NCBI RefSeq assembly: GCF_900217815.1
Contig: NZ_OBMT01000002.1
Coordinates: forward strand, 248,001-312,000
Direction: 5' to 3'
DNA: 64,000 nt
Source of the DNA: Rhodobacter maris
Lineage (GTDB): Bacteria; Pseudomonadota; Alphaproteobacteria; Rhodobacterales; Rhodobacteraceae
Numbering within the stretch: the first letter of the stretch is position 1; each line of letters starts with the position of its first letter. This document shows positions 1 through 64,000 of this stretch, piece after piece. Below the pieces are notes generated by a model. The model had not been told where the DNA came from and did no database searches. It saw only the letters and a program-made list of their open reading frames with translations. Made by a program: the position numbers and the translations under genes.

Positions 1-1208
<1,208 letters not shown>

Positions 1209-1231
1209 GCAAAGCCCTGAATGATCTCAAA

Positions 1232-1256
1232 GGCGGCCCCGGGAGGGCCGCCTTTT
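1232..1256 (+). terminator. Intrinsic terminator after acnA
   Basis: Perfect 8-bp stem GGCGGCCC/GGGCCGCC with a 5-base loop, followed by four T. Confidence 0.85.
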
Positions 1257-1409
1257 GCGTGCAACGCGCTTCAATCTCGACCCGGTTTCAGTGATATTTG
1301 AGCCCGACGCCGCTCCCACCGCCAGTGCCTGCGAAATGAGCCCCCTGAAACGCAGATCTTGACGCGGAACTGCGCCCCCCCATATTTCCTCCATGTTAAG
1401 GAGGATCAC

Positions 1410-1724
1410 ATGACGGATCGTGCGCTCTGGATCGAACAACGGGTCGCCAATGACGGCCCCTCGGCGCTTGTCGCCTATTTGCTGTGGTTCTTCCTCGGCT
1501 TCTTCGGGGTGCACCGCTTTTACCTGGGCCGCTGGATCTCGGGGCTGTTGATGCTGATCCTGTTCGGCATCGGCTCGGCGCTGACCTTCCTGCTTGTGGG
1601 TTATATCCCGCTGGCGCTCGTGGGGCTCTGGTGGGCGCTTGATGCGCTCCTCATTCCCGGCATGATCGCCACCGACCGCGCCTTTTTGCGGATGCGGCTG
1701 ATGCGTGAGAGCGGCGGTTACTGA
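1410..1724 (+). CDS. TM2 domain-containing small membrane protein
   Basis: A 104-residue protein with two hydrophobic helices and the TM2 signature (FFLGFFGVHRFYLGR, residues about 30-45), the motif of small bacterial membrane proteins of unknown biochemical role. The ATG at 1410 is chosen because AAGGAGG lies just upstream with good spacing; the longer in-frame extension has no such site. It converges with mprF and the two stop codons overlap by a few bases. The function is not known; the family is often found as a stand-alone membrane gene. Confidence 0.85.
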   Translation: MTDRALWIEQRVANDGPSALVAYLLWFFLGFFGVHRFYLGRWISGLLMLILFGIGSALTFLLVGYIPLALVGLWWALDALLIPGMIATDRAFLRMRLMRESGGY

Positions 1725-4324
1725 GACTTCCGGCCCAAAAGCCCGCGCGGCCCGCCCGAGATCAGCATCGCCACATCGGCCATCGCCACCATCGGTGAAA
1801 CGCCCACCGGCAGCGCGATGTAGCGCGGCCGCCATTGCGGGTTGAACTTCGCCTTGAAAGCGCGCAGCCCCTCGAAATTATAAAACGCGCCGCCGTGGCG
1901 GAACATCAGCGCGCCGAAATGGTGCCAGAGCCGTTCCGTGCGGCGGGTGGAAAGCCCGGCGAGCGGCGCCATGCCGAGGCTGAATTCCGCGGCCCCCTCG
2001 CGCTGGTAGTGCTCGATCAGTGCAAGGAAGATGAATTCGATCATCCCCGAGGCATCGCCCGGGCGGTAGCGCATCAGATCGACGGCCACTTTCTTGCCCG
2101 CGCCCGGCGCCAGCACCGAGGCGAAGGCGAGCGCAGCCCCACCGCGCCGTGCGACCGCAATCGGGAAGTGGCGCAGGTAATCGGCATCGAACCGGCCCAC
2201 GGAGAAGCGCTTTTCCTGCCCCGCCTTGCTGGCGAGCCACGCCTCCGAGATCGGGCGCAGCTCCTCGATCAGCGCGGCGCTGTGGGGCGGCTGGTGGACC
2301 TCAAGCGCGAGCCCCTCCCGCGCGGCCTTGTTATGCGCCGCGCGCATCGACTTGAAGCGCGCCCCCGAGAGGGTGAAAGTCGAGAGATTGATCACTGCCT
2401 CCTCGCCCACCTTGTGCGCGGCAAGGCCCATCTCGATCATCCGCGGCAATTGCCATTCGGAGATTTCGTAAAACACCGGGCGGCAGTTTGCCTGCTGCGC
2501 GGCCTCGACGAAATCCCAGCCGAGGTCATCAAAATAGCGCATGTCGCCCACCGGATCGCCAAGCGCGATCCAGCTTTTGCGACGGCGTGCAAACATCAGG
2601 AAGGCCGCGCCCTCGCCCGCAAAGCGCAGCTCCTTATCGCCCGAAAGCGCGAGGCAAGCGGTGGGATTGTCTTGCGCGTCGATCACTTCGCGCGCAGTGC
2701 GCAGCGTCTCGGCAGGGGTGCGCGGGCTGCGCCGGCCAAGCGGCTGCAGCGCGAGATATGTGGTGAAGATCAGAAGGATCGCCGAGCCCACAAGCCCCGC
2801 CCGCAGCGAGCGCGGCGTGGTGGCGTTTTGCGCGAAATCGATCCAGAGGCTGTGCGAATAGGGCGTGGCCGCATGGACGAACACGAAAAAGAGCACGACG
2901 GCGATGATGACAGCGGTGACAAGCGCGATCCAGGCCGGGCCGAACACGCCATCGGTGATCTTTGCCTCACGGTAGAACTCGCGCCGGAACGGCCAAAGGA
3001 GCACCGCGCCGCCTGCCAGCACAAGCGCGCTCTCGTAATCGAAATTGTTGAGCAACACGGCAACGATGCCGCCGCCAATTGCGGCAAGCGTGAGCCAGAA
3101 GGCACCCGCGACCCGGCGAATGAGCCCGTGCGAGAGAATGAGCAGCACCGCGCCCGCGACCGAGGAGACGAGCGTGCCGCCCTCCAGCAGGATCGCGCCG
3201 ACGAGGTCATCCTTGTCATGGAGCGTCGGCACCGAGGGCAGGAGCGAGAGCGCGAGGAGATAGGCGCCGAGCCCGAAGGCCCAGGCCCCCGAGAGCCAGG
3301 GCACCATGCCGGCGACAGCGTTGAAGGCGGGGCGCATCGGGTCCGAGATCTCGCCAAAGAGCCGCACCGCCCAGCCGCCCGCGAGCCGCGCCTCGTTGAG
3401 CGAAACGATCACGAAAGCGAGCGCGAAGGGGATGAGGTAATAAATCACCCGGAACATCAAAAGCGCTGCCGCCACCTCGCCCGCCGCCGTTCCGGGCGGC
3501 ATCGCCGCCATCACCACAGTCTCGAACACGCCCACGCCGCCCGGCACATGGCTCATCACGCCGACCATCGTTGCAGTGGCATAGATCGCGAGGAAGGTGA
3601 CGAAATCGGGCGCGCCGGGGGGCAGGAGCACATAGAGCGTGGTCGCCGCCATCGTGCTGTCAAAGAGCGCAACCACCATCTGGCCCGAGAGGATGCGCGG
3701 GCGCGGCATGGCGATCTCGAACTTACCGAGCTTGAGCACCTTGCCGGAGATGCCGAGCGCATAGAGAAGCGCGATCGTCAGTCCACCGCCCGAAAGCGCG
3801 AGGATCCGCACCGTTTGCTCGGAGAGCGGCAGAAGGCTTGCAAGTGCTGCCGGGTGCGCGGCCAGCGCAAACACGCCCACAAGCGAGAGCCCCGTGCCCA
3901 TCGCGAGCGCGATATAGGAGGCGAGCGCCGCCACCTCGAAAGCGTTGAGCCCGAAGGCGGAATAGATCCGGTAGCGCACCGCCCCGCCCGAAAGCACAGA
4001 GATGCCGATGGTATTGCCGAAGGCATAGCCCAAGAAGCCGCCCAGCGCGACAACGCGCAGCGGCAGCTTTTTCTCAAGATATTGCAGCGCCCAGAAGTCA
4101 TAGCCGATCAGCGCGGTGTAGCCGAGCGCGGTGGCGCCGAGCGCGATGGCAAAGATATGGTGCGGCGTGGCCTGGATCTGCGCCACGATCTCGGCGGCAT
4201 CGACATCGCGCAAAAGATGATGCAGCGCCCAGATGCCGAGACCAAAGAGCGAAAAGCCCAGAACCACCGGGCCCAGATGGCGCAGCTTGCCCGGGCTCGC
4301 GGCACCGGCCTCGCGCTTGCTCAT
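1718..4324 (-). CDS. mprF: Phosphatidylglycerol lysyltransferase/flippase MprF-type protein
   Basis: A large membrane protein of 868 residues with the two-part MprF layout: an N-terminal integral membrane domain of about 14 hydrophobic segments (residues ~15-520) and a C-terminal cytosolic DUF2156 aminoacyltransferase domain (~530-840, with LALSGDKELRFAGEGAAFL and ALGDPVGD). The family transfers lysine or another amino acid from tRNA to phosphatidylglycerol and flips the product outward, lowering the negative surface charge and raising resistance to cationic peptides. The ATG at 4324 is preferred over a GTG two codons upstream because GGGAG sits seven bases before it. The amino acid actually transferred cannot be told from sequence. 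Confidence 0.88.
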   Translation of the reverse strand: MSKREAGAASPGKLRHLGPVVLGFSLFGLGIWALHHLLRDVDAAEIVAQIQATPHHIFAIALGATALGYTALIGYDFWALQYLEKKLPLRVVALGGFLGYAFGNTIGISVLSGGAVRYRIYSAFGLNAFEVAALASYIALAMGTGLSLVGVFALAAHPAALASLLPLSEQTVRILALSGGGLTIALLYALGISGKVLKLGKFEIAMPRPRILSGQMVVALFDSTMAATTLYVLLPPGAPDFVTFLAIYATATMVGVMSHVPGGVGVFETVVMAAMPPGTAAGEVAAALLMFRVIYYLIPFALAFVIVSLNEARLAGGWAVRLFGEISDPMRPAFNAVAGMVPWLSGAWAFGLGAYLLALSLLPSVPTLHDKDDLVGAILLEGGTLVSSVAGAVLLILSHGLIRRVAGAFWLTLAAIGGGIVAVLLNNFDYESALVLAGGAVLLWPFRREFYREAKITDGVFGPAWIALVTAVIIAVVLFFVFVHAATPYSHSLWIDFAQNATTPRSLRAGLVGSAILLIFTTYLALQPLGRRSPRTPAETLRTAREVIDAQDNPTACLALSGDKELRFAGEGAAFLMFARRRKSWIALGDPVGDMRYFDDLGWDFVEAAQQANCRPVFYEISEWQLPRMIEMGLAAHKVGEEAVINLSTFTLSGARFKSMRAAHNKAAREGLALEVHQPPHSAALIEELRPISEAWLASKAGQEKRFSVGRFDADYLRHFPIAVARRGGAALAFASVLAPGAGKKVAVDLMRYRPGDASGMIEFIFLALIEHYQREGAAEFSLGMAPLAGLSTRRTERLWHHFGALMFRHGGAFYNFEGLRAFKAKFNPQWRPRYIALPVGVSPMVAMADVAMLISGGPRGLLGRKSQ

Positions 4325-4441
4325 CCACACTCTCCCTGCATTCCGTCGGCTCCGCCTCTGAGATACCGATTTTGCGGGCGGTTACAAGCTTCGCGCCCGG
4401 CTGAACGGCGGCGCGGGCCACATTTGGCGCTGCAGCATGGG

Positions 4442-4553
4442 GCCGCAGGCAGGGGCGGGAAACACTGCACCCCCGGAGCTATCGAGGGGCGCGGGCTCAG
4501 TCGCCATCCCGCGGCTCGACCGGAGGGCTCCGGGGGTGCCTCTGCCGGGCGGC
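4442..4553. other. Long imperfect inverted repeat, possible structured RNA
   Basis: A roughly 110-base segment folds on itself in layers: GCACCCCCGGAGC (4467-4479) pairs perfectly with 4527-4539; inside it TCGAG/CTCGA (4482-4486, 4515-4519) and CGCGGG/CCCGCG (4490-4495, 4508-4513); outside it GGCAGGGGC (4448-4456) pairs with GCCTCTGCC (4538-4546) and GCCGC with GCGGC. There is no T tract on either strand. It lies between the mprF start and the 3' end of the next minus-strand gene, so it may terminate that gene or be an RNA gene. I recognise no known RNA family in it. Confidence 0.5.
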
Positions 4554-4566
4554 AAAGAGCGGTGTC

Positions 4567-4995
4567 TCAGGGGCGCTTATAGCGCGAGATCATTTCATAA
4601 TCCTTGTGCGGTCCGGATACACGCCAAGTGGCGCTCCAATCCGGCCAGCAAGAAAAGTCGTAGTCCACCCGGTAGTCGTCGGGGTCGCACCAATGGGCTG
4701 CCGTTGCCTGCCCCGCGGGCGCGAAAGCATGAAACGGCCGACCATCTTCGAAGAAAACCTCGATCCGGGGCGGCACGGGACGCCAGAGATACGTGCGCGT
4801 CGCCAGAACCGGGGTCTCTTCTCCCAGTCTCAGATAGCCATTCTCGACCCAATTCCAAGTCCCCGGCGGGGCGCTTTTCGCATCACGGCGCAATTCTGCC
4901 GTGCCGGTGAAATGGCCCGGCTGGCCGCCGAAGCGGTCCTCGATCCACCGCTCCATCTGCCAGAGCCCCTCGAAATCGGTGATTGCCCGCGTCAT
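4567..4995 (-). CDS. Small conserved protein, DUF6314-like
   Basis: A 142-residue soluble protein rich in Trp and Tyr, starting MTRAITDFEGLWQMERWIED, with no signal peptide or membrane segment. The pattern of an N-terminal 'L-G-x-W-x-x-x-R-x-I' type strand followed by many aromatic beta strands resembles DUF6314, small lipocalin-like proteins of alphaproteobacteria; this assignment is from memory of the family and is tentative. The ATG at 4995 has GGGAGAGG six bases upstream, whereas the longer frame has no ribosome site. It is divergent from purB with about 85 bases between the starts. Confidence 0.6.
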   Translation of the reverse strand: MTRAITDFEGLWQMERWIEDRFGGQPGHFTGTAELRRDAKSAPPGTWNWVENGYLRLGEETPVLATRTYLWRPVPPRIEVFFEDGRPFHAFAPAGQATAAHWCDPDDYRVDYDFSCWPDWSATWRVSGPHKDYEMISRYKRP

Positions 4996-5081
4996 TGCCG
5001 CCTCTCCCTGCCAGATCGCTTGCCCCGCAAGCCCTGCCAGTCTATCAACCGCCAACCCCGCCACAAGCAAGAGGCCTGCCC

Positions 5082-6386
5082 ATGATCCCGCGCTATGCCC
5101 GCAAAGAGATGGTCGACATCTGGGAACCCGCGACCAAGTTCAAGATCTGGTATGAGATCGAAGCCCATGCCTGCGATGCGCAGGCCGCGCTCGGCGTGAT
5201 CCCGAAGGCCAATGCCGAGGCCGTCTGGAAGGCGAAGGATGTGAACTTCGACGTGGCGCGGATCGACGAGATCGAGGCCGTCACCAAACATGACGTGATC
5301 GCTTTTCTCACCCATCTGGCCGAGCATATCGGCTCGGAAGATGCGCGCTTTGTCCACCAGGGCATGACCTCCTCGGATGTGCTCGACACCACGCTCAATA
5401 TCCAGCTCGTGCGCGCCGCCGATATTCTTTTGAAAGACATGGACCGGGTGCTTGCCGCGCTGAAAAAGCGCGCCCATGAGCATAAGGACACGGTGCGGAT
5501 CGGGCGCAGCCACGGCATCCATGCCGAACCGACGACGATGGGCCTCACCTTCGCGCGGTTCTATGCCGAGATGGACCGCAACCGCGCAAGGCTCGTGAAT
5601 GCGCGCGCCGAAATCGCCACCGGCGCCATTTCCGGCGCGGTGGGCACCTTCGCCAATATCGACCCGGCGGTGGAAGAGCATGTCTGCGCCGCGCTCGGCC
5701 TCAAACCCGAGCCGATCTCGACGCAGGTGATCCCGCGCGACCGCCATGCGATGTTCTTTGCTACGCTCGGCGTGATCGCCTCCTCGATCGAGAACTGCGC
5801 CCTCGAGATCCGCCACATGCAACGCACCGAGGTGCTGGAGGCGGAAGAGTTCTTCTCCAAGGGGCAGAAGGGCTCCTCGGCGATGCCGCACAAGCGCAAC
5901 CCCGTGCTCACCGAAAACCTCACCGGGCTCGCGCGGCTGGTGCGCATGTGCGTCGTGCCGGCGATGGAGAATGTGGCGCTCTGGCATGAACGCGACATCT
6001 CGCACAGCTCGGTCGAACGTGGCATCGCCCCCGATGCGACGATCACCCTCGATTTCGCCCTCAACCGGCTTGCGGGCGTGGTCGAGAACCTCGTGATCTA
6101 CCCCGAGAACATGCTCAAAAACATGAACAAGTTCAAAGGACTGGTGATGAGCCAGCGGGTGCTTCTGGCGCTGACGCAAGCGGGTGTCAGCCGCGAGGAC
6201 GCGTATCGCCTCGTGCAGCGCAACGCGATGAAAGTCTGGGAGAAGGGCGCCGATTTCAAGACCGAGCTTCTGGCCGACCCGGAAGTGACCGCAGCGCTCT
6301 CGCCCACCGAGATCGAGGAGAAATTCGACCTCGGCTATCACACCAAGCATGTCGACACGATCTTCAAGCGCGTCTTCGGCGCCTGA
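5082..6386 (+). CDS. purB: Adenylosuccinate lyase
   Basis: Catalyses two fumarate-releasing steps of purine synthesis (SAICAR to AICAR, and adenylosuccinate to AMP). The 434-residue length is normal. The superfamily signature SSAMPHKRNP is at residues 265-274, with the catalytic-histidine region GRSHGIHAEPTTMG near 141-154 and HQGMTSSDV near 92-100. The ATG at 5082 is preceded by AAGAGG. It is a single gene here, not linked to other pur genes. Confidence 0.96.
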   Translation: MIPRYARKEMVDIWEPATKFKIWYEIEAHACDAQAALGVIPKANAEAVWKAKDVNFDVARIDEIEAVTKHDVIAFLTHLAEHIGSEDARFVHQGMTSSDVLDTTLNIQLVRAADILLKDMDRVLAALKKRAHEHKDTVRIGRSHGIHAEPTTMGLTFARFYAEMDRNRARLVNARAEIATGAISGAVGTFANIDPAVEEHVCAALGLKPEPISTQVIPRDRHAMFFATLGVIASSIENCALEIRHMQRTEVLEAEEFFSKGQKGSSAMPHKRNPVLTENLTGLARLVRMCVVPAMENVALWHERDISHSSVERGIAPDATITLDFALNRLAGVVENLVIYPENMLKNMNKFKGLVMSQRVLLALTQAGVSREDAYRLVQRNAMKVWEKGADFKTELLADPEVTAALSPTEIEEKFDLGYHTKHVDTIFKRVFGA

Positions 6387-6487
6387 AGCCCCCGCGCCGG
6401 GGCGAAATTCGCGCACGCCCCGGCGCTGCTAACCCGCGCTTAACCGCGCCCTGCGAAGCTTGGGGCGAACAGGTTTCGGAGTCGCGC

Positions 6488-7543
6488 GTGAACGCCATTA
6501 CCCCCAGATCCGCCCTCGGCGCGATGGCCCGGCCGGGCCATGCCCGCCCTTTCCTGACGCGCCGTCAGAAGGCCGCCGTGGTGGTGCAACTGCTTTCCTC
6601 CGCCGGGGTGAAACTGCCGCTCGGCGAGCTTTCCGACGATCAGCAAACCGCGCTGGCCGAGACTATCGCGCATCTGCGGTTGATCGACCGCGAGACCATG
6701 GTAGGCGTGGTCAATGAATTCTGCACCGAGCTTGAAGCGGTGGGCATCGCTTTCCCGGGCGGGCTCGACGGCGCGCTCAAACTGCTCGACGGCCAGCTCT
6801 CCGCCTCCGCCGCCACCCGGATCCGGCGCATGGCCTCGGGCACCTCGCGCGCCGATCCCTGGGAACGGATCACCGGGCTCTCGGGCGAGCTTCTGCTGCC
6901 GGTGCTGCTTGAGGAAAGCGTCGAGGTCGGCGCGGTGATGCTTTCCAAGCTTTCGGTTGCACGCTCGGCCGAGCTGCTCTCCAAAGTGCCGCAGGAAAAG
7001 GCGCGCAAGCTCGCCTATGCGGTCTCGCTCACCGGCAATGTGGCACCCGAAACCGTGCAGCGGATCGGCACCGCCCTTGCCGACCAGCTCGATGCGCAAC
7101 CTGCCAAGGCCTTCGACACCGGGCCTGTCGAGCGGGTCGGCGCAATCCTCAACTTCTCGACGGCTGCCACGCGCGACGACGTGCTCAAGGGCCTCGATGA
7201 GGAAGACAAGGTCTTTGCCGATCAGGTACGCAAGGCGATCTTCACCTTCACCAACATTCCCGCCCGGATCGAGCCGCGTGATCTGCCAAAGATCATGCGC
7301 GAGGTCGAACAGAGCCGACTCATTCTGGCACTGGCCGGAGCCAAGGGCGACAATGCGAAGGCGGCGGAATTCATCCTCGCGAACATGTCGCAGCGCATGG
7401 CGCAGAACCTGCGCGACGAGATGGCGAACCTGAAAAAGCCGAAGGAAAAGGACGTGGAGGAGGCGATGAACGAGATCGTCGCCGCGATCCGAGAACTCGA
7501 ATCGCGGGGCGAGTTGTTCCTCGTCGCGGAAGAGACCGAATAA
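6488..7543 (+). CDS. fliG: Flagellar motor switch protein FliG
   Basis: A 351-residue protein matching FliG throughout: the N-terminal FliF-binding domain (RRQKAAVVVQLL), the middle domain, and the C-terminal torque-generating domain with FADQVRKAIFTFTNIP and NMSQRMAQNLRDEMANL. FliG couples the MotAB stator to the rotor at the cytoplasmic face of the basal body. The start is GTG with GGAG upstream. No other flagellar gene is in the window, so this copy sits outside any flagellar cluster visible here; the downstream neighbour is a small unrelated membrane gene. Confidence 0.9.
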   Translation: MNAITPRSALGAMARPGHARPFLTRRQKAAVVVQLLSSAGVKLPLGELSDDQQTALAETIAHLRLIDRETMVGVVNEFCTELEAVGIAFPGGLDGALKLLDGQLSASAATRIRRMASGTSRADPWERITGLSGELLLPVLLEESVEVGAVMLSKLSVARSAELLSKVPQEKARKLAYAVSLTGNVAPETVQRIGTALADQLDAQPAKAFDTGPVERVGAILNFSTAATRDDVLKGLDEEDKVFADQVRKAIFTFTNIPARIEPRDLPKIMREVEQSRLILALAGAKGDNAKAAEFILANMSQRMAQNLRDEMANLKKPKEKDVEEAMNEIVAAIRELESRGELFLVAEETE

Positions 7544-7631
7544 CCGCCCCGGGCGCGCACTTTTCCACTCCCGCGCGCTCGTCTAGGGTGCGCGGCAAGG
7601 CAGAGTGGCGCGGCGCGCCCAGGAGGGGCGG

Positions 7632-7775
7632 ATGACCGATACCATCGCAATCTGGATCGCCACGATCGTCGTGCTGTTCTTCGGCATCGACGCCCTCTTC
7701 TTCGACGGTTTCTCGGCCGTGTTTCTTGCCCGGAAAATGCTCCTGCTCATCGAATGGGTGGCGTTCTGGCGTTGA
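7632..7775 (+). CDS. 47-residue single-pass membrane protein upstream of gap
   Basis: The short open frame starts at an ATG behind a near-perfect AGGAGG (7621-7626) and encodes 47 residues: a hydrophobic helix IAIWIATIVVLFFGIDALFF, a polar turn, then LARKMLLLIEWVAFWR. The strong ribosome site and coherent membrane topology argue that it is a real gene. It lies 110 bases before gap on the same strand and 88 bases after fliG. I recall similar short ORFs beside GAPDH genes in Rhodobacterales, but the function is unknown. Confidence 0.65.
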   Translation: MTDTIAIWIATIVVLFFGIDALFFDGFSAVFLARKMLLLIEWVAFWR

Positions 7776-7885
7776 AGGGCCTGTCTGCCTCTGCAAAGGC
7801 ATGTCCCTGCACAGTCTGGTGTTGACCTTTGGCGCGTCTTGGCGAAGGGTGCGGCGACCCTCGGACAAGGCCAAAGGAGGCGAGA

Positions 7886-8887
7886 ATGGCAGTCAAGGTA
7901 GCGATCAACGGTTTCGGACGGATCGGCCGCAACGTGTTGCGTGCGATCATCGAATCGGGGCGGACCGACATCGAAGTGGTGGCGATCAACGATCTGGGCC
8001 CGGTGGAAACCAACGCCCACCTGCTGCGCTTCGACAGCGTTCATGGCCGTTTCCCCGCCACTGTGACCACCGGCGAAGACTGGATCGACGTGGGCCGTGG
8101 CCCGATGAAAGTGACCGCGATCCGCAACCCGGCGGAGCTGCCCTGGGGGGATGTCGACGTTGCGCTTGAATGCACCGGCATCTTCACCACCAAGGAGAAA
8201 GCCTCCGCGCATCTGCAAAACGGCTCGAAGCGCGTGCTCGTCTCGGCGCCCTGCGACGGCGCGGACAAGACCATCGTCTTCGGTGTGAACGACGCCGTGC
8301 TGACGAAGGACGATCTCGTCGTCTCGAACGCGTCCTGCACCACCAACTGCCTCTCGCCCGTCGCGAAAGTCCTCAACGATGCGATCGGCATCGAGAAGGG
8401 CTTCATGACGACGATCCACAGCTACACGGGCGACCAGCCGACGCTCGACACGATGCACAAGGATCTCTACCGCGCCCGCGCCGCGGCGCTGAGCATGATC
8501 CCGACCTCGACCGGGGCGGCGAAAGCCGTGGGCCTCGTGCTGCCGGAACTCAAGGGCAAGCTCGACGGCGTCGCGATCCGCGTGCCGACGCCGAACGTTT
8601 CGGTCGTTGACCTCGTGTTTGAAGCCAAGCGCGCCACCACGGTGGACGAGGTGAACGCCGCGATCGAAGCCGCCGCCGATGGCCCGCTCAAAGGCGTGCT
8701 GGGCTATACCAAGCTCAAGAATGTCTCGTCGGACTTCAACCACGACCCGCATTCCTCGGTCTTCCACATGGATCAGACCAAGGTGATGGACGGCACGATG
8801 GTGCGGATCCTGACCTGGTATGACAACGAATGGGGCTTCTCCAACCGCATGGGCGACACCGCCGTGGCGATGGGCAAGCTCATCTGA
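7886..8887 (+). CDS. gap: Glyceraldehyde-3-phosphate dehydrogenase, type I
   Basis: Interconverts glyceraldehyde-3-phosphate and 1,3-bisphosphoglycerate in glycolysis, gluconeogenesis and the Calvin cycle. The 333-residue protein has the Rossmann motif INGFGRIGR at residues 7-15, and [11 protein letters not shown] with catalytic Cys151. The ATG at 7886 follows AAAGGAGG. It is a single transcription unit ended by a strong terminator. tpiA and the zwf-pgl-pgi operon elsewhere in the window belong to the same carbon pathways. Confidence 0.96.
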
Positions 8888-8916
8888 GCCGGTCTTGACC
8901 GATGCGACCAAAGATC

Positions 8917-8943
8917 GGGGCGCGCCAGCGGGCGCGCCCCTTT
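8917..8943 (+). terminator. Intrinsic terminator after gap
   Basis: Perfect 10-bp stem GGGGCGCGCC/GGCGCGCCCC with a 4-base loop, followed by TTT. Confidence 0.85.
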
Positions 8944-8991
8944 CCGTTGCAGCCTTGCAACCGGCGCAACGCCGCCTTGCCGGATCCGGAC

Positions 8992-9047
8992 TTGCTGAAA
9001 AAGGCATAAAATCGCATGATCCGGTTAGAAAAAATGACCACATAAGG
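8992..9047 (+). promoter_or_regulatory. Candidate promoter(s) of the 9.1-kb anti-SD sRNA
   Basis: Two overlapping options are visible. A sigma-70 type pair is TTGCTG (8992-8997), 17-base spacer, CATGAT (9015-9020). A sigma-E (RpoE) like pair is TGATCC (9017-9022) and TAAGG (9043-9047), resembling the TGATCC/TAAGA elements of R. sphaeroides RpoE promoters but with a 20-base spacer, which is long. I cannot decide between them from sequence. Confidence 0.4.
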
Positions 9048-9052
9048 CGAAA

Positions 9053-9209
9053 CGAAGACTATCCCTCGCGCGCCTCAAGCGGGTCCGGCACTCCTCCTCC
9101 CCAGCCGGACCCGCCCCTCCTCCTCCGGGGCGTGCTTAGCTCGGCCTTTGGCCAAACTCTCTCCCACGACTGCGTCCAGAGCGGACAGGGGCCTTCGGGC
9201 CCCTTTTTC
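9053..9209 (+). ncRNA. Two-hairpin anti-Shine-Dalgarno ('cuckoo'-type) sRNA
   Basis: The interval between gap and the next gene holds two adjacent hairpins with pyrimidine loops. Stem GGGTCCGGC/GCCGGACCC (9081-9089, 9104-9112) carries loop ACTCCTCCTCCCCA; stem GCCCC/GGGGC (9113-9117, 9127-9131) carries loop TCCTCCTCC. About 55 bases later an intrinsic terminator closes the unit. The loops contain the CCUCC core of the 16S rRNA 3' end, so they could pair with ribosome-binding sites. The loop and stem pattern matches the CcsR/cuckoo RNAs of R. sphaeroides and the array at 26.05 kb in this window. The 5' end is inferred from the RpoE-like promoter and may be near 9027 if the sigma-70 option is right. 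No credible ORF occupies the interval. Confidence 0.75.
9188..9208 (+). terminator. Intrinsic terminator of the 9.1-kb sRNA
   Basis: Stem GGGGCC/GGCCCC with loop TTCG and five T. There is no gene between the gap terminator and this one, which by itself implies a separate transcript. Confidence 0.85.
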
Positions 9210-9328
9210 TTGTCGATTCGGCACATTTGGTGAGCGTTCTGGCGCGGATGTGAGCGGGCCGGGCGTGGCGCCGCGAGCCGAGCAATGCTAGCATGAGCAA
9301 AACCCTGAAATCGTGAGGAAAGACCGAC

Positions 9329-9955
9329 GTGCTAGCCCCCGCCCAGATCTTGCAGGAATTTGTCACGCTCTGGGTGGTGATCGATCCGATCGGCACTTTG
9401 CCGGTGTTTCTCGCCGTCACCACCGGGCTGAGCGCGGCGCAACGCCGCGCGGTGGCGACACGCGCGGTGGCGGTCGCCTTTGGCGTGCTCGTGCTCTTCC
9501 TGCTCGCCGGGCAGATGGTGCTTGAGGCGCTCGGTCTTGCGCTGCCCTCGTTCCAGATCGCGGGCGGCATCATCCTGTTTCTCTTCGCGCTGACGATGAT
9601 TTTCGGCCATTCAAAACCCGAGGAAGAAATCGCCGCGGCCGAACGGGTGAGCCGCACCTCCGTCTTTCCGGTCGCAATTCCCTCGATCGCCTCGCCCGGA
9701 GCAATGCTGGCAGTTGTGGTGCTTACCGACAATGACCGCTTTTCGCTCGCCCATCAGGCGATGACGGGGGCGTTGATGGGGGTGGTGCTTCTGTGCACGC
9801 TGGTGATTCTGCTCGCCGCCGCACCGTTGCACCGGGTGCTCGGCGCCACGGGTGAGGCCGTGATCAGCCGGGTGATGGGGATGATCCTTGCCGCCGTCGC
9901 GGTCGATGCGGTGCTGCGCGGGCTCGTCACGCTGGGGGCACTCGCGCCGTTCTGA
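9329..9955 (+). CDS. MarC family (UPF0056) integral membrane protein
   Basis: A 208-residue protein with about six membrane segments. The N terminus (LQEFVTLWVVIDPIGTLPVF) is the conserved opening of the MarC/UPF0056 family, whose transport substrate is not established; the historical link to antibiotic resistance was not upheld. The start is GTG at 9329 with GAGGAAAG upstream. It is a single gene between the sRNA terminator and the Fe-S assembly gene. Confidence 0.85.
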   Translation: MLAPAQILQEFVTLWVVIDPIGTLPVFLAVTTGLSAAQRRAVATRAVAVAFGVLVLFLLAGQMVLEALGLALPSFQIAGGIILFLFALTMIFGHSKPEEEIAAAERVSRTSVFPVAIPSIASPGAMLAVVVLTDNDRFSLAHQAMTGALMGVVLLCTLVILLAAAPLHRVLGATGEAVISRVMGMILAAVAVDAVLRGLVTLGALAPF

Positions 9956-10058
9956 TCTGCGCGGACAGGGGCTTTGGCACCCTCGGGTTGGCACGCGTTG
10001 CGATGCCGGCGCATCGTTTCATTTCCCGGGCTTTACCTCGCGCACAGATACCTTATAT

Positions 10059-10072
10059 AAATCCTTGGATTT
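10059..10072 (+). promoter_or_regulatory. Inverted repeat in the promoter/leader of the DUF59 gene
   Basis: AAATCC-TT-GGATTT lies in an AT-rich stretch (TTATATAAATCC) that probably contains the -10, 17 bases before the start codon. The placement suits a repressor of Fe-S assembly genes, but the sequence is not one I can assign. Confidence 0.3.
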
Positions 10073-10088
10073 TGCAGGGGAGACCCAG

Positions 10089-10451
10089 ATGACCGATGCC
10101 CAGCCGCTCTCCGAAGGGGACCCGCTGATTGCGCCTTCCGACCTCGACCACCCGCTTTACGATGCGGTGGTGGACGCCTGCCGTACCGTCTATGATCCGG
10201 AAATTCCGGTCAATATCTACGATCTCGGGCTGATCTACACGATCAAGATCGGCGCCGACGGGGTGGTGAAGATCATCATGACACTCACGGCGCCGGGCTG
10301 CCCGGTGGCGGGCGAGATGCCGCAATGGCTGCAAGATGCGGTGGAAGCGGTCGAGGGCGTGCAGCGCTGCGAGATCGAGATGACCTTCGACCCGGCCTGG
10401 GGCATGGACATGATGTCCGAAGAGGCGCGGCTGGAACTCGGCTTCATGTAA
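10089..10451 (+). CDS. DUF59/MIP18-family Fe-S cluster assembly protein, SufT-like
   Basis: A 120-residue protein consisting of a single DUF59 domain, with the conserved DPEIPVNIYDLGLIY (about residues 37-51) and TLTAPGCPV containing the family's reactive cysteine. Such proteins (SufT, PaaD N-terminal half, eukaryotic MIP18) help mature Fe-S proteins. The ATG at 10089 is preceded by GGGGAG. An A-type Fe-S carrier lies two genes downstream, supporting an Fe-S role, although an oxidoreductase separates them. No other suf genes are present. Confidence 0.85.
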   Translation: MTDAQPLSEGDPLIAPSDLDHPLYDAVVDACRTVYDPEIPVNIYDLGLIYTIKIGADGVVKIIMTLTAPGCPVAGEMPQWLQDAVEAVEGVQRCEIEMTFDPAWGMDMMSEEARLELGFM

Positions 10452-10572
10452 GCTCCGCTTCGGTGCAATGGCGCGCGCGCACTGTGCGGAGCAGCCCTTG
10501 CCTGTTGGCTCGCGCGCCCTAGCCTCTCGGCATCCGCGACGGGCCCTGCCCGCGCAGCCGAAGGAGCTATGC

Positions 10573-11646
10573 ATGACCGAACCCCTCTTCACCCCCGGTG
10601 CGCTTGGCGCGATCGAGATCGCCAACCGCGTGCTGATGGCCCCGCTCACCCGCAACCGCGCGCCCGAGGGCCTCGCAACTGATCTGATGGTGGCGTATTA
10701 CCGCCAGCGCGCCTCGGCCGGGTTGATCGTCTCCGAGGGCACACAGATTTCGCAGGTGGCGCAGGGCTATGCCTGGACACCGGGGATCCATACCGAGGCA
10801 CAGGCCGAGGCTTGGGCCAAGGTGACCGCCGCCGTGCATGCCGAAGGCGGCAAGATCGTCGCCCAGCTCTGGCATGTGGGCCGTGTGTCCCACCCCTCGA
10901 TCATTGGCGGCGTCCCCCCGGTTGCGCCCTCTGCCCTGTCTGCAGGCGCGAAAACCTTTGACGGCAAAGGCTTTGTCGAAACGGCCCTGCCGCGCGCCAT
11001 GACCGTGGAAGACATCGAACGCACCTTCCTCGATTACGGCCATGCCGCGCAACTCGCCAAGCAGGCGGGTTTTGACGGGGTCGAGTTGCATGCCGCGAAC
11101 GGCTATCTGATCGACCAGTTCCTGCGCGACACCTCGAACACCCGCACCGATGACTGGGGCGGCTCTTTCGCCAACCGTGCCCGCGTCCTCGAAGGTGCTC
11201 TCGATGCGCTGATCGGCGTCTGGGGGCCGGGGCGCGTCGGCGTGCGGATCTCGCCCTTCTCGAACGCCAACAATATCGGGCTCGACAGCGACACGCCCGG
11301 CCTCTTCGCTCATGTGGTCGAGGTGCTGAACGCCCGCCCGCTCGCCTTCGTCCATATGGTCGAAGGGCAAACCGGCGGCCCGCGCGACTGGCCCGCGGGC
11401 GCACTTGAGGCGTTGCGTGACCGCATCGCCGCGCCCTATGTGGCCAACAACGGCTATGACCGCGCCTCGGCGCTGGCTGTCGTGGCCGAGGGCAAGGCGG
11501 CTGCGGTGGCCTTTGGCCGCCCCTTCATCGCCAACCCGGATCTGCCCGCGCGGCTTGAGGCCGGGGCCGAGTTGAACCCGCTGCGGCCCGAGTTGCTTTA
11601 TGGCGGCGGCGCCGAAGGCTACACGGATTACCCGGCCCTCGGCTGA
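10573..11646 (+). CDS. Old Yellow Enzyme family NADH:flavin oxidoreductase
   Basis: FMN-dependent ene-reductase of 357 residues. It shows the OYE landmarks NRVLMAPLTRNRA at the N terminus, QLWHVGRVSHP, GFDGVELHAANGYLIDQFL, NTRTDDWGGS, and GRPFIANPDLP with the phosphate-binding loop near the C terminus. The family reduces activated C=C bonds, quinones, nitro compounds and nitrate esters (NemA type); the physiological substrate here is unknown. The ATG at 10573 follows AAGGAGC. It is transcribed with the same polarity as its Fe-S neighbours, about 120 bases from each. Confidence 0.9.
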   Translation: MTEPLFTPGALGAIEIANRVLMAPLTRNRAPEGLATDLMVAYYRQRASAGLIVSEGTQISQVAQGYAWTPGIHTEAQAEAWAKVTAAVHAEGGKIVAQLWHVGRVSHPSIIGGVPPVAPSALSAGAKTFDGKGFVETALPRAMTVEDIERTFLDYGHAAQLAKQAGFDGVELHAANGYLIDQFLRDTSNTRTDDWGGSFANRARVLEGALDALIGVWGPGRVGVRISPFSNANNIGLDSDTPGLFAHVVEVLNARPLAFVHMVEGQTGGPRDWPAGALEALRDRIAAPYVANNGYDRASALAVVAEGKAAAVAFGRPFIANPDLPARLEAGAELNPLRPELLYGGGAEGYTDYPALG

Positions 11647-11729
11647 GCCGAAATCCGGGGCGGGGCGGCTTGTCGCGCCGCCCTGCCCTTCCTATCTTGA
11701 ACAGAACCCCTCTTGTGCAGGACATCCCC

Positions 11730-12089
11730 ATGTTTGCGATTCCCGGCCAGGTGCCCGTCACCCTCACCCCCGCTGCCGTCGCCCAGATTGCCGCGATGAT
11801 GGCGCGTGAAAATGCGGCGGGCTTCCGCATTGGCGTGAAAAAGGGGGGCTGCGCGGGGATGGAATACACGATGGAAGTGGCCGCAGAGGCCGACCCGATG
11901 GATATCGTGGTAGAGGAAGGCCCGGCGCGGGTGCTGATCGCGCCCCTCGCGCAAATGTTTCTGCTCGGCACCGAGATTGACTATGAAGAAGGGCTTTTGG
12001 AAGCCGGCTTCAAGTTCCGCAATCCGAACGTTGTGGAAAGCTGCGGCTGCGGTGAATCGGTGAAATTCCGCGATACTGCCGAGGGTTGA
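11730..12089 (+). CDS. A-type iron-sulfur carrier (IscA/SufA/ErpA family)
   Basis: A 119-residue HesB-like domain protein with the three conserved cysteines in KKGGCAGMEY and VESCGCGESV, the pattern that binds iron or a cluster for delivery to apo-enzymes. The length is typical. It begins at the ATG at 11730, with only weak Shine-Dalgarno complementarity upstream. It precedes tpiA by about 90 bases. Which A-type subgroup it belongs to cannot be decided by eye; the isolated location fits ErpA/SufA-like housekeeping carriers. Confidence 0.88.
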   Translation: MFAIPGQVPVTLTPAAVAQIAAMMARENAAGFRIGVKKGGCAGMEYTMEVAAEADPMDIVVEEGPARVLIAPLAQMFLLGTEIDYEEGLLEAGFKFRNPNVVESCGCGESVKFRDTAEG

Positions 12090-12181
12090 GCGGCGCGCCT
12101 TCGCGCCGTCATGGCCCGATTTCCCTTGCGCCGCGCCGTGCACGGCCTAATCTGCCCGCGGTTTGACCTAAGGAGGATCGC

Positions 12182-12925
12182 ATGCGCAGAAAGCTGGCCG
12201 CGGGCAATTGGAAGATGAACGGCACGAAGGCGAGCCTCAGTGAGGTGGCGGCGCTGATCGACGCTCATCCGGCGCCGAAATCCGAAGTGCTGCTCTGCCC
12301 GCCCGCAACGCTCGTGGCGGCGATGGCCGAGGCCGCGGGCGGCAAGATCGCTGTGGGCGGGCAGGATTGCCACATGAAAGCCTCCGGGGCGCATACCGGC
12401 GACATTTCCGCCGAAATGCTCGTCGATTGTGGCGCCACGCATGTGATCCTTGGCCATTCCGAGCGTCGTGCCGATCATGGTGAAACGAGCGCGCTCGTCT
12501 GTGCCAAAGCCGAAGCCGCGCTCAAGGCCGGGCTTGTGGCGGTGGTCTGTGTGGGCGAGACCGAAGGACAGCGCGATGCGGGCGAGACGCTCGACATCGT
12601 TGGCACGCAGTTGCGCGTTTCGCTGCCCGAAGGGGCGACGGGCGCCAATACGGTGATCGCCTATGAGCCGGTCTGGGCGATCGGCACCGGGCGCACACCG
12701 ACGCTCGAACAGATCGCGGAAGTGCACGACTTCATGCGTGCCGAGCTTGTCGCCCGCTTCGGCGAAGAGGGCGCAGCGATGCGGCTTCTCTATGGCGGCT
12801 CGGTGAAACCCTCGAATGCCGCCGAGATCTTCGCGACCTCGAACGTCGATGGCGCACTTGTGGGGGGGGCGAGCCTCAAGGCTGCCGATTTCGGTGCCAT
12901 TCTGACCGCGCTCGACGCGGCCTGA
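12182..12925 (+). CDS. tpiA: Triosephosphate isomerase
   Basis: Interconverts dihydroxyacetone phosphate and glyceraldehyde-3-phosphate. The 247-residue protein has the substrate-binding Asn9/Lys11 in GNWKMNG, the electrophile His92 in ILGHSERR, the catalytic base Glu162 in [11 protein letters not shown], and the phosphate-gripping YGGSVKP near the C terminus. The start at 12182 has AAGGAGG upstream. It ends in a G/C hairpin shared with the convergent regulator gene. Confidence 0.96.
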
Positions 12926-12931
12926 AAGCGC

Positions 12932-12954
12932 GCAGGGGGGCGCCGCCCCCCTGC
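12932..12954. terminator. G/C hairpin between convergent tpiA and Lrp-type gene
   Basis: Perfect 10-bp inverted repeat GCAGGGGGGC/GCCCCCCTGC with a 3-base loop and no long T run. It probably acts as a bidirectional terminator. Confidence 0.5.
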
Positions 12955-12967
12955 CCGGCCCGACCTT

Positions 12968-13429
12968 TCAGAGCGGCAGGATCGTCGTCGACTTGATCTC
13001 TTCCATGCTCAGAAGCGCCGTGACATTGTAGATCTTCACCTCGGAGATCAGCGCCTGATAGAATTGGTCATAGGCGCGCGCATTCTTCACCCGCACCTTC
13101 AGAATATAATCGATGTCCCCCGCGAGCCGGTGTGCCTCCAGCACCTCGGGGCGGGCGCGCAACGTGGCGAGAAACTTGCGTTGCCAGTCCGCCTCGTGCT
13201 CCGAGGTGCGGATCAGTACGAAGAAACAGGCCTCGAGCCCCAGCGCCTCGGCATCGAGCAGCGCCGTCTGCCGCCCGATCACCCCCAGATCCTTCATCTT
13301 GCGAATCCGGTTCCACACCGGGGTCTTCGACGAGCCCACCTTGCGCGCGATCTCGTCGAGCGACTGGCTCGCATCTTCCTGCAATTGCGACAGGATCTTC
13401 CGATCCATCTCGTCAAGCCGGACCGCCAT
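12968..13429 (-). CDS. Lrp/AsnC family transcriptional regulator
   Basis: A 153-residue regulator with an N-terminal winged helix-turn-helix (MDRKILSQLQEDASQSLDEI... KTPVWNRIRKM) and a C-terminal RAM domain typical of feast/famine regulators, which bind amino acids. It is transcribed divergently from cobA-cysIH with a 130-base AT-rich intergenic region containing an inverted repeat at 13524-13541. I infer that it controls the sulfur assimilation operon, perhaps in response to a sulfur amino acid; sequence does not name the ligand. Confidence 0.85.
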   Translation of the reverse strand: MAVRLDEMDRKILSQLQEDASQSLDEIARKVGSSKTPVWNRIRKMKDLGVIGRQTALLDAEALGLEACFFVLIRTSEHEADWQRKFLATLRARPEVLEAHRLAGDIDYILKVRVKNARAYDQFYQALISEVKIYNVTALLSMEEIKSTTILPL

Positions 13430-13523
13430 TCGTGAAAACCTCGCAAAACCGGGAAACTGCTTCTTGCGGGCACAGAATACGAAACAAAGTTCCTTATTCG
13501 CAAGGGGGTATGGCGGATCATGG

Positions 13524-13541
13524 GAATATTTTCCTATATTC
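13524..13541 (+). promoter_or_regulatory. Inverted repeat in the Lrp-cobA divergent promoter region
   Basis: GAATAT-tttcct-ATATTC, perfect 6-bp arms, 19 bases before the cobA start. TATATT within it could serve as the -10, but no good -35 is seen at the right distance, so an activator is plausible. Lrp-type proteins favour such AT-rich palindromes. Confidence 0.45.
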
Positions 13542-13559
13542 TGCGCAAAGGAGACCGCC

Positions 13560-14330
13560 ATGACCCAGTCGCACACGCCCCGCCACACCGCTTTCGGACA
13601 TGTCACCCTCGCGGGCGCCGGGCCGGGGGCGGTCGCGCATCTGACGCTCGCCGTCGCGCGGGCCCTGGAGAGCGCCGATATCGTGCTGCATGACAAGCTC
13701 GTCTCGGAAGAGGTGCTCGCATTGGCCGGGCCGCAGGCCACGTTGATCGAGACCGGCAAGGCAGGCTTTGGCCCGGCGATGGCGCAAGAGGAAATCTCGG
13801 CGCTGATCGTTGCCTTCGCGCGCGAGGGGCGCAACGTGCTCAGGCTCAAATCGGGCGATCCGGGCGTGTTCGGCCGGCTGGGCGAAGAGCTTGACGCGCT
13901 CGATGCCGCCGGGATCGCTTTCACCGTTCTGCCGGGCCTCACCGCCGCCTCCGCCGCCGCGGCCAGCCTTGGCCAGAGCCTGACCGAGCGCGGCCGCAAC
14001 CGCGAGCTGCGCCTTGTCACCGGCCACGGCGCGGAAGGCTTTGCCGAGGCCGACTGGGCCGGGCTTGCCCGTCCCGGCGCGGTGGCCGCGATCTACATGG
14101 GCAAGCGCGCCGCGCGCTTCATCCAGGGGCGGCTGATGATGCATGGCGCGAGCCTCTCAACCCCGGTGACGCTGGTGGAAAATGCCTCCCGCACCGAGGA
14201 GCGCGTGCTCTCGGGCACGCTCGCCGATCTTCCCGCCCTCGCGGCCCGGCTCGATGGCCCGGCCGTGATCCTCTGGGGGCTCGCCCCCCGTGCCGCCGCG
14301 GCGGCCCAACCAATCGAGGTGGCGCAATGA
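13560..14330 (+). CDS. cobA: Uroporphyrinogen-III C-methyltransferase (SUMT) for siroheme
   Basis: Adds two methyl groups from S-adenosylmethionine to uroporphyrinogen III, giving precorrin-2. The 256-residue tetrapyrrole methylase shows VTLAGAGPGAVAHLTL, the DIVLHDKLVSEEVL strand, RLKSGDPGVFGR and the VAAIYMGKR segment. The length excludes a full CysG, which carries extra dehydrogenase/ferrochelatase domains. As first gene of an operon with cysI, whose product needs siroheme, its job is most likely siroheme supply rather than B12. AAAGGAG precedes the ATG; the stop overlaps the next gene by ATGA. Confidence 0.9.
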   Translation: MTQSHTPRHTAFGHVTLAGAGPGAVAHLTLAVARALESADIVLHDKLVSEEVLALAGPQATLIETGKAGFGPAMAQEEISALIVAFAREGRNVLRLKSGDPGVFGRLGEELDALDAAGIAFTVLPGLTAASAAAASLGQSLTERGRNRELRLVTGHGAEGFAEADWAGLARPGAVAAIYMGKRAARFIQGRLMMHGASLSTPVTLVENASRTEERVLSGTLADLPALAARLDGPAVILWGLAPRAAAAAQPIEVAQ

Positions 14331-14638
14331 GCAACGCCCAAGTGATTTCTGCCAACGACCTGCGCGCGGGTCATACCGTCTATCGTGCCGCCGACGGCGC
14401 CTGGGTGCGCGACATTGCCGAAGCTGCCCTGATCGACGACCCGGCCGAGGCGCAGCTCGCGCTCCTTGACGCGATCGGTCATGCGACTGTCATCGTCGGC
14501 GCCTATCTCGTCGAGGTGCGTCCGACACCCGCAGGCCCGGAGCCCGTTGCCCTGCGCGAGCGCTTCCGCGCCCGCGGCCCCTCGATCCGCCCCAGCAAGG
14601 CGAGCCGCCTGCAAGAGAAGGCCCAAGCCTATGTATGA
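14327..14638 (+). CDS. DUF2849 protein of the sulfite reductase operon
   Basis: A 103-residue protein whose N terminus (VISANDLRAGHTVYRAADGA) matches DUF2849, a family found between cobA/cysG and cysI in alphaproteobacteria. The start overlaps cobA (ATGA) and the end overlaps cysI by eight bases, so the three are translationally coupled. There are no cysteines or membrane segment. The role is unproven; the conserved context suggests an accessory function in siroheme-dependent sulfite reduction. Confidence 0.82.
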   Translation: MSNAQVISANDLRAGHTVYRAADGAWVRDIAEAALIDDPAEAQLALLDAIGHATVIVGAYLVEVRPTPAGPEPVALRERFRARGPSIRPSKASRLQEKAQAYV

Positions 14639-16301
14639 CGCCTCCGAATTCGACACCGCCTTCCTGCGCCACCGTGCCGCGCAGTTCCGCAATCAGGTGG
14701 AGCGTCGGCTTTCCGGCAGCCTGACCGAAGACGAGTTCAAGCCGCTGCGGCTGATGAACGGTGTCTATCTGCAACTGCATGCCTATATGCTGCGCGTGGC
14801 GATCCCCTATGGCACGCTTTCGGCGGATCAGATGCGGGTGCTGGCCGAGGTGGCCGAGCGCTGGGACCGCGGCTACGGCCATTTCACCACGCGCCAGAAC
14901 ATCCAGTTCAACTGGGTCGCGTTGACCGATATTCCCGATATTCTCGAACGCATGGCCGAGGTGGGCCTGCATGCGATCCAAAGCTCGGGCAACTGCGTGC
15001 GCAACACCACCGCCGATGCCTTTGCAGGCGCGGCGGCGGACGAGATTGCCGACCCGCGCCCCTATGCGGAACTGATCCGGCAATGGTCGACCGATCACGC
15101 CGAATTCCAGTTCCTGCCGCGCAAGTTCAAGATTGCGGTGACCGGCTCGACCGAGGACCGCGCCGCCATTGCCGCCCATGATGTCGGGCTGCAGCTGATT
15201 GAACGCGATGGCGACATCGGATTTCGGGTGTTGGTGGGCGGCGGTTTGGGCCGCACGCCGATGCTCGCGCAGGAGCTCCGTCCCTTCCTCCCCTCAGCGG
15301 AGCTCCTGCCCTATCTTGAGGCGGTGCTCGCCGCCTATAACCTCGCCGGACGGCGCGACAACAAATACAAGGCGCGCATCAAGATCACCGTGTTCGAAAA
15401 CGGGATCGAGAGTTTCCGCGCCGCCGTCGAAGAGCAGTTTGCCCGTATCCGCCCCGCCTATTCGGGCGCAGATCAGGTGCTGCTCGAAGAGATCAAGGCG
15501 CATTTCGCGCTGCCCGAGCTGCCCGCGAAAGACCCGGCCTTCCATGAGAAGACCCGCGCGGTCGATCCGCTTTATGCGGCTTGGGCGGGCCGTGCGCTGA
15601 GCCCGCACAAGCGGGCCGATTACGCGATTGTCACCGTGGCGGTGAAAACGCCGGGCGAGGAGCCGGGCGACGTCTCCGCCGCGCAGATGCGCGCGCTGGC
15701 CGATATTGCCGAGCGCTGGGGCCGGGGCGAGCTGCGCGTGACGCATATGCAAAACGTGGTGCTGCCCCATGTCGCCAAGGCGGATCTTCCGGCGGTGCAT
15801 GAGGCGTTGCGCAAGGCGGGGCTCGCCGCGGCCAACATCGGCCGTCTCGGCGATGTCATCGCCTGCCCCGGCATGGATTACTGCGCACTCGCCACGGCCC
15901 GTTCGATCCCGCTGGCGCAGGAGATCACGAAGCACTTTCAGGATCTTGGGCTCGAGGACGAGATCGGCACGCTGAACCTGAAGATCTCGGGCTGCATCAA
16001 CGCCTGCGGGCATCACCACCTTGGCCATATCGGCATCCTCGGGCTTGACCGGGCGGGGGTGGAAAACTACCAGATCACTATCGGCGGGCATGAAGGCGAT
16101 GCCACATTCCCCGCCGCGATCGGCGAAAAGATGGGCCCGGGCTTCGCCTATGAGGCGGTGGTTCCGGCGCTTGAGCGGCTCTTGCGCGCCTATCTGGACC
16201 TGCGCGCCGGGCAAGACGAAAGCTTCCTGGCGGCCACGCGCCGCCTTGGCCTCGCGCCCTTCCGCGCGGCGCTTTATGGAGAAGAACGCGATGCGGCTTG
16301 A
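14631..16301 (+). CDS. cysI: Siroheme/[4Fe-4S] sulfite reductase, hemoprotein subunit
   Basis: Six-electron reduction of sulfite to sulfide. The 556-residue protein has two ferredoxin-like/siroheme half domains; the cluster and siroheme ligands are Cys412 and Cys418 (ACPGMDYC) and Cys455 and Cys459 (GCINACGHH), the C-X5-C...C-X3-C pattern of sulfite and nitrite reductases. The region SSGNCVRNTT is the usual siroheme-side motif. Placement between cobA/DUF2849 and cysH makes sulfite rather than nitrite the substrate. The electron donor is probably ferredoxin or a partner flavoprotein; no cysJ is present. Confidence 0.92.
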   Translation: MYDASEFDTAFLRHRAAQFRNQVERRLSGSLTEDEFKPLRLMNGVYLQLHAYMLRVAIPYGTLSADQMRVLAEVAERWDRGYGHFTTRQNIQFNWVALTDIPDILERMAEVGLHAIQSSGNCVRNTTADAFAGAAADEIADPRPYAELIRQWSTDHAEFQFLPRKFKIAVTGSTEDRAAIAAHDVGLQLIERDGDIGFRVLVGGGLGRTPMLAQELRPFLPSAELLPYLEAVLAAYNLAGRRDNKYKARIKITVFENGIESFRAAVEEQFARIRPAYSGADQVLLEEIKAHFALPELPAKDPAFHEKTRAVDPLYAAWAGRALSPHKRADYAIVTVAVKTPGEEPGDVSAAQMRALADIAERWGRGELRVTHMQNVVLPHVAKADLPAVHEALRKAGLAAANIGRLGDVIACPGMDYCALATARSIPLAQEITKHFQDLGLEDEIGTLNLKISGCINACGHHHLGHIGILGLDRAGVENYQITIGGHEGDATFPAAIGEKMGPGFAYEAVVPALERLLRAYLDLRAGQDESFLAATRRLGLAPFRAALYGEERDAA

Positions 16302-17037
16302 TCTTTCGCAACGGGTGGCGGGGCTGAACCACCGCTACCGCGCCGACGATCCGGCAACCCTCGTGGCGCGTGCGCTCGCCGACCCGGACACCGGGCGGGT
16401 GGCGCTTGTGTCCTCTTTCGGGGCGGAATCGGTGGTGCTTCTGCATATGGTGGCCGAGGTCGCGCCCGCGACGCCGGTGCTGTTTGTCGATACGCTGATG
16501 CTGTTCGAGGAAACCCTCGCCTATCAACGCGACGTCGCGCAAAAGCTCGGGCTTACCGATGTACGGGTGATCCGCGCCACGCCCGCCGATCTGGCGGCGA
16601 GCGACCCGCTCGGCACGCTCCACCAGACCAGCACCGACGCCTGCTGCGCGCTGCGCAAGACCGTGCCGCTGGAAAAGGCGCTCGCAGGGTTTGATGCCTG
16701 GATCACCGGGCGCAAGCGCTATCAGGCCGAGACCCGGGCCCATCTTGACCCGTTCGAGGTGGAGACCGAGGCGCGGATGAAGATCAACCCGCTCGCCCAT
16801 TGGGGCCGCGCCGAAATTGCCGATTACATCGCGCGCCATGACCTGCCACGGCATCCGCTGGTCGCGCGCGGCTATCCCTCGATCGGCTGTGCACCCTGCA
16901 CCTCGCCGGTGGCGGCGGGTGAAGATTCGCGCGCCGGGCGCTGGCGCGGGCAAGACAAAACCGAATGCGGCATCCATTTCGTCAATGGGCGCGTGGTGCG
17001 GCCCGGCCAGGCCGGAAATACGGAGAAGGTGGCATGA
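16291..17037 (+). CDS. cysH: Phosphoadenylyl-/adenylyl-sulfate reductase
   Basis: Reduces activated sulfate to sulfite. The 248-residue protein has the nucleotide-binding SSFGAESVVLLHM and the C-terminal IHF region. It contains both cysteine pairs, Cys118-Cys119 (DACCALRKTVPL) and Cys200/Cys203 (IGCAPCTSPV), which ligate a [4Fe-4S] cluster in the APS-reductase branch; enzymes specific for PAPS without a cluster lack these pairs. I therefore expect APS as substrate. The ATG at 16291 overlaps the end of cysI and is preceded by GGAGAA; an ATG five codons upstream is a less likely alternative. Confidence 0.92.
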   Translation: MRLDLSQRVAGLNHRYRADDPATLVARALADPDTGRVALVSSFGAESVVLLHMVAEVAPATPVLFVDTLMLFEETLAYQRDVAQKLGLTDVRVIRATPADLAASDPLGTLHQTSTDACCALRKTVPLEKALAGFDAWITGRKRYQAETRAHLDPFEVETEARMKINPLAHWGRAEIADYIARHDLPRHPLVARGYPSIGCAPCTSPVAAGEDSRAGRWRGQDKTECGIHFVNGRVVRPGQAGNTEKVA

Positions 17038-17429
17038 GCGTTCTGGTGCGCGACAACGGCTTTCACGCCGAGGATTTCGCGGGCGTGGCGGCGGAGCTTG
17101 GCCCCGACACCCCGGCGGGCGTGATTGCCGAGCGGATCGCGGGGGCGGCACTGGTCACGGTGCTGTTCCCGAGCTTTGCCGATGGGCGCGGCTTCACGCT
17201 GGGCCGGCTCGTGCGTGCCGCGGGCTATACCGGGCGGCTGCGCGCCAAGGGTCCGCTCATCGCCGATCAATATCCGCTGGCGCGGCGTTCGGGCTTTGAC
17301 GAGGTGGAAATCCCCACCGCCATCGCGGCGCGGCAAAGCGAAGCAGAGTGGCGCGCCGAGGCGGCGCGGGGCGCCCCCGATTACCGCGCGCGCCTTGGTT
17401 TCAAGGGTTGCGACGCGCAGGTCGCTTGA
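17034..17429 (+). CDS. DUF934 protein, sulfur assimilation operon
   Basis: A 131-residue protein with the DUF934 core (PSFADGRGFTLGRLVR and DQYPLARRSGFDEVE). The family is almost always encoded next to cysI/cysH and is regarded as an accessory factor of assimilatory sulfite reduction with no defined activity. The ATG overlaps the cysH stop codon (ATGA), making it the last translationally coupled gene of the cobA-DUF2849-cysI-cysH-DUF934 operon. The next 160 bases hold no gene. Confidence 0.87.
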   Translation: MSVLVRDNGFHAEDFAGVAAELGPDTPAGVIAERIAGAALVTVLFPSFADGRGFTLGRLVRAAGYTGRLRAKGPLIADQYPLARRSGFDEVEIPTAIAARQSEAEWRAEAARGAPDYRARLGFKGCDAQVA

Positions 17430-17588
17430 CTTTGCGCCCAGCCCGCGCCATGCCGCCACATGTCATGGCGGGCCAAAACGTGGTATCCGCAACTCATCTT
17501 TGTGCTGCTGCGTGCTGCCAGGGCTCTGCCCAAGCGACGCGCCCGGTGAATGTTCACTGGCCTTCGGGCCCCGAATGACGAGACGACC

Positions 17589-18401
17589 GTGAACGAGACT
17601 GCCCCCATTGCGCCCGCCAAGATCCTGCCCGATGCCCAGACCGTGACCGCGGTCAAACACTGGACGGACACGCTCTTTTCGTTCCGGGTGACGCGCCCGC
17701 AAAGCCTGCGCTTCCGCTCGGGCGAGTTTGTGATGATCGGCCTTCTGGATGACAACGGCAAGCCGATCATGCGCGCCTATTCGATCGCCTCGCCCGCTTG
17801 GGACGAAGAGCTCGAATTCTACTCGATCAAGGTGCAGGACGGCCCGCTGACCTCGCGGCTCCAGCACATCCAGCCGGGCGAGCAGATCATTCTGCGCCCC
17901 AAACCCGTGGGCACGCTGGTGCTCGATGCGTTGCTGCCGGGCAAACGGCTGTGGTTTTTGGCCACCGGCACCGGCATCGCGCCCTTCGCCTCGCTGATGC
18001 GCGAGCCGGAGAGCTACGAGAAATTCGATGAAGTCATCATGATGCACACCTGCCGCACCGTGGCCGAGCTGGAATATGGCCGCGAGCTGGTGGAGGCGCT
18101 GAAGGATGACCCGCTGATCGGCGAGATGGTCGAGGGCAAGCTGAAATACTACCCGACCACCACCCGCGAAGACTTTCCGCACATGGGCCGGATCACCGAC
18201 AACCTCGCCTCGGGCAAGGTGTTCGAGGATCTGGGGCTCACGCCGATGAACCCGGAAACCGACCGCGCCATGGTCTGCGGCTCGCTCGCCTTCAACGTCG
18301 ATGTGATGAAGGTGCTCGAAAGCTACGGGCTGCGCGAGGGGGCAAACTCCGAGCCGCGCGAATTCGTGGTGGAAAAGGCCTTCGTCGGCGAAGGCATCTG
18401 A
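17589..18401 (+). CDS. fpr: Ferredoxin/flavodoxin-NADP+ reductase
   Basis: FAD enzyme exchanging electrons between NADPH and ferredoxin or flavodoxin. About 270 residues, very close to the structurally known R. capsulatus FPR: RAYSIASPAWDEELEFYSIK for FAD binding, LATGTGIAPFASL for NADP, MVCGSLAFNVDVM, and a C terminus ending VEKAFVGEGI. The GTG at 17589 fits that N terminus; an in-frame ATG at 17550 is the alternative and neither has a strong ribosome site. Position right after the sulfite reductase operon suggests it may help supply electrons to CysI as well as in oxidative stress. Confidence 0.93.
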   Translation: MNETAPIAPAKILPDAQTVTAVKHWTDTLFSFRVTRPQSLRFRSGEFVMIGLLDDNGKPIMRAYSIASPAWDEELEFYSIKVQDGPLTSRLQHIQPGEQIILRPKPVGTLVLDALLPGKRLWFLATGTGIAPFASLMREPESYEKFDEVIMMHTCRTVAELEYGRELVEALKDDPLIGEMVEGKLKYYPTTTREDFPHMGRITDNLASGKVFEDLGLTPMNPETDRAMVCGSLAFNVDVMKVLESYGLREGANSEPREFVVEKAFVGEGI

Positions 18402-18424
18402 GCCTCCCGGCTTTGGCAGATTTG

Positions 18425-18449
18425 GGGCCGCTCTCACGAGCGGCCCTTT
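18425..18449 (+). terminator. Intrinsic terminator after fpr
   Basis: Perfect 9-bp stem GGGCCGCTC/GAGCGGCCC, 4-base loop, TTT. Confidence 0.8.
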
Positions 18450-18466
18450 CCATTTGGCGTTCGGAC

Positions 18467-18497
18467 AAAAGAAAACGCCGCCCCGAAAGGGGCGGCG
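18467..18497 (-). terminator. Intrinsic terminator of the Ala/Glu repeat protein gene
   Basis: On the minus strand CGCCGCCCC/GGGGCGGCG with loop TTTC, followed by TTTTCTTTT. Confidence 0.85.
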
Positions 18498-18519
18498 CCA
18501 GATCTCGCAAGCGCGAGGA

Positions 18520-19440
18520 TTACTTCGTGGCCATCGCGGCTTGAGCAGCAGCGAGCGCGGCAACGGCCGCGGCATTGGCGGCGGCAGCGGCTTCTTGCGC
18601 AGCGGCAGCAGCAGCCATCGCTTCGGCGACCGGGTCGACGACAACGACTTCTTCCACCGGAGCGGCTTCTTCAGCCGGAGCAGCGGCTTCTTCAGCCGGG
18701 GCAGCAGCTTCTTCAGCCGGAGCAGCAGCTTCTTCAGCCGGGGCAGCGGCTTCTTCCGCCGGAGCAGCAGCTTCTTCAGCCGGGGCAGCAGCAGCTTCCG
18801 CGGGGGCAGCAGCTTCTTCCGCCGGGGCAGCAGCTTCTTCCGCCGGGGCAGCAGCTTCTTCAGCCGGGGCAGCAGCTTCTTCCGCCGGAGCAGCGGCTTC
18901 TTCAGCCGGAGCAGCGGCTTCTTCAGCCGGAGCAGCAGCTTCTTCAGCCGGAGCAGCAGCTTCTTCAGCCGGGGCAGCGGCTTCTTCAGCCGGGGCAGCG
19001 GCTTCTTCAGCCGGAGCAGCAGCTTCTTCAGCCGGAGCAGCAGCTTCTTCCGCCGGAGCAGCGGCTTCTTCCGCCGGAGCAGCAGCTTCTTCCGCCGGAG
19101 CAGCAGCTTCTTCCGCCGGAGCAGCAGCTTCTTCCGCCGGAGCAGCAGCTTCTTCCGCCGGAGCAGCGGCTTCTTCCGCCGGAGCAGCGGCTTCTTCAGC
19201 CGGGGCAGCAGCTTCTTCGGTCACGGCCGGAGCTTCAACCACGGCCGGTTCGGCGGCCGGCGCCGCGGGTGCAACGGCAATCGCCCCCGGAGGGATCTGA
19301 TCAGCGGGCATCACGACGACAGTGTTGCCGCCGGGTTTCGACGCGCCGAGGATCGCCGCGAGAACAACGCCACAGGCCAGAATGCCGACCATCACCTTCT
19401 GGTTCTGTGGCAAGTCTTTCCAGCTTTTCTTATCGCTCAT
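18520..19440 (-). CDS. Membrane-anchored Ala/Pro/Glu heptad-repeat protein
   Basis: A 306-residue protein in three parts: a short cytosolic, Lys-rich N terminus (MSDKKSWKDLPQNQK), one membrane helix (about residues 15-33, VMVGILACGVVLAAILGA), then a long outside segment. The outside segment contains about 26 nearly perfect heptads AAAPAEE (one reads PAEA), encoded by 21-bp repeats over roughly 18660-19215, and ends in an Ala-rich tail with almost no charge. The ATG has a purine-rich GGGGGG site upstream. There is no enzyme domain. The repeat gives a stiff, highly acidic periplasmic stalk; I infer a spacer or surface-organising role, not a known function. Divergent from infC. Confidence 0.85.
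   Translation of the reverse strand: MSDKKSWKDLPQNQKVMVGILACGVVLAAILGASKPGGNTVVVMPADQIPPGAIAVAPAAPAAEPAVVEAPAVTEEAAAPAEEAAAPAEEAAAPAEEAAAPAEEAAAPAEEAAAPAEEAAAPAEEAAAPAEEAAAPAEEAAAPAEEAAAPAEEAAAPAEEAAAPAEEAAAPAEEAAAPAEEAAAPAEEAAAPAEEAAAPAEEAAAPAEEAAAPAEAAAAPAEEAAAPAEEAAAPAEEAAAPAEEAAAPAEEAAAPAEEAAPVEEVVVVDPVAEAMAAAAAAQEAAAAANAAAVAALAAAQAAMATK
18660..19215 (-). repeat. Array of about 26 tandem 21-bp coding repeats
   Basis: In-frame tandem repeats (plus-strand unit GGAGCAGCAGCTTCTTCAGCC, with synonymous changes such as TCAGCC/TCCGCC and GGAGCA/GGGGCA). The variation is almost wholly synonymous, so the heptad is under protein-level selection, and blocks of identical variants suggest recent slippage or recombination. 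Confidence 0.95.
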
Positions 19441-19660
19441 ATTTCCCCCCTCTGTGCTGTTGGGAATCTGATGGGAACCGTCAATGATGCTATCTATGGA
19501 CCGGGCGGGACACAAAGGAAACGTGTCGCATTGCCGCCTTTCGTCACAGGGCAGATCGATTCTCGCAGCCCCGGCACTGATTCGTGCGAAAACCGGTTGA
19601 ATCAGCAGGGGTCCGGGCCTATTTTGCCCGCCATTCTCGAACCGCAGAAGGATCAACGCC

Positions 19661-20200
19661 ATAGCCCGCAGACCGCACAATGCCCCGCCGCAACGCGACA
19701 CCGGCCCCCGGATCAATGATCGCATCCGCGCGCCCGAAATCCGGCTGATTGGCGCGGATGGAGAGAATGTGGGGGTGGTCACCCCGCAGCGGGCGATGAT
19801 GATGGCGGAAGAAGCAGGCCTCGACCTCGTGGAGATCTCGCCCACAGCGGTGCCGCCGGTGTGCAAGATCATGGACTTCGGCAAGTTCAAATACGAACAG
19901 CAGAAGAAAGAGGCCGAAGCCCGCAAGAAGCAGAAGGTCATCGAGATCAAGGAGATCAAGTTCCGCCCAGGCACCGATACGCATGACTATGAGGTCAAGA
20001 TGCGCTCGGTGATGAAATTCCTCGGCGAGGGCGACAAGGTGAAAGTGACCTTGCGGTTCCGCGGCCGCGAGATGGCGCACCAGCAGCTCGGGCTCGAGCT
20101 TTTGAACCGCGTCGCCGCCGATGTCGGCGAGGTCGGCAAGATCGAGAGCATGCCCAAGCTCGGGGGCCGGCAGATGGTGATGATGATCGCGCCGAAATGA
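19661..20200 (+). CDS. infC: Translation initiation factor IF-3 (predicted ATA start)
   Basis: IF-3 binds the 30S subunit, prevents premature 50S joining and checks the start codon. The protein from [22 protein letters not shown] to the C terminus is unmistakable IF-3. No ATG, GTG or TTG fits the N terminus; reading upstream gives ATA GCC CGC AGA CCG at 19661 with AGAAGGA eight bases before it, yielding a 179-residue protein of normal length. infC classically uses AUU/AUA-type starts so that IF-3 represses its own translation. A strong terminator follows, so rpmI-rplT are not cotranscribed here. Confidence 0.93.
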
Positions 20201-20224
20201 GGCGCTGATCCATCGCGCGAACGG

Positions 20225-20246
20225 GGCCCTCTTCGGAGGGCCTTTT
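20225..20246 (+). terminator. Intrinsic terminator after infC
   Basis: GGCCCTC-TTCG-GAGGGCC followed by TTTT. Confidence 0.85.
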
Positions 20247-20414
20247 GCTTGGTCACATACGCTCGGTCAAAAGATTTCGCTTCGGCCTGCCGACGCGACC
20301 CGGCGGGGGCTGCGGCACCGTCGCCAATCGGGACTGGAACCAATGGCGCCCCCGGCGTTTTCCGGGCGGCGCGCCGAGCACCGCGGGGACCGCGCCCCCG
20401 GCCGGCAAACCAAC

Positions 20415-20450
20415 AAAAAGCCCCGGGGCGAACCCGGGGCTTTTTGTTTT
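20415..20450. terminator. Bidirectional intrinsic terminator
   Basis: AAAAA-GCCCCGGG...CCCGGGGC-TTTTT is symmetrical, so it terminates the minus-strand takP gene and anything crossing from infC. The 170 bases between it and the infC terminator hold no gene that I can support. Confidence 0.85.
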
Positions 20451-20458
20451 GCGCGGGC

Positions 20459-21826
<1,368 letters not shown>

Positions 21827-22663
21827 TCAGCGCATATCGGGAAGCTGGATGCGCGCAACCTGCTCGGCGATCGGATCGACGGAGAGCGGATGCGTTTCGC
21901 CGCAATGGTCCTCGGGGTTGCCAAGCGGTTGCCAGCGGCCGCCCTTGAAGATCTCGAGGGCCGAGAACCGGGCCTTGTAGCCCATCTTGCGCGAGCCGGG
22001 CACCCAGTAGCCGAGATAGACGTAAGGCAGTCCGGCTTTCTGGGCGAGCGCGATGTGATCGAGGATCAGATAGGTGCCAAGGCTCGCATCGGCCTGATCG
22101 GGGTCATAGAAGCTGTAGACCATGCTGACCCCGTCATCGAGCACATCGGTCAGGCAGACAGCGGTGAGCGCGTTCCCCTCGGCCTGATCCATGCCCGGCC
22201 CCGAAGCGGTGGCGCGATATTCCACGACACGGGTCTTGACCGGAGTTTCCTCGATCATCGCGGCGAATTCGAAGATGTCCATGTCGGCCATGCCGCCATC
22301 GGCGTGGCGCGCGTCGAGATAGCGGCGGAACAGCATGAACTGTTCCTCGGTCGCCCAGGGGCTGGTGGCGGTGCGGCGCAAATGCGCGTTGCGTGCGAGA
22401 ACCCGGCGCTGGGTGCGGGCGGGGGTAAAATCGGCGACCCGGATCCGCGCCGAGAGGCAGGCGGTGCAATCGGCGCAGGAGGGCCGGTAGAGCACGTTTT
22501 GCGAGCGCCGGAAGCCCTGGCGCGAAAGCGCATTGTTGAGCTTTTCGGCCCCTTCGCCCTGAAGCGCCGTGAACAGTTTCCGCTCCGACCGGCCCTCAAG
22601 ATAAGGGCAGGGCTGCGGGGCGGTCACATAGAACTGCGGGGCGAGAGGAAGCGAATGGCGCAT
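21827..22663 (-). CDS. bpt: Aspartate/glutamate leucyltransferase (Ate/Bpt family)
   Basis: Aminoacyl-tRNA-protein transferase of the N-degron pathway; the bacterial Bpt branch adds leucine to N-terminal Asp/Glu to tag proteins for ClpAP/ClpS. The 278-residue protein has the N-terminal cysteine set ([15 protein letters not shown] and [15 protein letters not shown]) and the C-terminal GNAT-like domain with [18 protein letters not shown]. The ATG at 22663 is chosen because homologues begin just before the PQFY...PCPYL segment; an upstream frame extension looks non-coding. It is a single gene. Confidence 0.9.
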
Positions 22664-22818
22664 CTGGGTCGGGGGTTGCGGGCCGCGGGGATGACGGCAC
22701 GGCTTCACGCTATCAAAGCCAAGGCCATACGCCAAGGATTTCATGCGTCTTTTGTATGACACCCCCGCCTTTCAAGCGGGAGTGCCGGGGCAGAAGGCGC
22801 CAAGCGGGGCGATCAGGC

Positions 22819-23307
22819 TCAGTAATTCCCGCCCCGATCTTCGGACCGGTCGCGACGGGTGCCGGTTTCGGCCTCGGGCGCAGCGGCTTCCGGCGCGGTG
22901 GCGGCACGGGCGCGCTCTTCCATGTATTGGTCGAATTCGGCCTTGTCGCGGGCGTCGCGCAGCCGGCGCAGGAAGCTTTCGAATGCATCCTGTTCGCGCT
23001 CGAGCCGGGCGAGGGTGTCGGCCTTGTAGGCGTCGAAGGCGGCATTACCGGTGGCGCGCGAAGCGTGGAAATGCACCCGGTGGCCGCAGCGATGGGCCGA
23101 GCCTTCGGCGCGGGCACGGCAGTTGCGGCCCGAAAACCGGCCGGTGATCAGGATGAAGCCGAGGACCAGAAGTCCGAGCGGGCCGGCGAAGATGAAGGCG
23201 CCGATCATCACGATGATCCAGCTCATCGGGCCGCGCTCATCGAGCCAGTTGAGCGCACGGGTGAGCCCGTTCGGGCGGTCGTCGGGGTTGGTGCTGGTGG
23301 CGGTCAT
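22819..23307 (-). CDS. DUF2852 membrane protein
   Basis: A 162-residue protein with one long hydrophobic segment (IIVMIGAFIFAGPLGLLVLG, about residues 31-50), a Cys/His patch (RNCRARAEGSAHRCGHRVHFH), then a charged helical region with NAAFDAYKADTLARLEREQ and ARDKAEFDQYMEER, typical of DUF2852 in alphaproteobacteria. The ATG has GGAGC upstream. The promoter region carries two matching operators 60 bp apart. The function is unknown. Confidence 0.82.
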   Translation of the reverse strand: MTATSTNPDDRPNGLTRALNWLDERGPMSWIIVMIGAFIFAGPLGLLVLGFILITGRFSGRNCRARAEGSAHRCGHRVHFHASRATGNAAFDAYKADTLARLEREQDAFESFLRRLRDARDKAEFDQYMEERARAATAPEAAAPEAETGTRRDRSEDRGGNY

Positions 23308-23323
23308 TTTGTGCTCCGGGGTA

Positions 23324-23342
23324 ATGTGAATTACTTTCACAT
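23324..23342. promoter_or_regulatory. Operator copy 1 before the DUF2852 gene
   Basis: Perfect inverted repeat ATGTGAA-ttact-TTCACAT (7-5-7), beginning 17 bases upstream of the start codon. A second copy lies exactly 60 bp farther upstream. Confidence 0.65.
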
Positions 23343-23383
23343 GAACGGAGATGGGGAGGCGTTGCGTCGCCTTCAAGGGGTGG

Positions 23384-23402
23384 ATGTGAAGCTATTTTAC
23401 AT
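23384..23402. promoter_or_regulatory. Operator copy 2 before the DUF2852 gene
   Basis: ATGTGAA-gctat-TTTACAT, the same 7-5-7 layout with one changed base in the second arm. The 60-bp offset puts both sites on the same helical face; TTGAAG between them (minus strand) could be the -35. Confidence 0.6.
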
Positions 23403-23460
23403 TTCTATGCGCCGTCGCGGGCGGTTTCGCCAAAATGTCGCACCGGGAAGGGCGCGAATC

Positions 23461-23501
23461 TTGACCTAAGTCAAAGTGATTTTGCGCTTTGGCGGCATAA
23501 A
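23461..23501 (+). promoter_or_regulatory. Fnr/Crp-type box and -10 element of the 23.5-kb sRNA
   Basis: TTGACCTAAGTCAA (23461-23474) is a perfect Fnr-family palindrome, TTGAC-N4-GTCAA. CATAAA (23496-23501) is a plausible -10. A start about 23508-23509 places the box centre at -41.5, the class II activation position. FnrL is the natural candidate; NnrR/DnrD-type relatives recognise similar sites. Confidence 0.7.
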
Positions 23502-23507
23502 AGGGGA

Positions 23508-23631
23508 CATCGGGTTCCTGATCTCCCTGAAATGGCGCAAGCCAGAGGAGCCCGAGGCAGAACCCGGACGTTCTCCCTCGTCGGGTTCCAATAACGCGCT
23601 GCGGGCCTCCCTCCCGCAGCGCTTTATTTTT
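23508..23631 (+). ncRNA. Fnr-controlled sRNA candidate with three C-rich loops (PcrZ-like)
   Basis: About 124 nt between two divergent minus-strand gene regions with no ORF of its own. Predicted folds: stem CGGGTTCCT/AGGAGCCCG (23511-23519, 23546-23554) enclosing unpaired TCTCCCT and a TGGC-GCAA-GCCA tetraloop hairpin; second hairpin GAACCCGgACG/CGTCGGGTTC (23560-23588) with TTCTCCCT loop; third hairpin is the terminator with loop CCTCCCT. Each segment therefore displays (T/C)CTCCCT, complementary to ribosome-binding sites. The Fnr box is placed for activation. Known comparison: R. sphaeroides PcrZ is an FnrL/PrrA-dependent RNA of similar size with three stem-loops; homology to it is inferred, not shown. 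Confidence 0.75.
23596..23631 (+). terminator. Intrinsic terminator of the 23.5-kb sRNA
   Basis: Perfect 10-bp stem GCGCTGCGGG/CCCGCAGCGC with loop CCTCCCT, then TTTATTTTT. Confidence 0.9.
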
Positions 23632-23773
23632 GCCCGGCCTCAGTGCTTTCGCGGCGCGCGGTGTTTCGCGTCGGCAGGCCGAAACGACTTGCCGGGGGGT
23701 TGCCGCACCCCGCCCCCCCCTGCGGGCCGAAATTTACGGGCCGAAATTTTGGGCGGGCCAGAATTTCGGGCTG

Positions 23774-24361
23774 TCAAAGGATCAGAACCTGCGTGCCGAC
23801 GGGGCAGAACGGATAGAGTTCCTCGACCTGAGCGTTGAAAAGGCCGATGCAGCCCGAGGAACTCTTGCGGCCGATCTTGCGGGTGTCATGGGTGCCGTGG
23901 ATGATATAGGCTGGCCAGCTCAGATACAGCGCGCGGGTGCCCAGAGGGTTGTCGGGTCCGGGGGGCATCGCATGCAGGCTCGGATCGGCCTGGATCATCG
24001 AGGGGGTTGGCGTCCAGCCCGGGTTCTCACGCTTGCGCACGATCTCGGTATAGCCGGTTTTCGTCAGTTCGGGGGATTTTGGCACCGAAGTCGGATAGAG
24101 CCGGTAATCGGTGCCGCCCGCGGCCCAATAATGCAGCGCCTTGGAGCGGGTATCGGCGATCAGCGTGACCCGGTCGAGCGTATCGAAATGATCGCGCCAG
24201 TCGATCTCGCGGAACGCGGAGATGTTGTGGCGCTCCGCTTCGGCGATGATCGCGGGCTGTTCGGCCATCGGGATGTCTTGCGTTCCCGCGCGGGCAAGCG
24301 CGGGGGTGAAGAGGGTGGCGGCGCCGGAAAGGAGAGCGGTGCGGCGGGTGAGGAGCGGCAT
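23774..24361 (-). CDS. L,D-transpeptidase (YkuD family), exported
   Basis: Peptidoglycan-modifying enzyme of 195 residues. The catalytic motif IIHGTHDTRKIGRKSSSGCIGL near the C terminus supplies the His, Ser and nucleophilic Cys of YkuD domains. The leader PLLTRRTALLSGAATLFTPALARA has paired arginines before a hydrophobic stretch and an A-x-A cleavage site, so export by Tat or Sec is likely. The ATG at 24361 is preferred over one five codons upstream. The substrate, cross-linking of peptides or attaching outer-membrane proteins, cannot be told. Confidence 0.88.
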   Translation of the reverse strand: MPLLTRRTALLSGAATLFTPALARAGTQDIPMAEQPAIIAEAERHNISAFREIDWRDHFDTLDRVTLIADTRSKALHYWAAGGTDYRLYPTSVPKSPELTKTGYTEIVRKRENPGWTPTPSMIQADPSLHAMPPGPDNPLGTRALYLSWPAYIIHGTHDTRKIGRKSSSGCIGLFNAQVEELYPFCPVGTQVLIL

Positions 24362-24481
24362 GGGGCCTCGCGTCAAATTCCGTTTCTGAAATAAATCATT
24401 GCATGGCGGGGGGAGGCGCGCAAATCACCTGACCTCACGAGCGGGTGAGATCCTTCACTTCGTCGGGCCGAAGCGAAAGCC

Positions 24482-25534
24482 TCAGGCCGCACCCGCTGCG
24501 ATCATCTGCGCCGCGAGCGCGGCATAGGCCTCGGCCGCCGCGCCATCGCCGGCCGCAACCGGCGTTCCCGCATCGCCCGCAAGCCGCACTTCAAGCGCAA
24601 GTGGCAGCGCGCCGAGGAAGGGCAGGCCAAGCCGCCGCGCCTCCTTTTCCACCCCGCCATGGCCGAAAAGATGCGCCTCATGGCCGCAATTGGGGCAGAT
24701 ATAAGTCGACATGTTCTCGATCAACCCGAGCACCGGGACTTTCAGCTTGCCGAACATGTCGATCGCCTTCTTCGCATCGAGCAGCGCCACATCCTGCGGC
24801 GTTGAAACGATCACCGCACCATCCAGCACCGTCTTCTGACAAAGCGAGAGCTGCACATCGCCGGTGCCCGGCGGCAAGTCGATCACCAGCACGTCGAGAT
24901 CGCCATGGGCGTTCCAGCGCACCTGGCCGAGCAGTTGCTGCATCGCCCCCATCAGCATCGGCCCGCGCCAGATCACGGCCTCGTCCTCGCGCAGCATAAG
25001 CCCGAGCGACATCAGCACCACCCCATGCGCGACGACAGGCTCGATCGTCTCGCCATCGGCCGAACTGGGCTTCGCGCTCGCTCCCATCATCCGCGGCTGG
25101 CTCGGCCCGTAGAGATCGGCATCGAGAAGCCCCACGCGCTTGCCCGCCCGCGCCAGCGCCACGGCGAGGTTCGCCGCCACGGTGGATTTGCCCACGCCGC
25201 CCTTGCCCGAGCCGACAGCGATGATGTGCCGCACGCCGGCAACCGGCATCGGCCCCTCCTGCGGCTTCGGATGGGAGCCGATCTTCACCCCTTTCGGCGC
25301 CGCGGCCGGAATCACCACCGAAAGGCTCTTCACACCGTCAAGCGCATGCAAAGCCGCCTCAAGCACGGACCGGATCGCCACGAGTTCGGGCTCCGGCGCG
25401 CCTTCCAGCACGAAGCGCACCACCCCCGATTCGACCGCAAGCGCGTGCACGAGGCCCCGACTCATGGCATCGCCCCCCCCCGGAAGGGGCGTGTTTTTCA
25501 AGGTTGCGAGCACCGATTCCTTGCTGAGCGCCAT
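24482..25534 (-). CDS. apbC: Mrp/ApbC-type P-loop Fe-S cluster carrier ATPase
   Basis: A 350-residue protein: an N-terminal MIP18-like domain (residues ~1-80) and a deviant Walker A ATPase domain with GSGKGGVGKSTVAANLAVAL near 113-131, DLPPGTGD, and the cluster-binding CxxC in YICPNCGHEAHLFGHGG. Proteins of this type bind and transfer [4Fe-4S] clusters. AGGAGA precedes the ATG at 25534. It is divergent from the DUF1127 gene with a 300-base intergenic region that contains the latter's stress promoter and a GTGGA-N5-TCCAC inverted repeat (25640-25654). Confidence 0.92.
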   Translation of the reverse strand: MALSKESVLATLKNTPLPGGGDAMSRGLVHALAVESGVVRFVLEGAPEPELVAIRSVLEAALHALDGVKSLSVVIPAAAPKGVKIGSHPKPQEGPMPVAGVRHIIAVGSGKGGVGKSTVAANLAVALARAGKRVGLLDADLYGPSQPRMMGASAKPSSADGETIEPVVAHGVVLMSLGLMLREDEAVIWRGPMLMGAMQQLLGQVRWNAHGDLDVLVIDLPPGTGDVQLSLCQKTVLDGAVIVSTPQDVALLDAKKAIDMFGKLKVPVLGLIENMSTYICPNCGHEAHLFGHGGVEKEARRLGLPFLGALPLALEVRLAGDAGTPVAAGDGAAAEAYAALAAQMIAAGAA

Positions 25535-25722
25535 GCTTGTCTCCTGTCGATTTGCCCCGGACTGTGGCGCTTTTGCCGCGGGCTGCAAGGGGCGATCCGG
25601 GGCTGGCGCAAGATTTGCGCGAAAATTGCACGCGCCAATGTGGAATTAATCCACTTTCGAGGCGAAATCAGGTCAGAATCCGTTATGCATTTTCCGCAAG
25701 GCAGCGTTGCTCCCGTCCGCCA

Positions 25723-25752
25723 TTGTGCAGATGCAGCATTTCCCCCATGTTA
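25723..25752 (+). promoter_or_regulatory. Sigma-32 (RpoH)-like promoter of DUF1127 gene and hairpin array
   Basis: TTGTGC (25723-25728), then a 14-base spacer, then CCCCATGTTA (25743-25752), close to the heat-shock -10 CCCCATNTA. In R. sphaeroides the homologous locus is transcribed by RpoHI/RpoHII, which fits. Confidence 0.6.
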
Positions 25753-25832
25753 GCCCCAACAGCGACGGTGAACCGCAGCGACAGCCACGGTATTCCGGCG
25801 CAGAAGAAACCAGCGAAGCGACGAAAGACTGA

Positions 25833-26039
25833 ATGATGGCTTTGGCAACCGACATCCGCAGCACCGACACGGGCTTTGCCCAGATCGTGGCAACGCTGCG
25901 CGAAGGGCTCGCGCGCCGCAAGGTCTACCGCCAGACTCTGGCGGAGTTGCGCTCGCTTTCCGATCGCGAATTGAGCGATCTCGGCATGCACCGCTCGATG
26001 CTCACCCGCATCGCGCTGGAGGCGGCCTACGGCAAATAA
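25833..26039 (+). CDS. DUF1127 small basic protein, CcaF1-like
   Basis: A 68-residue protein with a C-terminal DUF1127 helix-turn-helix-like segment (VYRQTLAELRSLSDRELSDLGMHRSMLTRIA, given here in part: LAELRSLSDRELSDLGM). Members are short, Arg-rich alphaproteobacterial proteins; in R. sphaeroides the copy upstream of the CcsR sRNAs (CcaF1) is an RNA-binding protein involved in sRNA maturation and turnover. Here too the gene is immediately followed by a run of CCUCC-loop hairpins and shares their promoter. ATG at 25833 or 25836; the ribosome site is weak. Confidence 0.9.
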   Translation: MMALATDIRSTDTGFAQIVATLREGLARRKVYRQTLAELRSLSDRELSDLGMHRSMLTRIALEAAYGK

Positions 26040-26041
26040 GA

Positions 26042-26379
26042 CTTCCTGAGGCCCCTCCTCCTCCCTGGGCCTCGGAGATCGGCGGCACTCTCTCTCCTCC
26101 TCCCTGAGAGTGCCGCCACCCCATACCGGCCCCGGTGCCGGACCCCGATCAGGCCCCCTCCTCCTCCCTGGGGCTTGTAAAGAAGGCGGCGGCCTCTTCC
26201 TCCTCCCTGAGGCCGCCGCTCCTTCGACCAGATACCGCGTTCGCCTCCTCCCTGAGCGCGGGAAAGGTGCTGCTTCTCCTTCCGGCGGCACAGACATACC
26301 AAGGCCCCCTCCTCCTCCCTGGGGCCGCGGTTCGAACGGCGGCGCCCCTCCTCCTCCCGGGCGCCGCCGTTTTCTTTTG
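26042..26379 (+). ncRNA. Array of seven anti-Shine-Dalgarno hairpins (CcsR/cuckoo RNAs) plus one degenerate copy
   Basis: Directly after the DUF1127 stop codon come hairpins whose stems differ but whose loops are almost the same. Arms: 26048-26054/26067-26073; 26081-26092/26106-26117; 26153-26157/26170-26174; 26186-26196/26209-26219; 26235-26242/26254-26261; 26303-26308/26321-26326; 26335-26347/26359-26371. Loops read CTCCTCCTCCCT, TCTCCTCCTCCCT, CTCCTCCTCCCT, TTCCTCCTCCCT, GCCTCCTCCCT, CTCCTCCTCCCT, CTCCTCCTCCC. A further hairpin at 26267-26273/26285-26291 has the degenerate loop TTCTCCTTCCG. Compensating stems around a constant loop show selection for hairpins. R. sphaeroides has four such units, processed from the DUF1127 mRNA under RpoH control and titrating target ribosome sites; function here is inferred from that. 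Confidence 0.9.
26335..26379 (+). terminator. Terminator formed by the last array hairpin
   Basis: AACGGCGGCGCCC/GGGCGCCGCCGTT, a perfect 13-bp stem, loop CTCCTCCTCCC, then TTCTTTT. The final unit is thus both an anti-SD hairpin and the transcript end. Confidence 0.9.
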
Positions 26380-26493
26380 CGACCTCGGCAAACCAGGGTG
26401 CACGGCCCCTTCCCCAAGCTATTTCGGGCCAAATGAAAGCCCCCGCTTGCAGTGCGGGGCCCGGCACGTCAGGAAGAGAAAAAGGGGATCGGG

Positions 26494-27291
26494 ATGCTGT
26501 CTTACCAACATGGCTATCACGCCGGGAATCTGGCCGATGTGCACAAACATGCGTTGCTCGCCCGCATGATCGACTACATGACCCGCAAGGAAAAGCCGCT
26601 GAGCTATCTCGAGACCCACGCCGGGCGCGGCCTCTATGCGCTCGACGCGCCCGAAGCGGTGAAAACAGGTGAGGCGGCGGCGGGCATCTCCCGCGCCCTC
26701 ACGGACGGCTGGTTCGCCCCCGATCACCCCTATCTGCGCGCACTCGCCGCGGTGCGCGCCGCACATGGGCCCACCGCCTATCCCGGCTCTCCAGTTCTGG
26801 CGGCAACCCTGCTGCGACCGATGGATTCGATCCAACTTTGCGAGCTGCATCCGCAGGAATTTGCCGCGCTCAAAACCGCGATGTCCCCTCATGGCGGGAT
26901 CTTTCATCACAAAGACGGGCGACAGATGGCGCTTGCGCTCTGCCCGCCCACACCGCGGCGCGGGCTGATGCTGATCGACCCCTCCTGGGAAGTGAAATCG
27001 GACTACGAGATGGTGCCCGAACTCCTCGGCCATCTGACGCGCAAATGGAACGTCGGCGTGATCGCGCTCTGGTATCCGGTGCTCGCCCCCGAGGTCGCCG
27101 TCGCGCGCGCACAAGCCGCAATGGTACGCCTGCTCAGGGCATCATGGCCCGAGGCGCTCTTCTCCGAGGTCCGCTTTCCACCCGCGCGCGCAGGTCACGG
27201 GATGATCGGTTCGGGGATGGTGGTGCTGAACCCGCCCTGGGGACTTGCCGAAGAGGCCGAGCGGCTTGAGAGGCTTTTCAAGTCGCTCTGA
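26494..27291 (+). CDS. rlmJ: 23S rRNA (adenine2030-N6)-methyltransferase RlmJ
   Basis: A 265-residue SAM-dependent methyltransferase. The opening YQHGYHAGNLADVHKHALL is the RlmJ signature, followed by ETHAGRGLYALDA, and the catalytic motif reads DPSWEVKSDY where the family usually has DPP[FYW]E; the Pro-to-Ser change at the third position is worth noting but the aromatic residue is kept. AAGGGGA precedes the ATG at 26494. A G/C hairpin follows the gene. Confidence 0.9.
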   Translation: MLSYQHGYHAGNLADVHKHALLARMIDYMTRKEKPLSYLETHAGRGLYALDAPEAVKTGEAAAGISRALTDGWFAPDHPYLRALAAVRAAHGPTAYPGSPVLAATLLRPMDSIQLCELHPQEFAALKTAMSPHGGIFHHKDGRQMALALCPPTPRRGLMLIDPSWEVKSDYEMVPELLGHLTRKWNVGVIALWYPVLAPEVAVARAQAAMVRLLRASWPEALFSEVRFPPARAGHGMIGSGMVVLNPPWGLAEEAERLERLFKSL

Positions 27292-27299
27292 AACGGGGT

Positions 27300-27320
27300 C
27301 CGGGGGGCGCAGCCCCCCGG
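27300..27320. terminator. G/C hairpin between convergent rlmJ and uvrD-type gene
   Basis: CCGGGGGGC/GCCCCCCGG with a 3-base loop and no T tract; likely bidirectional. Confidence 0.5.
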
Positions 27321-27353
27321 TGGGTCGCCTCGGCCCCGCCGACGCGAAACCTT

Positions 27354-29708
27354 TCAGAACGGCACGTCATCAAGTCCCGCGGCAGGTTTCAGAAAGCCCG
27401 CCTTGACATGTTTGGAGCCGGCTTTCTCGAATTCGACCAGTGCCGTGTCGCCGTCGAGTGCGATCACCTCGCCATAGCCGAACTTTTGATGGAACACCCG
27501 GTCTCCCTCGCCAAAGGCGAGGCTGTCGACCGTTGTGACCGTGCGCGCCTTGGGCACGGGTGACGTGCTCGCGCGGCTCTCCATCCGCCGCCAGCCGGGC
27601 GAGTTGTAAACATCGGCCCGGCTCGCCCGATCTTCGAGCGCGCCAAAGCCCGTCACCGCCGCCGCCCCGGCGCCGCCGCCATAAAGCCCGGGCGGGGTCA
27701 GCACATCCACATGGCGCCCCGGCAGCTCATCGATGAAGCGCGAGGGGAGCTGGCTTTGCCATTGCCCATAGACCCGGCGGTTGCCGGCAAAGGAAATCGT
27801 GCAGAGCGCCTCGGCGCGGGTAATCCCCACATAGGCGAGCCGCCGCTCCTCCTCGAGCGCGCGGGCGCCGCCCTCGTCCAGCGCGCGCTGGCTCGGAAAC
27901 AGCCCTTCCTCCCAGCCGGGCAGGAACACGGCGGGGAATTCGAGCCCCTTCGCGGCATGGAGCGTCATGATCGAGACCTTGTCCTCGGTCTCGGCCTTGT
28001 CGTTCTCCATGATCAGCGCAACGTGTTCGAGGAAGCCCTGCAGGTTCTCGAACTGTTCGAGCGCCTTCACCAGTTCCTTGAGGTTTTCGAGCCGCCCCGG
28101 CGCCTCGGGCGTCTTGTCGTTGAGCCACATCGCGGTGTAGCCCGAGTCCTCCAGAATGGTCTCGGCCAAGCGCACGTGATCGGCGCCTTCGAGCACCGCC
28201 GCGTGCCAGCGTCCGATGCTCTCGATGAAGCCCCTGAGCGCCCCCGCCGCCTTGCCCGAAAGAGCGCCCTGCTGCAACGCCGCTTTCGCCCCCATCACGA
28301 GCCCGGCCTGCGCCTCGCGCGCCGCGGTCTGGATCGTCGCCTGCGCCTTGTCGCCCAGCCCGCGCTTGGGCTGGTTCACCACCCGCTCAAAAGCGAGGTC
28401 ATCATCGGGCGAGACGGCAAGGCGGAAATAGGCCATCGCGTCGCGGATCTCGAGCCGCTCGTAAAAGCGCGGCCCGCCAATCACCCGATACGGCAGGCCA
28501 ATGGTCAAAAACCGATCCTCGAAGGCGCGCATCTGATGGCTCGCGCGCACCAAAATCGCCTGTCCGTCGAGCGGCACCGGGGCCAGCGCGCGGCGTCCGT
28601 CGCGCAAAGCCTCGACCTCCTCGCCGATCCAGCGCGCCTCCTCCTCGCCATCCCAATGGCCGATCAGCCGGACCTTCTCGCCGCCCTTTTCCTCGGTCCA
28701 CAACTCCTTGCCGAGCCGGTCGCGGTTCGCCGCGATGAGCCCCGAGGCCGCGGCAAGGATATGCTCGGTCGAGCGGTAATTCTGCTCAAGCCGCACCACC
28801 ACGGCCCCCGGAAAATCCTTTTCGAACCGCAGAATATTGCCCACTTCCGCGCCACGCCAGCCATAGATCGACTGATCGTCATCGCCCACGCAGCAGATGT
28901 TGTGATGGCCCTGCGCCAAAAGCCGCAGCCACAGATATTGCGCGGTGTTGGTATCTTGATACTCGTCGACGAGAATGTAGCGGAACCAGCGCTGATACTG
29001 CGCGAGCAGATCCTCGTGGCGCTGGAAAATCGTCACCATATGCAGCAGCAGATCGCCAAAATCGACCGCGTTGAGCGTGATGAGCCGCGCCTGATAGGCG
29101 GCATAAAGCTCGCTGCCGCGGTTGTTGAAATGCGCCGTCTCGGCGCCGCGCACCTTCTCGGGCGTCAGCGCGCGGTTCTTCCAGCTGTCGATCAGCCCGG
29201 CCAACTGGCGCGCGGGCCAGCGCTTCTCATCCATGTTGGCGGCCGCGATCACCTGCTTCAAAAGCCGGATCTGGTCATCGGTATCGAGGATGGTGAAGTT
29301 CGACCTGAGGCCGACAAGTTCAGCATGGCGGCGCAATAGCTTGACGCAAACGGCATGGAACGTGCCAAGCCAAGGCATGCCCTCGAGCGTTTCCCCCAAC
29401 AGGCGGCCCACGCGCTCCTTCATCTCGCGCGCGGCCTTGTTGGTGAAGGTGACGGCCAAGATCTCGTTCGGGCGCGCATGGCCGGTGCGGATCAGATGCG
29501 CGATTCGCGTGGTCAGCGCCTTGGTCTTGCCGGTGCCCGCGCCCGCGAGCATCAAGACCGGCCCGTCAAGCGCCTCGACGGCGCGGCGCTGCTCGGGGTT
29601 GAGCCCGTCGAGATAGTCCGGCTGCGCCGCCCCCGCCCGCGCTCCCATCATAGCGCGCTGCGACAGCGTCAGCCCGCCGAAATCGTCGTCATCGTCCAGA
29701 ATGTCCAT
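27354..29708 (-). CDS. uvrD: UvrD/PcrA-type 3'-5' DNA helicase
   Basis: Superfamily 1A helicase of 784 residues, a normal length. Motifs in order: Q motif LNPEQRRAVEA, Walker A LAGAGTGKTKAL (about 55-66), VTFTNKAAREMKERV, Walker B VDEYQDTN, VGDDDQSIYGWRGA, EQNYRST, and MTLHAAKGLEFPAVFLPG with the C-terminal YVGITRAE. A C-terminal Tudor-like segment (GDRVFHQKFGYGEVIAL) matches the PcrA/UvrD tail that binds RNA polymerase. It acts in nucleotide excision and mismatch repair and clears replication obstacles. The N terminus is acidic (DDDDDFGG). Confidence 0.94.
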   Translation of the reverse strand: MDILDDDDDFGGLTLSQRAMMGARAGAAQPDYLDGLNPEQRRAVEALDGPVLMLAGAGTGKTKALTTRIAHLIRTGHARPNEILAVTFTNKAAREMKERVGRLLGETLEGMPWLGTFHAVCVKLLRRHAELVGLRSNFTILDTDDQIRLLKQVIAAANMDEKRWPARQLAGLIDSWKNRALTPEKVRGAETAHFNNRGSELYAAYQARLITLNAVDFGDLLLHMVTIFQRHEDLLAQYQRWFRYILVDEYQDTNTAQYLWLRLLAQGHHNICCVGDDDQSIYGWRGAEVGNILRFEKDFPGAVVVRLEQNYRSTEHILAAASGLIAANRDRLGKELWTEEKGGEKVRLIGHWDGEEEARWIGEEVEALRDGRRALAPVPLDGQAILVRASHQMRAFEDRFLTIGLPYRVIGGPRFYERLEIRDAMAYFRLAVSPDDDLAFERVVNQPKRGLGDKAQATIQTAAREAQAGLVMGAKAALQQGALSGKAAGALRGFIESIGRWHAAVLEGADHVRLAETILEDSGYTAMWLNDKTPEAPGRLENLKELVKALEQFENLQGFLEHVALIMENDKAETEDKVSIMTLHAAKGLEFPAVFLPGWEEGLFPSQRALDEGGARALEEERRLAYVGITRAEALCTISFAGNRRVYGQWQSQLPSRFIDELPGRHVDVLTPPGLYGGGAGAAAVTGFGALEDRASRADVYNSPGWRRMESRASTSPVPKARTVTTVDSLAFGEGDRVFHQKFGYGEVIALDGDTALVEFEKAGSKHVKAGFLKPAAGLDDVPF

Positions 29709-29804
29709 GCCCGCACTTTATCTTGCGGTCAGGCCGAGGGGAAGGCCCATGTTCTGCCTCTGTTCCGGTTCTTGAGGATAGCGAGGCAGTGCCCTACTCC
29801 CCGC

Positions 29805-30896
29805 TCAGCCGCGATGGATAAGGCTCGCAAAAAGCTGCGGATCAAGGCTCGCGGCCGCAAAGGTCGGGCCCTCGGTCAGAAGCGCCACCGCGTCGTGGCT
29901 GTGCAGGCTCTCCTGATGGCTCGCAATCACCCGGAAATCGCCCACCCGCGGCTCGGCCATCAGCCCGGCGGCAAAGGCGCGCACCGCATCCTCGACAAAG
30001 ATCGGGTTCGCGGCATTGAGCTCGGCAAAGGCCTGCTCATCCTCGCGTTTCACCATCACCTGCGTTTCGGTCGGCACGTTGGCCCGGGCAATCTCGATCA
30101 GATCCTCGAACCAGAGCACCTGCCCCGGCTCCACCACCACAGAGATCCGCGCCACCGAGCGTTGCGAATGCGGCGTGGCGAGGCGACCCCGGCGGATGCG
30201 GGCATCTTCGGAAAGCTCCAGCGAGCAGGGGCAAGTCGAGGAATAGACGAAATCAAGATGCACGATCTTGGTGCGCACCCCGCCCTGATCCACCATTTCC
30301 AGCGCGATATCGTAATACTGCCAGCCCGAGAGGCCAGAGCGCAGGCTCTCTACCTGCAGCGGCAGCGAAAAGCGCATCATCAGCCGCGCATCGAAGCTTT
30401 CGAGGTTTTCAACGTAATCGTCGAGCGCCGCCGCCATCACCTCAAAGGAGAACTCCCGCTCCGCATGCGCATAGAAGCTGCGCAGGATGCGGGACATGTT
30501 GATCCCCTTCTTCTCCGCCTCAAGGCTCACCGAGCCGGTGACAGAGGTTTCCAGCACCACCTCACCGCCATCGCGCAACCGGTATTTGATCGGCAGCCGG
30601 AAGTTGGAAATGCCCACATGTTCGATTCGCGTCTTCGCGCCGACAATGAGCGAGGCGGGACCGTTTTGCAGGTCCGGCATCGCCGCCTTGTAAGCCGCAT
30701 CGGGGCGGAAGGTGGCGTCATAGACCCGCGCGAGGTCGGGGTAGCTTGCCGGCGCGCCGGGAAGGAGCCGGGCGATGGCGGGATCGAGCGCCGCCACCTC
30801 GCCCGGATGTGCTTCCGCCGCCCAGAGCCGCAGCGTTTCGAGTGCCGCTTTCGCCTCGTCCATGTCGGGGGTTCCGATGCGTCCCTGGATGTTCAT
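29805..30896 (-). CDS. folE2: GTP cyclohydrolase I type IB (FolE2)
   Basis: First step of folate/pterin synthesis, GTP to dihydroneopterin triphosphate. The 363-residue protein is the FolE2 form, with the catalytic cysteine region YSSTCPCSLELSE, TPHSQRSVARI, and RVIASHQESLHSHDA at the C terminus. FolE2 is metal-promiscuous and in many bacteria replaces the zinc enzyme FolE during zinc limitation; whether a folE exists elsewhere is unknown. The ATG at 30896 follows GGGAGAGG. I see no clear Zur palindrome upstream. metZ is upstream on the same strand. Confidence 0.93.
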   Translation of the reverse strand: MNIQGRIGTPDMDEAKAALETLRLWAAEAHPGEVAALDPAIARLLPGAPASYPDLARVYDATFRPDAAYKAAMPDLQNGPASLIVGAKTRIEHVGISNFRLPIKYRLRDGGEVVLETSVTGSVSLEAEKKGINMSRILRSFYAHAEREFSFEVMAAALDDYVENLESFDARLMMRFSLPLQVESLRSGLSGWQYYDIALEMVDQGGVRTKIVHLDFVYSSTCPCSLELSEDARIRRGRLATPHSQRSVARISVVVEPGQVLWFEDLIEIARANVPTETQVMVKREDEQAFAELNAANPIFVEDAVRAFAAGLMAEPRVGDFRVIASHQESLHSHDAVALLTEGPTFAAASLDPQLFASLIHRG

Positions 30897-31001
30897 GGCC
30901 TCTCCCTCTCGCCTTTTGGCGCCTCGTTCCGATATGGGAGTGAGACGGAGAAAGTCCAAGGGAAGTTGCAGCCAGCCGACGATTTTCTGCCCGAAAGCGG
31001 C

Positions 31002-32177
31002 TCAGGCCGCCGCAATCGCCCCCATCACATCCGCCACGAGGTCCGCAGTGTCCTCGATCCCGAAGGAGATCCGCACGAGGCCCGGAGTGATGCCGATCAC
31101 CGCGCGCTCCTCATCCGAGAGGTTCTTGTGCGTGGTCGTGGCCGGATGCGTGGCAATCGATTTCGCATCCCCGAGGTTGTTGGAAATGCTCACGATTTTG
31201 AGCGCGTTCAGGAACCGGAAGGCGGCCTCTTTGCCGCCCGCGAAATCGAGGCCGAGCATCGTGCCGCCCGCGCCCATCTGCGCCATGGCAAGCGCGTATT
31301 GCGGATGCGCGGCAAGGCCCGGATAGATGCAGCGCCCGAGCTTCTCGCTCCCCTCTGCCGCCGCGGCTACTGCCGCCGCCGAGGCCGCCTGCGCCCGCAC
31401 GCGCAGATCGAGCGTTTGCAGCCCCGACAGCAGCACCCAGGCGTGGAACGGGCTCATCGCGCCCCCCGTGTGCTTGACATAGGTCTCGACCGGGCCGCGG
31501 ATGAACTCTTTCGTGCCGCAGATCACGCCGCCGAGCACCCGCCCGCCACCGTCGATATGCTTGGTCGCGGAATAGACAACGACATCGGCGCCAAGAGCGA
31601 CCGCGCGCGAGAAGATCGGCGAGGCGAAGGCATTGTCCACCACCACGATCGCGCCGACGGCATGGGCGATCTCCGCCACGCCCTTGATGTCGATCACTTC
31701 AAGGCCCGGGTTCGAGACGCTCTCGAAGAAACAGATCTTCGTACCTTCGCGCACCGCGGCGCGCCAGTTTTCGAGATCCGCCCCGTCGATCAGCGTCACT
31801 TCCACTCCGAAGCCCGCAAGCACCTTGAGCACATGCAGGCAGGAGCCGAACATCTGCCGCGCGGCGACGACATGATCGCCTGCCTTCAGCGTGGCCGTCA
31901 GCGCCCCGTTGATCGCCGCCATGCCGGAGGCGCAGGCAAAGGCATCTTCCGTGCCCTCGATCGCCGCCATCCGGTCTTCGAACATCCGCGTCGTCGGGTT
32001 GCCGTAACGGGCATAGATGAATTCGTCCTTCCCCGAGGAGATGAACCGCGCCTCTGCCGCCTCGGCCGAGGGGTAGATGAACCCCTGGGTGAGGAACAAC
32101 GCCTCTGCCATCTCGCCATACTGGCTGCGGCGAATGCCTTCATGCACCAGTTTCGTGCGCGTGTTCCACTCGGTCAT
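31002..32177 (-). CDS. metZ: O-succinylhomoserine sulfhydrylase
   Basis: PLP enzyme making homocysteine from O-succinyl(acetyl)homoserine and sulfide, thus using the product of the cysIH operon. The 391-residue Cys/Met-metabolism fold shows GSCLHVLKVL, VVDNAFASPIFSRA and the PLP-lysine site YSATKHIDGGGRVLGG. Overall similarity is to MetZ rather than MetB or MetC. AGGAGC precedes the ATG. Divergent from the EF-G paralogue, sharing a 147-base intergenic region with a palindrome. No SAM riboswitch is evident. Confidence 0.88.
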   Translation of the reverse strand: MTEWNTRTKLVHEGIRRSQYGEMAEALFLTQGFIYPSAEAAEARFISSGKDEFIYARYGNPTTRMFEDRMAAIEGTEDAFACASGMAAINGALTATLKAGDHVVAARQMFGSCLHVLKVLAGFGVEVTLIDGADLENWRAAVREGTKICFFESVSNPGLEVIDIKGVAEIAHAVGAIVVVDNAFASPIFSRAVALGADVVVYSATKHIDGGGRVLGGVICGTKEFIRGPVETYVKHTGGAMSPFHAWVLLSGLQTLDLRVRAQAASAAAVAAAAEGSEKLGRCIYPGLAAHPQYALAMAQMGAGGTMLGLDFAGGKEAAFRFLNALKIVSISNNLGDAKSIATHPATTTHKNLSDEERAVIGITPGLVRISFGIEDTADLVADVMGAIAAA

Positions 32178-32276
32178 GTTCGGCTCCTGCGGCTCTCGGT
32201 CATCTTCCGCGCGATAAGCCTCTGTTTGGCATGGGTCAAGGTGGAGGGAGAATCAACGCGCTAAGAAGAGGCACGG

Positions 32277-32299
32277 GCGACATGAAAATGACATGTCGC
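32277..32299. promoter_or_regulatory. Palindrome between metZ and the EF-G-like gene
   Basis: Perfect 8-bp arms GCGACATG-aaaatga-CATGTCGC. It lies 26 bases upstream of the EF-G-like start and 100 bases upstream of metZ. It could be an operator or a 5' leader hairpin. Confidence 0.45.
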
Positions 32300-32324
32300 A
32301 GAGACAAGCCGAGGAGGATTCCCA

Positions 32325-34205
32325 ATGAAAGTCGTCTCCATCGTAGGCCCATCGCAGGCCGGCAAATCAACGCTGGCCGAAGCTCTGGCAACACTGGAAG
32401 GCGCCAAGCCGCGCAAGCACAGCCTGTTTGGCGACACCACGGTGACGAAATTCTCCTTCATGGGCGAGGACTGGGCGCTCCTTGATGCGCCGGGCGGCGC
32501 CGATCATCTGCCGCAGCTCGCACCGATGCTGGCCGCCTCGGATGCGGTCGTGCTCTGCGTGCCCGCCGATGCCGAAGCGGCGGTGCTCGCCGCGCCCTAT
32601 CTGCGGCTGATCGAGGCCGCGGACCTGCCCACCTTCATCTTCGTCAACAAGATCGACGCGACTCAGGACCGCGCCAGCGCGATTGTCGCCGCGCTGCAGG
32701 GCTATTGCCCGCATGCAATCGTGCTGCGCCAGATCCCGATCCGCAAGGACGGCCATGTGATCGGCGCGGTCGACCTGATTTCCGAACGCGCCTGGGAATA
32801 TCATGACCATGCCCGCTCCTCGCTGATGGAGCTGCCCGCCGCCCTGCGCGAACGCGAGGAAGAGGCGCGGGGAGAGCTTCTGGAACATCTTGCCGATTTC
32901 GATGAACAGCTCCTCACCGAGCTGATCGAGGATCAGGCGCCGATGACCGAAGAAGTCTACGATATCTCGACCAAGGCCCTGCAACACCATGATCTTCTGC
33001 CCGCGCTTCTGGGCTCGGCGAGCCATGGCAATGGCATGATGCGGTTGATGAAGAGCCTGCGCCACGAAGTGCCCGACGTGGCCCAGACCGCCGCGCGCAC
33101 CGGCGCGCTCGCGGTGGGGGCGCTCGCCGATAATGTCAAGCACCTTGGCAAGACGGTGCTCGTGCGCGCGCTTGCCGCGGGCGTGGCGCCGGGCGCAAAA
33201 CTTGGGGGCGCAACCATCGGCTCGATCACCGATATCGACGCCAAAACCCAGCTTGGCGCCCTGGCACCGGGCGAGATCGGCCTGACGGTGAAGACCGATC
33301 ACCTCGGGCTTGCCCAGCCGCTTTACAGCGCCGAGGGCTGCCTTGAGCTTCCCGCATGGATGGTGGCGCCGCCCGCGAACCATGCGCTGCTGATCGAGCC
33401 CGAAAACGAGCGCGACGAAACCCGCCTTGCCGCGGCGCTGCCGAAACTCCTTGAACTCGATCCGGGGCTGACGGTCGGCACCGATCCGCAATCGGGCAAA
33501 ACGCTCCTTGGCACGCAGGGTCCGCTGCATCTGCGCCGCGTGCTGGAAAAACTCGAGGCGGATTTCGGCATCAAGGCCGTGACCGCGCCGCAAGGCACCG
33601 CTTTGTGCGAAACCGTCACCGGCTCTGCGCAAAAGCAATATCGCCACCGCAAGCAATCGGGCGGCGCGGGACAGTTTGCCGATGTGGTGATCGAGGTGAA
33701 GCCGCTCGGCCGTGGCGAAGGCTTTGCCTTCACCGAAACGGTCAAAGGGGGCGCGGTGCCGCGCAACTACATCCCCTCGGTCGAGGCCGGCGCGCGCGAT
33801 GCGCTCGGTGCCGGGCCGAAGGGCTATCCGGTGGTCGACCTTGCGGTGAATCTCTCGGACGGCAAGAGCCATGCCGTTGACAGCTCCGACCATGCCTTCC
33901 GCACCGCCGGCAAGGCTGCGGTGCGCGAGGCGCTCACCGAGATCGGCACCGTGGTGTTGCAGCCGGTCTGCAAGGTGACAATCTCGGTGCCCTCGGTCTA
34001 TTCGGGCGGGCTCTCGCCGCTCGTCTCGGGGCTCAAGGGGCAGGTGCTGGGCTTTGAGGCCGATCCGGGCGCGAAGGGCTGGGATCTGTTCGAGGCGCTG
34101 ATGCCGGCCGCCTCGCTCGCCGATCTCTTCCAGTCGCTCGGCGGTGCCACCCGCGGCACATCCGGCTTTTTCGCCACGCTCGACCACTACGAGGAGCAAT
34201 ATTGA
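32325..34205 (+). CDS. Elongation factor G-like GTPase paralogue
   Basis: A 626-residue protein with EF-G domain order but shorter than true EF-G (~690) and with divergent GTPase motifs: P-loop GPSQAGKST, G3 LLDAPGGADH, G4 VNKID. Switch I is reduced, as in the 'EF-G-like protein' family of alphaproteobacteria and actinobacteria. Domain IV keeps QYRHRKQSGGAGQFADV and domain V SVYSGGLSPLVSGLKGQV. It is not a housekeeping fusA, which sits with rpsL/rpsG/tuf elsewhere. Its role is unknown; ribosome stress or recycling is a guess. AGGAGG precedes the ATG and a terminator follows. Confidence 0.88.
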   Translation: MKVVSIVGPSQAGKSTLAEALATLEGAKPRKHSLFGDTTVTKFSFMGEDWALLDAPGGADHLPQLAPMLAASDAVVLCVPADAEAAVLAAPYLRLIEAADLPTFIFVNKIDATQDRASAIVAALQGYCPHAIVLRQIPIRKDGHVIGAVDLISERAWEYHDHARSSLMELPAALREREEEARGELLEHLADFDEQLLTELIEDQAPMTEEVYDISTKALQHHDLLPALLGSASHGNGMMRLMKSLRHEVPDVAQTAARTGALAVGALADNVKHLGKTVLVRALAAGVAPGAKLGGATIGSITDIDAKTQLGALAPGEIGLTVKTDHLGLAQPLYSAEGCLELPAWMVAPPANHALLIEPENERDETRLAAALPKLLELDPGLTVGTDPQSGKTLLGTQGPLHLRRVLEKLEADFGIKAVTAPQGTALCETVTGSAQKQYRHRKQSGGAGQFADVVIEVKPLGRGEGFAFTETVKGGAVPRNYIPSVEAGARDALGAGPKGYPVVDLAVNLSDGKSHAVDSSDHAFRTAGKAAVREALTEIGTVVLQPVCKVTISVPSVYSGGLSPLVSGLKGQVLGFEADPGAKGWDLFEALMPAASLADLFQSLGGATRGTSGFFATLDHYEEQY

Positions 34206-34252
34206 GACCGACTCCGGGCGCGTGACTCCCGCATGCGCCGGATCGTGTGGCT

Positions 34253-34277
34253 GGGGCGGCCTTCGGGTCGCCCCTTT
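34253..34277 (+). terminator. Intrinsic terminator after the EF-G-like gene
   Basis: GGGGCGGCC/GGTCGCCCC (one G-T pair), 4-base loop, TTT. Confidence 0.75.
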
Positions 34278-34292
34278 CCTTTCGGTTTTCGC

Positions 34293-34331
34293 TTGCATCC
34301 CGTCCCGCGCAATATACTATACCCCAGTATA
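34293..34331 (+). promoter_or_regulatory. FrmR operator overlapping its promoter
   Basis: TATACT-ataccccAGTATA (34313-34331) has the TACT-C/G tract-AGTA layout of RcnR/FrmR-type sites. The -35 TTGCAT (34293-34298) and -10 TACTAT (34315-34320) are 16 bases apart, and the operator covers the -10, as expected for repression relieved by formaldehyde. Confidence 0.7.
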
Positions 34332-34345
34332 AGGACGCGTGTACC

Positions 34346-35751
<1,406 letters not shown>

Positions 35752-35755
35752 GGCG

Positions 35756-36610
35756 ATGATGGAACAGATCGAATCCCACGCCTGTTGTGGCGGAACGCAA
35801 AGCGTCTGGCGCCACCGCTCCGCCACGCTCGATTGCGAGATGAACTTTGCCGTCTTCACCCCCGCGATGGCCGCGGGGGAACGGCTGCCGGTGATCTGGT
35901 GGCTCTCGGGGCTGACCTGCACCGAGCAGAATTTCATCGCCAAGGCGGGCGCTCAGCGCTATGCGGCCGAGCATCGGGTGATCCTCGTCGTCCCGGACAC
36001 CTCGCCGCGCGGCGAGGGCGTGGCGGACGACCCCGCCTATGATCTCGGCCAGGGCGCGGGGTTCTATCTCAATGCGATCTGCACGCCCTGGGCGACGCAG
36101 TATCGGATGTATGATTACATCACCGACGAGCTGCCCGGGCTCGTGGCCGAACACTTCCCGGTGACGGAGCGATGTTCGATCATGGGCCATTCGATGGGCG
36201 GGCATGGAGCGCTCATTATCGCGCTGAAGAACCCGGGCCGCTACATGGCGGTCTCGGCCTTTTCACCCATCGTCGCGCCCATGCAGGTGCCCTGGGGCGA
36301 GAAGGCGTTTTCGGCCTATCTGGGCGAGGATCGGGCTCTCTGGGCGGAGTGGGACGCGACTGCACTTCTGGAAACTGCCGCGGAACAGCTCCCCATCCTG
36401 ATCGACCAGGGCACCGCCGACAGCTTTCTCGAGACCCAGCTCAAACCCGAGATCTTCGCCAAGGCCGCCGAAAGGCTCGGCCATCCGCTCACTCTGCGGC
36501 TCCAGCCGGGCTATGACCACAGCTATTATTTCATCGCCAGCTTCATTGGCGATCACATCGCCCATCATGCCCAGGCGCTGAACGGTTCCTCGCCGCATCG
36601 GCGGCAATGA
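35756..36610 (+). CDS. fghA: S-formylglutathione hydrolase
   Basis: Hydrolyses S-formylglutathione to formate and glutathione, the step after adhC. The 284-residue esterase-D-type alpha/beta hydrolase has the nucleophile elbow [10 protein letters not shown], the acid in DQGTADSFL and the His in GYDHSYYFI. Two adjacent ATG codons (35756, 35759) lie five bases after the adhC stop, so it is translationally coupled. Confidence 0.94.
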
Positions 36611-36712
36611 CGTCATGCCAGCAGCGGAACGAACCCAATCCGTTTCCGTTGACATCCGGCCTGCGACGCGGACCCCGAACGCTCTGCCAAGCGCGGCGTC
36701 AAACCCGCCAAA

Positions 36713-36738
36713 CGCGGGCATTTCCCGGACTGCCCGCG
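36713..36738. terminator. Hairpin between convergent fghA and metal ATPase gene
   Basis: CGCGGGCA/TGCCCGCG with a 10-base loop; TTTGG follows on the minus strand. The ~140-base interval between the two stop codons holds nothing else that I can support. Confidence 0.5.
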
Positions 36739-36748
36739 CTGTCGCCGT

Positions 36749-38965
36749 TCACCGAAAAGGCTCACTGCCACCCCCTCCGGGCGCCGCACGCGCCCGGCGC
36801 GGATCAAAACGCAGCAGCCTGAGCGCATTGGCGGTAACCAGCACCGTCGCCCCGGTATCGGCCAGAACCGCCATCCAGAGCCCGGAGATCCCGGCAACCG
36901 AGGTGACAAGAAACAGCGCCTTGAGCCCGAGCGCGATGGCGAGGTTCTGGCGCACATTCTTCATCGTCGCGCGGCCCAGCCGGATCAGCGCTGGCAGGTC
37001 GGTCAGCCGGTCGCGGGCCAGCACCGCATCGGCCGTCTCGATCGCGACATCGGCGCCCGCACCGATCGCCACGCCGACATCGGCGGCACCGAGAGCGGGG
37101 GCATCGTTGATGCCGTCGCCCACCATCATCACCCCGCCCTGCGCCGAAAGGGCGCGAATGCGGGCCAGCTTGTCCTCGGGCAAAAGCCCTGCGGCATGCT
37201 CAAGGCGCAGCGGGCGCGCCACCGCTTGGGCGGGGGCGGCAGCATCACCCGTGAGCATCTGCGCCGAGAGCCCGAGCCGGGCAAGATCCGCCAAAGCTTC
37301 TGCCGCCTCGGGCCGGGGCGCGTCACGCAGGGCGAGGCGGCCCAGCGCCTCTCCGTCACAGGTCAGCTCGACCACCGTCTTGCCCTCGGCCTGCAGCGCA
37401 GCGCAAGCGGCATCGGGGAGCCGGGGCGCCGCGAGGCGCAGCACCTGCCCGCCCAGCTCCGCCTCCGCCCCCACCCCGGGGAGCGTCCGCGCCGCCCGCA
37501 CCGCGGGCGGCACAAGCCCCGCCTTCGCGGCCCGCGCAACGATCGCCTTCGCCAGCGGATGCGACGACCCCGCCTCCACCGCCGCGGCAAGGCGCAGAAG
37601 CTCGGTTTCCTCAACGCCCGCCCGCGGCAACAGATCGGTCACCTCGGGGCGGCCCAGAGTCAGGGTGCCGGTCTTGTCGAGCGCGACATGACGCAGCTTG
37701 GCAAGCGCTTCGAGCACTGCGCCACCGCGGATCAAAAGCCCCTGCCGCGCGCCGGTGGCCAGCGCCGCCGCCATGGCCGCAGGGACCGAAATCACCAGCG
37801 CACAGGGACAACCGACCAGCAAGAGCGCAAGGCCGCGATAGACCCATGTCGCCCCGTCCGCCCCCCAGGCGAGCGGCGGCACCGCGGCAACACCCCCTGC
37901 CAGAACAACGACAAGCGGCATGTACCATCGGCTGAACCGGTCGATGAAACGCTCCACCGGCGCGCGCGAGGCCTCGGCCTCGGCGACCATCTGCGCGATC
38001 CGGGCGAGCGTGCTTTCCGCCGCCGGGCGGGTGACGCGCAGCCGCAAGAGCGCCTCGGTATTGATCGCCCCGGCAGGAACGGCCGCGCCGGGGCCGCGCG
38101 TCACCGGCAGGCTCTCGCCCGTCACCGCGCTTTCATCGAGCCCTGAGACGCCCTCGACAATCACGGCATCGACCGCCGCCCGGTCGCCGGGACGCAGATG
38201 AATGATCTGCCCGGGGCGCAAGGTCTCTGCCGCCACTTCATGCGCATGCGTGCCATGTTCCAGCAGCGCCACCGTCGGCATCTGCCGCACAAGCGCGCGG
38301 ATACCGTCGCGTGCGCGCCGTGCCGCGAGACCTTCGAGCACTTCGCCCACGGCGAAGAGAAAGAGCACCGTCGCCGCCTCTGCCGCCGCACCGATCACCA
38401 GCGCGCCGAGCGCCGCGATGACCATCAGCATCTCGATGGTGAAAGGCTGGCCGCTGCGCAAAAGCGCGAGGGCGCGGCGCCCTACGGGAACAAGCGCAAC
38501 CGCAGCCGCCAGCGAGAAGGCGAGCCGCTCGAAACCCGGGGCGACTGCGCCGACTGCCCAGCCTGCGGCAAGCGCCCCCCCGGCAAGCACCAGCGCGCGC
38601 GCCTTCGGTCCGCGCGCCCAGCCCTGCCGCGCGGCGGGCGCGAGCGCGGCCTTGCTCGTCCCGCCGCACCCCCCGTCTCCGCAGGCACAGGCCGAAGTGC
38701 CGGCGCGCAGCACGGGCGGGGGATCCGACGGGCCGCTTCGCCGGGTCATCTGGTAGCCGAGCCGCGTCACGATGCGCTCGACCTCCTCGCGCCCGACGCC
38801 CCCGGGCGCAAGGCGCAGTCGCAACCGCTCGTCCATGAGCGCGATCTCCACCTCCGCCACTCCCGGCAAGCCGGACACAGCCGCGCGGATCTTGCCTGCG
38901 CAGGCCGCGCAATCCATGCCGCCGACCTGCCATTCAAATGATTCGACCTGCGAATGCGCTGTCAT
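36749..38965 (-). CDS. zntA: Zn/Cd/Pb-type P1B heavy-metal efflux ATPase
   Basis: Inner-membrane pump of 738 residues. An N-terminal HMA domain binds metal through GGMDCAAC; a Cys/Gly-rich linker (CACGDGGCGG) may add ligands. Membrane motif CPC in VGCPCALVIS near residue 386, phosphorylation site DKTGTLTLGRPE near 430, TGES in the actuator domain, and MVGDGINDAPALGAADVGVA. CPC together with a ZntR/CadR-like divergent regulator points to Zn(II), Cd(II) or Pb(II) rather than copper. The ATG at 38965 follows AAGAGG; the longer frame overlaps the regulator's gene and is rejected. Confidence 0.92.
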   Translation of the reverse strand: MTAHSQVESFEWQVGGMDCAACAGKIRAAVSGLPGVAEVEIALMDERLRLRLAPGGVGREEVERIVTRLGYQMTRRSGPSDPPPVLRAGTSACACGDGGCGGTSKAALAPAARQGWARGPKARALVLAGGALAAGWAVGAVAPGFERLAFSLAAAVALVPVGRRALALLRSGQPFTIEMLMVIAALGALVIGAAAEAATVLFLFAVGEVLEGLAARRARDGIRALVRQMPTVALLEHGTHAHEVAAETLRPGQIIHLRPGDRAAVDAVIVEGVSGLDESAVTGESLPVTRGPGAAVPAGAINTEALLRLRVTRPAAESTLARIAQMVAEAEASRAPVERFIDRFSRWYMPLVVVLAGGVAAVPPLAWGADGATWVYRGLALLLVGCPCALVISVPAAMAAALATGARQGLLIRGGAVLEALAKLRHVALDKTGTLTLGRPEVTDLLPRAGVEETELLRLAAAVEAGSSHPLAKAIVARAAKAGLVPPAVRAARTLPGVGAEAELGGQVLRLAAPRLPDAACAALQAEGKTVVELTCDGEALGRLALRDAPRPEAAEALADLARLGLSAQMLTGDAAAPAQAVARPLRLEHAAGLLPEDKLARIRALSAQGGVMMVGDGINDAPALGAADVGVAIGAGADVAIETADAVLARDRLTDLPALIRLGRATMKNVRQNLAIALGLKALFLVTSVAGISGLWMAVLADTGATVLVTANALRLLRFDPRRARAAPGGGGSEPFR

Positions 38966-39017
38966 ATCAACCTCTTGCCATTTCTGTCCCGGTCTTGCTT
39001 GCGCCGGCTCAGTTGCA

Positions 39018-39048
39018 ACCATAATCTCTCTAGTCACTAGAGCTGCAA
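39018..39048 (-). promoter_or_regulatory. MerR-type operator-promoter for the metal ATPase
   Basis: On the minus strand TTGCAG (-35) and TATGGT (-10) are separated by 19 bases, and the spacer contains the perfect dyad CTCTAG-tga-CTAGAG (39028-39042). The over-long spacer with a central dyad is the hallmark of MerR-family promoters that are underwound on metal binding. Confidence 0.8.
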
Positions 39049-39057
39049 GAGGGCGGA

Positions 39058-39495
39058 ATGCTGACAATCGGAAAACTCTCGGCTCGGACCGGCGTCAAGG
39101 TGCCAACGATCCGCTATTACGAGACGGTCGGGCTGATGCCTGCGGCCGAACGCAGCGGCGGCAACCAGCGCCTTTATGGCATAGCGGCAGAGCACCGGCT
39201 GAGCTTCATCCGCCATGCGCGTGAACTGGGTTTCCCGCTCGAGGCGATCCGCGATCTGCTCGGCCTGGCCGACCACCCAGAACACCCCTGCGACGCCGTC
39301 GATGCAATCGCCCGCACGCAGCTTCTCGCCGTGCGCGCCCGAATCGCCCGGCTCAAAGCGCTCGAAGACGAACTGATCCGAATGATCGGCGCCTGTGTCC
39401 ATGGCACGGTGGCAGACTGCCGCGTGATCGAGGTGCTCGGCGATCACCGGCTTTGTGCGCACGACGATCACGGCACGTGCAGCGCGCCGGAATGA
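39058..39495 (+). CDS. MerR-family heavy-metal regulator (ZntR/CadR-like)
   Basis: A 145-residue regulator with the MerR winged helix (TIGKLSARTGVKVPTIRYYE), a dimerisation helix that begins with Cys in HPCDAVDAIARTQL, as in the divalent-metal (Zn, Cd, Hg, Pb) branch, and a metal loop with ACVHGTVADC. The C terminus adds CAHDDHGTC, a further possible metal cluster. Divergent from the P1B-ATPase with the expected operator between them. Metal selectivity among Zn, Cd and Pb cannot be fixed by eye. Confidence 0.88.
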   Translation: MLTIGKLSARTGVKVPTIRYYETVGLMPAAERSGGNQRLYGIAAEHRLSFIRHARELGFPLEAIRDLLGLADHPEHPCDAVDAIARTQLLAVRARIARLKALEDELIRMIGACVHGTVADCRVIEVLGDHRLCAHDDHGTCSAPE

Positions 39496-39528
39496 GGCAC
39501 GGCGCGCGCAAAGCGGGGGGCCACCCGC

Positions 39529-40182
39529 TCAGCGCGCGGCGAGCCGCCCCTCAAGCAGCCGCATCTCGCGCAACTCAAGCTGCGCGCGGAAAGCGGCATC
39601 GTGGCTCACCAGCACGAGGGCAATATCAAGACCGCGCAGGATCGACAGGAGCCGCGCCGCATTCTCCGGGTCGAGCGCGTTGGTCGGCTCGTCGAGAAGC
39701 AGCACCTTGGGGCGCATCGCGAGCACCGTGGCAAGGGTGACGAGCCGTTTTTCGCCCCCCGAAAGATGATGGGTGACGCGGTTGCGCAGATGCATGAGGT
39801 CAAGCTCCTCAAGCACTGCCTCGCTTGTTGCCAGCGCCTCGGCCCGCGATTGCCCGAGGTTGAGCGGGCCAAAAGCCATGTCCTCGATCACCGTGGGGCA
39901 AAAGAGCTGGTCGTCAGGATCCTGGAACACGAGCCCGACATCGCGGCGCAGATCCTGAAACTCGGCCTCGCTCGCGCGCGGCCGGCCAAAGCCCGTCACC
40001 CGCCCCGCATTGGGGCGCAAAAGCCCGACCGCGATCCGCAGCAGGGTCGATTTGCCCGAGCCGTTCGGCCCGACAAGCGCGATGCGATCGCCCTCCGCCA
40101 CCGTGAGCGAGGCACCCGCGAGGATCGAGGGGCGGCCCGGATAGGCAAAATGGATCCCCTCAAGCTCAAGGGCCGACGCCAT
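39529..40182 (-). CDS. nikO: ECF-type Ni/Co transporter ATPase subunit
   Basis: ABC ATPase of 217 residues: Walker A GPNGSGKSTLL (residues 38-48), Q-loop FQDPDDQLFCPTV, signature HHLSGGEKRLV, Walker B VLLLDEPTNALDP, and H-loop LVSHD. The PDDQLF motif is typical of CbiO/NikO. Last gene of the five-gene transporter operon; its start overlaps nikQ by 17 bases. Confidence 0.9.
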   Translation of the reverse strand: MASALELEGIHFAYPGRPSILAGASLTVAEGDRIALVGPNGSGKSTLLRIAVGLLRPNAGRVTGFGRPRASEAEFQDLRRDVGLVFQDPDDQLFCPTVIEDMAFGPLNLGQSRAEALATSEAVLEELDLMHLRNRVTHHLSGGEKRLVTLATVLAMRPKVLLLDEPTNALDPENAARLLSILRGLDIALVLVSHDAAFRAQLELREMRLLEGRLAAR

Positions 40183-40951
40183 GGGCCACCTCCAGCGCGA
40201 CGAGTGCGGCCAGCAGTGCGGCAAAGCCGAGCGCCCAGGCGGTATCAGCGCGCCGCCAGCGCATCGTGTCGATCAGCGGCAGCGCGCCGGTGAAGCCCCG
40301 ACATTTCATCGCCTGCAGCACCCGTTCGGAGCGCTCCTGCGCGCGCACAAGCATCATGCCAACGAGATAGCCAAGACTGACAAGCGTATGCAGATTGGTC
40401 CGCGCCGAGAACGCCCGCGCCCGCATCGCCTGCCGCATGCGCTGATATTCGCTTTCAAGAACAGTGATATAGCGCACGGTGAAGAGAAGGAGATTGACCA
40501 GCGCGGCCGGCACCCCGAGCCGTCCGAGCGCATGGCCGAGGGTGACGGGCTCAAGCGTGCCGGGAAGCAAGAGCACCATCAGCACGACGGCATTGGCGGT
40601 GAGCAGGATGTCGAGCGCATCGCGCATCCCTTCCCGGCTCGCGCCAAAGCCCCAGAGCGTGAAGAGCGGCGTGCCCGGCGTGGTGAAAGGCAAGAGCACC
40701 AGCATGAAGAGGATGAAGCCGTCCATTGCCGCCATGCGCTTGAGCACTGGCCGCGCCGGCTGGCCGGAGGCGAGCAGCAGCGCAAGCCCCGCGGCAAGCG
40801 CAAGGCCCAGCGCGGCAAAGCTGTCGAGCTGGCTCACCACGAGGGCGAAGGCGAGCACCGCCGCGACCCGGAACCGTGGGTCGATCCGGGCGATCCCGGC
40901 GGCAAGGAAGCCGGGGGGGGCAACGGCAGGCTCGGCAAGCACAAAGACCAT
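40166..40951 (-). CDS. nikQ: ECF-type Ni/Co transporter T component
   Basis: A 261-residue integral membrane CbiQ/NikQ protein with about five to six hydrophobic segments. The two coupling-helix motifs that contact the ATPases are QAMRARAF and QAMKCRGF (the A-R-G/A type signatures). It links the substrate-binding NikM to NikO. The start is three bases downstream of the nikL stop. Confidence 0.88.
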   Translation of the reverse strand: MVFVLAEPAVAPPGFLAAGIARIDPRFRVAAVLAFALVVSQLDSFAALGLALAAGLALLLASGQPARPVLKRMAAMDGFILFMLVLLPFTTPGTPLFTLWGFGASREGMRDALDILLTANAVVLMVLLLPGTLEPVTLGHALGRLGVPAALVNLLLFTVRYITVLESEYQRMRQAMRARAFSARTNLHTLVSLGYLVGMMLVRAQERSERVLQAMKCRGFTGALPLIDTMRWRRADTAWALGFAALLAALVALEVAHGVGP

Positions 40952-40954
40952 CGC

Positions 40955-41563
40955 TCAGCCCCGCGCCAGAGAGCGGCGCGCCGCGAGATAGAAGCCAAGG
41001 CCGAAGAGGCCAAGGATATAGCCGATGCCGCCGAGCACCGTCTGCAGGTCGTTCTTCTCCTTCATCGCGGCGATCTCCTGCCGCAGCGGGCGCAGCTCAT
41101 CGCGCAGCATCTCCGCCGTCGCCTCGCGCTCGACGAGCCGCTCGGCCGCGCTCATCGGCGCCGGTCCGGCAGCCGTCGCCGCCGCAGCGGGGGTCGCAAG
41201 TTCGGCCTGAGCGGCGGCGAGCGTCTCGGCCTTGCCGAGGATCTTGGCCACATCCGCCTGATCCATCGTCACATCGGCCACATGGCCGCCGCCCATGTCG
41301 GCATGGAAGGTGAGCGCCACCGGCTCGGAGGGCGCATAGCTGAAATTGCCCTCCGCATCGGTGGTGACCGTGGCCAGCACCCGGCCGTCGGGCGCGATCA
41401 CATTGACCGCCTGCCCCGCCACCATCGTGCCATCGGAAAAGCCGAGCTCGCCCTCGATCGCCTCGCCCGAGGGATAGACCGAGGCAATCACCTTGTGCGC
41501 AAGCGCGGGCAGCGGCGCAAGGGCGGCGCAGGCGATCAGTCCGGACAGAATGAAAGGTTTCAT
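40955..41563 (-). CDS. nikL: Ni/Co ECF transporter accessory protein NikL
   Basis: A 202-residue protein with a signal peptide (ILSGLIACAALAPLPALA), a periplasmic carboxypeptidase-regulatory-like beta domain (about 24-90), a helical linker, and one C-terminal membrane helix (TVLGGIGYILGLFGLGFYLA). This layout is the NikL/NikN-type accessory component that takes the place of CbiN. The second of two consecutive ATG codons (41563) has the better spacing from AAGGAG. Confidence 0.8.
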   Translation of the reverse strand: MKPFILSGLIACAALAPLPALAHKVIASVYPSGEAIEGELGFSDGTMVAGQAVNVIAPDGRVLATVTTDAEGNFSYAPSEPVALTFHADMGGGHVADVTMDQADVAKILGKAETLAAAQAELATPAAAATAAGPAPMSAAERLVEREATAEMLRDELRPLRQEIAAMKEKNDLQTVLGGIGYILGLFGLGFYLAARRSLARG

Positions 41564-41574
41564 CATGATCTCCT

Positions 41575-42195
41575 TCAGGCGGGCAGCGCGGCGGAGGGGG
41601 CCGCGAAGAGGTCGGGTTTGACGCGCTTGATCAGCACGACGGCGGCGGCGCTGATCACCGCCTCGATCGCCATCACCGGGATATGCGCGAAGAAAACGAG
41701 CTTTGCCGCGGGCACGAAAGCCTCGCCGCTGAAGACGAGCGCACCGGCAACAAAGACCGTGGTGAGCGCGATCGCCCCCGCCCCGCCGATCGCGCCCCAG
41801 AGTGCCGCGAGACGCGGCCCCGCGCGGGCGATGAGCGGGCGCAGCGCGAGCCCCATCAGCACTGCGGGCAGCGCGATGTTGAGCGTGTTGACGCCGAGCA
41901 CCGTGATGCCGCCAAAGCCGAAGAACACCGCCTGCAGCACCAGCGCCACGAAAAGCGCGGGAAAGGCGGTCCAGCCGAGGATCAGCCCGCAAAGCCCGTT
42001 CAGGATCAGGTGCACCGAGCTTGGCCCGACCGCGACATGGATCAGCGAGGCGACGAAGAAGCTCGCCGAGAGCACCCCCGCCGCGGGAATGCGTTCAAGC
42101 GTCATCTGCCTCAGGCCGAGGGTGATCCCCCCGGCCGTCAGCACCGCCCCGCTTACCAGCACCGGAGCGCTGAGGGCACCATCGACGATATGCAT
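41575..42195 (-). CDS. nikM: ECF-type Ni/Co transporter substrate-specific component
   Basis: A 206-residue membrane protein of the CbiM/NikM family. The N-terminal MHIVDG supplies the metal-chelating amine, His2 and loop residues characteristic of these S components, and GPSSVHLILNGLCG provides the second histidine region. Sequence does not separate Ni from Co specificity; the cobalamin riboswitch upstream argues for cobalt, the NikK/NikL partners for nickel. Confidence 0.88.
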   Translation of the reverse strand: MHIVDGALSAPVLVSGAVLTAGGITLGLRQMTLERIPAAGVLSASFFVASLIHVAVGPSSVHLILNGLCGLILGWTAFPALFVALVLQAVFFGFGGITVLGVNTLNIALPAVLMGLALRPLIARAGPRLAALWGAIGGAGAIALTTVFVAGALVFSGEAFVPAAKLVFFAHIPVMAIEAVISAAAVVLIKRVKPDLFAAPSAALPA

Positions 42196-42198
42196 CTT

Positions 42199-42999
42199 CT
42201 ACTCCATGTCCTGCGCATAGACCCAGATCACTGCGTCCTGGCTCAACTCCTTGCCCTCGAAGCTTTTCTCCGGCCCGACCCCGAGCGCGGCAAAGCCCCA
42301 CCAGCCCGCTTTCGGGATGCCGAAGGTGAAGGTGCCATTGGCATCGGTGATCGCGGTGAGAGTGCCGCCGGGGAGCGGATGCGCGCGGGGCGCCTCGACC
42401 GTGTTCGTCGCCATATCCGGCAGGGCCGCGATATATTCGACCTCGATCTCGGCTCCGGCGACGGGCTGGCCCGCCGAGAGCACCTGCCCCGAGAAGGTGG
42501 AGCCGGTGACCACGGCATAGGGCTTGTTGAGCGGCACGATCTCGGTGGGCAGGCCCTGCGCATCGCTCCAGTCGGTCGGCATTTCGGCGCGGTTCAGGTA
42601 AGCCTTGGTGATCTGCTCGATATAGATGTCTTCGGTCTGCTCGTAATAGGGCGCGGGATCGAGTACGAGCACGTAATCACCTGCCTTCTTCACCGGCACC
42701 GAGGCCGCATAGGCGACGGCAGAATTCTCGGCGCCCTGAAAGCTGATCTGCGACAGCCGGTCCGAAAGGTCGGTCTTCTCGCCGCGATGCACCATGTAGA
42801 AGGTTGTCGGCACGCCCATGTCCATCACATGGCCGTTTTCGAACGGGTGCCAGAAGATCAGCCGCAGCGGCACATCGCCCGGCGCGGTGAGAACGGGTGT
42901 TTCGGCATAGATCGACTGGAAATGCGCGGCGGCGGCGCCGGGCAACAGGATTGTGCCCATGAGGGCGGCGGCCAGAAGGCCATGTCTTTGAAGACTCAT
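42199..42999 (-). CDS. nikK: DUF4198 periplasmic protein NikK, transporter accessory
   Basis: A 266-residue exported protein (leader GLLAAALMGTILLPGAAAAH) of the DUF4198 family, in which His27 after the cleavage site and HPFENGHVMDM could bind metal. It is the first gene behind the cobalamin riboswitch and is separated from nikM by three bases. The family appears as NikK in nickel/cobalt ECF systems and probably captures metal in the periplasm. GAGAGGAA precedes the ATG at 42999. Confidence 0.8.
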   Translation of the reverse strand: MSLQRHGLLAAALMGTILLPGAAAAHFQSIYAETPVLTAPGDVPLRLIFWHPFENGHVMDMGVPTTFYMVHRGEKTDLSDRLSQISFQGAENSAVAYAASVPVKKAGDYVLVLDPAPYYEQTEDIYIEQITKAYLNRAEMPTDWSDAQGLPTEIVPLNKPYAVVTGSTFSGQVLSAGQPVAGAEIEVEYIAALPDMATNTVEAPRAHPLPGGTLTAITDANGTFTFGIPKAGWWGFAALGVGPEKSFEGKELSQDAVIWVYAQDME

Positions 43000-43140
43000 G
43001 TGTTCCTCTCTCTCGGGCCCGGCAACGCCGGACACAGCTGGAAAGGACAACGGGGAGAGGCGCAGGCGGCATCCAGCCACCTGGCCAGACGCGCACCCCG
43101 GCGTCCGGTTGCACCGCGGGCGCTTTCGCGCCCCACGGAT

Positions 43141-43332
43141 CACCGGCAGGTCTCCTGGCTCGCGGGTCTTCGCTTCACCGGCCTTCCCGGGGCCGCGCGG
43201 GCTCCAGTGGCATATCCGGTGTCGCTCGCCGCTGACAGTTGCGGGGGCAGCTGCGGATTCGGCGCCTGATGGCTACACCTCACCGCATTCCCTATTGCTT
43301 CGGCAGGGGGCTTTGCTCCGTGCCGAACCGAT
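43141..43332 (-). promoter_or_regulatory. Cobalamin (B12) riboswitch
   Basis: Read on the minus strand, the conserved pieces occur in order: GGGAATGCGGTGAGG, CTGCCCCCGCAACTGT, GCCACTGG, GGGAAGG, and the B12 box GAGCCAGGAGACCTGCC (43146-43162). The spacing is normal. Between the aptamer and nikK, CCGGACGCCGG and CCGGCGTTGCCGG can pair, offering an expression platform near the ribosome site. It should shut off nikKMLQO when adenosylcobalamin is plentiful. Confidence 0.93.
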
Positions 43333-43341
43333 GACGCGCCC

Positions 43342-43370
43342 ATATCGCGCCGTGGGATACGCCTTGTCAA
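43342..43370 (-). promoter_or_regulatory. Promoter of the riboswitch-nikKMLQO transcript
   Basis: A perfect TTGACA (43365-43370, minus strand), 17-base spacer and a weak CGATAT -10, about ten bases before the 5' end of the aptamer. Confidence 0.5.
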
Positions 43371-43399
43371 TGCGCTCTCGTAACGCCACGGCGCCGCAC

Positions 43400-43732
43400 C
43401 TCTGAGGCCGGACCAACCGGGGCGTTGCCCCCCGCTGCGTTCCCCTTTACACTCGGCGCATCCTCTTGCCTTCCTCGGATGAAAGTTGACGGGCCTTGCG
43501 CGAGACTTCAGTTCTGACGGTCGCAACATCAGGCCTTCCAGATCTCGCGATCTCTGCCTTCTCCATCGGGCGGCAGGCAGGCTTACGGGCCCTTTTGCGG
43601 GTGGATGTGGGGGCGGGAAGCGCCGGGACGGCCGGTTTCGGATGTGCGGGGGGCCCGCGCCCTGAGGCGCGCAACCCGCCGCACCATCTCGCTGCTGCGC
43701 GAGAAAACTGAGTACAAGGGGTATTTCGGCAT
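43400..43732. other. Gene-free interval before the Kdo transferases
   Basis: About 330 bases between the riboswitch promoter and kdtA. Short open frames are present on both strands but none has a ribosome site or recognisable product. It must contain the promoter for the two Kdo transferase genes, which I cannot pinpoint. Confidence 0.5.
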
Positions 43733-45013
43733 ATGGCGGAGCCTGGAATGGAACTGCGCGCCTATCTTTGGCTGCGCCCTGCCCTGCAACCCCTGATGCG
43801 CGCCCTGCTGCGTCGACGGCTGCAACGCGGCAAGGAGGATCCGGCACGATTTCAGGAAAAGCTCGGCGTGCCGACACAGCCTCGCCCGAACGGCAAGCTC
43901 GTCTGGATTCACGCTGTTGGCCTGGGCGAGGTTCTGGCGCTTCGGCCCCTCGTGGACAGCCTGCAAAGAACGCGCCCGGGGCTGCATGTGCTGCTGACAT
44001 CGAGTGCGAGTTCCTCCGCACAGGTGATCGCCAAAAACCTTGGCCCCGACACGCATCACCAGATGCTGCCGCTCGATGGGCCGGCGTTCATGCGCCGGTT
44101 TCTCGATCATTGGCGCCCCGACCTGTCGATCTGGTCCGAACAGGATCTCTGGCCAGGCGCGATCCAGGACATCGCCGCGCGCGGCATTCCGCTCGCTTAT
44201 GTCAACGCGCGCATGAATGCCAAGTCTTTGCGCAAACGCGCCCGTCTCTCCGGCCTCTACCGCGACACGCTCCGCTGCTTTGCGCTCATTGCCGCGCAGG
44301 ACACAGAAACCGCGGCGAATTTGCGGGAACTCGGCGCGGGCGCAGTGCGCGAAACCGGATCGCTCAAACCCGCGGCGCGGCCGCTCACCGCGGAAAGCGC
44401 GGAACTGTCCCGGTTGCGGCATCTTCTGGCGGAGCGGCGGATCTGGGTGGCTGCCTCCACTCATCCGGATGACGAGGCGGCGCTGATCCCCGCTCAGGCA
44501 CGCCTCTTTGCCCGGTCGCAGGACTGGCTCCTGATCCTGACGCCGCGCCTTCCGGGGCGCAGCCCGGAGATCGCAAAGGCCCTTCAGGCCGCAGGTCTTC
44601 CCTTTGCGATCCGCAGCCTTGCGGAAGATCCCGGCCCGGACAAGGCGGTTTGGCTTGCCGACACGTTTGGAGAACTCGGCCTCTGGTATCGGCTGGCCGA
44701 GAGCGCCTTTATCGGCGCCTCGCTCGGAGATGTCGGCGGTCACAACCCTTGGGAGGCGATCTGCCTCGGGGTGCCGGTGCTGAGCGGGCCCCATACTCGC
44801 AATTTTCAGAACGATTATGAAAAGCTGCGGGCTCTGGGTCTGGTGCAGGAGGTCGCGGCGGGCGCCGGAGCCGATCTGGCGATTGCCAAGGCGGTTGCCC
44901 GCACGCACTCCGGGGCAGATCACGAAAAGGCCCTGCTTCTTGTCAATGCCGCGCGGGCCGAAACGGACCGTCTGGCCCGAGATCTGATTTCCCTGATGGA
45001 GACGGCCGGGTGA
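43733..45013 (+). CDS. 3-deoxy-D-manno-octulosonic acid transferase, first copy
   Basis: A 426-residue inner-membrane-associated glycosyltransferase that adds Kdo from CMP-Kdo to lipid A precursor. It has the N-terminal Kdo transferase domain (KLVWIHAVGLGEVLALRPLVD with the catalytic Glu) and the C-terminal GT-B domain with HNPWEAICLGVPVLSGPHTRNF. The usual first membrane helix is replaced by a basic amphipathic start (RALLRRRLQRGKEDP). It overlaps the second copy by four bases. Confidence 0.88.
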   Translation: MAEPGMELRAYLWLRPALQPLMRALLRRRLQRGKEDPARFQEKLGVPTQPRPNGKLVWIHAVGLGEVLALRPLVDSLQRTRPGLHVLLTSSASSSAQVIAKNLGPDTHHQMLPLDGPAFMRRFLDHWRPDLSIWSEQDLWPGAIQDIAARGIPLAYVNARMNAKSLRKRARLSGLYRDTLRCFALIAAQDTETAANLRELGAGAVRETGSLKPAARPLTAESAELSRLRHLLAERRIWVAASTHPDDEAALIPAQARLFARSQDWLLILTPRLPGRSPEIAKALQAAGLPFAIRSLAEDPGPDKAVWLADTFGELGLWYRLAESAFIGASLGDVGGHNPWEAICLGVPVLSGPHTRNFQNDYEKLRALGLVQEVAAGAGADLAIAKAVARTHSGADHEKALLLVNAARAETDRLARDLISLMETAG

Positions 45014-46335
45014 TCATCCGCATCTTTCTTGTGTTTTATCGCCTCGCCTGGATCGGCCTGCTGCCGTTGGTGCTGATCTATCTGTGGCGCCGCGGACAGC
45101 GGGATCGGGAGTACAGGCAACATTTGGCGGAACGGTTCGGATTTTACCGGCACCGCGGAAGCCAGGGCGCGATCTGGCTCCATGCCGTCAGCCTTGGCGA
45201 GACCCGCTCGGCCACGGGGCTGATCCGGGCCATGCTGGCACGGGGCGATCAGGTGCTGCTGACCCATTTCACACCGGCGGGGCGGCGGGAATCCGCCCGC
45301 CTCTTTGCGCCGGAAATCGCCACCGGACAGCTTCAGGTGGTCTGGGTTCCCCTCGACATGGCCTGGTGTTATCGACGCTTTTTCAAAGCGTTCAGGCCGC
45401 GCATTGGCTTGGCGCTTGAAGCGGAAATCTGGCCCGCGATGGTGTTTGCGGCGCGGAGTGCGGGCATTGGGCTCTATCTGTGCAACGCACAATATGCGAC
45501 GCGCTCCTTTGAGCGAGACTGCCGCGGGCTGCGGCTGCGGCTGCGGGTTGCGCAGGGGCTCGCCGGAGCCCTCGTGAAATCGGCGATCCACGCACAGCGG
45601 TTCACCGCGATCGGGCTTCGCGATGTCGCGGTAACGGGCGAGTTGCGTTTTGACCAACCAGTTCCCGCCAACCTGCTGCAAGCTGCGAGAACCTTCCGGG
45701 CACAAATTGCTCCTGCGCGGGGCGTTGTAACCATCGCCAGCGGGGTGGAGGGGGAAGAACGGCTGTTCCTCGAACTGATCCTGCGCCAGCGCGATGCGGC
45801 GCGGACCAGCAAGCGCCCCCCGCCCCTCTTCATCTATGTCCCTCGGGCCCCCGAACGTTTCGATGCCGTGGCCGAAGCGCTTGAAACCGCGGGAATAAAG
45901 GTCGTGCGCCGGAGCGAGGTGCTGGACAAGACCCTGCAGGCTCAGGGAGATTTCGGCGAGACCGAGGTTTTGCTGGGCGACAGCCTCGGAGAGATGTTCT
46001 TCTACCTGGCCCTCGCCGATCGTGTCGTCGTGGGCGGCGGCTTCACGCCAAAAGGCGCGCATAATGTCATCGAGCCGCTCATGCTGGGCAAGCCGGTGCT
46101 CGTCGGCCCGATCGTCTGGACGATCGAATACCCCTTTGTCGAGGCGGAGCTTGCCGGAATAGCTTGCAGCGTTCCGGATCCGGCGGCGCTCTTCGCAGCC
46201 CTGAGCGCGCCGCAGCAGGTGCCACAGGAGCAGATAGAGGCGTTTCTTATGGACCATGCAGGCGCCAGCGGGCGAACCTTGGCGGAAATCGACAGGATCC
46301 TGACTTCCCGCGCAAGGGACGCGGCAAAAATCTGA
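45010..46335 (+). CDS. 3-deoxy-D-manno-octulosonic acid transferase, second copy
   Basis: A 441-residue Kdo transferase paralogue starting at GTG 45010, overlapping the first copy (GTGA). It retains the N-terminal membrane helix (FYRLAWIGLLPLVLIYLW), the motif AIWLHAVSLGETRSATGLI with the catalytic Glu, LALEAEIWPAMV, and KGAHNVIEPLMLGKPVLVGP. Its sequence is far from the first copy, so this is an old duplication or two distinct enzymes, perhaps adding successive Kdo residues to the LPS core. Confidence 0.88.
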   Translation: MIIRIFLVFYRLAWIGLLPLVLIYLWRRGQRDREYRQHLAERFGFYRHRGSQGAIWLHAVSLGETRSATGLIRAMLARGDQVLLTHFTPAGRRESARLFAPEIATGQLQVVWVPLDMAWCYRRFFKAFRPRIGLALEAEIWPAMVFAARSAGIGLYLCNAQYATRSFERDCRGLRLRLRVAQGLAGALVKSAIHAQRFTAIGLRDVAVTGELRFDQPVPANLLQAARTFRAQIAPARGVVTIASGVEGEERLFLELILRQRDAARTSKRPPPLFIYVPRAPERFDAVAEALETAGIKVVRRSEVLDKTLQAQGDFGETEVLLGDSLGEMFFYLALADRVVVGGGFTPKGAHNVIEPLMLGKPVLVGPIVWTIEYPFVEAELAGIACSVPDPAALFAALSAPQQVPQEQIEAFLMDHAGASGRTLAEIDRILTSRARDAAKI

Positions 46336-46542
46336 ACGGTGCAAGGTCGCTTATGCGGAGCCCGGGTCCGGACCGTCTTCTGGCGTTTTCCCGCGCGGGG
46401 CGGGGCAACCGGGACCATCCCGCACGGGAAGATCCGTGTCGAATTGCGCCGCGCAGGATGAGTGGGCCTTCCGGCCCTGGCCCACAGAGCAGATGATGAG
46501 AGGCTCCGCGCGCGCGCTTGCCCCGAGGCTGATCCGGGGGAA

Positions 46543-46567
46543 GGCCGATCCCGGTGCGGGATCGGCC
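46543..46567 (-). terminator. Hairpin after the VPLPA-CTERM protein gene
   Basis: Perfect 10-bp GGCCGATCCC/GGGATCGGCC with a 5-base loop, followed on the minus strand by TTCCCCC. A second hairpin (GTGGGCC/GGCCCAC, 46462-46485) probably ends the Kdo transferase transcript. The 240 bases between the two genes hold nothing else. Confidence 0.6.
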
Positions 46568-46574
46568 GAAGGCG

Positions 46575-47144
46575 TCAGGCGCGGCGCAGGCCGGCGCGCA
46601 CACGGACCCCGAGCGCCCCCAGTCCCGCAAGCAGCAGCGGCAGGGTTGCCGGCAACGGCACTGCGGGCGCTTCGCTGCCAGCACCATAGCCCACGACATC
46701 GTAGCTGGTGCCATCCACGAGCGCGCTCACCGGCGCGGCGCCCAGCGGATCGACGAAGGCAAGCTCGAACGTCAGGGAAGGACCGAATGCCGAGGCCGCC
46801 GTGCCCGTCAGCCCGTCGAAGACCATCGTCAGCTGGTCTTCTTGCTGCGTGATCGTCCCCAGCATTCCATCGAGCAGGAGCGCGCCGCCGAAGGAGAGAT
46901 CGAGATAGCCCGTCGCCGTTGTCACCGGATTGGCCAGATCAAAGCTCAGCATCAGATCGAGGAGCGCGGGCGTATCGATCGTGTCACCGAACACATAGGC
47001 ATCCGCCCCCCAGATCATCAGATCGCCCGCACCGTTGAAGGCGGCGAAATCGGCCGTCCCCCAGGCGAGATCAACCGTGGTCGCGGCCGAGGCCGGACCA
47101 GCCAGGGCGACAACGCAACCGAGGGCCGCAAGAAGCTTTTTCAT
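46575..47144 (-). CDS. Exported VPLPA-CTERM sorting-domain protein
   Basis: A 189-residue protein with an N-terminal signal peptide (MKKLLAALGCVVALAGPASA), a small beta-rich body, and a C-terminal VPLPA-CTERM tail: AVPLPATLPLLLAGLGALGV then RVRAGLRRA. Such tails mark proteins processed by a rhomboid- or exosortase-like enzyme in Rhodobacterales; no such enzyme is in the window. AGGAGA precedes the ATG. It lies just downstream of the giant nuclease gene on the same strand, so the two may be coexpressed. Confidence 0.85.
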   Translation of the reverse strand: MKKLLAALGCVVALAGPASAATTVDLAWGTADFAAFNGAGDLMIWGADAYVFGDTIDTPALLDLMLSFDLANPVTTATGYLDLSFGGALLLDGMLGTITQQEDQLTMVFDGLTGTAASAFGPSLTFELAFVDPLGAAPVSALVDGTSYDVVGYGAGSEAPAVPLPATLPLLLAGLGALGVRVRAGLRRA

Positions 47145-47174
47145 TCTGTATCTCCTGAAGTGAGAAAGGTGAGC

Positions 47175-50100
47175 TCAGAAGCCCACCAGATCGAAATTCT
47201 CGATGATGGTGATCGACGCCGCGGTGACATTGACGCCCTGGACATAGATCGCGTCGTCCTGACCGTTCGGATCGTCGAGATAGACAATCACGCTCGCGCC
47301 CGATTGCTTGATGGCGGCCACGCTCACACCGCTGGCGAGGCCGATCGCATCGACCCCCACCTGATAGTCGAGGATCGTATCGCGTTCCCGCACCCCATCC
47401 AGCGCCTCGAAGCCGAAGTAGAAGACATCGGCCCCGTCGCCGCCGGTGAGCATGTCGAAATTGCCCGCACCCGAGACCAGAACATCGGCCGCATCGGTGC
47501 CGACCAGACGGTCACGCCCTTCGCTGCCGAAGACGAACTGGAACTCCGGCGCGTCGATCACCGTATCTTCGCGATAGGCGAGGTTCTGGATGCGCTCATC
47601 CCCTTCCCGGCCGGTATCCTCGATCGAGAAGGCAGTCTCGGGCGTGGAGAAGTTCGCCGCGAGATACTCGGCCAGAGCATCCTGTTCCGTGCCGTCGGCG
47701 GCAAAAGTCGCCAGACCGTCGGCCACCCCATCGGTGTCAAGCGACGGAAGATCGACCCGATCGACATCGGCACCGGTCGGGAAAGGATAGCCATCCCCGC
47801 CATCGGCCATGAAGTTGAGCGTCACCACCCGGACTGTGCCCTCGGCATCGCCCACAAGCACGCCGTCGCGCATCAGCACGTCGATGTCGTTGCCATCGGC
47901 ATCGACGATTGCGGCATTGACGATGCGCGACCCGGCCGGCAGCGTCTCGTCGTAGGAGAACTGCACCCCCGAGACCTGCGGGAACTGCCCGGCCGCCGAG
48001 GGCAAGGAAGAGATCCCGTGCTCGAGCACCGCGATCAGGTCGGCGCGCGTCACCGTGACGAGGCTCAGCGAATTGTTGAACGCCAGCGCCGCCTGAATAT
48101 CGGTCTGGCTGATGCCCCCTTCCGGCTTGATCACATTGCCTTCGGCATCGGTGATTTCGGCATTGGCATCGCGCACATAGTCGGTCGCCCCCGGCGGCAC
48201 CCAGACCTGACCGATCGAGGCGCGGATCCCGCCGCCGTTCTTGATCGAGACCGTCACCGTGTCGTCGTAGCTCTGCGCATAGGCGAGGTTCGCATCCGCC
48301 GTCAGATCGCCAAGATTGGTTTCCTGGGTGCGCGAGCCGTCGGGATCCTCCGCGGTCGCGGTGCCCGACCGGTTGCCGTTGAGGAACACATCCGAGACGC
48401 CGAAGACGTTGCTTTCAGTCGTGCTGATCTGCTCGCCGATCGCATCGACGATCGCCTGGATTTCAGGATCGACGAGCGCCGCGGCGTCCAGATCGGCCAC
48501 GCCCTGCGCATCGGTGGCATAGGCCCCCGAGACGGTCTCGTCATAGCTTTCGGGGATGATGTGGCCGTTTTCGTCGAAGTCGAGCACGAGGCGTCCGACA
48601 TATTTGTAACTGCCATCGGTATTGACAACGGCGATCGGGTTGCCATCGGCATCGGTGGTGAAGAACGGGTATTGCCCCTGATCGCTGTCGCCATCGCGCA
48701 GACGGTCATTGTCGTCGAGGAGCCGGGTGTTCGAACCGCCCGCAACGATCACATCGACGCCCGAAAGCCGGGTCGCCAGCGCTTCCTCGATGCCGAGCAC
48801 CTGCATATGCGCCAGAAGCACGACTTTGTTCATCGTCGGGTTATCCGCCAGCAGCGCATCGACCTCGGCCTGAATTTCGGCGGCCAGTGCATCGAGCTGC
48901 GCTTCAGTCGGAATGCTGTCGAAGCTGCCGGGCGAGATGCCGACACTGCCGGGCGAGGAAATCCGGCCCAGCGTCGGGGTGGTCGCGCCGACCACGCCAA
49001 TCAGCTCGGTGGTGCCGGTTTGCTCGCTGTCGACCGTGAGCACCACCGAGGAGGTGACAGTGCCCGCCTGCGGCGCCTGCCCGCCTTCGACTTCAAGCGA
49101 GGCGAGGTTCGGATCGGTCGAGAAGTCGAGGTTGGTCGACAGATAGGGATAGGCAGCGCCGGTGAAGTCGTCGCCGTTCAGGTCGGTGCCATTGGCCGAG
49201 CCCGAGATCAGCCCCGCAAGATTGGCGGTGCCAAAGTCGAATTCGTGGTTGCCCAGCGCCATCGCCTGCACGCCCAGCTCGTTCTGGATCAGGATGTCGG
49301 CGATCCCGGCAGAACCGAAGACCGCGGCAGAGGCGGTGTAGAAAGGCGAGCCAAGGAAACTGTCGCCCGAGGAGAGCACGAGCGTGTTGTCGGCAAGGCC
49401 ATCCCCGTTGATGTCCTGCGCTTCGAGCGCATTCAGAACCGCCGAGAGGCGCGGCGCATCGGCCAGCGCCGACGTCGAGGCCTCCTGATCGGAGAAATGC
49501 AGCAGTTCCAGCGTGAAGACCGTGGAGGGCGTCTCCTCGCCCGCAACATGGCCCGGCGAGCCGATCGCGGGCTCGGTGCCGGAAGTGCCCGCCATATCGT
49601 CGGTCGCAACCGCGCCGGAAGCGTTGCCCACCGTGCTTTCCGCCCCGAACAGAACATCATAGGAGGCGCCGCTCGTGCCGGGCGCCGGGATCACGGCGGA
49701 GTCGATCAGCACGCCGGTTCCGGTCGGGTTGCCCATCCAGAGCGTGACGGTATCTCCCCCCTGTCCAAGGCCGGCGCCATTGCTCCAGCCCACCTGCACA
49801 TCGCTCAGGTCGATGTCATCGGCCCAGACCGACAGGAAGCGCGCCGCATCCTCCGCCGTGCCGATCACCACGATCGCCTTCTCGCCGGGGGCCAGGGTGC
49901 CAATGCCGTTGACCACATCCGCGACTTCCGGATCCGCGCTGTCGTCGTCATAGTAGAGCGCGCCCATCGTTGCGGCATCATAGGCGATAGTGCCGGTATT
50001 GGTGATCTCGAACCAGTCGGCGGTCAGATCTTCGCCATCCTGGCCAACCCAGGCTTCGGTGACACGCAAGGTCGCGGTTTCCATGGTGGTTTCCTCAAGC

Positions 50101-53100
50101 TGATAGATGCCGATCGAGCCGGAGCCCTCGTTGCTCGCGATATAAAGCGCGGTGCCGGTCGGGCTGGCCGCGGCCGGGATGAAGAGCGTGCCTTCGGGGC
50201 TGGTATCGCCCGGATCGCCCGCCGCCGTGACGAAGGTGACTTCCGACGGGTCGGTGACGTCAAAGATCAGCGTCAGGTTCGAGCGTTCGAGCCCGACGAA
50301 GGCATAGGTCTGGGTGCCGATCACGCCGATCGTGACCCCCTCGGGCTCGGGGCCCTTGTTGTCGGAGCGGCTGTCATCCCACAGGTCCGGGAACTGCTCC
50401 GCGATGATCCGCTCGATTGCATCGCCCGAGTCGAAAATCATCGTGCCGGTTTCATCGAGGATCGAGAAGGAGCGCGCGCCATAGGTCAGGATCTGGTCGA
50501 TGTCGCCATCGCCATCGGTGTCGCCGTCGAGAAGCGCGGAGCCGGAGACGTTGAGCCGGCCGAGCACATCATTGGCCAGAAGGGCCGCCTCGTCGGGATA
50601 GGTGGCATCGTCGAGATCGAGATCCTTGAGCCGCGCGCTGTCACCCGAGGCGATAAAATCGTCACGGTCGTCGCCCTCGTTGGCGATCACGTAGTAGGTC
50701 TTGCCATCGGGCCCGGTGTAGGAGGCGATCGCGTCGGGCATGAACTGCCCGATCACCGGATTTCCGGTGGTCAGTTCGATACCGCTGTCACGGTCGGAGA
50801 AATCGGCCAGCAGCGTGGAGAAATCCTTGCCACCAAGCGGGATGATCCGGGTGAAGGTGTTGGTCGTCAGGTCGAGCACCGCAATCGCATTGGCCTCCTG
50901 CAGCGTGACCATCGCCGTCAGCCCGTCCTTCGAGACGGCGATATACTCGGGTTCCAGATCGTCGGAAACGCTCTGCCCCTCGAAGATCCGCACCCCGGCC
51001 TCGCGCAGGGCGTTTTCCTGCCCGTCGAAAGCACTGAAATCGACCTGGGTCACCACCCCGGCATCGGCCCCCGCCGAGAGGTCAATCACCGTTACGCCCC
51101 CCTTGGGGTTGAACGTGTCGATATCAACCGGCTCGCCCTCGTTCGCCACGAGGATCTTCGTGCCATCGGGCGAGAAGGTCACCGCATCGGGATGCGAGCC
51201 CGCCGCGTAAATCCCCTTGAACCCGCTCTGGGTGTCGAAGACCAGAACCTGCCCCGCCGCCGTGGGGTCGGCGGCGATCACCGCGACGGCAACGAGCGTG
51301 CCGGACGCGGCGACCGACGAGATATCATTGGACGAGAGCCCGTAGTCGGCGATCAGGTCGATCGTGCTCACGAGCACCGGGCTCGACGGATCGGAGATAT
51401 CGACGAGGTGCAGCCCCGCGCTGGAGGTGACCAGAAGCAGGCCGTCCGCATAGGCGGCGATCTCGGCGCCCTGCAGGCTGAGCGAGGCGAGATGCGTGGC
51501 CGCGAGCGCCCCCGAGGCGGCAAGATCCCCGCTGTAGGTCGGGCCGGTGTAAGTGGTGACCGCAAGCGGACTCTCCGCTTCGGGCAGCGAGATGCCGAGG
51601 ATCAGCGGATCATGGTCCGAGGCGCGATAGGGATCGGATCCGTCGAAATAGCTCTCGTCGCGCCCGTAATCGAGGTTGTAATCGAGCGCGTCGGCCTCGT
51701 CGGCATTGATGTTCCACTCCATCGCATCGACGATCGCGTTGAACAGCGACACCGAGGCCAGCGCGTAATCGAGCGTGCCGAGCATCGCATCGAAGAGGTA
51801 GGAATAGCCCGCCTCCACGAATTGCGCGACCACATTGACGAAGCCCGCCTCGCTGGTCAGGTAGGAGATCGGATCTTCCGAAGCATAGGCGTTGAAATCC
51901 CCCAGCAGCAGAAGGTTGTCGGTCGCCGAGCCGGTCGGGTTTGTCTCAAGCCAGGCATCAAGCGCCTCGACCGCCAGCAGGCGCTGGTTGTTGAACGCGC
52001 CCGCGCCATCGCCTGCATCGGCGTCCGCGCCGGTGCCGGTGCCGCCTTTTGATTTCAGGTGATTGACGACGACGGTCATTTCCGCGGCGCCATCGAGTGT
52101 CGCGAAGGTCGCGGCGATCGGCGCGCGCGAGGTGTCGTCGCCGTTGAAGATGCCGCCCACGGTGCTTTGCGCCAGCAACGCTGCATCGACTTCAGCATCG
52201 GTCAGGATCGCCGCCGAGGTGCCCGCCGCGAGCATCACCTTGTCGGTGCGGTAGATGATACCGGGCGCAATGGCGTCATCACCGGTGAATTCCTGCCCCG
52301 GGTCGACCCAGGCCCAGACCGCGCTGCCTTCCGCGGCATTGAGCGCGGCCACAAGCGCGGCAATCGCGATGCCGCGATCGCCCTGTGCCGTACCGTCCGC
52401 CGGTGCGAGGCCGCCGTCGAGGAAGTCGTTCTCAAGCTCGAGCAGACCGACAATATCAACACCGAGCCCGCTGATCGCGCTGACGAGCTTGTCAAGCTGG
52501 CGCTCGTATTCGGCGGTGCTGTCGGCGCCTCGCGCCTCCTGATCGAGCGTCTCGCCAACACCTTCGTTGCCGCTGCCGTCGATCGAGGTGAAGAAGTTCA
52601 GCACGTTGAAGCTGGCCACCTTGATATCGCCCGCAACGCTTGCCACCGCATCGGGGCGGGAGGCGGTGTCATCGAAGCTGTTCTGGCCGTCTTCGGTGGC
52701 GCGAATGCGCCAGGTTGCCCCCGAAGCGGAATTGCCCGCCCATTGATAGTCGAGCACGCCAGTCAGATCGGTGATCGTGTCGCCCATAGAGGGCGCCGTC
52801 GCATCGGAGTAGCCCGCGAACCCGTCGAGGTGATCAATCGGCTGGTTTTGCGTGTTCAGCCCGTCATCATAAACGATCTGCCGCCCGCCCACTTCGGCCA
52901 GATAGGCATCGTAGCCCGCCGCATCGGGGTCGTTGAACTGCGTATACTGGAAGGGACGTTCGTCCACCAGCGTGGTGCCCGCCGGGCCCGCCTGCTCGAA
53001 CCCGTTGGTGTCGAACAGGGTGATCTCGTTGAACCGGTCGAGATTATATTGCTCGGTGATCGTCAGCGTCGCGGGGATGGTGACGCGCATCCCCTCATAA

Positions 53101-54392
53101 GCTTCCAGATCGGCCTGATACCCGCCGTCCTGCGCAAGGCTGACATCGCCGCCCAGAGCGATCACCGCCGCGGTGGGCAGGGCATTGCCCGATGAAATGA
53201 CCTCCAGTCCGCTGATCGAAGAGAGCTGGGTCTGGCCGAAATATTCGCTCACCAACCCGGTGACGCGCACCTTGTCGCCGATCTGCACATCGGTGCCGAG
53301 CGCGCCTTCATAGACAAAGATGCCTTCCGAGCTGAGCGCATCGCCATCGGCATCGCTGTCTTCTTCCTGCAGGTAAAATCCGCCCAGATTGCGGGTGCTA
53401 TCCGCATCCCCGTTCTGGAAGTCGCCCACCACGATCGCCTCGATCGTGACGGTCTGGCCGACCAGCGGGCTGGCGTCGAAATTGTCATTGCCGCCGACCG
53501 GGTTCGACCCCTGCGTCGTGGGCGTGCCCTGAATCGCGGAGATCAGCGTGACCTCGTCATTCAGGATCGTGCCCGTGGCAGTGGCCACGGAAATCCCAGA
53601 GCCCGCCGCCGGGTTCGAAAGCGTGACGCTGAAAGTTTCGTTCCCCTCGCGCAGCGTATCGCCCTGAACGGTCACCCGGACCTGTTTCTCGGTCTCGCCC
53701 GCGGCAAAGCTCAGCGTGCCGGAGGCGGCCACGTAATCCTCGCCCGCAAGCGCGGTGCCGTCCGTCGTCGTCCAATCCACCGCGGCGCTGCCGGTGCCGT
53801 CGCTGCGCGAGACCGTGAAAACCATCTCGACCGTGCCGCTGTCGCCCTCGGCGACCTGCGCATCGGCAATCGCAATCATCGAGAGGCTGGAGGCGCCGAA
53901 ACTCTGCCCGGCATTAAGCGCGCCCGCCGAACCCGCCACAGGCCCGGTCCAGCCAAAATCCTCATAAACCGTCCCGGTACCGGACAGCTGCAGCGTTTCG
54001 CCGGTCGGCGTGCTGCCGGTTTCCGCCACGCCGATATCGGTCGAGGTCAGTCCGGCAGCCGGGCCATCGGCCGCCGTCATCACGCCTTCATAGCTGAGGA
54101 ACTGCACGACCGTACCCGAGCCATCGACCAGCGCAATACCATCGGGCGCACCGTTCTGCAGGCCGGGGAATGCGAAAGAGAGCGCGCCAAAGCCCGCGCC
54201 CTCGTCGTCGATGACGCCCGAAAGCGCGGTGGTGTTGTAAACGGCGCCGCCATTGCCGTTGTAGAGAACCATCGACCAGCCGCTCAGATCGGTCCCCGCC
54301 GGACCAGCGATCTCGATCATCTCGTCGATATCGGTGCCGCTGTTGTCGTAATGAATCTCGTTGATGAAGACCCGCGTGGCTATGCCGACCAT
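47175..54392 (-). CDS. Giant secreted ExeM/NucH nuclease fused to a 5'-nucleotidase
   Basis: About 2,405 residues. Rough domain order: lamin-tail domain (5-150), Calx-beta (180-275), OB-fold region of NucH/ExeM nucleases (290-585), endonuclease/exonuclease/phosphatase domain (about 590-935; VASFNVLNFF, VVNHLKSKGG, ASDHDPLILGI), choice-of-anchor I beta-propeller (945-1435), second lamin tail (1437-1590), 5'-nucleotidase (1625-2280; GNHEFDFG near 1715), and a C-terminal stretch with RTX-like GGDGADVF. No N-terminal signal peptide is seen, so type I secretion by the C terminus is likely. It would degrade extracellular DNA and strip phosphate from nucleotides. The ATG at 54392 has GGGGA upstream; a GTG four codons earlier does not. 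Confidence 0.88.
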   Translation of the reverse strand: MVGIATRVFINEIHYDNSGTDIDEMIEIAGPAGTDLSGWSMVLYNGNGGAVYNTTALSGVIDDEGAGFGALSFAFPGLQNGAPDGIALVDGSGTVVQFLSYEGVMTAADGPAAGLTSTDIGVAETGSTPTGETLQLSGTGTVYEDFGWTGPVAGSAGALNAGQSFGASSLSMIAIADAQVAEGDSGTVEMVFTVSRSDGTGSAAVDWTTTDGTALAGEDYVAASGTLSFAAGETEKQVRVTVQGDTLREGNETFSVTLSNPAAGSGISVATATGTILNDEVTLISAIQGTPTTQGSNPVGGNDNFDASPLVGQTVTIEAIVVGDFQNGDADSTRNLGGFYLQEEDSDADGDALSSEGIFVYEGALGTDVQIGDKVRVTGLVSEYFGQTQLSSISGLEVISSGNALPTAAVIALGGDVSLAQDGGYQADLEAYEGMRVTIPATLTITEQYNLDRFNEITLFDTNGFEQAGPAGTTLVDERPFQYTQFNDPDAAGYDAYLAEVGGRQIVYDDGLNTQNQPIDHLDGFAGYSDATAPSMGDTITDLTGVLDYQWAGNSASGATWRIRATEDGQNSFDDTASRPDAVASVAGDIKVASFNVLNFFTSIDGSGNEGVGETLDQEARGADSTAEYERQLDKLVSAISGLGVDIVGLLELENDFLDGGLAPADGTAQGDRGIAIAALVAALNAAEGSAVWAWVDPGQEFTGDDAIAPGIIYRTDKVMLAAGTSAAILTDAEVDAALLAQSTVGGIFNGDDTSRAPIAATFATLDGAAEMTVVVNHLKSKGGTGTGADADAGDGAGAFNNQRLLAVEALDAWLETNPTGSATDNLLLLGDFNAYASEDPISYLTSEAGFVNVVAQFVEAGYSYLFDAMLGTLDYALASVSLFNAIVDAMEWNINADEADALDYNLDYGRDESYFDGSDPYRASDHDPLILGISLPEAESPLAVTTYTGPTYSGDLAASGALAATHLASLSLQGAEIAAYADGLLLVTSSAGLHLVDISDPSSPVLVSTIDLIADYGLSSNDISSVAASGTLVAVAVIAADPTAAGQVLVFDTQSGFKGIYAAGSHPDAVTFSPDGTKILVANEGEPVDIDTFNPKGGVTVIDLSAGADAGVVTQVDFSAFDGQENALREAGVRIFEGQSVSDDLEPEYIAVSKDGLTAMVTLQEANAIAVLDLTTNTFTRIIPLGGKDFSTLLADFSDRDSGIELTTGNPVIGQFMPDAIASYTGPDGKTYYVIANEGDDRDDFIASGDSARLKDLDLDDATYPDEAALLANDVLGRLNVSGSALLDGDTDGDGDIDQILTYGARSFSILDETGTMIFDSGDAIERIIAEQFPDLWDDSRSDNKGPEPEGVTIGVIGTQTYAFVGLERSNLTLIFDVTDPSEVTFVTAAGDPGDTSPEGTLFIPAAASPTGTALYIASNEGSGSIGIYQLEETTMETATLRVTEAWVGQDGEDLTADWFEITNTGTIAYDAATMGALYYDDDSADPEVADVVNGIGTLAPGEKAIVVIGTAEDAARFLSVWADDIDLSDVQVGWSNGAGLGQGGDTVTLWMGNPTGTGVLIDSAVIPAPGTSGASYDVLFGAESTVGNASGAVATDDMAGTSGTEPAIGSPGHVAGEETPSTVFTLELLHFSDQEASTSALADAPRLSAVLNALEAQDINGDGLADNTLVLSSGDSFLGSPFYTASAAVFGSAGIADILIQNELGVQAMALGNHEFDFGTANLAGLISGSANGTDLNGDDFTGAAYPYLSTNLDFSTDPNLASLEVEGGQAPQAGTVTSSVVLTVDSEQTGTTELIGVVGATTPTLGRISSPGSVGISPGSFDSIPTEAQLDALAAEIQAEVDALLADNPTMNKVVLLAHMQVLGIEEALATRLSGVDVIVAGGSNTRLLDDNDRLRDGDSDQGQYPFFTTDADGNPIAVVNTDGSYKYVGRLVLDFDENGHIIPESYDETVSGAYATDAQGVADLDAAALVDPEIQAIVDAIGEQISTTESNVFGVSDVFLNGNRSGTATAEDPDGSRTQETNLGDLTADANLAYAQSYDDTVTVSIKNGGGIRASIGQVWVPPGATDYVRDANAEITDAEGNVIKPEGGISQTDIQAALAFNNSLSLVTVTRADLIAVLEHGISSLPSAAGQFPQVSGVQFSYDETLPAGSRIVNAAIVDADGNDIDVLMRDGVLVGDAEGTVRVVTLNFMADGGDGYPFPTGADVDRVDLPSLDTDGVADGLATFAADGTEQDALAEYLAANFSTPETAFSIEDTGREGDERIQNLAYREDTVIDAPEFQFVFGSEGRDRLVGTDAADVLVSGAGNFDMLTGGDGADVFYFGFEALDGVRERDTILDYQVGVDAIGLASGVSVAAIKQSGASVIVYLDDPNGQDDAIYVQGVNVTAASITIIENFDLVGF

Positions 54393-54404
54393 GTCATTCC
54401 CCAC

Positions 54405-55116
54405 AAATGTTAGCGTTACGCAAACCGCATCCGGTTGCGTCTGATTTGGTTCCAGAGCGAAGGACTCCCCCGAGCACCCCAGTCGTAAACAAAAGTTAAA
54501 TGCGAATCTGTAACGGGTTTATGGCTTGATCGTGCGAATCGAACGATCTCGTTTCGCACCGCAACGGCTCTCGTGCAGTCGCGGTCGGCCGGTGCCGCGC
54601 ATGGCCGAACCTGCCCCGGGTTCCCCGGAGGCGACAGGCCGCAAATATCCTGCCCGGCGACGCGCCGGGATTCGGGGCGTGTTCACTTCCGCTCTGCTTA
54701 GCTTGCCCGTCGATAAGGCCTGCACTTCCCCGGCGCCCCCCCCGGGGCGTTGAAGAGATCGCGGATCATCCCGCCAATACGTTGTGGTCGCTGTCGCGAT
54801 CGCGGCCGACCGAGGGCCCTGATCTGGCGGGGGCCGGTTCCGGACCGTACCTGCGTGATCGGAGACCGCCGCATCGGGCTTGAGCAGTTCGAAGCCGCCT
54901 TGCGAGCGTATTGAATCTCGCGTTCCAAAACCGGGCCGGAGATCGCAGAGGTCTAGGTGTTCGTCGTCGATCTCAGGCGGCGCAGCGCAGGATCGAGCAC
55001 CTGACGCATCTGCCGTTGTTGATCACCGAGGCGGAAACGATGCGTCCGGGGCGGAAGCGGACAGGGGGTTGGGGGAAACCTATGCTTTCCTCCCAATTTC
55101 AATGGGGTGAGACCGC
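54405..55116. other. Gene-poor 700-base interval
   Basis: No ORF here has a ribosome site and a recognisable product. Visible structures are an AT-rich promoter-like stretch next to the nuclease gene (54400-54530), an inverted repeat GTGCGAA...TTCGCAC (54532-54559) with CGA/TCG inside it, and a stem-loop at 55069-55096 (TTGGGGGAAA/TTTCCTCCCAA) that could terminate the HNH gene. The middle could be a decayed gene, but I recognise none. Confidence 0.5.
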
Positions 55117-55764
55117 TCAGGCTTCCAGTTCAGCATCCCAGTAGAGAAAATCGATCCAGCTCTCGTGCAGATGCCCGGGCGGGAAGCGCCGACCAATCTG
55201 ATGCATGTCCTCGGCCGAAGGCTCGCGCGCAGGCTTGCGCAGCCTCAACCCCGAGGCCTTGAGCGACTTGTTCGCCTTTTTCAGGTTGCAGGGCGCACAG
55301 GCCGCCACGACATTCTCCCAGCTCGTCACGCCGCCTTTCGAGCGCGGCACCACATGGTCGAAAGTGAGATCCCCCTTTGCGCCGCAATACTGGCAGCAAA
55401 ATCCGTCGCGCAGAAAAAGATTGAAGCGCGTGAAGGCCACGCGCTTCTGGGGTCGGACGAATTCTTTCAGCACCACGACAGAGGGAATGCGTATGCTCTG
55501 CCTCTGGCTCCGCACTACCTCGTCATATTCGGCGAGGATCGTGACCCGGTCGAGGCAGACCGCTTTCACCGCCTCCTGCCACGGCCAGAGCGAAAGCGGA
55601 TAATAGCTCAGCGGGCGGAAATCGGCGTTGAGCACCAGGGCCGGATGGTGGCGCAAAGCGGAGGGCTCGCGCACGAACTGGGTGCGGAACTCGGCCTTTT
55701 CGCCATGTCTGTCGCCGGTTTTCTCACCCTGTCTGGCGCCCGGCCTGCCGCCATGATCGAGCAT
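55117..55764 (-). CDS. HNH endonuclease
   Basis: A 215-residue protein with a C-terminal HNH fold: CQYCGAKGDLTFDHVVPRS, then NVVAACAPCNLKK, giving two zinc-binding CxxC pairs around the catalytic His. The N-terminal HPALVLNADFRPLSYYPLSLW is a conserved block in alphaproteobacterial stand-alone HNH proteins of unknown role. The ATG at 55764 follows GGGAGGGC. There is no partner methylase or toxin gene nearby, so restriction is not indicated; a repair or housekeeping role is possible. Confidence 0.85.
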   Translation of the reverse strand: MLDHGGRPGARQGEKTGDRHGEKAEFRTQFVREPSALRHHPALVLNADFRPLSYYPLSLWPWQEAVKAVCLDRVTILAEYDEVVRSQRQSIRIPSVVVLKEFVRPQKRVAFTRFNLFLRDGFCCQYCGAKGDLTFDHVVPRSKGGVTSWENVVAACAPCNLKKANKSLKASGLRLRKPAREPSAEDMHQIGRRFPPGHLHESWIDFLYWDAELEA

Positions 55765-55958
55765 ACCCTGCCCTCCCGCCTGTCGCATGTCCGGCCGGAA
55801 AGCGGAGAAGCCCCCGCTCCTGCCGATACCCCAACTATATATGGCGTTTGCCACAGGGCAAGGCCCGCGATCTGCGGCCACCCCGCCCGGGCACAGGCTT
55901 TGCATGACTTTGCAACAGCCGCATGACGCGCTGCCCGCTTTTCGGGCAGGCTTTCAGG

Positions 55959-56621
55959 TCATTCCGGCAAGTGATCTTTGAGGAAGGAGAGCGCCATGCC
56001 GAGCCCTTGCGGAGAGATGCCATGGCCTGTGCCCTCCATCACCTGGGCATAGGTGGGGAATCCCGCCGCCACCAGCGCATCGGCGGCTTTCTTGAGATCG
56101 GAAAACGGCACGATCTGATCGACATTGCCATGCAAAAGCAGCACTGGCGGGCGCGCGACGGCCTCTTCGGCCAAAGCCCCGGCATTCAGGAGCCGCCCGG
56201 AAAAGCCGACGATGGCGGCAATCGGGTCCGCCCGGCGCGGCAGCACATGCAGCGCCATCATCGTGCCTTGCGAAAAGCCCACCACGGCAAGCTGCGCCGG
56301 CGCGAGCCCCTCCTCGGCAAGAATCTTGTCGATCAACGCATCGAGATCGCGCGTGCTTTGCGCGAGCCCCGCCGCGGCCTCCTCGGGCGAAGACTCGTCA
56401 AGCCACGGGATCGGAAACCATTGCCGCCCGAACGGATTGGTGATGCATTCCTCGGGCGCATCGGGCGCCAGAAAGAGCGTGTCAGGCAGATGCGGCGCGA
56501 GCGGCTCGGCAAGGCCCAGCAGGTCGTCGCCATCCGCACCATAGCCGTGCAGGAACAGCACCGCCGATTTCGCATGGCCCGAGCGCGGGGTCACCCGTCC
56601 AAGCTTCATCTCGCGTATCAT
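55959..56621 (-). CDS. Carboxylesterase/phospholipase-family alpha/beta hydrolase
   Basis: A 220-residue small serine hydrolase with oxyanion region FLHGYGADGDDLLGLAE, nucleophile elbow VVGFSQGTMMAL, Asp in LLHGNVDQIVPF and His in EGTGHGISPQG, all as in the Est/YpfH group. Likely acts on short acyl esters or lysophospholipids; the natural substrate is unknown. Its ATG overlaps the stop of the alkA-type gene (ATGA), so the two are translationally coupled. Confidence 0.88.
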   Translation of the reverse strand: MIREMKLGRVTPRSGHAKSAVLFLHGYGADGDDLLGLAEPLAPHLPDTLFLAPDAPEECITNPFGRQWFPIPWLDESSPEEAAAGLAQSTRDLDALIDKILAEEGLAPAQLAVVGFSQGTMMALHVLPRRADPIAAIVGFSGRLLNAGALAEEAVARPPVLLLHGNVDQIVPFSDLKKAADALVAAGFPTYAQVMEGTGHGISPQGLGMALSFLKDHLPE

Positions 56622-57250
56622 GGTGCCACCCCTTCCCGTGCCTTGATCGCCGCATAATAGGCCCAGATCGCCCGCGCGGCAACCGCCCGCCAAGGCGACC
56701 ATTGCGCACTAAGCGTGCCAAATTCCTTGCGTTTTGGCCGCTCTGGCAGGTCAAAGAGCAGCCGTGCGCCCTCGGCCAGCGCGAGGTCATCCACGGCAAA
56801 GACATCGGCCCGGCCAAGCGCGAAAATGAGATACATCTCCACCGTCCAGCGGCCAATGCCGGGAAGCGGCAAGAGCGTGTCGATCACCGCGGCATCGGGC
56901 AGCGCGCGCAGCGCGTCGAAATCCACGCCGGAGCGGGCGAGAGCCTGCAAATACCGCACCTTCTGGCGCGAGAGGCCGCAGGCTCGAAGGTCGTCCTCGC
57001 CCGCGCCCGCCAAAGCCTCGGGGGCGCCGTAGCCCGCGTCGAGAAGCTTGCCCCGGATCGAGCGCGCCGCCGCAACCGAGACCTGCTGGCCGAGGATCGC
57101 ATCGCGCATCGCCTCGAACCCGTCTTCGCGGCGGCGCAAAGGCCATGGGCCGGTGAGATCGAGAACACGCGCAAAGGCGGGCTCGCGCGTGCAAAGCCAC
57201 GCGGCGCCCTCGGCGATATCGTCTTCGGTGTGAATGATGCGTCCAACCAT
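56618..57250 (-). CDS. alkA: DNA-3-methyladenine glycosylase II (AlkA-type)
   Basis: Base-excision enzyme removing alkylated purines. The 210-residue HhH-GPD domain protein has QQVSVAAARSI, the hairpin LLPLPGIGRWTVEMYL and the catalytic Asp in ADVFAVDDLAL. It lacks the N-terminal domain of E. coli AlkA, as short alphaproteobacterial forms do, and has no C-terminal Fe-S cysteines, which excludes MutY and endonuclease III. Confidence 0.9.
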   Translation of the reverse strand: MVGRIIHTEDDIAEGAAWLCTREPAFARVLDLTGPWPLRRREDGFEAMRDAILGQQVSVAAARSIRGKLLDAGYGAPEALAGAGEDDLRACGLSRQKVRYLQALARSGVDFDALRALPDAAVIDTLLPLPGIGRWTVEMYLIFALGRADVFAVDDLALAEGARLLFDLPERPKRKEFGTLSAQWSPWRAVAARAIWAYYAAIKAREGVAP

Positions 57251-57314
57251 GGCGCCACCCTGCCCGCTTTGCGCGCCGCTTGAAAGCCCTCAACACGCGC
57301 GCTAGGGCTTGAGC

Positions 57315-58553
57315 ATGAAAGATACATCCGGCCTTCTGCCCCCCGACCCCGCTTCCCCCGTGGCGCGGCGCAACATCCTCGTGCTGGTCGCGGCACAGGC
57401 GCTTTTGGGCGCGCAGATGTCGATGATCTTCACCGTGGGGGGGCTTGCGGGCAAATCACTGACCCCCAACCCCTGCTGGGCCACCTTGCCCTTGTCTCTC
57501 ATCGTGCTGGGCTCGGTGCTCAGCGCGCAGCCGATGTCGGAGTTTATGGCGGCCTTCGGGCGGCGCGCGGGCTTCCTCCTCGCCACTGCCGCGGGCGCGA
57601 TCGGCGCGGCGATCTCGGCCTATGCGCTGTCCGAGGGCTCGTTTGCGCTCTTCTGCCTCGGCGCGGTCTTCGCGGGGGTCTACATGTCGGCGCAGGGGTT
57701 CTACCGGTTTGCCGCGACCGACGGGCTGCCGGTGGCGCTGCAATCGAAGGCGATTTCCTGGGTGTTGGCGGGCGGGCTTGCCGCCGCGATCATCGGGCCG
57801 CAACTCGTCAAGCTCACCGCGCAGGCGATGGTCGTGCCCTTCCTCGCGACATATCTCGCCATCATCGGCATCAACGCACTCGGGCCGGTCCTCTTCGCCT
57901 TTCTCAAAAGCCCCGCGCCGGGGCGGCGGGCGAAGGGGGCGCCGCAGGGCGGGCGCACGCGGCTTGAACTCCTTAAAGACCCGCAAATTGCCGTGGCGAT
58001 GATTTGCGCCATGGTCTCCTATGCGCTGATGAACCTCGTGATGACCTCAACGCCGCTCGCGGTTGTCGGCTGCGGGCATGAGACGACCGATGCCGCCAAT
58101 ATCGTCTCCGCCCATGTGCTCGCGATGTATCTGCCTTCCTTCGTCACCGGCCATCTGATTGCCCGGTTCGGGCGGGAGGTGATCGTGGGCATCGGGCTCT
58201 TCATTCTTGCCATTTCGGGGGCCGTGGCGCTCACCGGCGTCAACCTTGAGCAGTTCTTCCTTGCGCTGATCCTGCTCGGGCTGGGCTGGAACTTCGGCTT
58301 CATCGGGTCAACCGCGATGCTCTCGGCGGCGCATAGCCCCGAAGAGCGCGGCCATGTGCAGGGGATGAACGATTTTGTGGTCTTTGGCGGGGTGTTCCTT
58401 GCCTCGCTCTCCTCGGGCGGTTTGATGAACTGTTCGGCAGCCGGTGACCCTGTGGCGGGTTGGCAGGCGGTCAACATGGCGATGCTGCCGTTCCTGACGC
58501 TGGCAGGCGCGGCGCTGATCTGGCTCGCGCTGCGCCCGCGCGAAACGCGCTAG
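57315..58553 (+). CDS. MFS transporter
   Basis: A 412-residue protein with about twelve hydrophobic segments and the MFS loop motif GRRAGFLLATAAGAIG between helices 2 and 3. A charged central loop (GRRAKGAPQGGRTRLELLKD) divides the two halves. The protein starts MKDTSGLLPPDPASP. The substrate cannot be inferred; neighbours are unrelated. Its end overlaps the convergent ATPase gene by four bases. Confidence 0.85.
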   Translation: MKDTSGLLPPDPASPVARRNILVLVAAQALLGAQMSMIFTVGGLAGKSLTPNPCWATLPLSLIVLGSVLSAQPMSEFMAAFGRRAGFLLATAAGAIGAAISAYALSEGSFALFCLGAVFAGVYMSAQGFYRFAATDGLPVALQSKAISWVLAGGLAAAIIGPQLVKLTAQAMVVPFLATYLAIIGINALGPVLFAFLKSPAPGRRAKGAPQGGRTRLELLKDPQIAVAMICAMVSYALMNLVMTSTPLAVVGCGHETTDAANIVSAHVLAMYLPSFVTGHLIARFGREVIVGIGLFILAISGAVALTGVNLEQFFLALILLGLGWNFGFIGSTAMLSAAHSPEERGHVQGMNDFVVFGGVFLASLSSGGLMNCSAAGDPVAGWQAVNMAMLPFLTLAGAALIWLALRPRETR

Positions 58554-60964
58554 CCACGCGCCGGGGTCAGGCGGCGCAGGCCCATGGCGAGCGCCCCCTC
58601 CACCGGCAACCACGCGAGGCAATAGGCCCAGACCCAGAGCGCCGCCTCCCAGCCAATCGGCGTCACGAAGAGGCCGTAGACGGCGATCAGCGTGCCCAGA
58701 ACCTGCGTCGCCTCCGTGGTGGCGAAGAGCTTGAGCGAGGGCCAGGGGCGCGACCAGAACCAGCCCTGCGCGCGGGTCACATAAAGCGTCATATGTCCCG
58801 AGACGAGCAGCTTGAGGAAAATGAGCGTCTGGATCTCCGCGCGCGGCAGATGCAGATGGCTGTCGACGAACCAGAACAACAGGAACGTCTCGATCACCCC
58901 CATCACGCCCAGCCCCCCCGCAATGCGCAACACGCGGCGCATGTCCCAGCGCACCGGGCGCGGAGAGACGGCCACATTGTCATAGGCGATCATCATGATC
59001 GGCAGGTCGTTCAGGATCGCGAGCAGCACGATCATGATCGCGGTGACGGGGTAAAAGTCATAGGCGAGGATCGCGAGTGTCATGAACAAAAGCACCCGGA
59101 TCGTTTCCGCCACGCGGAAGGTGGCGTAACTTGTCATCCGCGCAAAGATACGGCGCGATTCCTCCAGCGCGGTGGTGATGATCGACAGGCCCTTGTCCGT
59201 CAACACAAGATCCGCGGCGGCGCGGGCGGCATCGGTTGCGCCACTCACCGCAATGCCCGCATCGGCGCGTTTGAGGGCGGGGGCATCGTTCACCCCGTCG
59301 CCGGTCATCGCGACGATGGCGCCGCCCTTTTGCAACGCCTCGACGATGCGGAATTTGTGCTCGGGGAGCACGCGGGCAAAGCCGTCGGCCTTGCGCACGG
59401 CGCGCGCGACCGTCGCATCATCGCCCGCAAGCAGATCACCCGCCGGAAGGATCCGGCTGCCAAGGCCGAGCTTGCCGGCGATCTGGCGGGCAATCGCCTC
59501 GTGATCGCCGGTGACGATCTTCACATCCACCCCCATCCGCTCGGTCTCGGCAATGGTGGCGGCGGCATCGGGGCGCGGCGGGTCGATGACTGGCAAGAGC
59601 CCCAAAAAGCGCCAGCGCCCGCCCGCCTCGGCGCGCGCCGCGCCAAGGGCGCGGAACCCCGCGGCGGCAAGGTCTTCCACCTGTTGCTCAACGCGTGCCC
59701 GCAGCGCGGGCTCCGGGGTGACGAGATCAAGGATCACCTGCGGCGCGCCTTTTGAAACAAGGAATGGCCCTGCTGCCCCGCTGACCTCGGCCTCGGTGCG
59801 CTTGCGGACCGGATCGAAGGGGGTGAAGCGGGTGACCTGTGCGCCCTGTTTTGGCAAGCCATCCGCCGCACGCAAAACCGCCGTGTCGAGCGCATCGGGC
59901 GCCTCGGCATTGCACGCGAGCGCCGCCGCCTGCAACAACTCGCCCGCCGTCACGCCGGGCGCGGGCTGCGGTTTTTCGACCGTGAGGCTGTTGAGCGTCA
60001 GCGTGCCGGTTTTGTCGGAGCAGAGCACATCGACGCCCGCGAGCTCCTCGATCGCGACAAGGCGCGAGACGATGGCGCCGCGTTTGGCGAGCCGCTCTGC
60101 CCCCACCGCCATGGTGACCGAGAGCACCGTGGGCAGCGCCACCGGGATCGCGGCAACGGTGAGGATGAGCGCGAACTGCACCGTTTCAAGGAAAGGATCC
60201 TGGCGCCAGATCGAAACGGCAAGGATCACGACCACCAGACCCAGCGCCGAGACGATCAGAAAATTGCCGATCCTGAGCACCGCTTGCTGGAAGTGCGAGG
60301 GCGCCGCCCCCTTTTCGACCAGGGCCGCGGTCTTGCCAAAATAGCTGTGCATGCCGGTGGCGGTGACGCAGCCGGTCATCTCGCCCATCTTCACCACCGC
60401 GCCCGATTGCGCGAGATCTCCGAGCGCTTTCTCGACCGGGAGCGACTCGCCGGTGAGCGCGGATTCATCAAGCGAAAGGTAATCCCCCGCGACAAGCTCC
60501 ATATCGGCGGGCACGATCTGCCCGATCGAGAGCCGCACGATATCGCCGGGCACGAGTGCGGAAGCCGCGATCTGCTGCCATTGACCCGCGCGCTTCACCC
60601 GCGCGGTGGGAGCCAGCCGCCCTTTCAGCGCGGCAATGGCGGAGCTTGCCTTGTTCTCCTCAAAAAAGCCCACCGCGGCATTGACCAGAAGCATCGTGGT
60701 GATCACCGCCACATCGGACCAGTCGCGCAAGATCAGCGAGAGCACCGCGGCCAGCTCGATCAGCCAGGGGATCGGCCCCCAGAAATAGCCTGCGATCCGC
60801 GCGAGCAGGGATTTCTCGGCGCTCTCGATCGTGTTCGGGCCAAAATGGGCGAGGCGTGCCGCAGCCTCGGCCGCCGAAAGACCCGTCGCCGGGTCCGTCG
60901 GGGGCAGGTCTGCGGTTTTCGGGTCAGGGCGGGTATGGGCGGGGCGGCTTGGTGCGGCGGTCAT
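58550..60964 (-). CDS. Plasma-membrane-type (P3A) proton-translocating ATPase
   Basis: An 804-residue P-type ATPase. Actuator motif LDESALTGESLPVEK, phosphorylation site CSDKTGTLTLNSLTV, hinge MTGDGVNDAPALKRADAGIAV, and a membrane domain with LNDLPIMMIAYDN after it, all characteristic of fungal/plant PMA1-like H+ pumps and their bacterial homologues. It would export protons at the expense of ATP, perhaps for acid tolerance. The C-terminal autoinhibitory tail of eukaryotic enzymes is absent. AGGGAG precedes the ATG. Confidence 0.88.
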   Translation of the reverse strand: MTAAPSRPAHTRPDPKTADLPPTDPATGLSAAEAAARLAHFGPNTIESAEKSLLARIAGYFWGPIPWLIELAAVLSLILRDWSDVAVITTMLLVNAAVGFFEENKASSAIAALKGRLAPTARVKRAGQWQQIAASALVPGDIVRLSIGQIVPADMELVAGDYLSLDESALTGESLPVEKALGDLAQSGAVVKMGEMTGCVTATGMHSYFGKTAALVEKGAAPSHFQQAVLRIGNFLIVSALGLVVVILAVSIWRQDPFLETVQFALILTVAAIPVALPTVLSVTMAVGAERLAKRGAIVSRLVAIEELAGVDVLCSDKTGTLTLNSLTVEKPQPAPGVTAGELLQAAALACNAEAPDALDTAVLRAADGLPKQGAQVTRFTPFDPVRKRTEAEVSGAAGPFLVSKGAPQVILDLVTPEPALRARVEQQVEDLAAAGFRALGAARAEAGGRWRFLGLLPVIDPPRPDAAATIAETERMGVDVKIVTGDHEAIARQIAGKLGLGSRILPAGDLLAGDDATVARAVRKADGFARVLPEHKFRIVEALQKGGAIVAMTGDGVNDAPALKRADAGIAVSGATDAARAAADLVLTDKGLSIITTALEESRRIFARMTSYATFRVAETIRVLLFMTLAILAYDFYPVTAIMIVLLAILNDLPIMMIAYDNVAVSPRPVRWDMRRVLRIAGGLGVMGVIETFLLFWFVDSHLHLPRAEIQTLIFLKLLVSGHMTLYVTRAQGWFWSRPWPSLKLFATTEATQVLGTLIAVYGLFVTPIGWEAALWVWAYCLAWLPVEGALAMGLRRLTPARG

Positions 60965-61079
60965 CGCGGGCTCCCTTCGGGCAGCGCGGCTTTCGCCGCG
61001 ATGCGGCGATTACACGCCCCTCAACGCCCGGGCGCAAGCCGCGGTTGCCCTCCGTCACGCCATTGTGCGCCGCCCGGCG

Positions 61080-62696
61080 TCAGAGCCCGCGCAGCTCGCG
61101 AATCCGTTCCGCCAGCGCGCGGGTCGAGCCATCCTTGGCCGCCCCATCCGCCTTGCCTTCCAGCACCGGAGCGAGCGCCAGCGCCAGCTCCTTGCCGAGC
61201 TCCACGCCCCATTGGTCGAAGCTGTTGATGCCAAGGATCACGCCCTCGACAAACACACGATGCTCATAAAGCGCAATCAGCCCGCCCAGCGTTTCCGGCG
61301 TGAGCTGATCGAAGAGGAGCGTGGTCGAGGGGCGGTTGCCGGGAAAGACGCGGTGGCGCGCCTGCCGCTCCAGCTCTGCCCCCTCAAGCCCCTTTTTGCG
61401 CATGATCGCGGTGGCGTCCTCCAGCGAGCGACCGCGCAAAAGCGCCTCCGATTGCGCAAGGCAATTGGCGACGAGAAGAAGGTGCTGGTGCTCAAGATCA
61501 GGCTCAAGACCGCGCGCAGTGACGATGAATTCGCAAGGCACGACGCGGGTGCCCTGATGGATGAGCTGGTAAAAGGCATGCTGGCCATTGGTGCCGGGCT
61601 CGCCCCAGACCACCGGGCCGGAATGGTAGGGCAGATCGGCGCCATCCATGCTCACGCGCTTGCCGTTGCTCTCCATCTCAAGCTGCTGCAGATAGGCCGG
61701 AAGCCGCGCAAGCCTTTGTTCATAGGGCAAAACCGCGCGCGTGGCATGGCCGAGAACCTGATTGTGCCACAGCCCCACCAAAGCCAGCAGCACCGGCAGG
61801 TTCGCACTGAAAGGCGCGTTGAGGAAATGCGCATCCATCGCCGCAGCCCCGGCCTGAAAGCGCGCAAACGCCTCCGGGCCAATCCCGATCATCAGGCTCA
61901 GCCCGATCGGCGACCAGACGGAATAGCGCCCGCCGACCCAATCCTCGAAGCCGAACACCCGCTCGGGCGGAATGCCGAAAGCGGCGGTTTTGTCGACAGC
62001 CGAGGAGATCGCGGCAAATTGCGTGGCCGGGGTTTTCACCACTTCCGCCATCCAGACCCGCGCCGTTTCGGCATTGGTCATCGTCTCGATGGTGGTGAAG
62101 GTTTTCGAGGCCACGATCACCAGCGTCGTTTCCGGGTTCAGCCCGGCAAGCGTGTCATGGATATGCGCGCCATCGACATTGGAGACGAAATGGAGCCGCG
62201 GCCCGGTGGCAAAGGCGGTGCAGGCAAGCGCCGCCATCGCCGGGCCAAGATCGGATCCGCCGATGCCGATATTGACGACATCGGTGATCGCCCCGCCCTG
62301 CCCGGTGTAGCGCCCCTCGCGCAAGGCCGTGGCAAAGGCACCCATCCGCGCCAGGGTGGCGCGCAGCGGCGGCATCACGTCATGGCCATCGACAAGGATC
62401 GATTCGGCCGGGCTGCGCCAGGCGGTATGCAGCACGGCGCGGTTCTCGGTCTCGTTGATCTTCGCGCCCGCAAACATCGCCGCGCGCCGCTCCGCCACGC
62501 CGGTCGTTTCGGCCAGATCGATGAGCAGCGCGAGCCCCGCGGCATCGATATTCGTCTTCGAATAATCGAAGAGGAACGGCCCCGCCTCGGCGGCAAAATC
62601 GCGCGCGCGCTCGGGGGCGGCGGCGAAAAGATCGAGAATATGCCGGTCCTTGACGGTCTCGGCATGGGCAAGCAGCGGAGCAAAACGGTTCATCAT
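61080..62696 (-). CDS. pgi: Glucose-6-phosphate isomerase
   Basis: Interconverts glucose-6-phosphate and fructose-6-phosphate. A 538-residue protein with [30 protein letters not shown], signature [14 protein letters not shown] and the C-terminal signature [13 protein letters not shown] containing the catalytic Lys region. The ATG at 62696 overlaps the pgl stop codon (ATGA), so it is the last gene of a coupled zwf-pgl-pgi operon. Confidence 0.95.
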
Positions 62697-63364
62697 GGGG
62701 CCCAATGGATCGTTGCATGTGAAAGAACGGTCCGCACCGGGGCCTCGATCTCGGGAAGCGTCCCGGCGCGTTCAAGTGCTGAGCGCTTTTGTGCCCCGGT
62801 GATCAGCAAATGGCAATGCATCGCGGCGCGCAGGACCGGGGCCGTCAGCGTGATACGCGGCTCGCCTGCGGCCATCGCACGCAGCGCCATCACGGGCGGC
62901 GCGGCCTCGGAAAGCGCCTCTTCGAGCCGGTCGGCGCCGGGGAAGAGCGAGGCGGTGTGCATGTCTTCGCCCATCCCGAGCAAAAGCACAGTAAGCGGCA
63001 GAACCGCTTGAACGCCTTGAGTAATTTCCTCCATCCGGTCCTCTGGCGCGGGGGCGGGCAGATAGAGCGGCACGAGCGAGGCCGCCGCTGCGCGGCCTTT
63101 GAGCAGATGACGGCGCAAAAGGGCCGTGTTCGAGCGCGGCGAGGTCTCATCGACCCAGCGTTCGTCGTTCAGGAGCAGATTGACGCGCCCCCAGTCGAGC
63201 TCGAGATCGGAGAGCACCTCGAACACCGGCCCGGGCGTAGTGCCGCCCGGAACGCAGAGCGTGACGCGCTCTTGCACGTCAAGCGCGCGGCGCAGCTGGC
63301 TCGCGATCCGGTCCGCGAGCGCCAGCATCAGCAGGTCGCGATCAGGATATTCAACAAAGTTCAT
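62693..63364 (-). CDS. pgl: 6-phosphogluconolactonase (DevB/SOL family)
   Basis: Hydrolyses 6-phosphogluconolactone to 6-phosphogluconate. The 223-residue protein has [35 protein letters not shown] and [18 protein letters not shown], the standard Pgl motifs, plus a C-terminal [10 protein letters not shown]. It overlaps zwf and pgi by ATGA at both ends. Confidence 0.94.
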
Positions 63365-64000
63365 TCGCGGATCTCCCGCCAGCGCCGCCCGTCGCGGTGC
63401 ATCAGCATCAGCGCATCCTCGGGGCCGGAGGAGCCGGCATCATAGGGCCGGGGCTTGTCGCCGCGCGCCTCCCATCCGGCGATGATCGGATCGGTCCAGG
63501 CCCAGGCCGCCTCCACCTCGTCGCCGCGCATGAACAGCGTCTGGTTGCCGCGGATCACATCCATCACGAGCCGCTCATAGGCATCGGGAATATCGGCCCC
63601 CTCCTCGCCCAGCGCCTCGGCAAAAGACATGTCGAGCGGCACCTGCACAAGTCGCATGCCGCCCGGGCCCGGCTCCTTGATCATCACCTTGAGGTTCATC
63701 CCCTCGTCGGGTTGCAGCCGGATCACCAGCACGTTCTCGGGCCAGCGCGCCTCCTCCTCGTCAAAGATCGAATGCGGCGGCGCCTTGAAGGTGATCGCAA
63801 TCTCCGAGGCCCGGCCCCGGAGTCGCTTGCCGGTGCGCAGGTAAAACGGCGTGCCCTGCCAGCGCCAGTTCGCCACCTGCACCTTGAGCGCGATATAGCT
63901 CTCGGTGCGGCTCTCCGGGTTCTCGCTGTCGGCGAGATAACCGGGTTGCGCCGCGCGGGTCGCAGACGCTTTCACCCCCGCATATTGGCCGCGCACGATA
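63361..64000 (-). CDS. zwf: Glucose-6-phosphate 1-dehydrogenase, C-terminal part (5' end outside window)
   Basis: The last ~213 residues of an enzyme of about 490; the frame is open at the window edge. RGQYAG at the edge, WRWQGTPFYLRTGKRL and LQPDEGMNLKVMIKEPG are standard G6PD segments, ending with [10 protein letters not shown]. It oxidises glucose-6-phosphate with NADP+ to start the Entner-Doudoroff/pentose phosphate route; first of the coupled zwf-pgl-pgi genes as far as visible. Confidence 0.94.
   Translation of the reverse strand, partial: IVRGQYAGVKASATRAAQPGYLADSENPESRTESYIALKVQVANWRWQGTPFYLRTGKRLRGRASEIAITFKAPPHSIFDEEEARWPENVLVIRLQPDEGMNLKVMIKEPGPGGMRLVQVPLDMSFAEALGEEGADIPDAYERLVMDVIRGNQTLFMRGDEVEAAWAWTDPIIAGWEARGDKPRPYDAGSSGPEDALMLMHRDGRRWREIRE

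Follow-up and report, generated by a model that had tools for sequence, protein, structure and literature searches.

A CcaF1-CcsR-type stress operon in Rhodobacter maris with four two-hairpin CcsR-like units and paired boxes in its upstream region

The stretch of Rhodobacter maris DNA analyzed here (64,000 nt; hereafter the window) carries a further copy of the known CcaF1-CcsR stress operon, in which a DUF1127 gene is followed by four two-hairpin CcsR-like units, the third of them decaying. We consider this locus, with a probability of roughly 85%, the Rhodobacter orthologue of the ccaF1-CcsR operon of R. sphaeroides, whose stress transcript would be processed to CcsR RNAs that block Shine-Dalgarno regions. 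The anatomy and orthology of the operon, the conservation of its base pairs and promoter region, and its association with a DUF1127 gene are observed features. The part of the operon that may be new is a pair of TGCA-N6-GCAT boxes located upstream of the gene.

The ccaF1-like DUF1127 gene (67-68 aa) is located at 25833..26039 of the forward strand and matches PF06568 with E = 1.1e-11. Its orthologues are found directly 5' of the arrays of relatives, which favor the second ATG, at 25836, as the start. The open reading frame ends at 26039 and the hairpin array begins a few bases later, as the initial annotation had noted. The neighboring genes are ordinary: a gene for an Mrp/NUBPL-type ATPase precedes the operon on the minus strand, and rlmJ follows it. 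Elsewhere in the window, a cobalamin riboswitch is found at 43128-43347 of the minus strand (116 bits).

Seven hairpins with nearly identical loops, one with a degraded loop, and a last one doubling as the terminator had been described from the letters alone, and all of them are present. Hairpins 1 to 4 occupy positions 26046-26075, 26081-26117, 26150-26177, and 26185-26220, respectively. Hairpin 5 (26235-26261) has a shortened motif, and hairpin 6 (26267-26291) carries the decayed loop TCTCCTTCC. Hairpin 7 spans 26303-26326, whereas hairpin 8 (26334-26372) combines a motif loop with a 14-bp stem, followed by TTTTCTTTT, and forms with its T-rich tract the intrinsic terminator (26334..26380, forward strand). 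The motif CCTCCTCCC, or a close form of it, is found in seven of the eight loops, with hairpin 6 as the exception. The stems had been called unrelated, but they are of two types, a short one close to GAGGCCC and a longer one close to GGCGGC, which recur in the order A-B-A-B. The other two exact CCTCCTCCCT sites of the genome have neither an array nor an adjoining DUF1127 gene.

The Rfam model of CcsR1 (RF02791) is 83 nt long and covers two hairpins. It matches the array three times at full length on the forward strand, with E values around 1e-11. In detail, unit 1 (hairpins 1 and 2; 26040..26121) scores 51.8 bits (E = 1.2e-11), unit 2 (hairpins 3 and 4; 26141..26224) 53.1 bits (E = 5e-12), and unit 4 (hairpins 7 and 8; 26293..26375) 50.8 bits (E = 2.4e-11). 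None of the three reaches the 65.3 bits set as gathering score. At the gathering threshold Rfam gives no match in the array, and CcsR1 is recognized by E value only. The decaying unit 3 (hairpins 5 and 6; 26235..26291, forward strand) has no RF02791 match, and its orthologues in R. aestuarii and in one further genome (G102) bear motif loops on both hairpins. The gathering score is exceeded in only 9 of 198 genomes of the family, and the cut-off is therefore strict for divergent orthologues. The model of ar14 (RF02344) also matches the array, below its own cut-off (E 4e-8 to 6e-7). The units are called CcsR-like, and the operon is placed by homology and synteny rather than by gathering score. 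Two hairpins per RNA, each with a CCUCCUCCC loop, are a feature of the CcsR sRNAs (RF02791), and a DUF1127 gene directly 5' of the array is one of the CcaF1-CcsR operon, or CIN1 locus; both are found here, the hairpins with alternating stem types. The assignment to the CcaF1-CcsR (cuckoo) family, which the initial annotation had proposed, holds for an operon that is already published (PMC10253847).

Similar arrays are widespread among the relatives. The covariance-model search that had been suggested as a check returned RF02791 matches in 17 of 18 genomes of the genus, with three to six per genome, and at E <= 0.001 in 163 of the 198 family genomes, nearly all of which represent different genera. 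The arrays read across the family contain 2-14 motifs and typically begin 17-33 nt past the stop codon of the DUF1127 gene. Among the family arrays examined with at least three motifs, all but one have a DUF1127 gene directly upstream.

The stems of unit 1 were aligned across 15 genomes. Standard pairs occupy 97.4% of the cells, both sides have changed in 10 of the 21 pairs, and the pairing, the double changes, and the covariation score were matched by none of 500 shuffles. When the partners were slid along the alignment, pairing fell to 35-48%. The loops are nearly invariant across the aligned relatives. Anti-Shine-Dalgarno loops that stay constant while their stems vary but remain paired are the pattern of the Cuckoo / alpha-r14 family. 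High pairing together with fixed loops favors structured RNAs and shows that the stems are constrained. Of the earlier view that the stems drift freely while the loop is fixed, the second half stands, including the redundancy of the loops, and the first does not, as the stems are held by compensatory changes. The opposite outcome, that is, stems that lose their pairing and loops that change freely, which had been named as grounds for abandoning the proposal, is not what the alignment contains.

Stress transcription, processing, and target pairing are likely to proceed as in the relatives. A stress promoter, of RpoH type by homology, would drive the operon, probably together with a second regulator at the paired boxes, and a single transcript would run from the CcaF1-like coding region through hairpin 8. 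In R. sphaeroides, ccaF1 is cotranscribed with CcsR1-4, and the transcript is processed by RNase E with the involvement of CcaF1 (PMC10253847); such processing to sRNAs under oxidative stress is characteristic of the CcaF1-CcsR operon. By analogy, the two proteins would together process the 3' UTR of the window to yield four CcsR RNAs of two hairpins each. The single-stranded CUCCUCCUCCC loop of each hairpin is then expected to block the translation of selected mRNAs by pairing with their GGGAGGAG-like Shine-Dalgarno sequences. The several copies would provide dose and redundancy, and with redundant copies unit 3 could decay; the three motifs of NfeR1, which has the same loops, are mutually redundant (PMC10746234).

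An alternative, which we regard as unlikely, is that the hairpins act mainly in cis, protecting or processing the 3' end of the DUF1127 mRNA, with the loop bound by CcaF1 or by some other RNA-binding protein. The presence of a DUF1127 gene ahead of nearly every array examined is in agreement with it, as is the finding that CcaF1 binds RNA and helps to process its own transcript (PMC10253847), and a fixed loop on drifting stems would also suit a protein-binding site. Nevertheless, the CcsR RNAs of R. sphaeroides act in trans on flhR, C1 metabolism, and pyruvate dehydrogenase, and the same motif in NfeR1 works through base pairing, which argues against a role mainly in cis.

Even less probable is the reading of the initial annotation, in which the operon has been expanded to seven single-hairpin units that, through their dose, serve as general decoys of ribosome sites or compete for them. 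The near-identical loops do contain CCUCCU, the anti-Shine-Dalgarno sequence of the 16S rRNA, and the number of motifs varies widely in the family. However, that count was one of hairpins and was compared with CcsR1-4, which are units; the array makes four units because RF02791 spans two hairpins and the stem types alternate. Moreover, congeners mostly have 8-10 motifs, so that the seven of the window are the fewest among the arrays read in the genus and no enlarged version of the operon is at hand. General decoy action finds no support either; the RNAs of the relatives have specific targets: NfeR1 represses particular mRNAs, blocking ntrB by pairing at the ribosome-binding site or translation initiation region (PMC10746234), and flhR mRNA is a target of CcsR1-4 (PMC8307010). 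Arrays of such RNAs should be counted in two-hairpin units, and the range of 2-14 motifs within one family allows the effects of CcsR copy number to be compared between species. An array of 14 motifs is found in genome G051, very probably R. sphaeroides 2.4.1 (it has a 71-aa protein of the size of CcaF1 and a CcsR1 match of 106 bits), where it makes up seven units of two hairpins, of which five are near-identical, while the literature names CcsR1-4.

A chance run or an artifact of GC-rich, low-complexity sequence can be practically dismissed: the motif is repetitive and pyrimidine-rich, but CTCCTCCTCCCT at one mismatch or less occurs seven times in the array and once elsewhere in the window against 0.35 expected, a count of eight that was reached by none of 100 shuffles, the RNA of 26040-26380 folds at -168.4 kcal/mol where shuffles reach -130.8 (z = -7.4), and compensatory changes are seen across species.

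The 5' region of the operon is conserved throughout the genus and in G051, including ATTGTGCA-NN-TGCAGCA and CCATGTT. The promoter-like sequence TTGTGC ... CCCCATGTTA noticed earlier is present and conserved in the genus; it forms the putative RpoH-type promoter TTGTGC ... CCCATGTTA (~25723..25753, forward strand), which is conserved, with no indel, across 15 Rhodobacter genomes as well as in G051. The ccaF1-CcsR operon of R. sphaeroides has an RpoHI/RpoHII promoter (PMC10253847), and the sequence of the promoter region of the window is conserved in the 5' region of G051, the probable R. sphaeroides genome. A sigma-54 promoter at TGGCAGCATTGC was dropped because its spacing is wrong.

Two boxes of the TGCA-N6-GCAT type are located in this region, both on the forward strand. 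Box 1 (TGCATTTTCCGCAA, one mismatch) lies at 25686..25699 and box 2 (TGCAGATGCAGCAT) at 25726..25739, overlapping the -35 element and spacer of the putative promoter. Among 47 upstream regions of the family, in which the G051 region is entered twice, 33 contain a perfect box, where mononucleotide shuffles predict 0.14, and 44 have two boxes that are spaced by 39-40 bp and have no more than one mismatch each. In the genome of the window there are only two double-box matches, one of them at the array operon. Across the family, those double-box matches of the form TGCAT(A/G)GC(A/G)GCATTG...ATTGTGCA that were read precede DUF1127 genes followed by arrays, and the other family-wide matches look like chance.

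Box 1 lies ~72 to 59 bp ahead of the transcription start expected from the -10 element. In the promoter of NfeR1, a TGCA-N6-GCAT site attributed to LsrB occupies the same position, -72 to -60 (PMC10746234). It is conceivable, though we hold it somewhat less probable than the contrary, that the paired boxes are bound by a regulator, perhaps of the LysR type, which has the CcaF1-CcsR operon under its control across the Rhodobacteraceae, in parallel to the control of the related sRNA NfeR1 by LsrB in rhizobia. The names LsrB and VtlR were not adopted for this putative regulator, because LsrB is stated to occur only in Rhizobiales (2025 paper, PMC11975290) and the published VtlR box, GCAT-N3-TG-N3-T, has no exact match to the double boxes. 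The family-wide double box is a candidate second input to a stress operon described so far as RpoH-controlled.

Candidate targets were listed by a simple pattern search of the genome for GGGAGGAG-N3..9-ATG. The loop complement GGGAGGAG is found 3-9 nt before an ATG at 29 sites, against two for the reversed control. Nine of the 29 genes encode components of transport systems, either periplasmic binding proteins or permeases, and others encode the RuBisCO large subunit, transketolase, acetyl-CoA synthetase, and the PHA regulator PhaR. Genes led by AAGGAGGT (11 sites, one 13-codon frame left unscanned) served as a control for strong Shine-Dalgarno sites, and none of these 11 gave a match to a transport family. 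The excess of transporters (9/29 vs. 0/11) is modest, with a one-sided Fisher value of ~0.04. As a lead rather than a proof, the transporter-rich candidates would fit the predicted target sets of NfeR1, which are also transporter-rich (PMC10746234). Within the window, the start of a TRAP-transporter binding-protein gene (DctP; 21554-21569, minus strand) is preceded by GGGAGGAG, the perfect complement of the loop, which makes this gene a candidate CcsR target.

The closest known system is CcaF1-CcsR1-4 of R. sphaeroides (Cereibacter), from the work of Billenkamp 2015 and Gruetzner 2021 as described in PMC10253847. The two operons share the DUF1127 gene immediately 5', the two-hairpin units, the CCUCCUCCC loops, the conserved promoter region, and a terminator at the end of the array. 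Compared with G051, the window has four units, one of them decaying, instead of seven, and its terminator hairpin bears a motif loop, while the terminator hairpin of G051 has a degenerate one (TTCTCC). In the Cuckoo RNA family, or CIN1 locus (Reinkensmeier and Giegerich 2015), short DUF1127 genes are associated with CcsR-like RNAs across the alphaproteobacteria; this association is common to both, and no difference was found as far as the family is described in PMC10253847. The rhizobial alpha-r14 RNA NfeR1 (RF02344; PMC10746234) similarly consists of several hairpins with identical CCUCCUCCC anti-Shine-Dalgarno loops on differing stems and has a TGCA-N6-GCAT box in its promoter region. In contrast to the window, NfeR1 consists of one sRNA with three hairpins and has a sigma-70 promoter of its own, whereas the RNAs of the window belong to the 3' UTR that follows a DUF1127 gene with an RpoH-like promoter.
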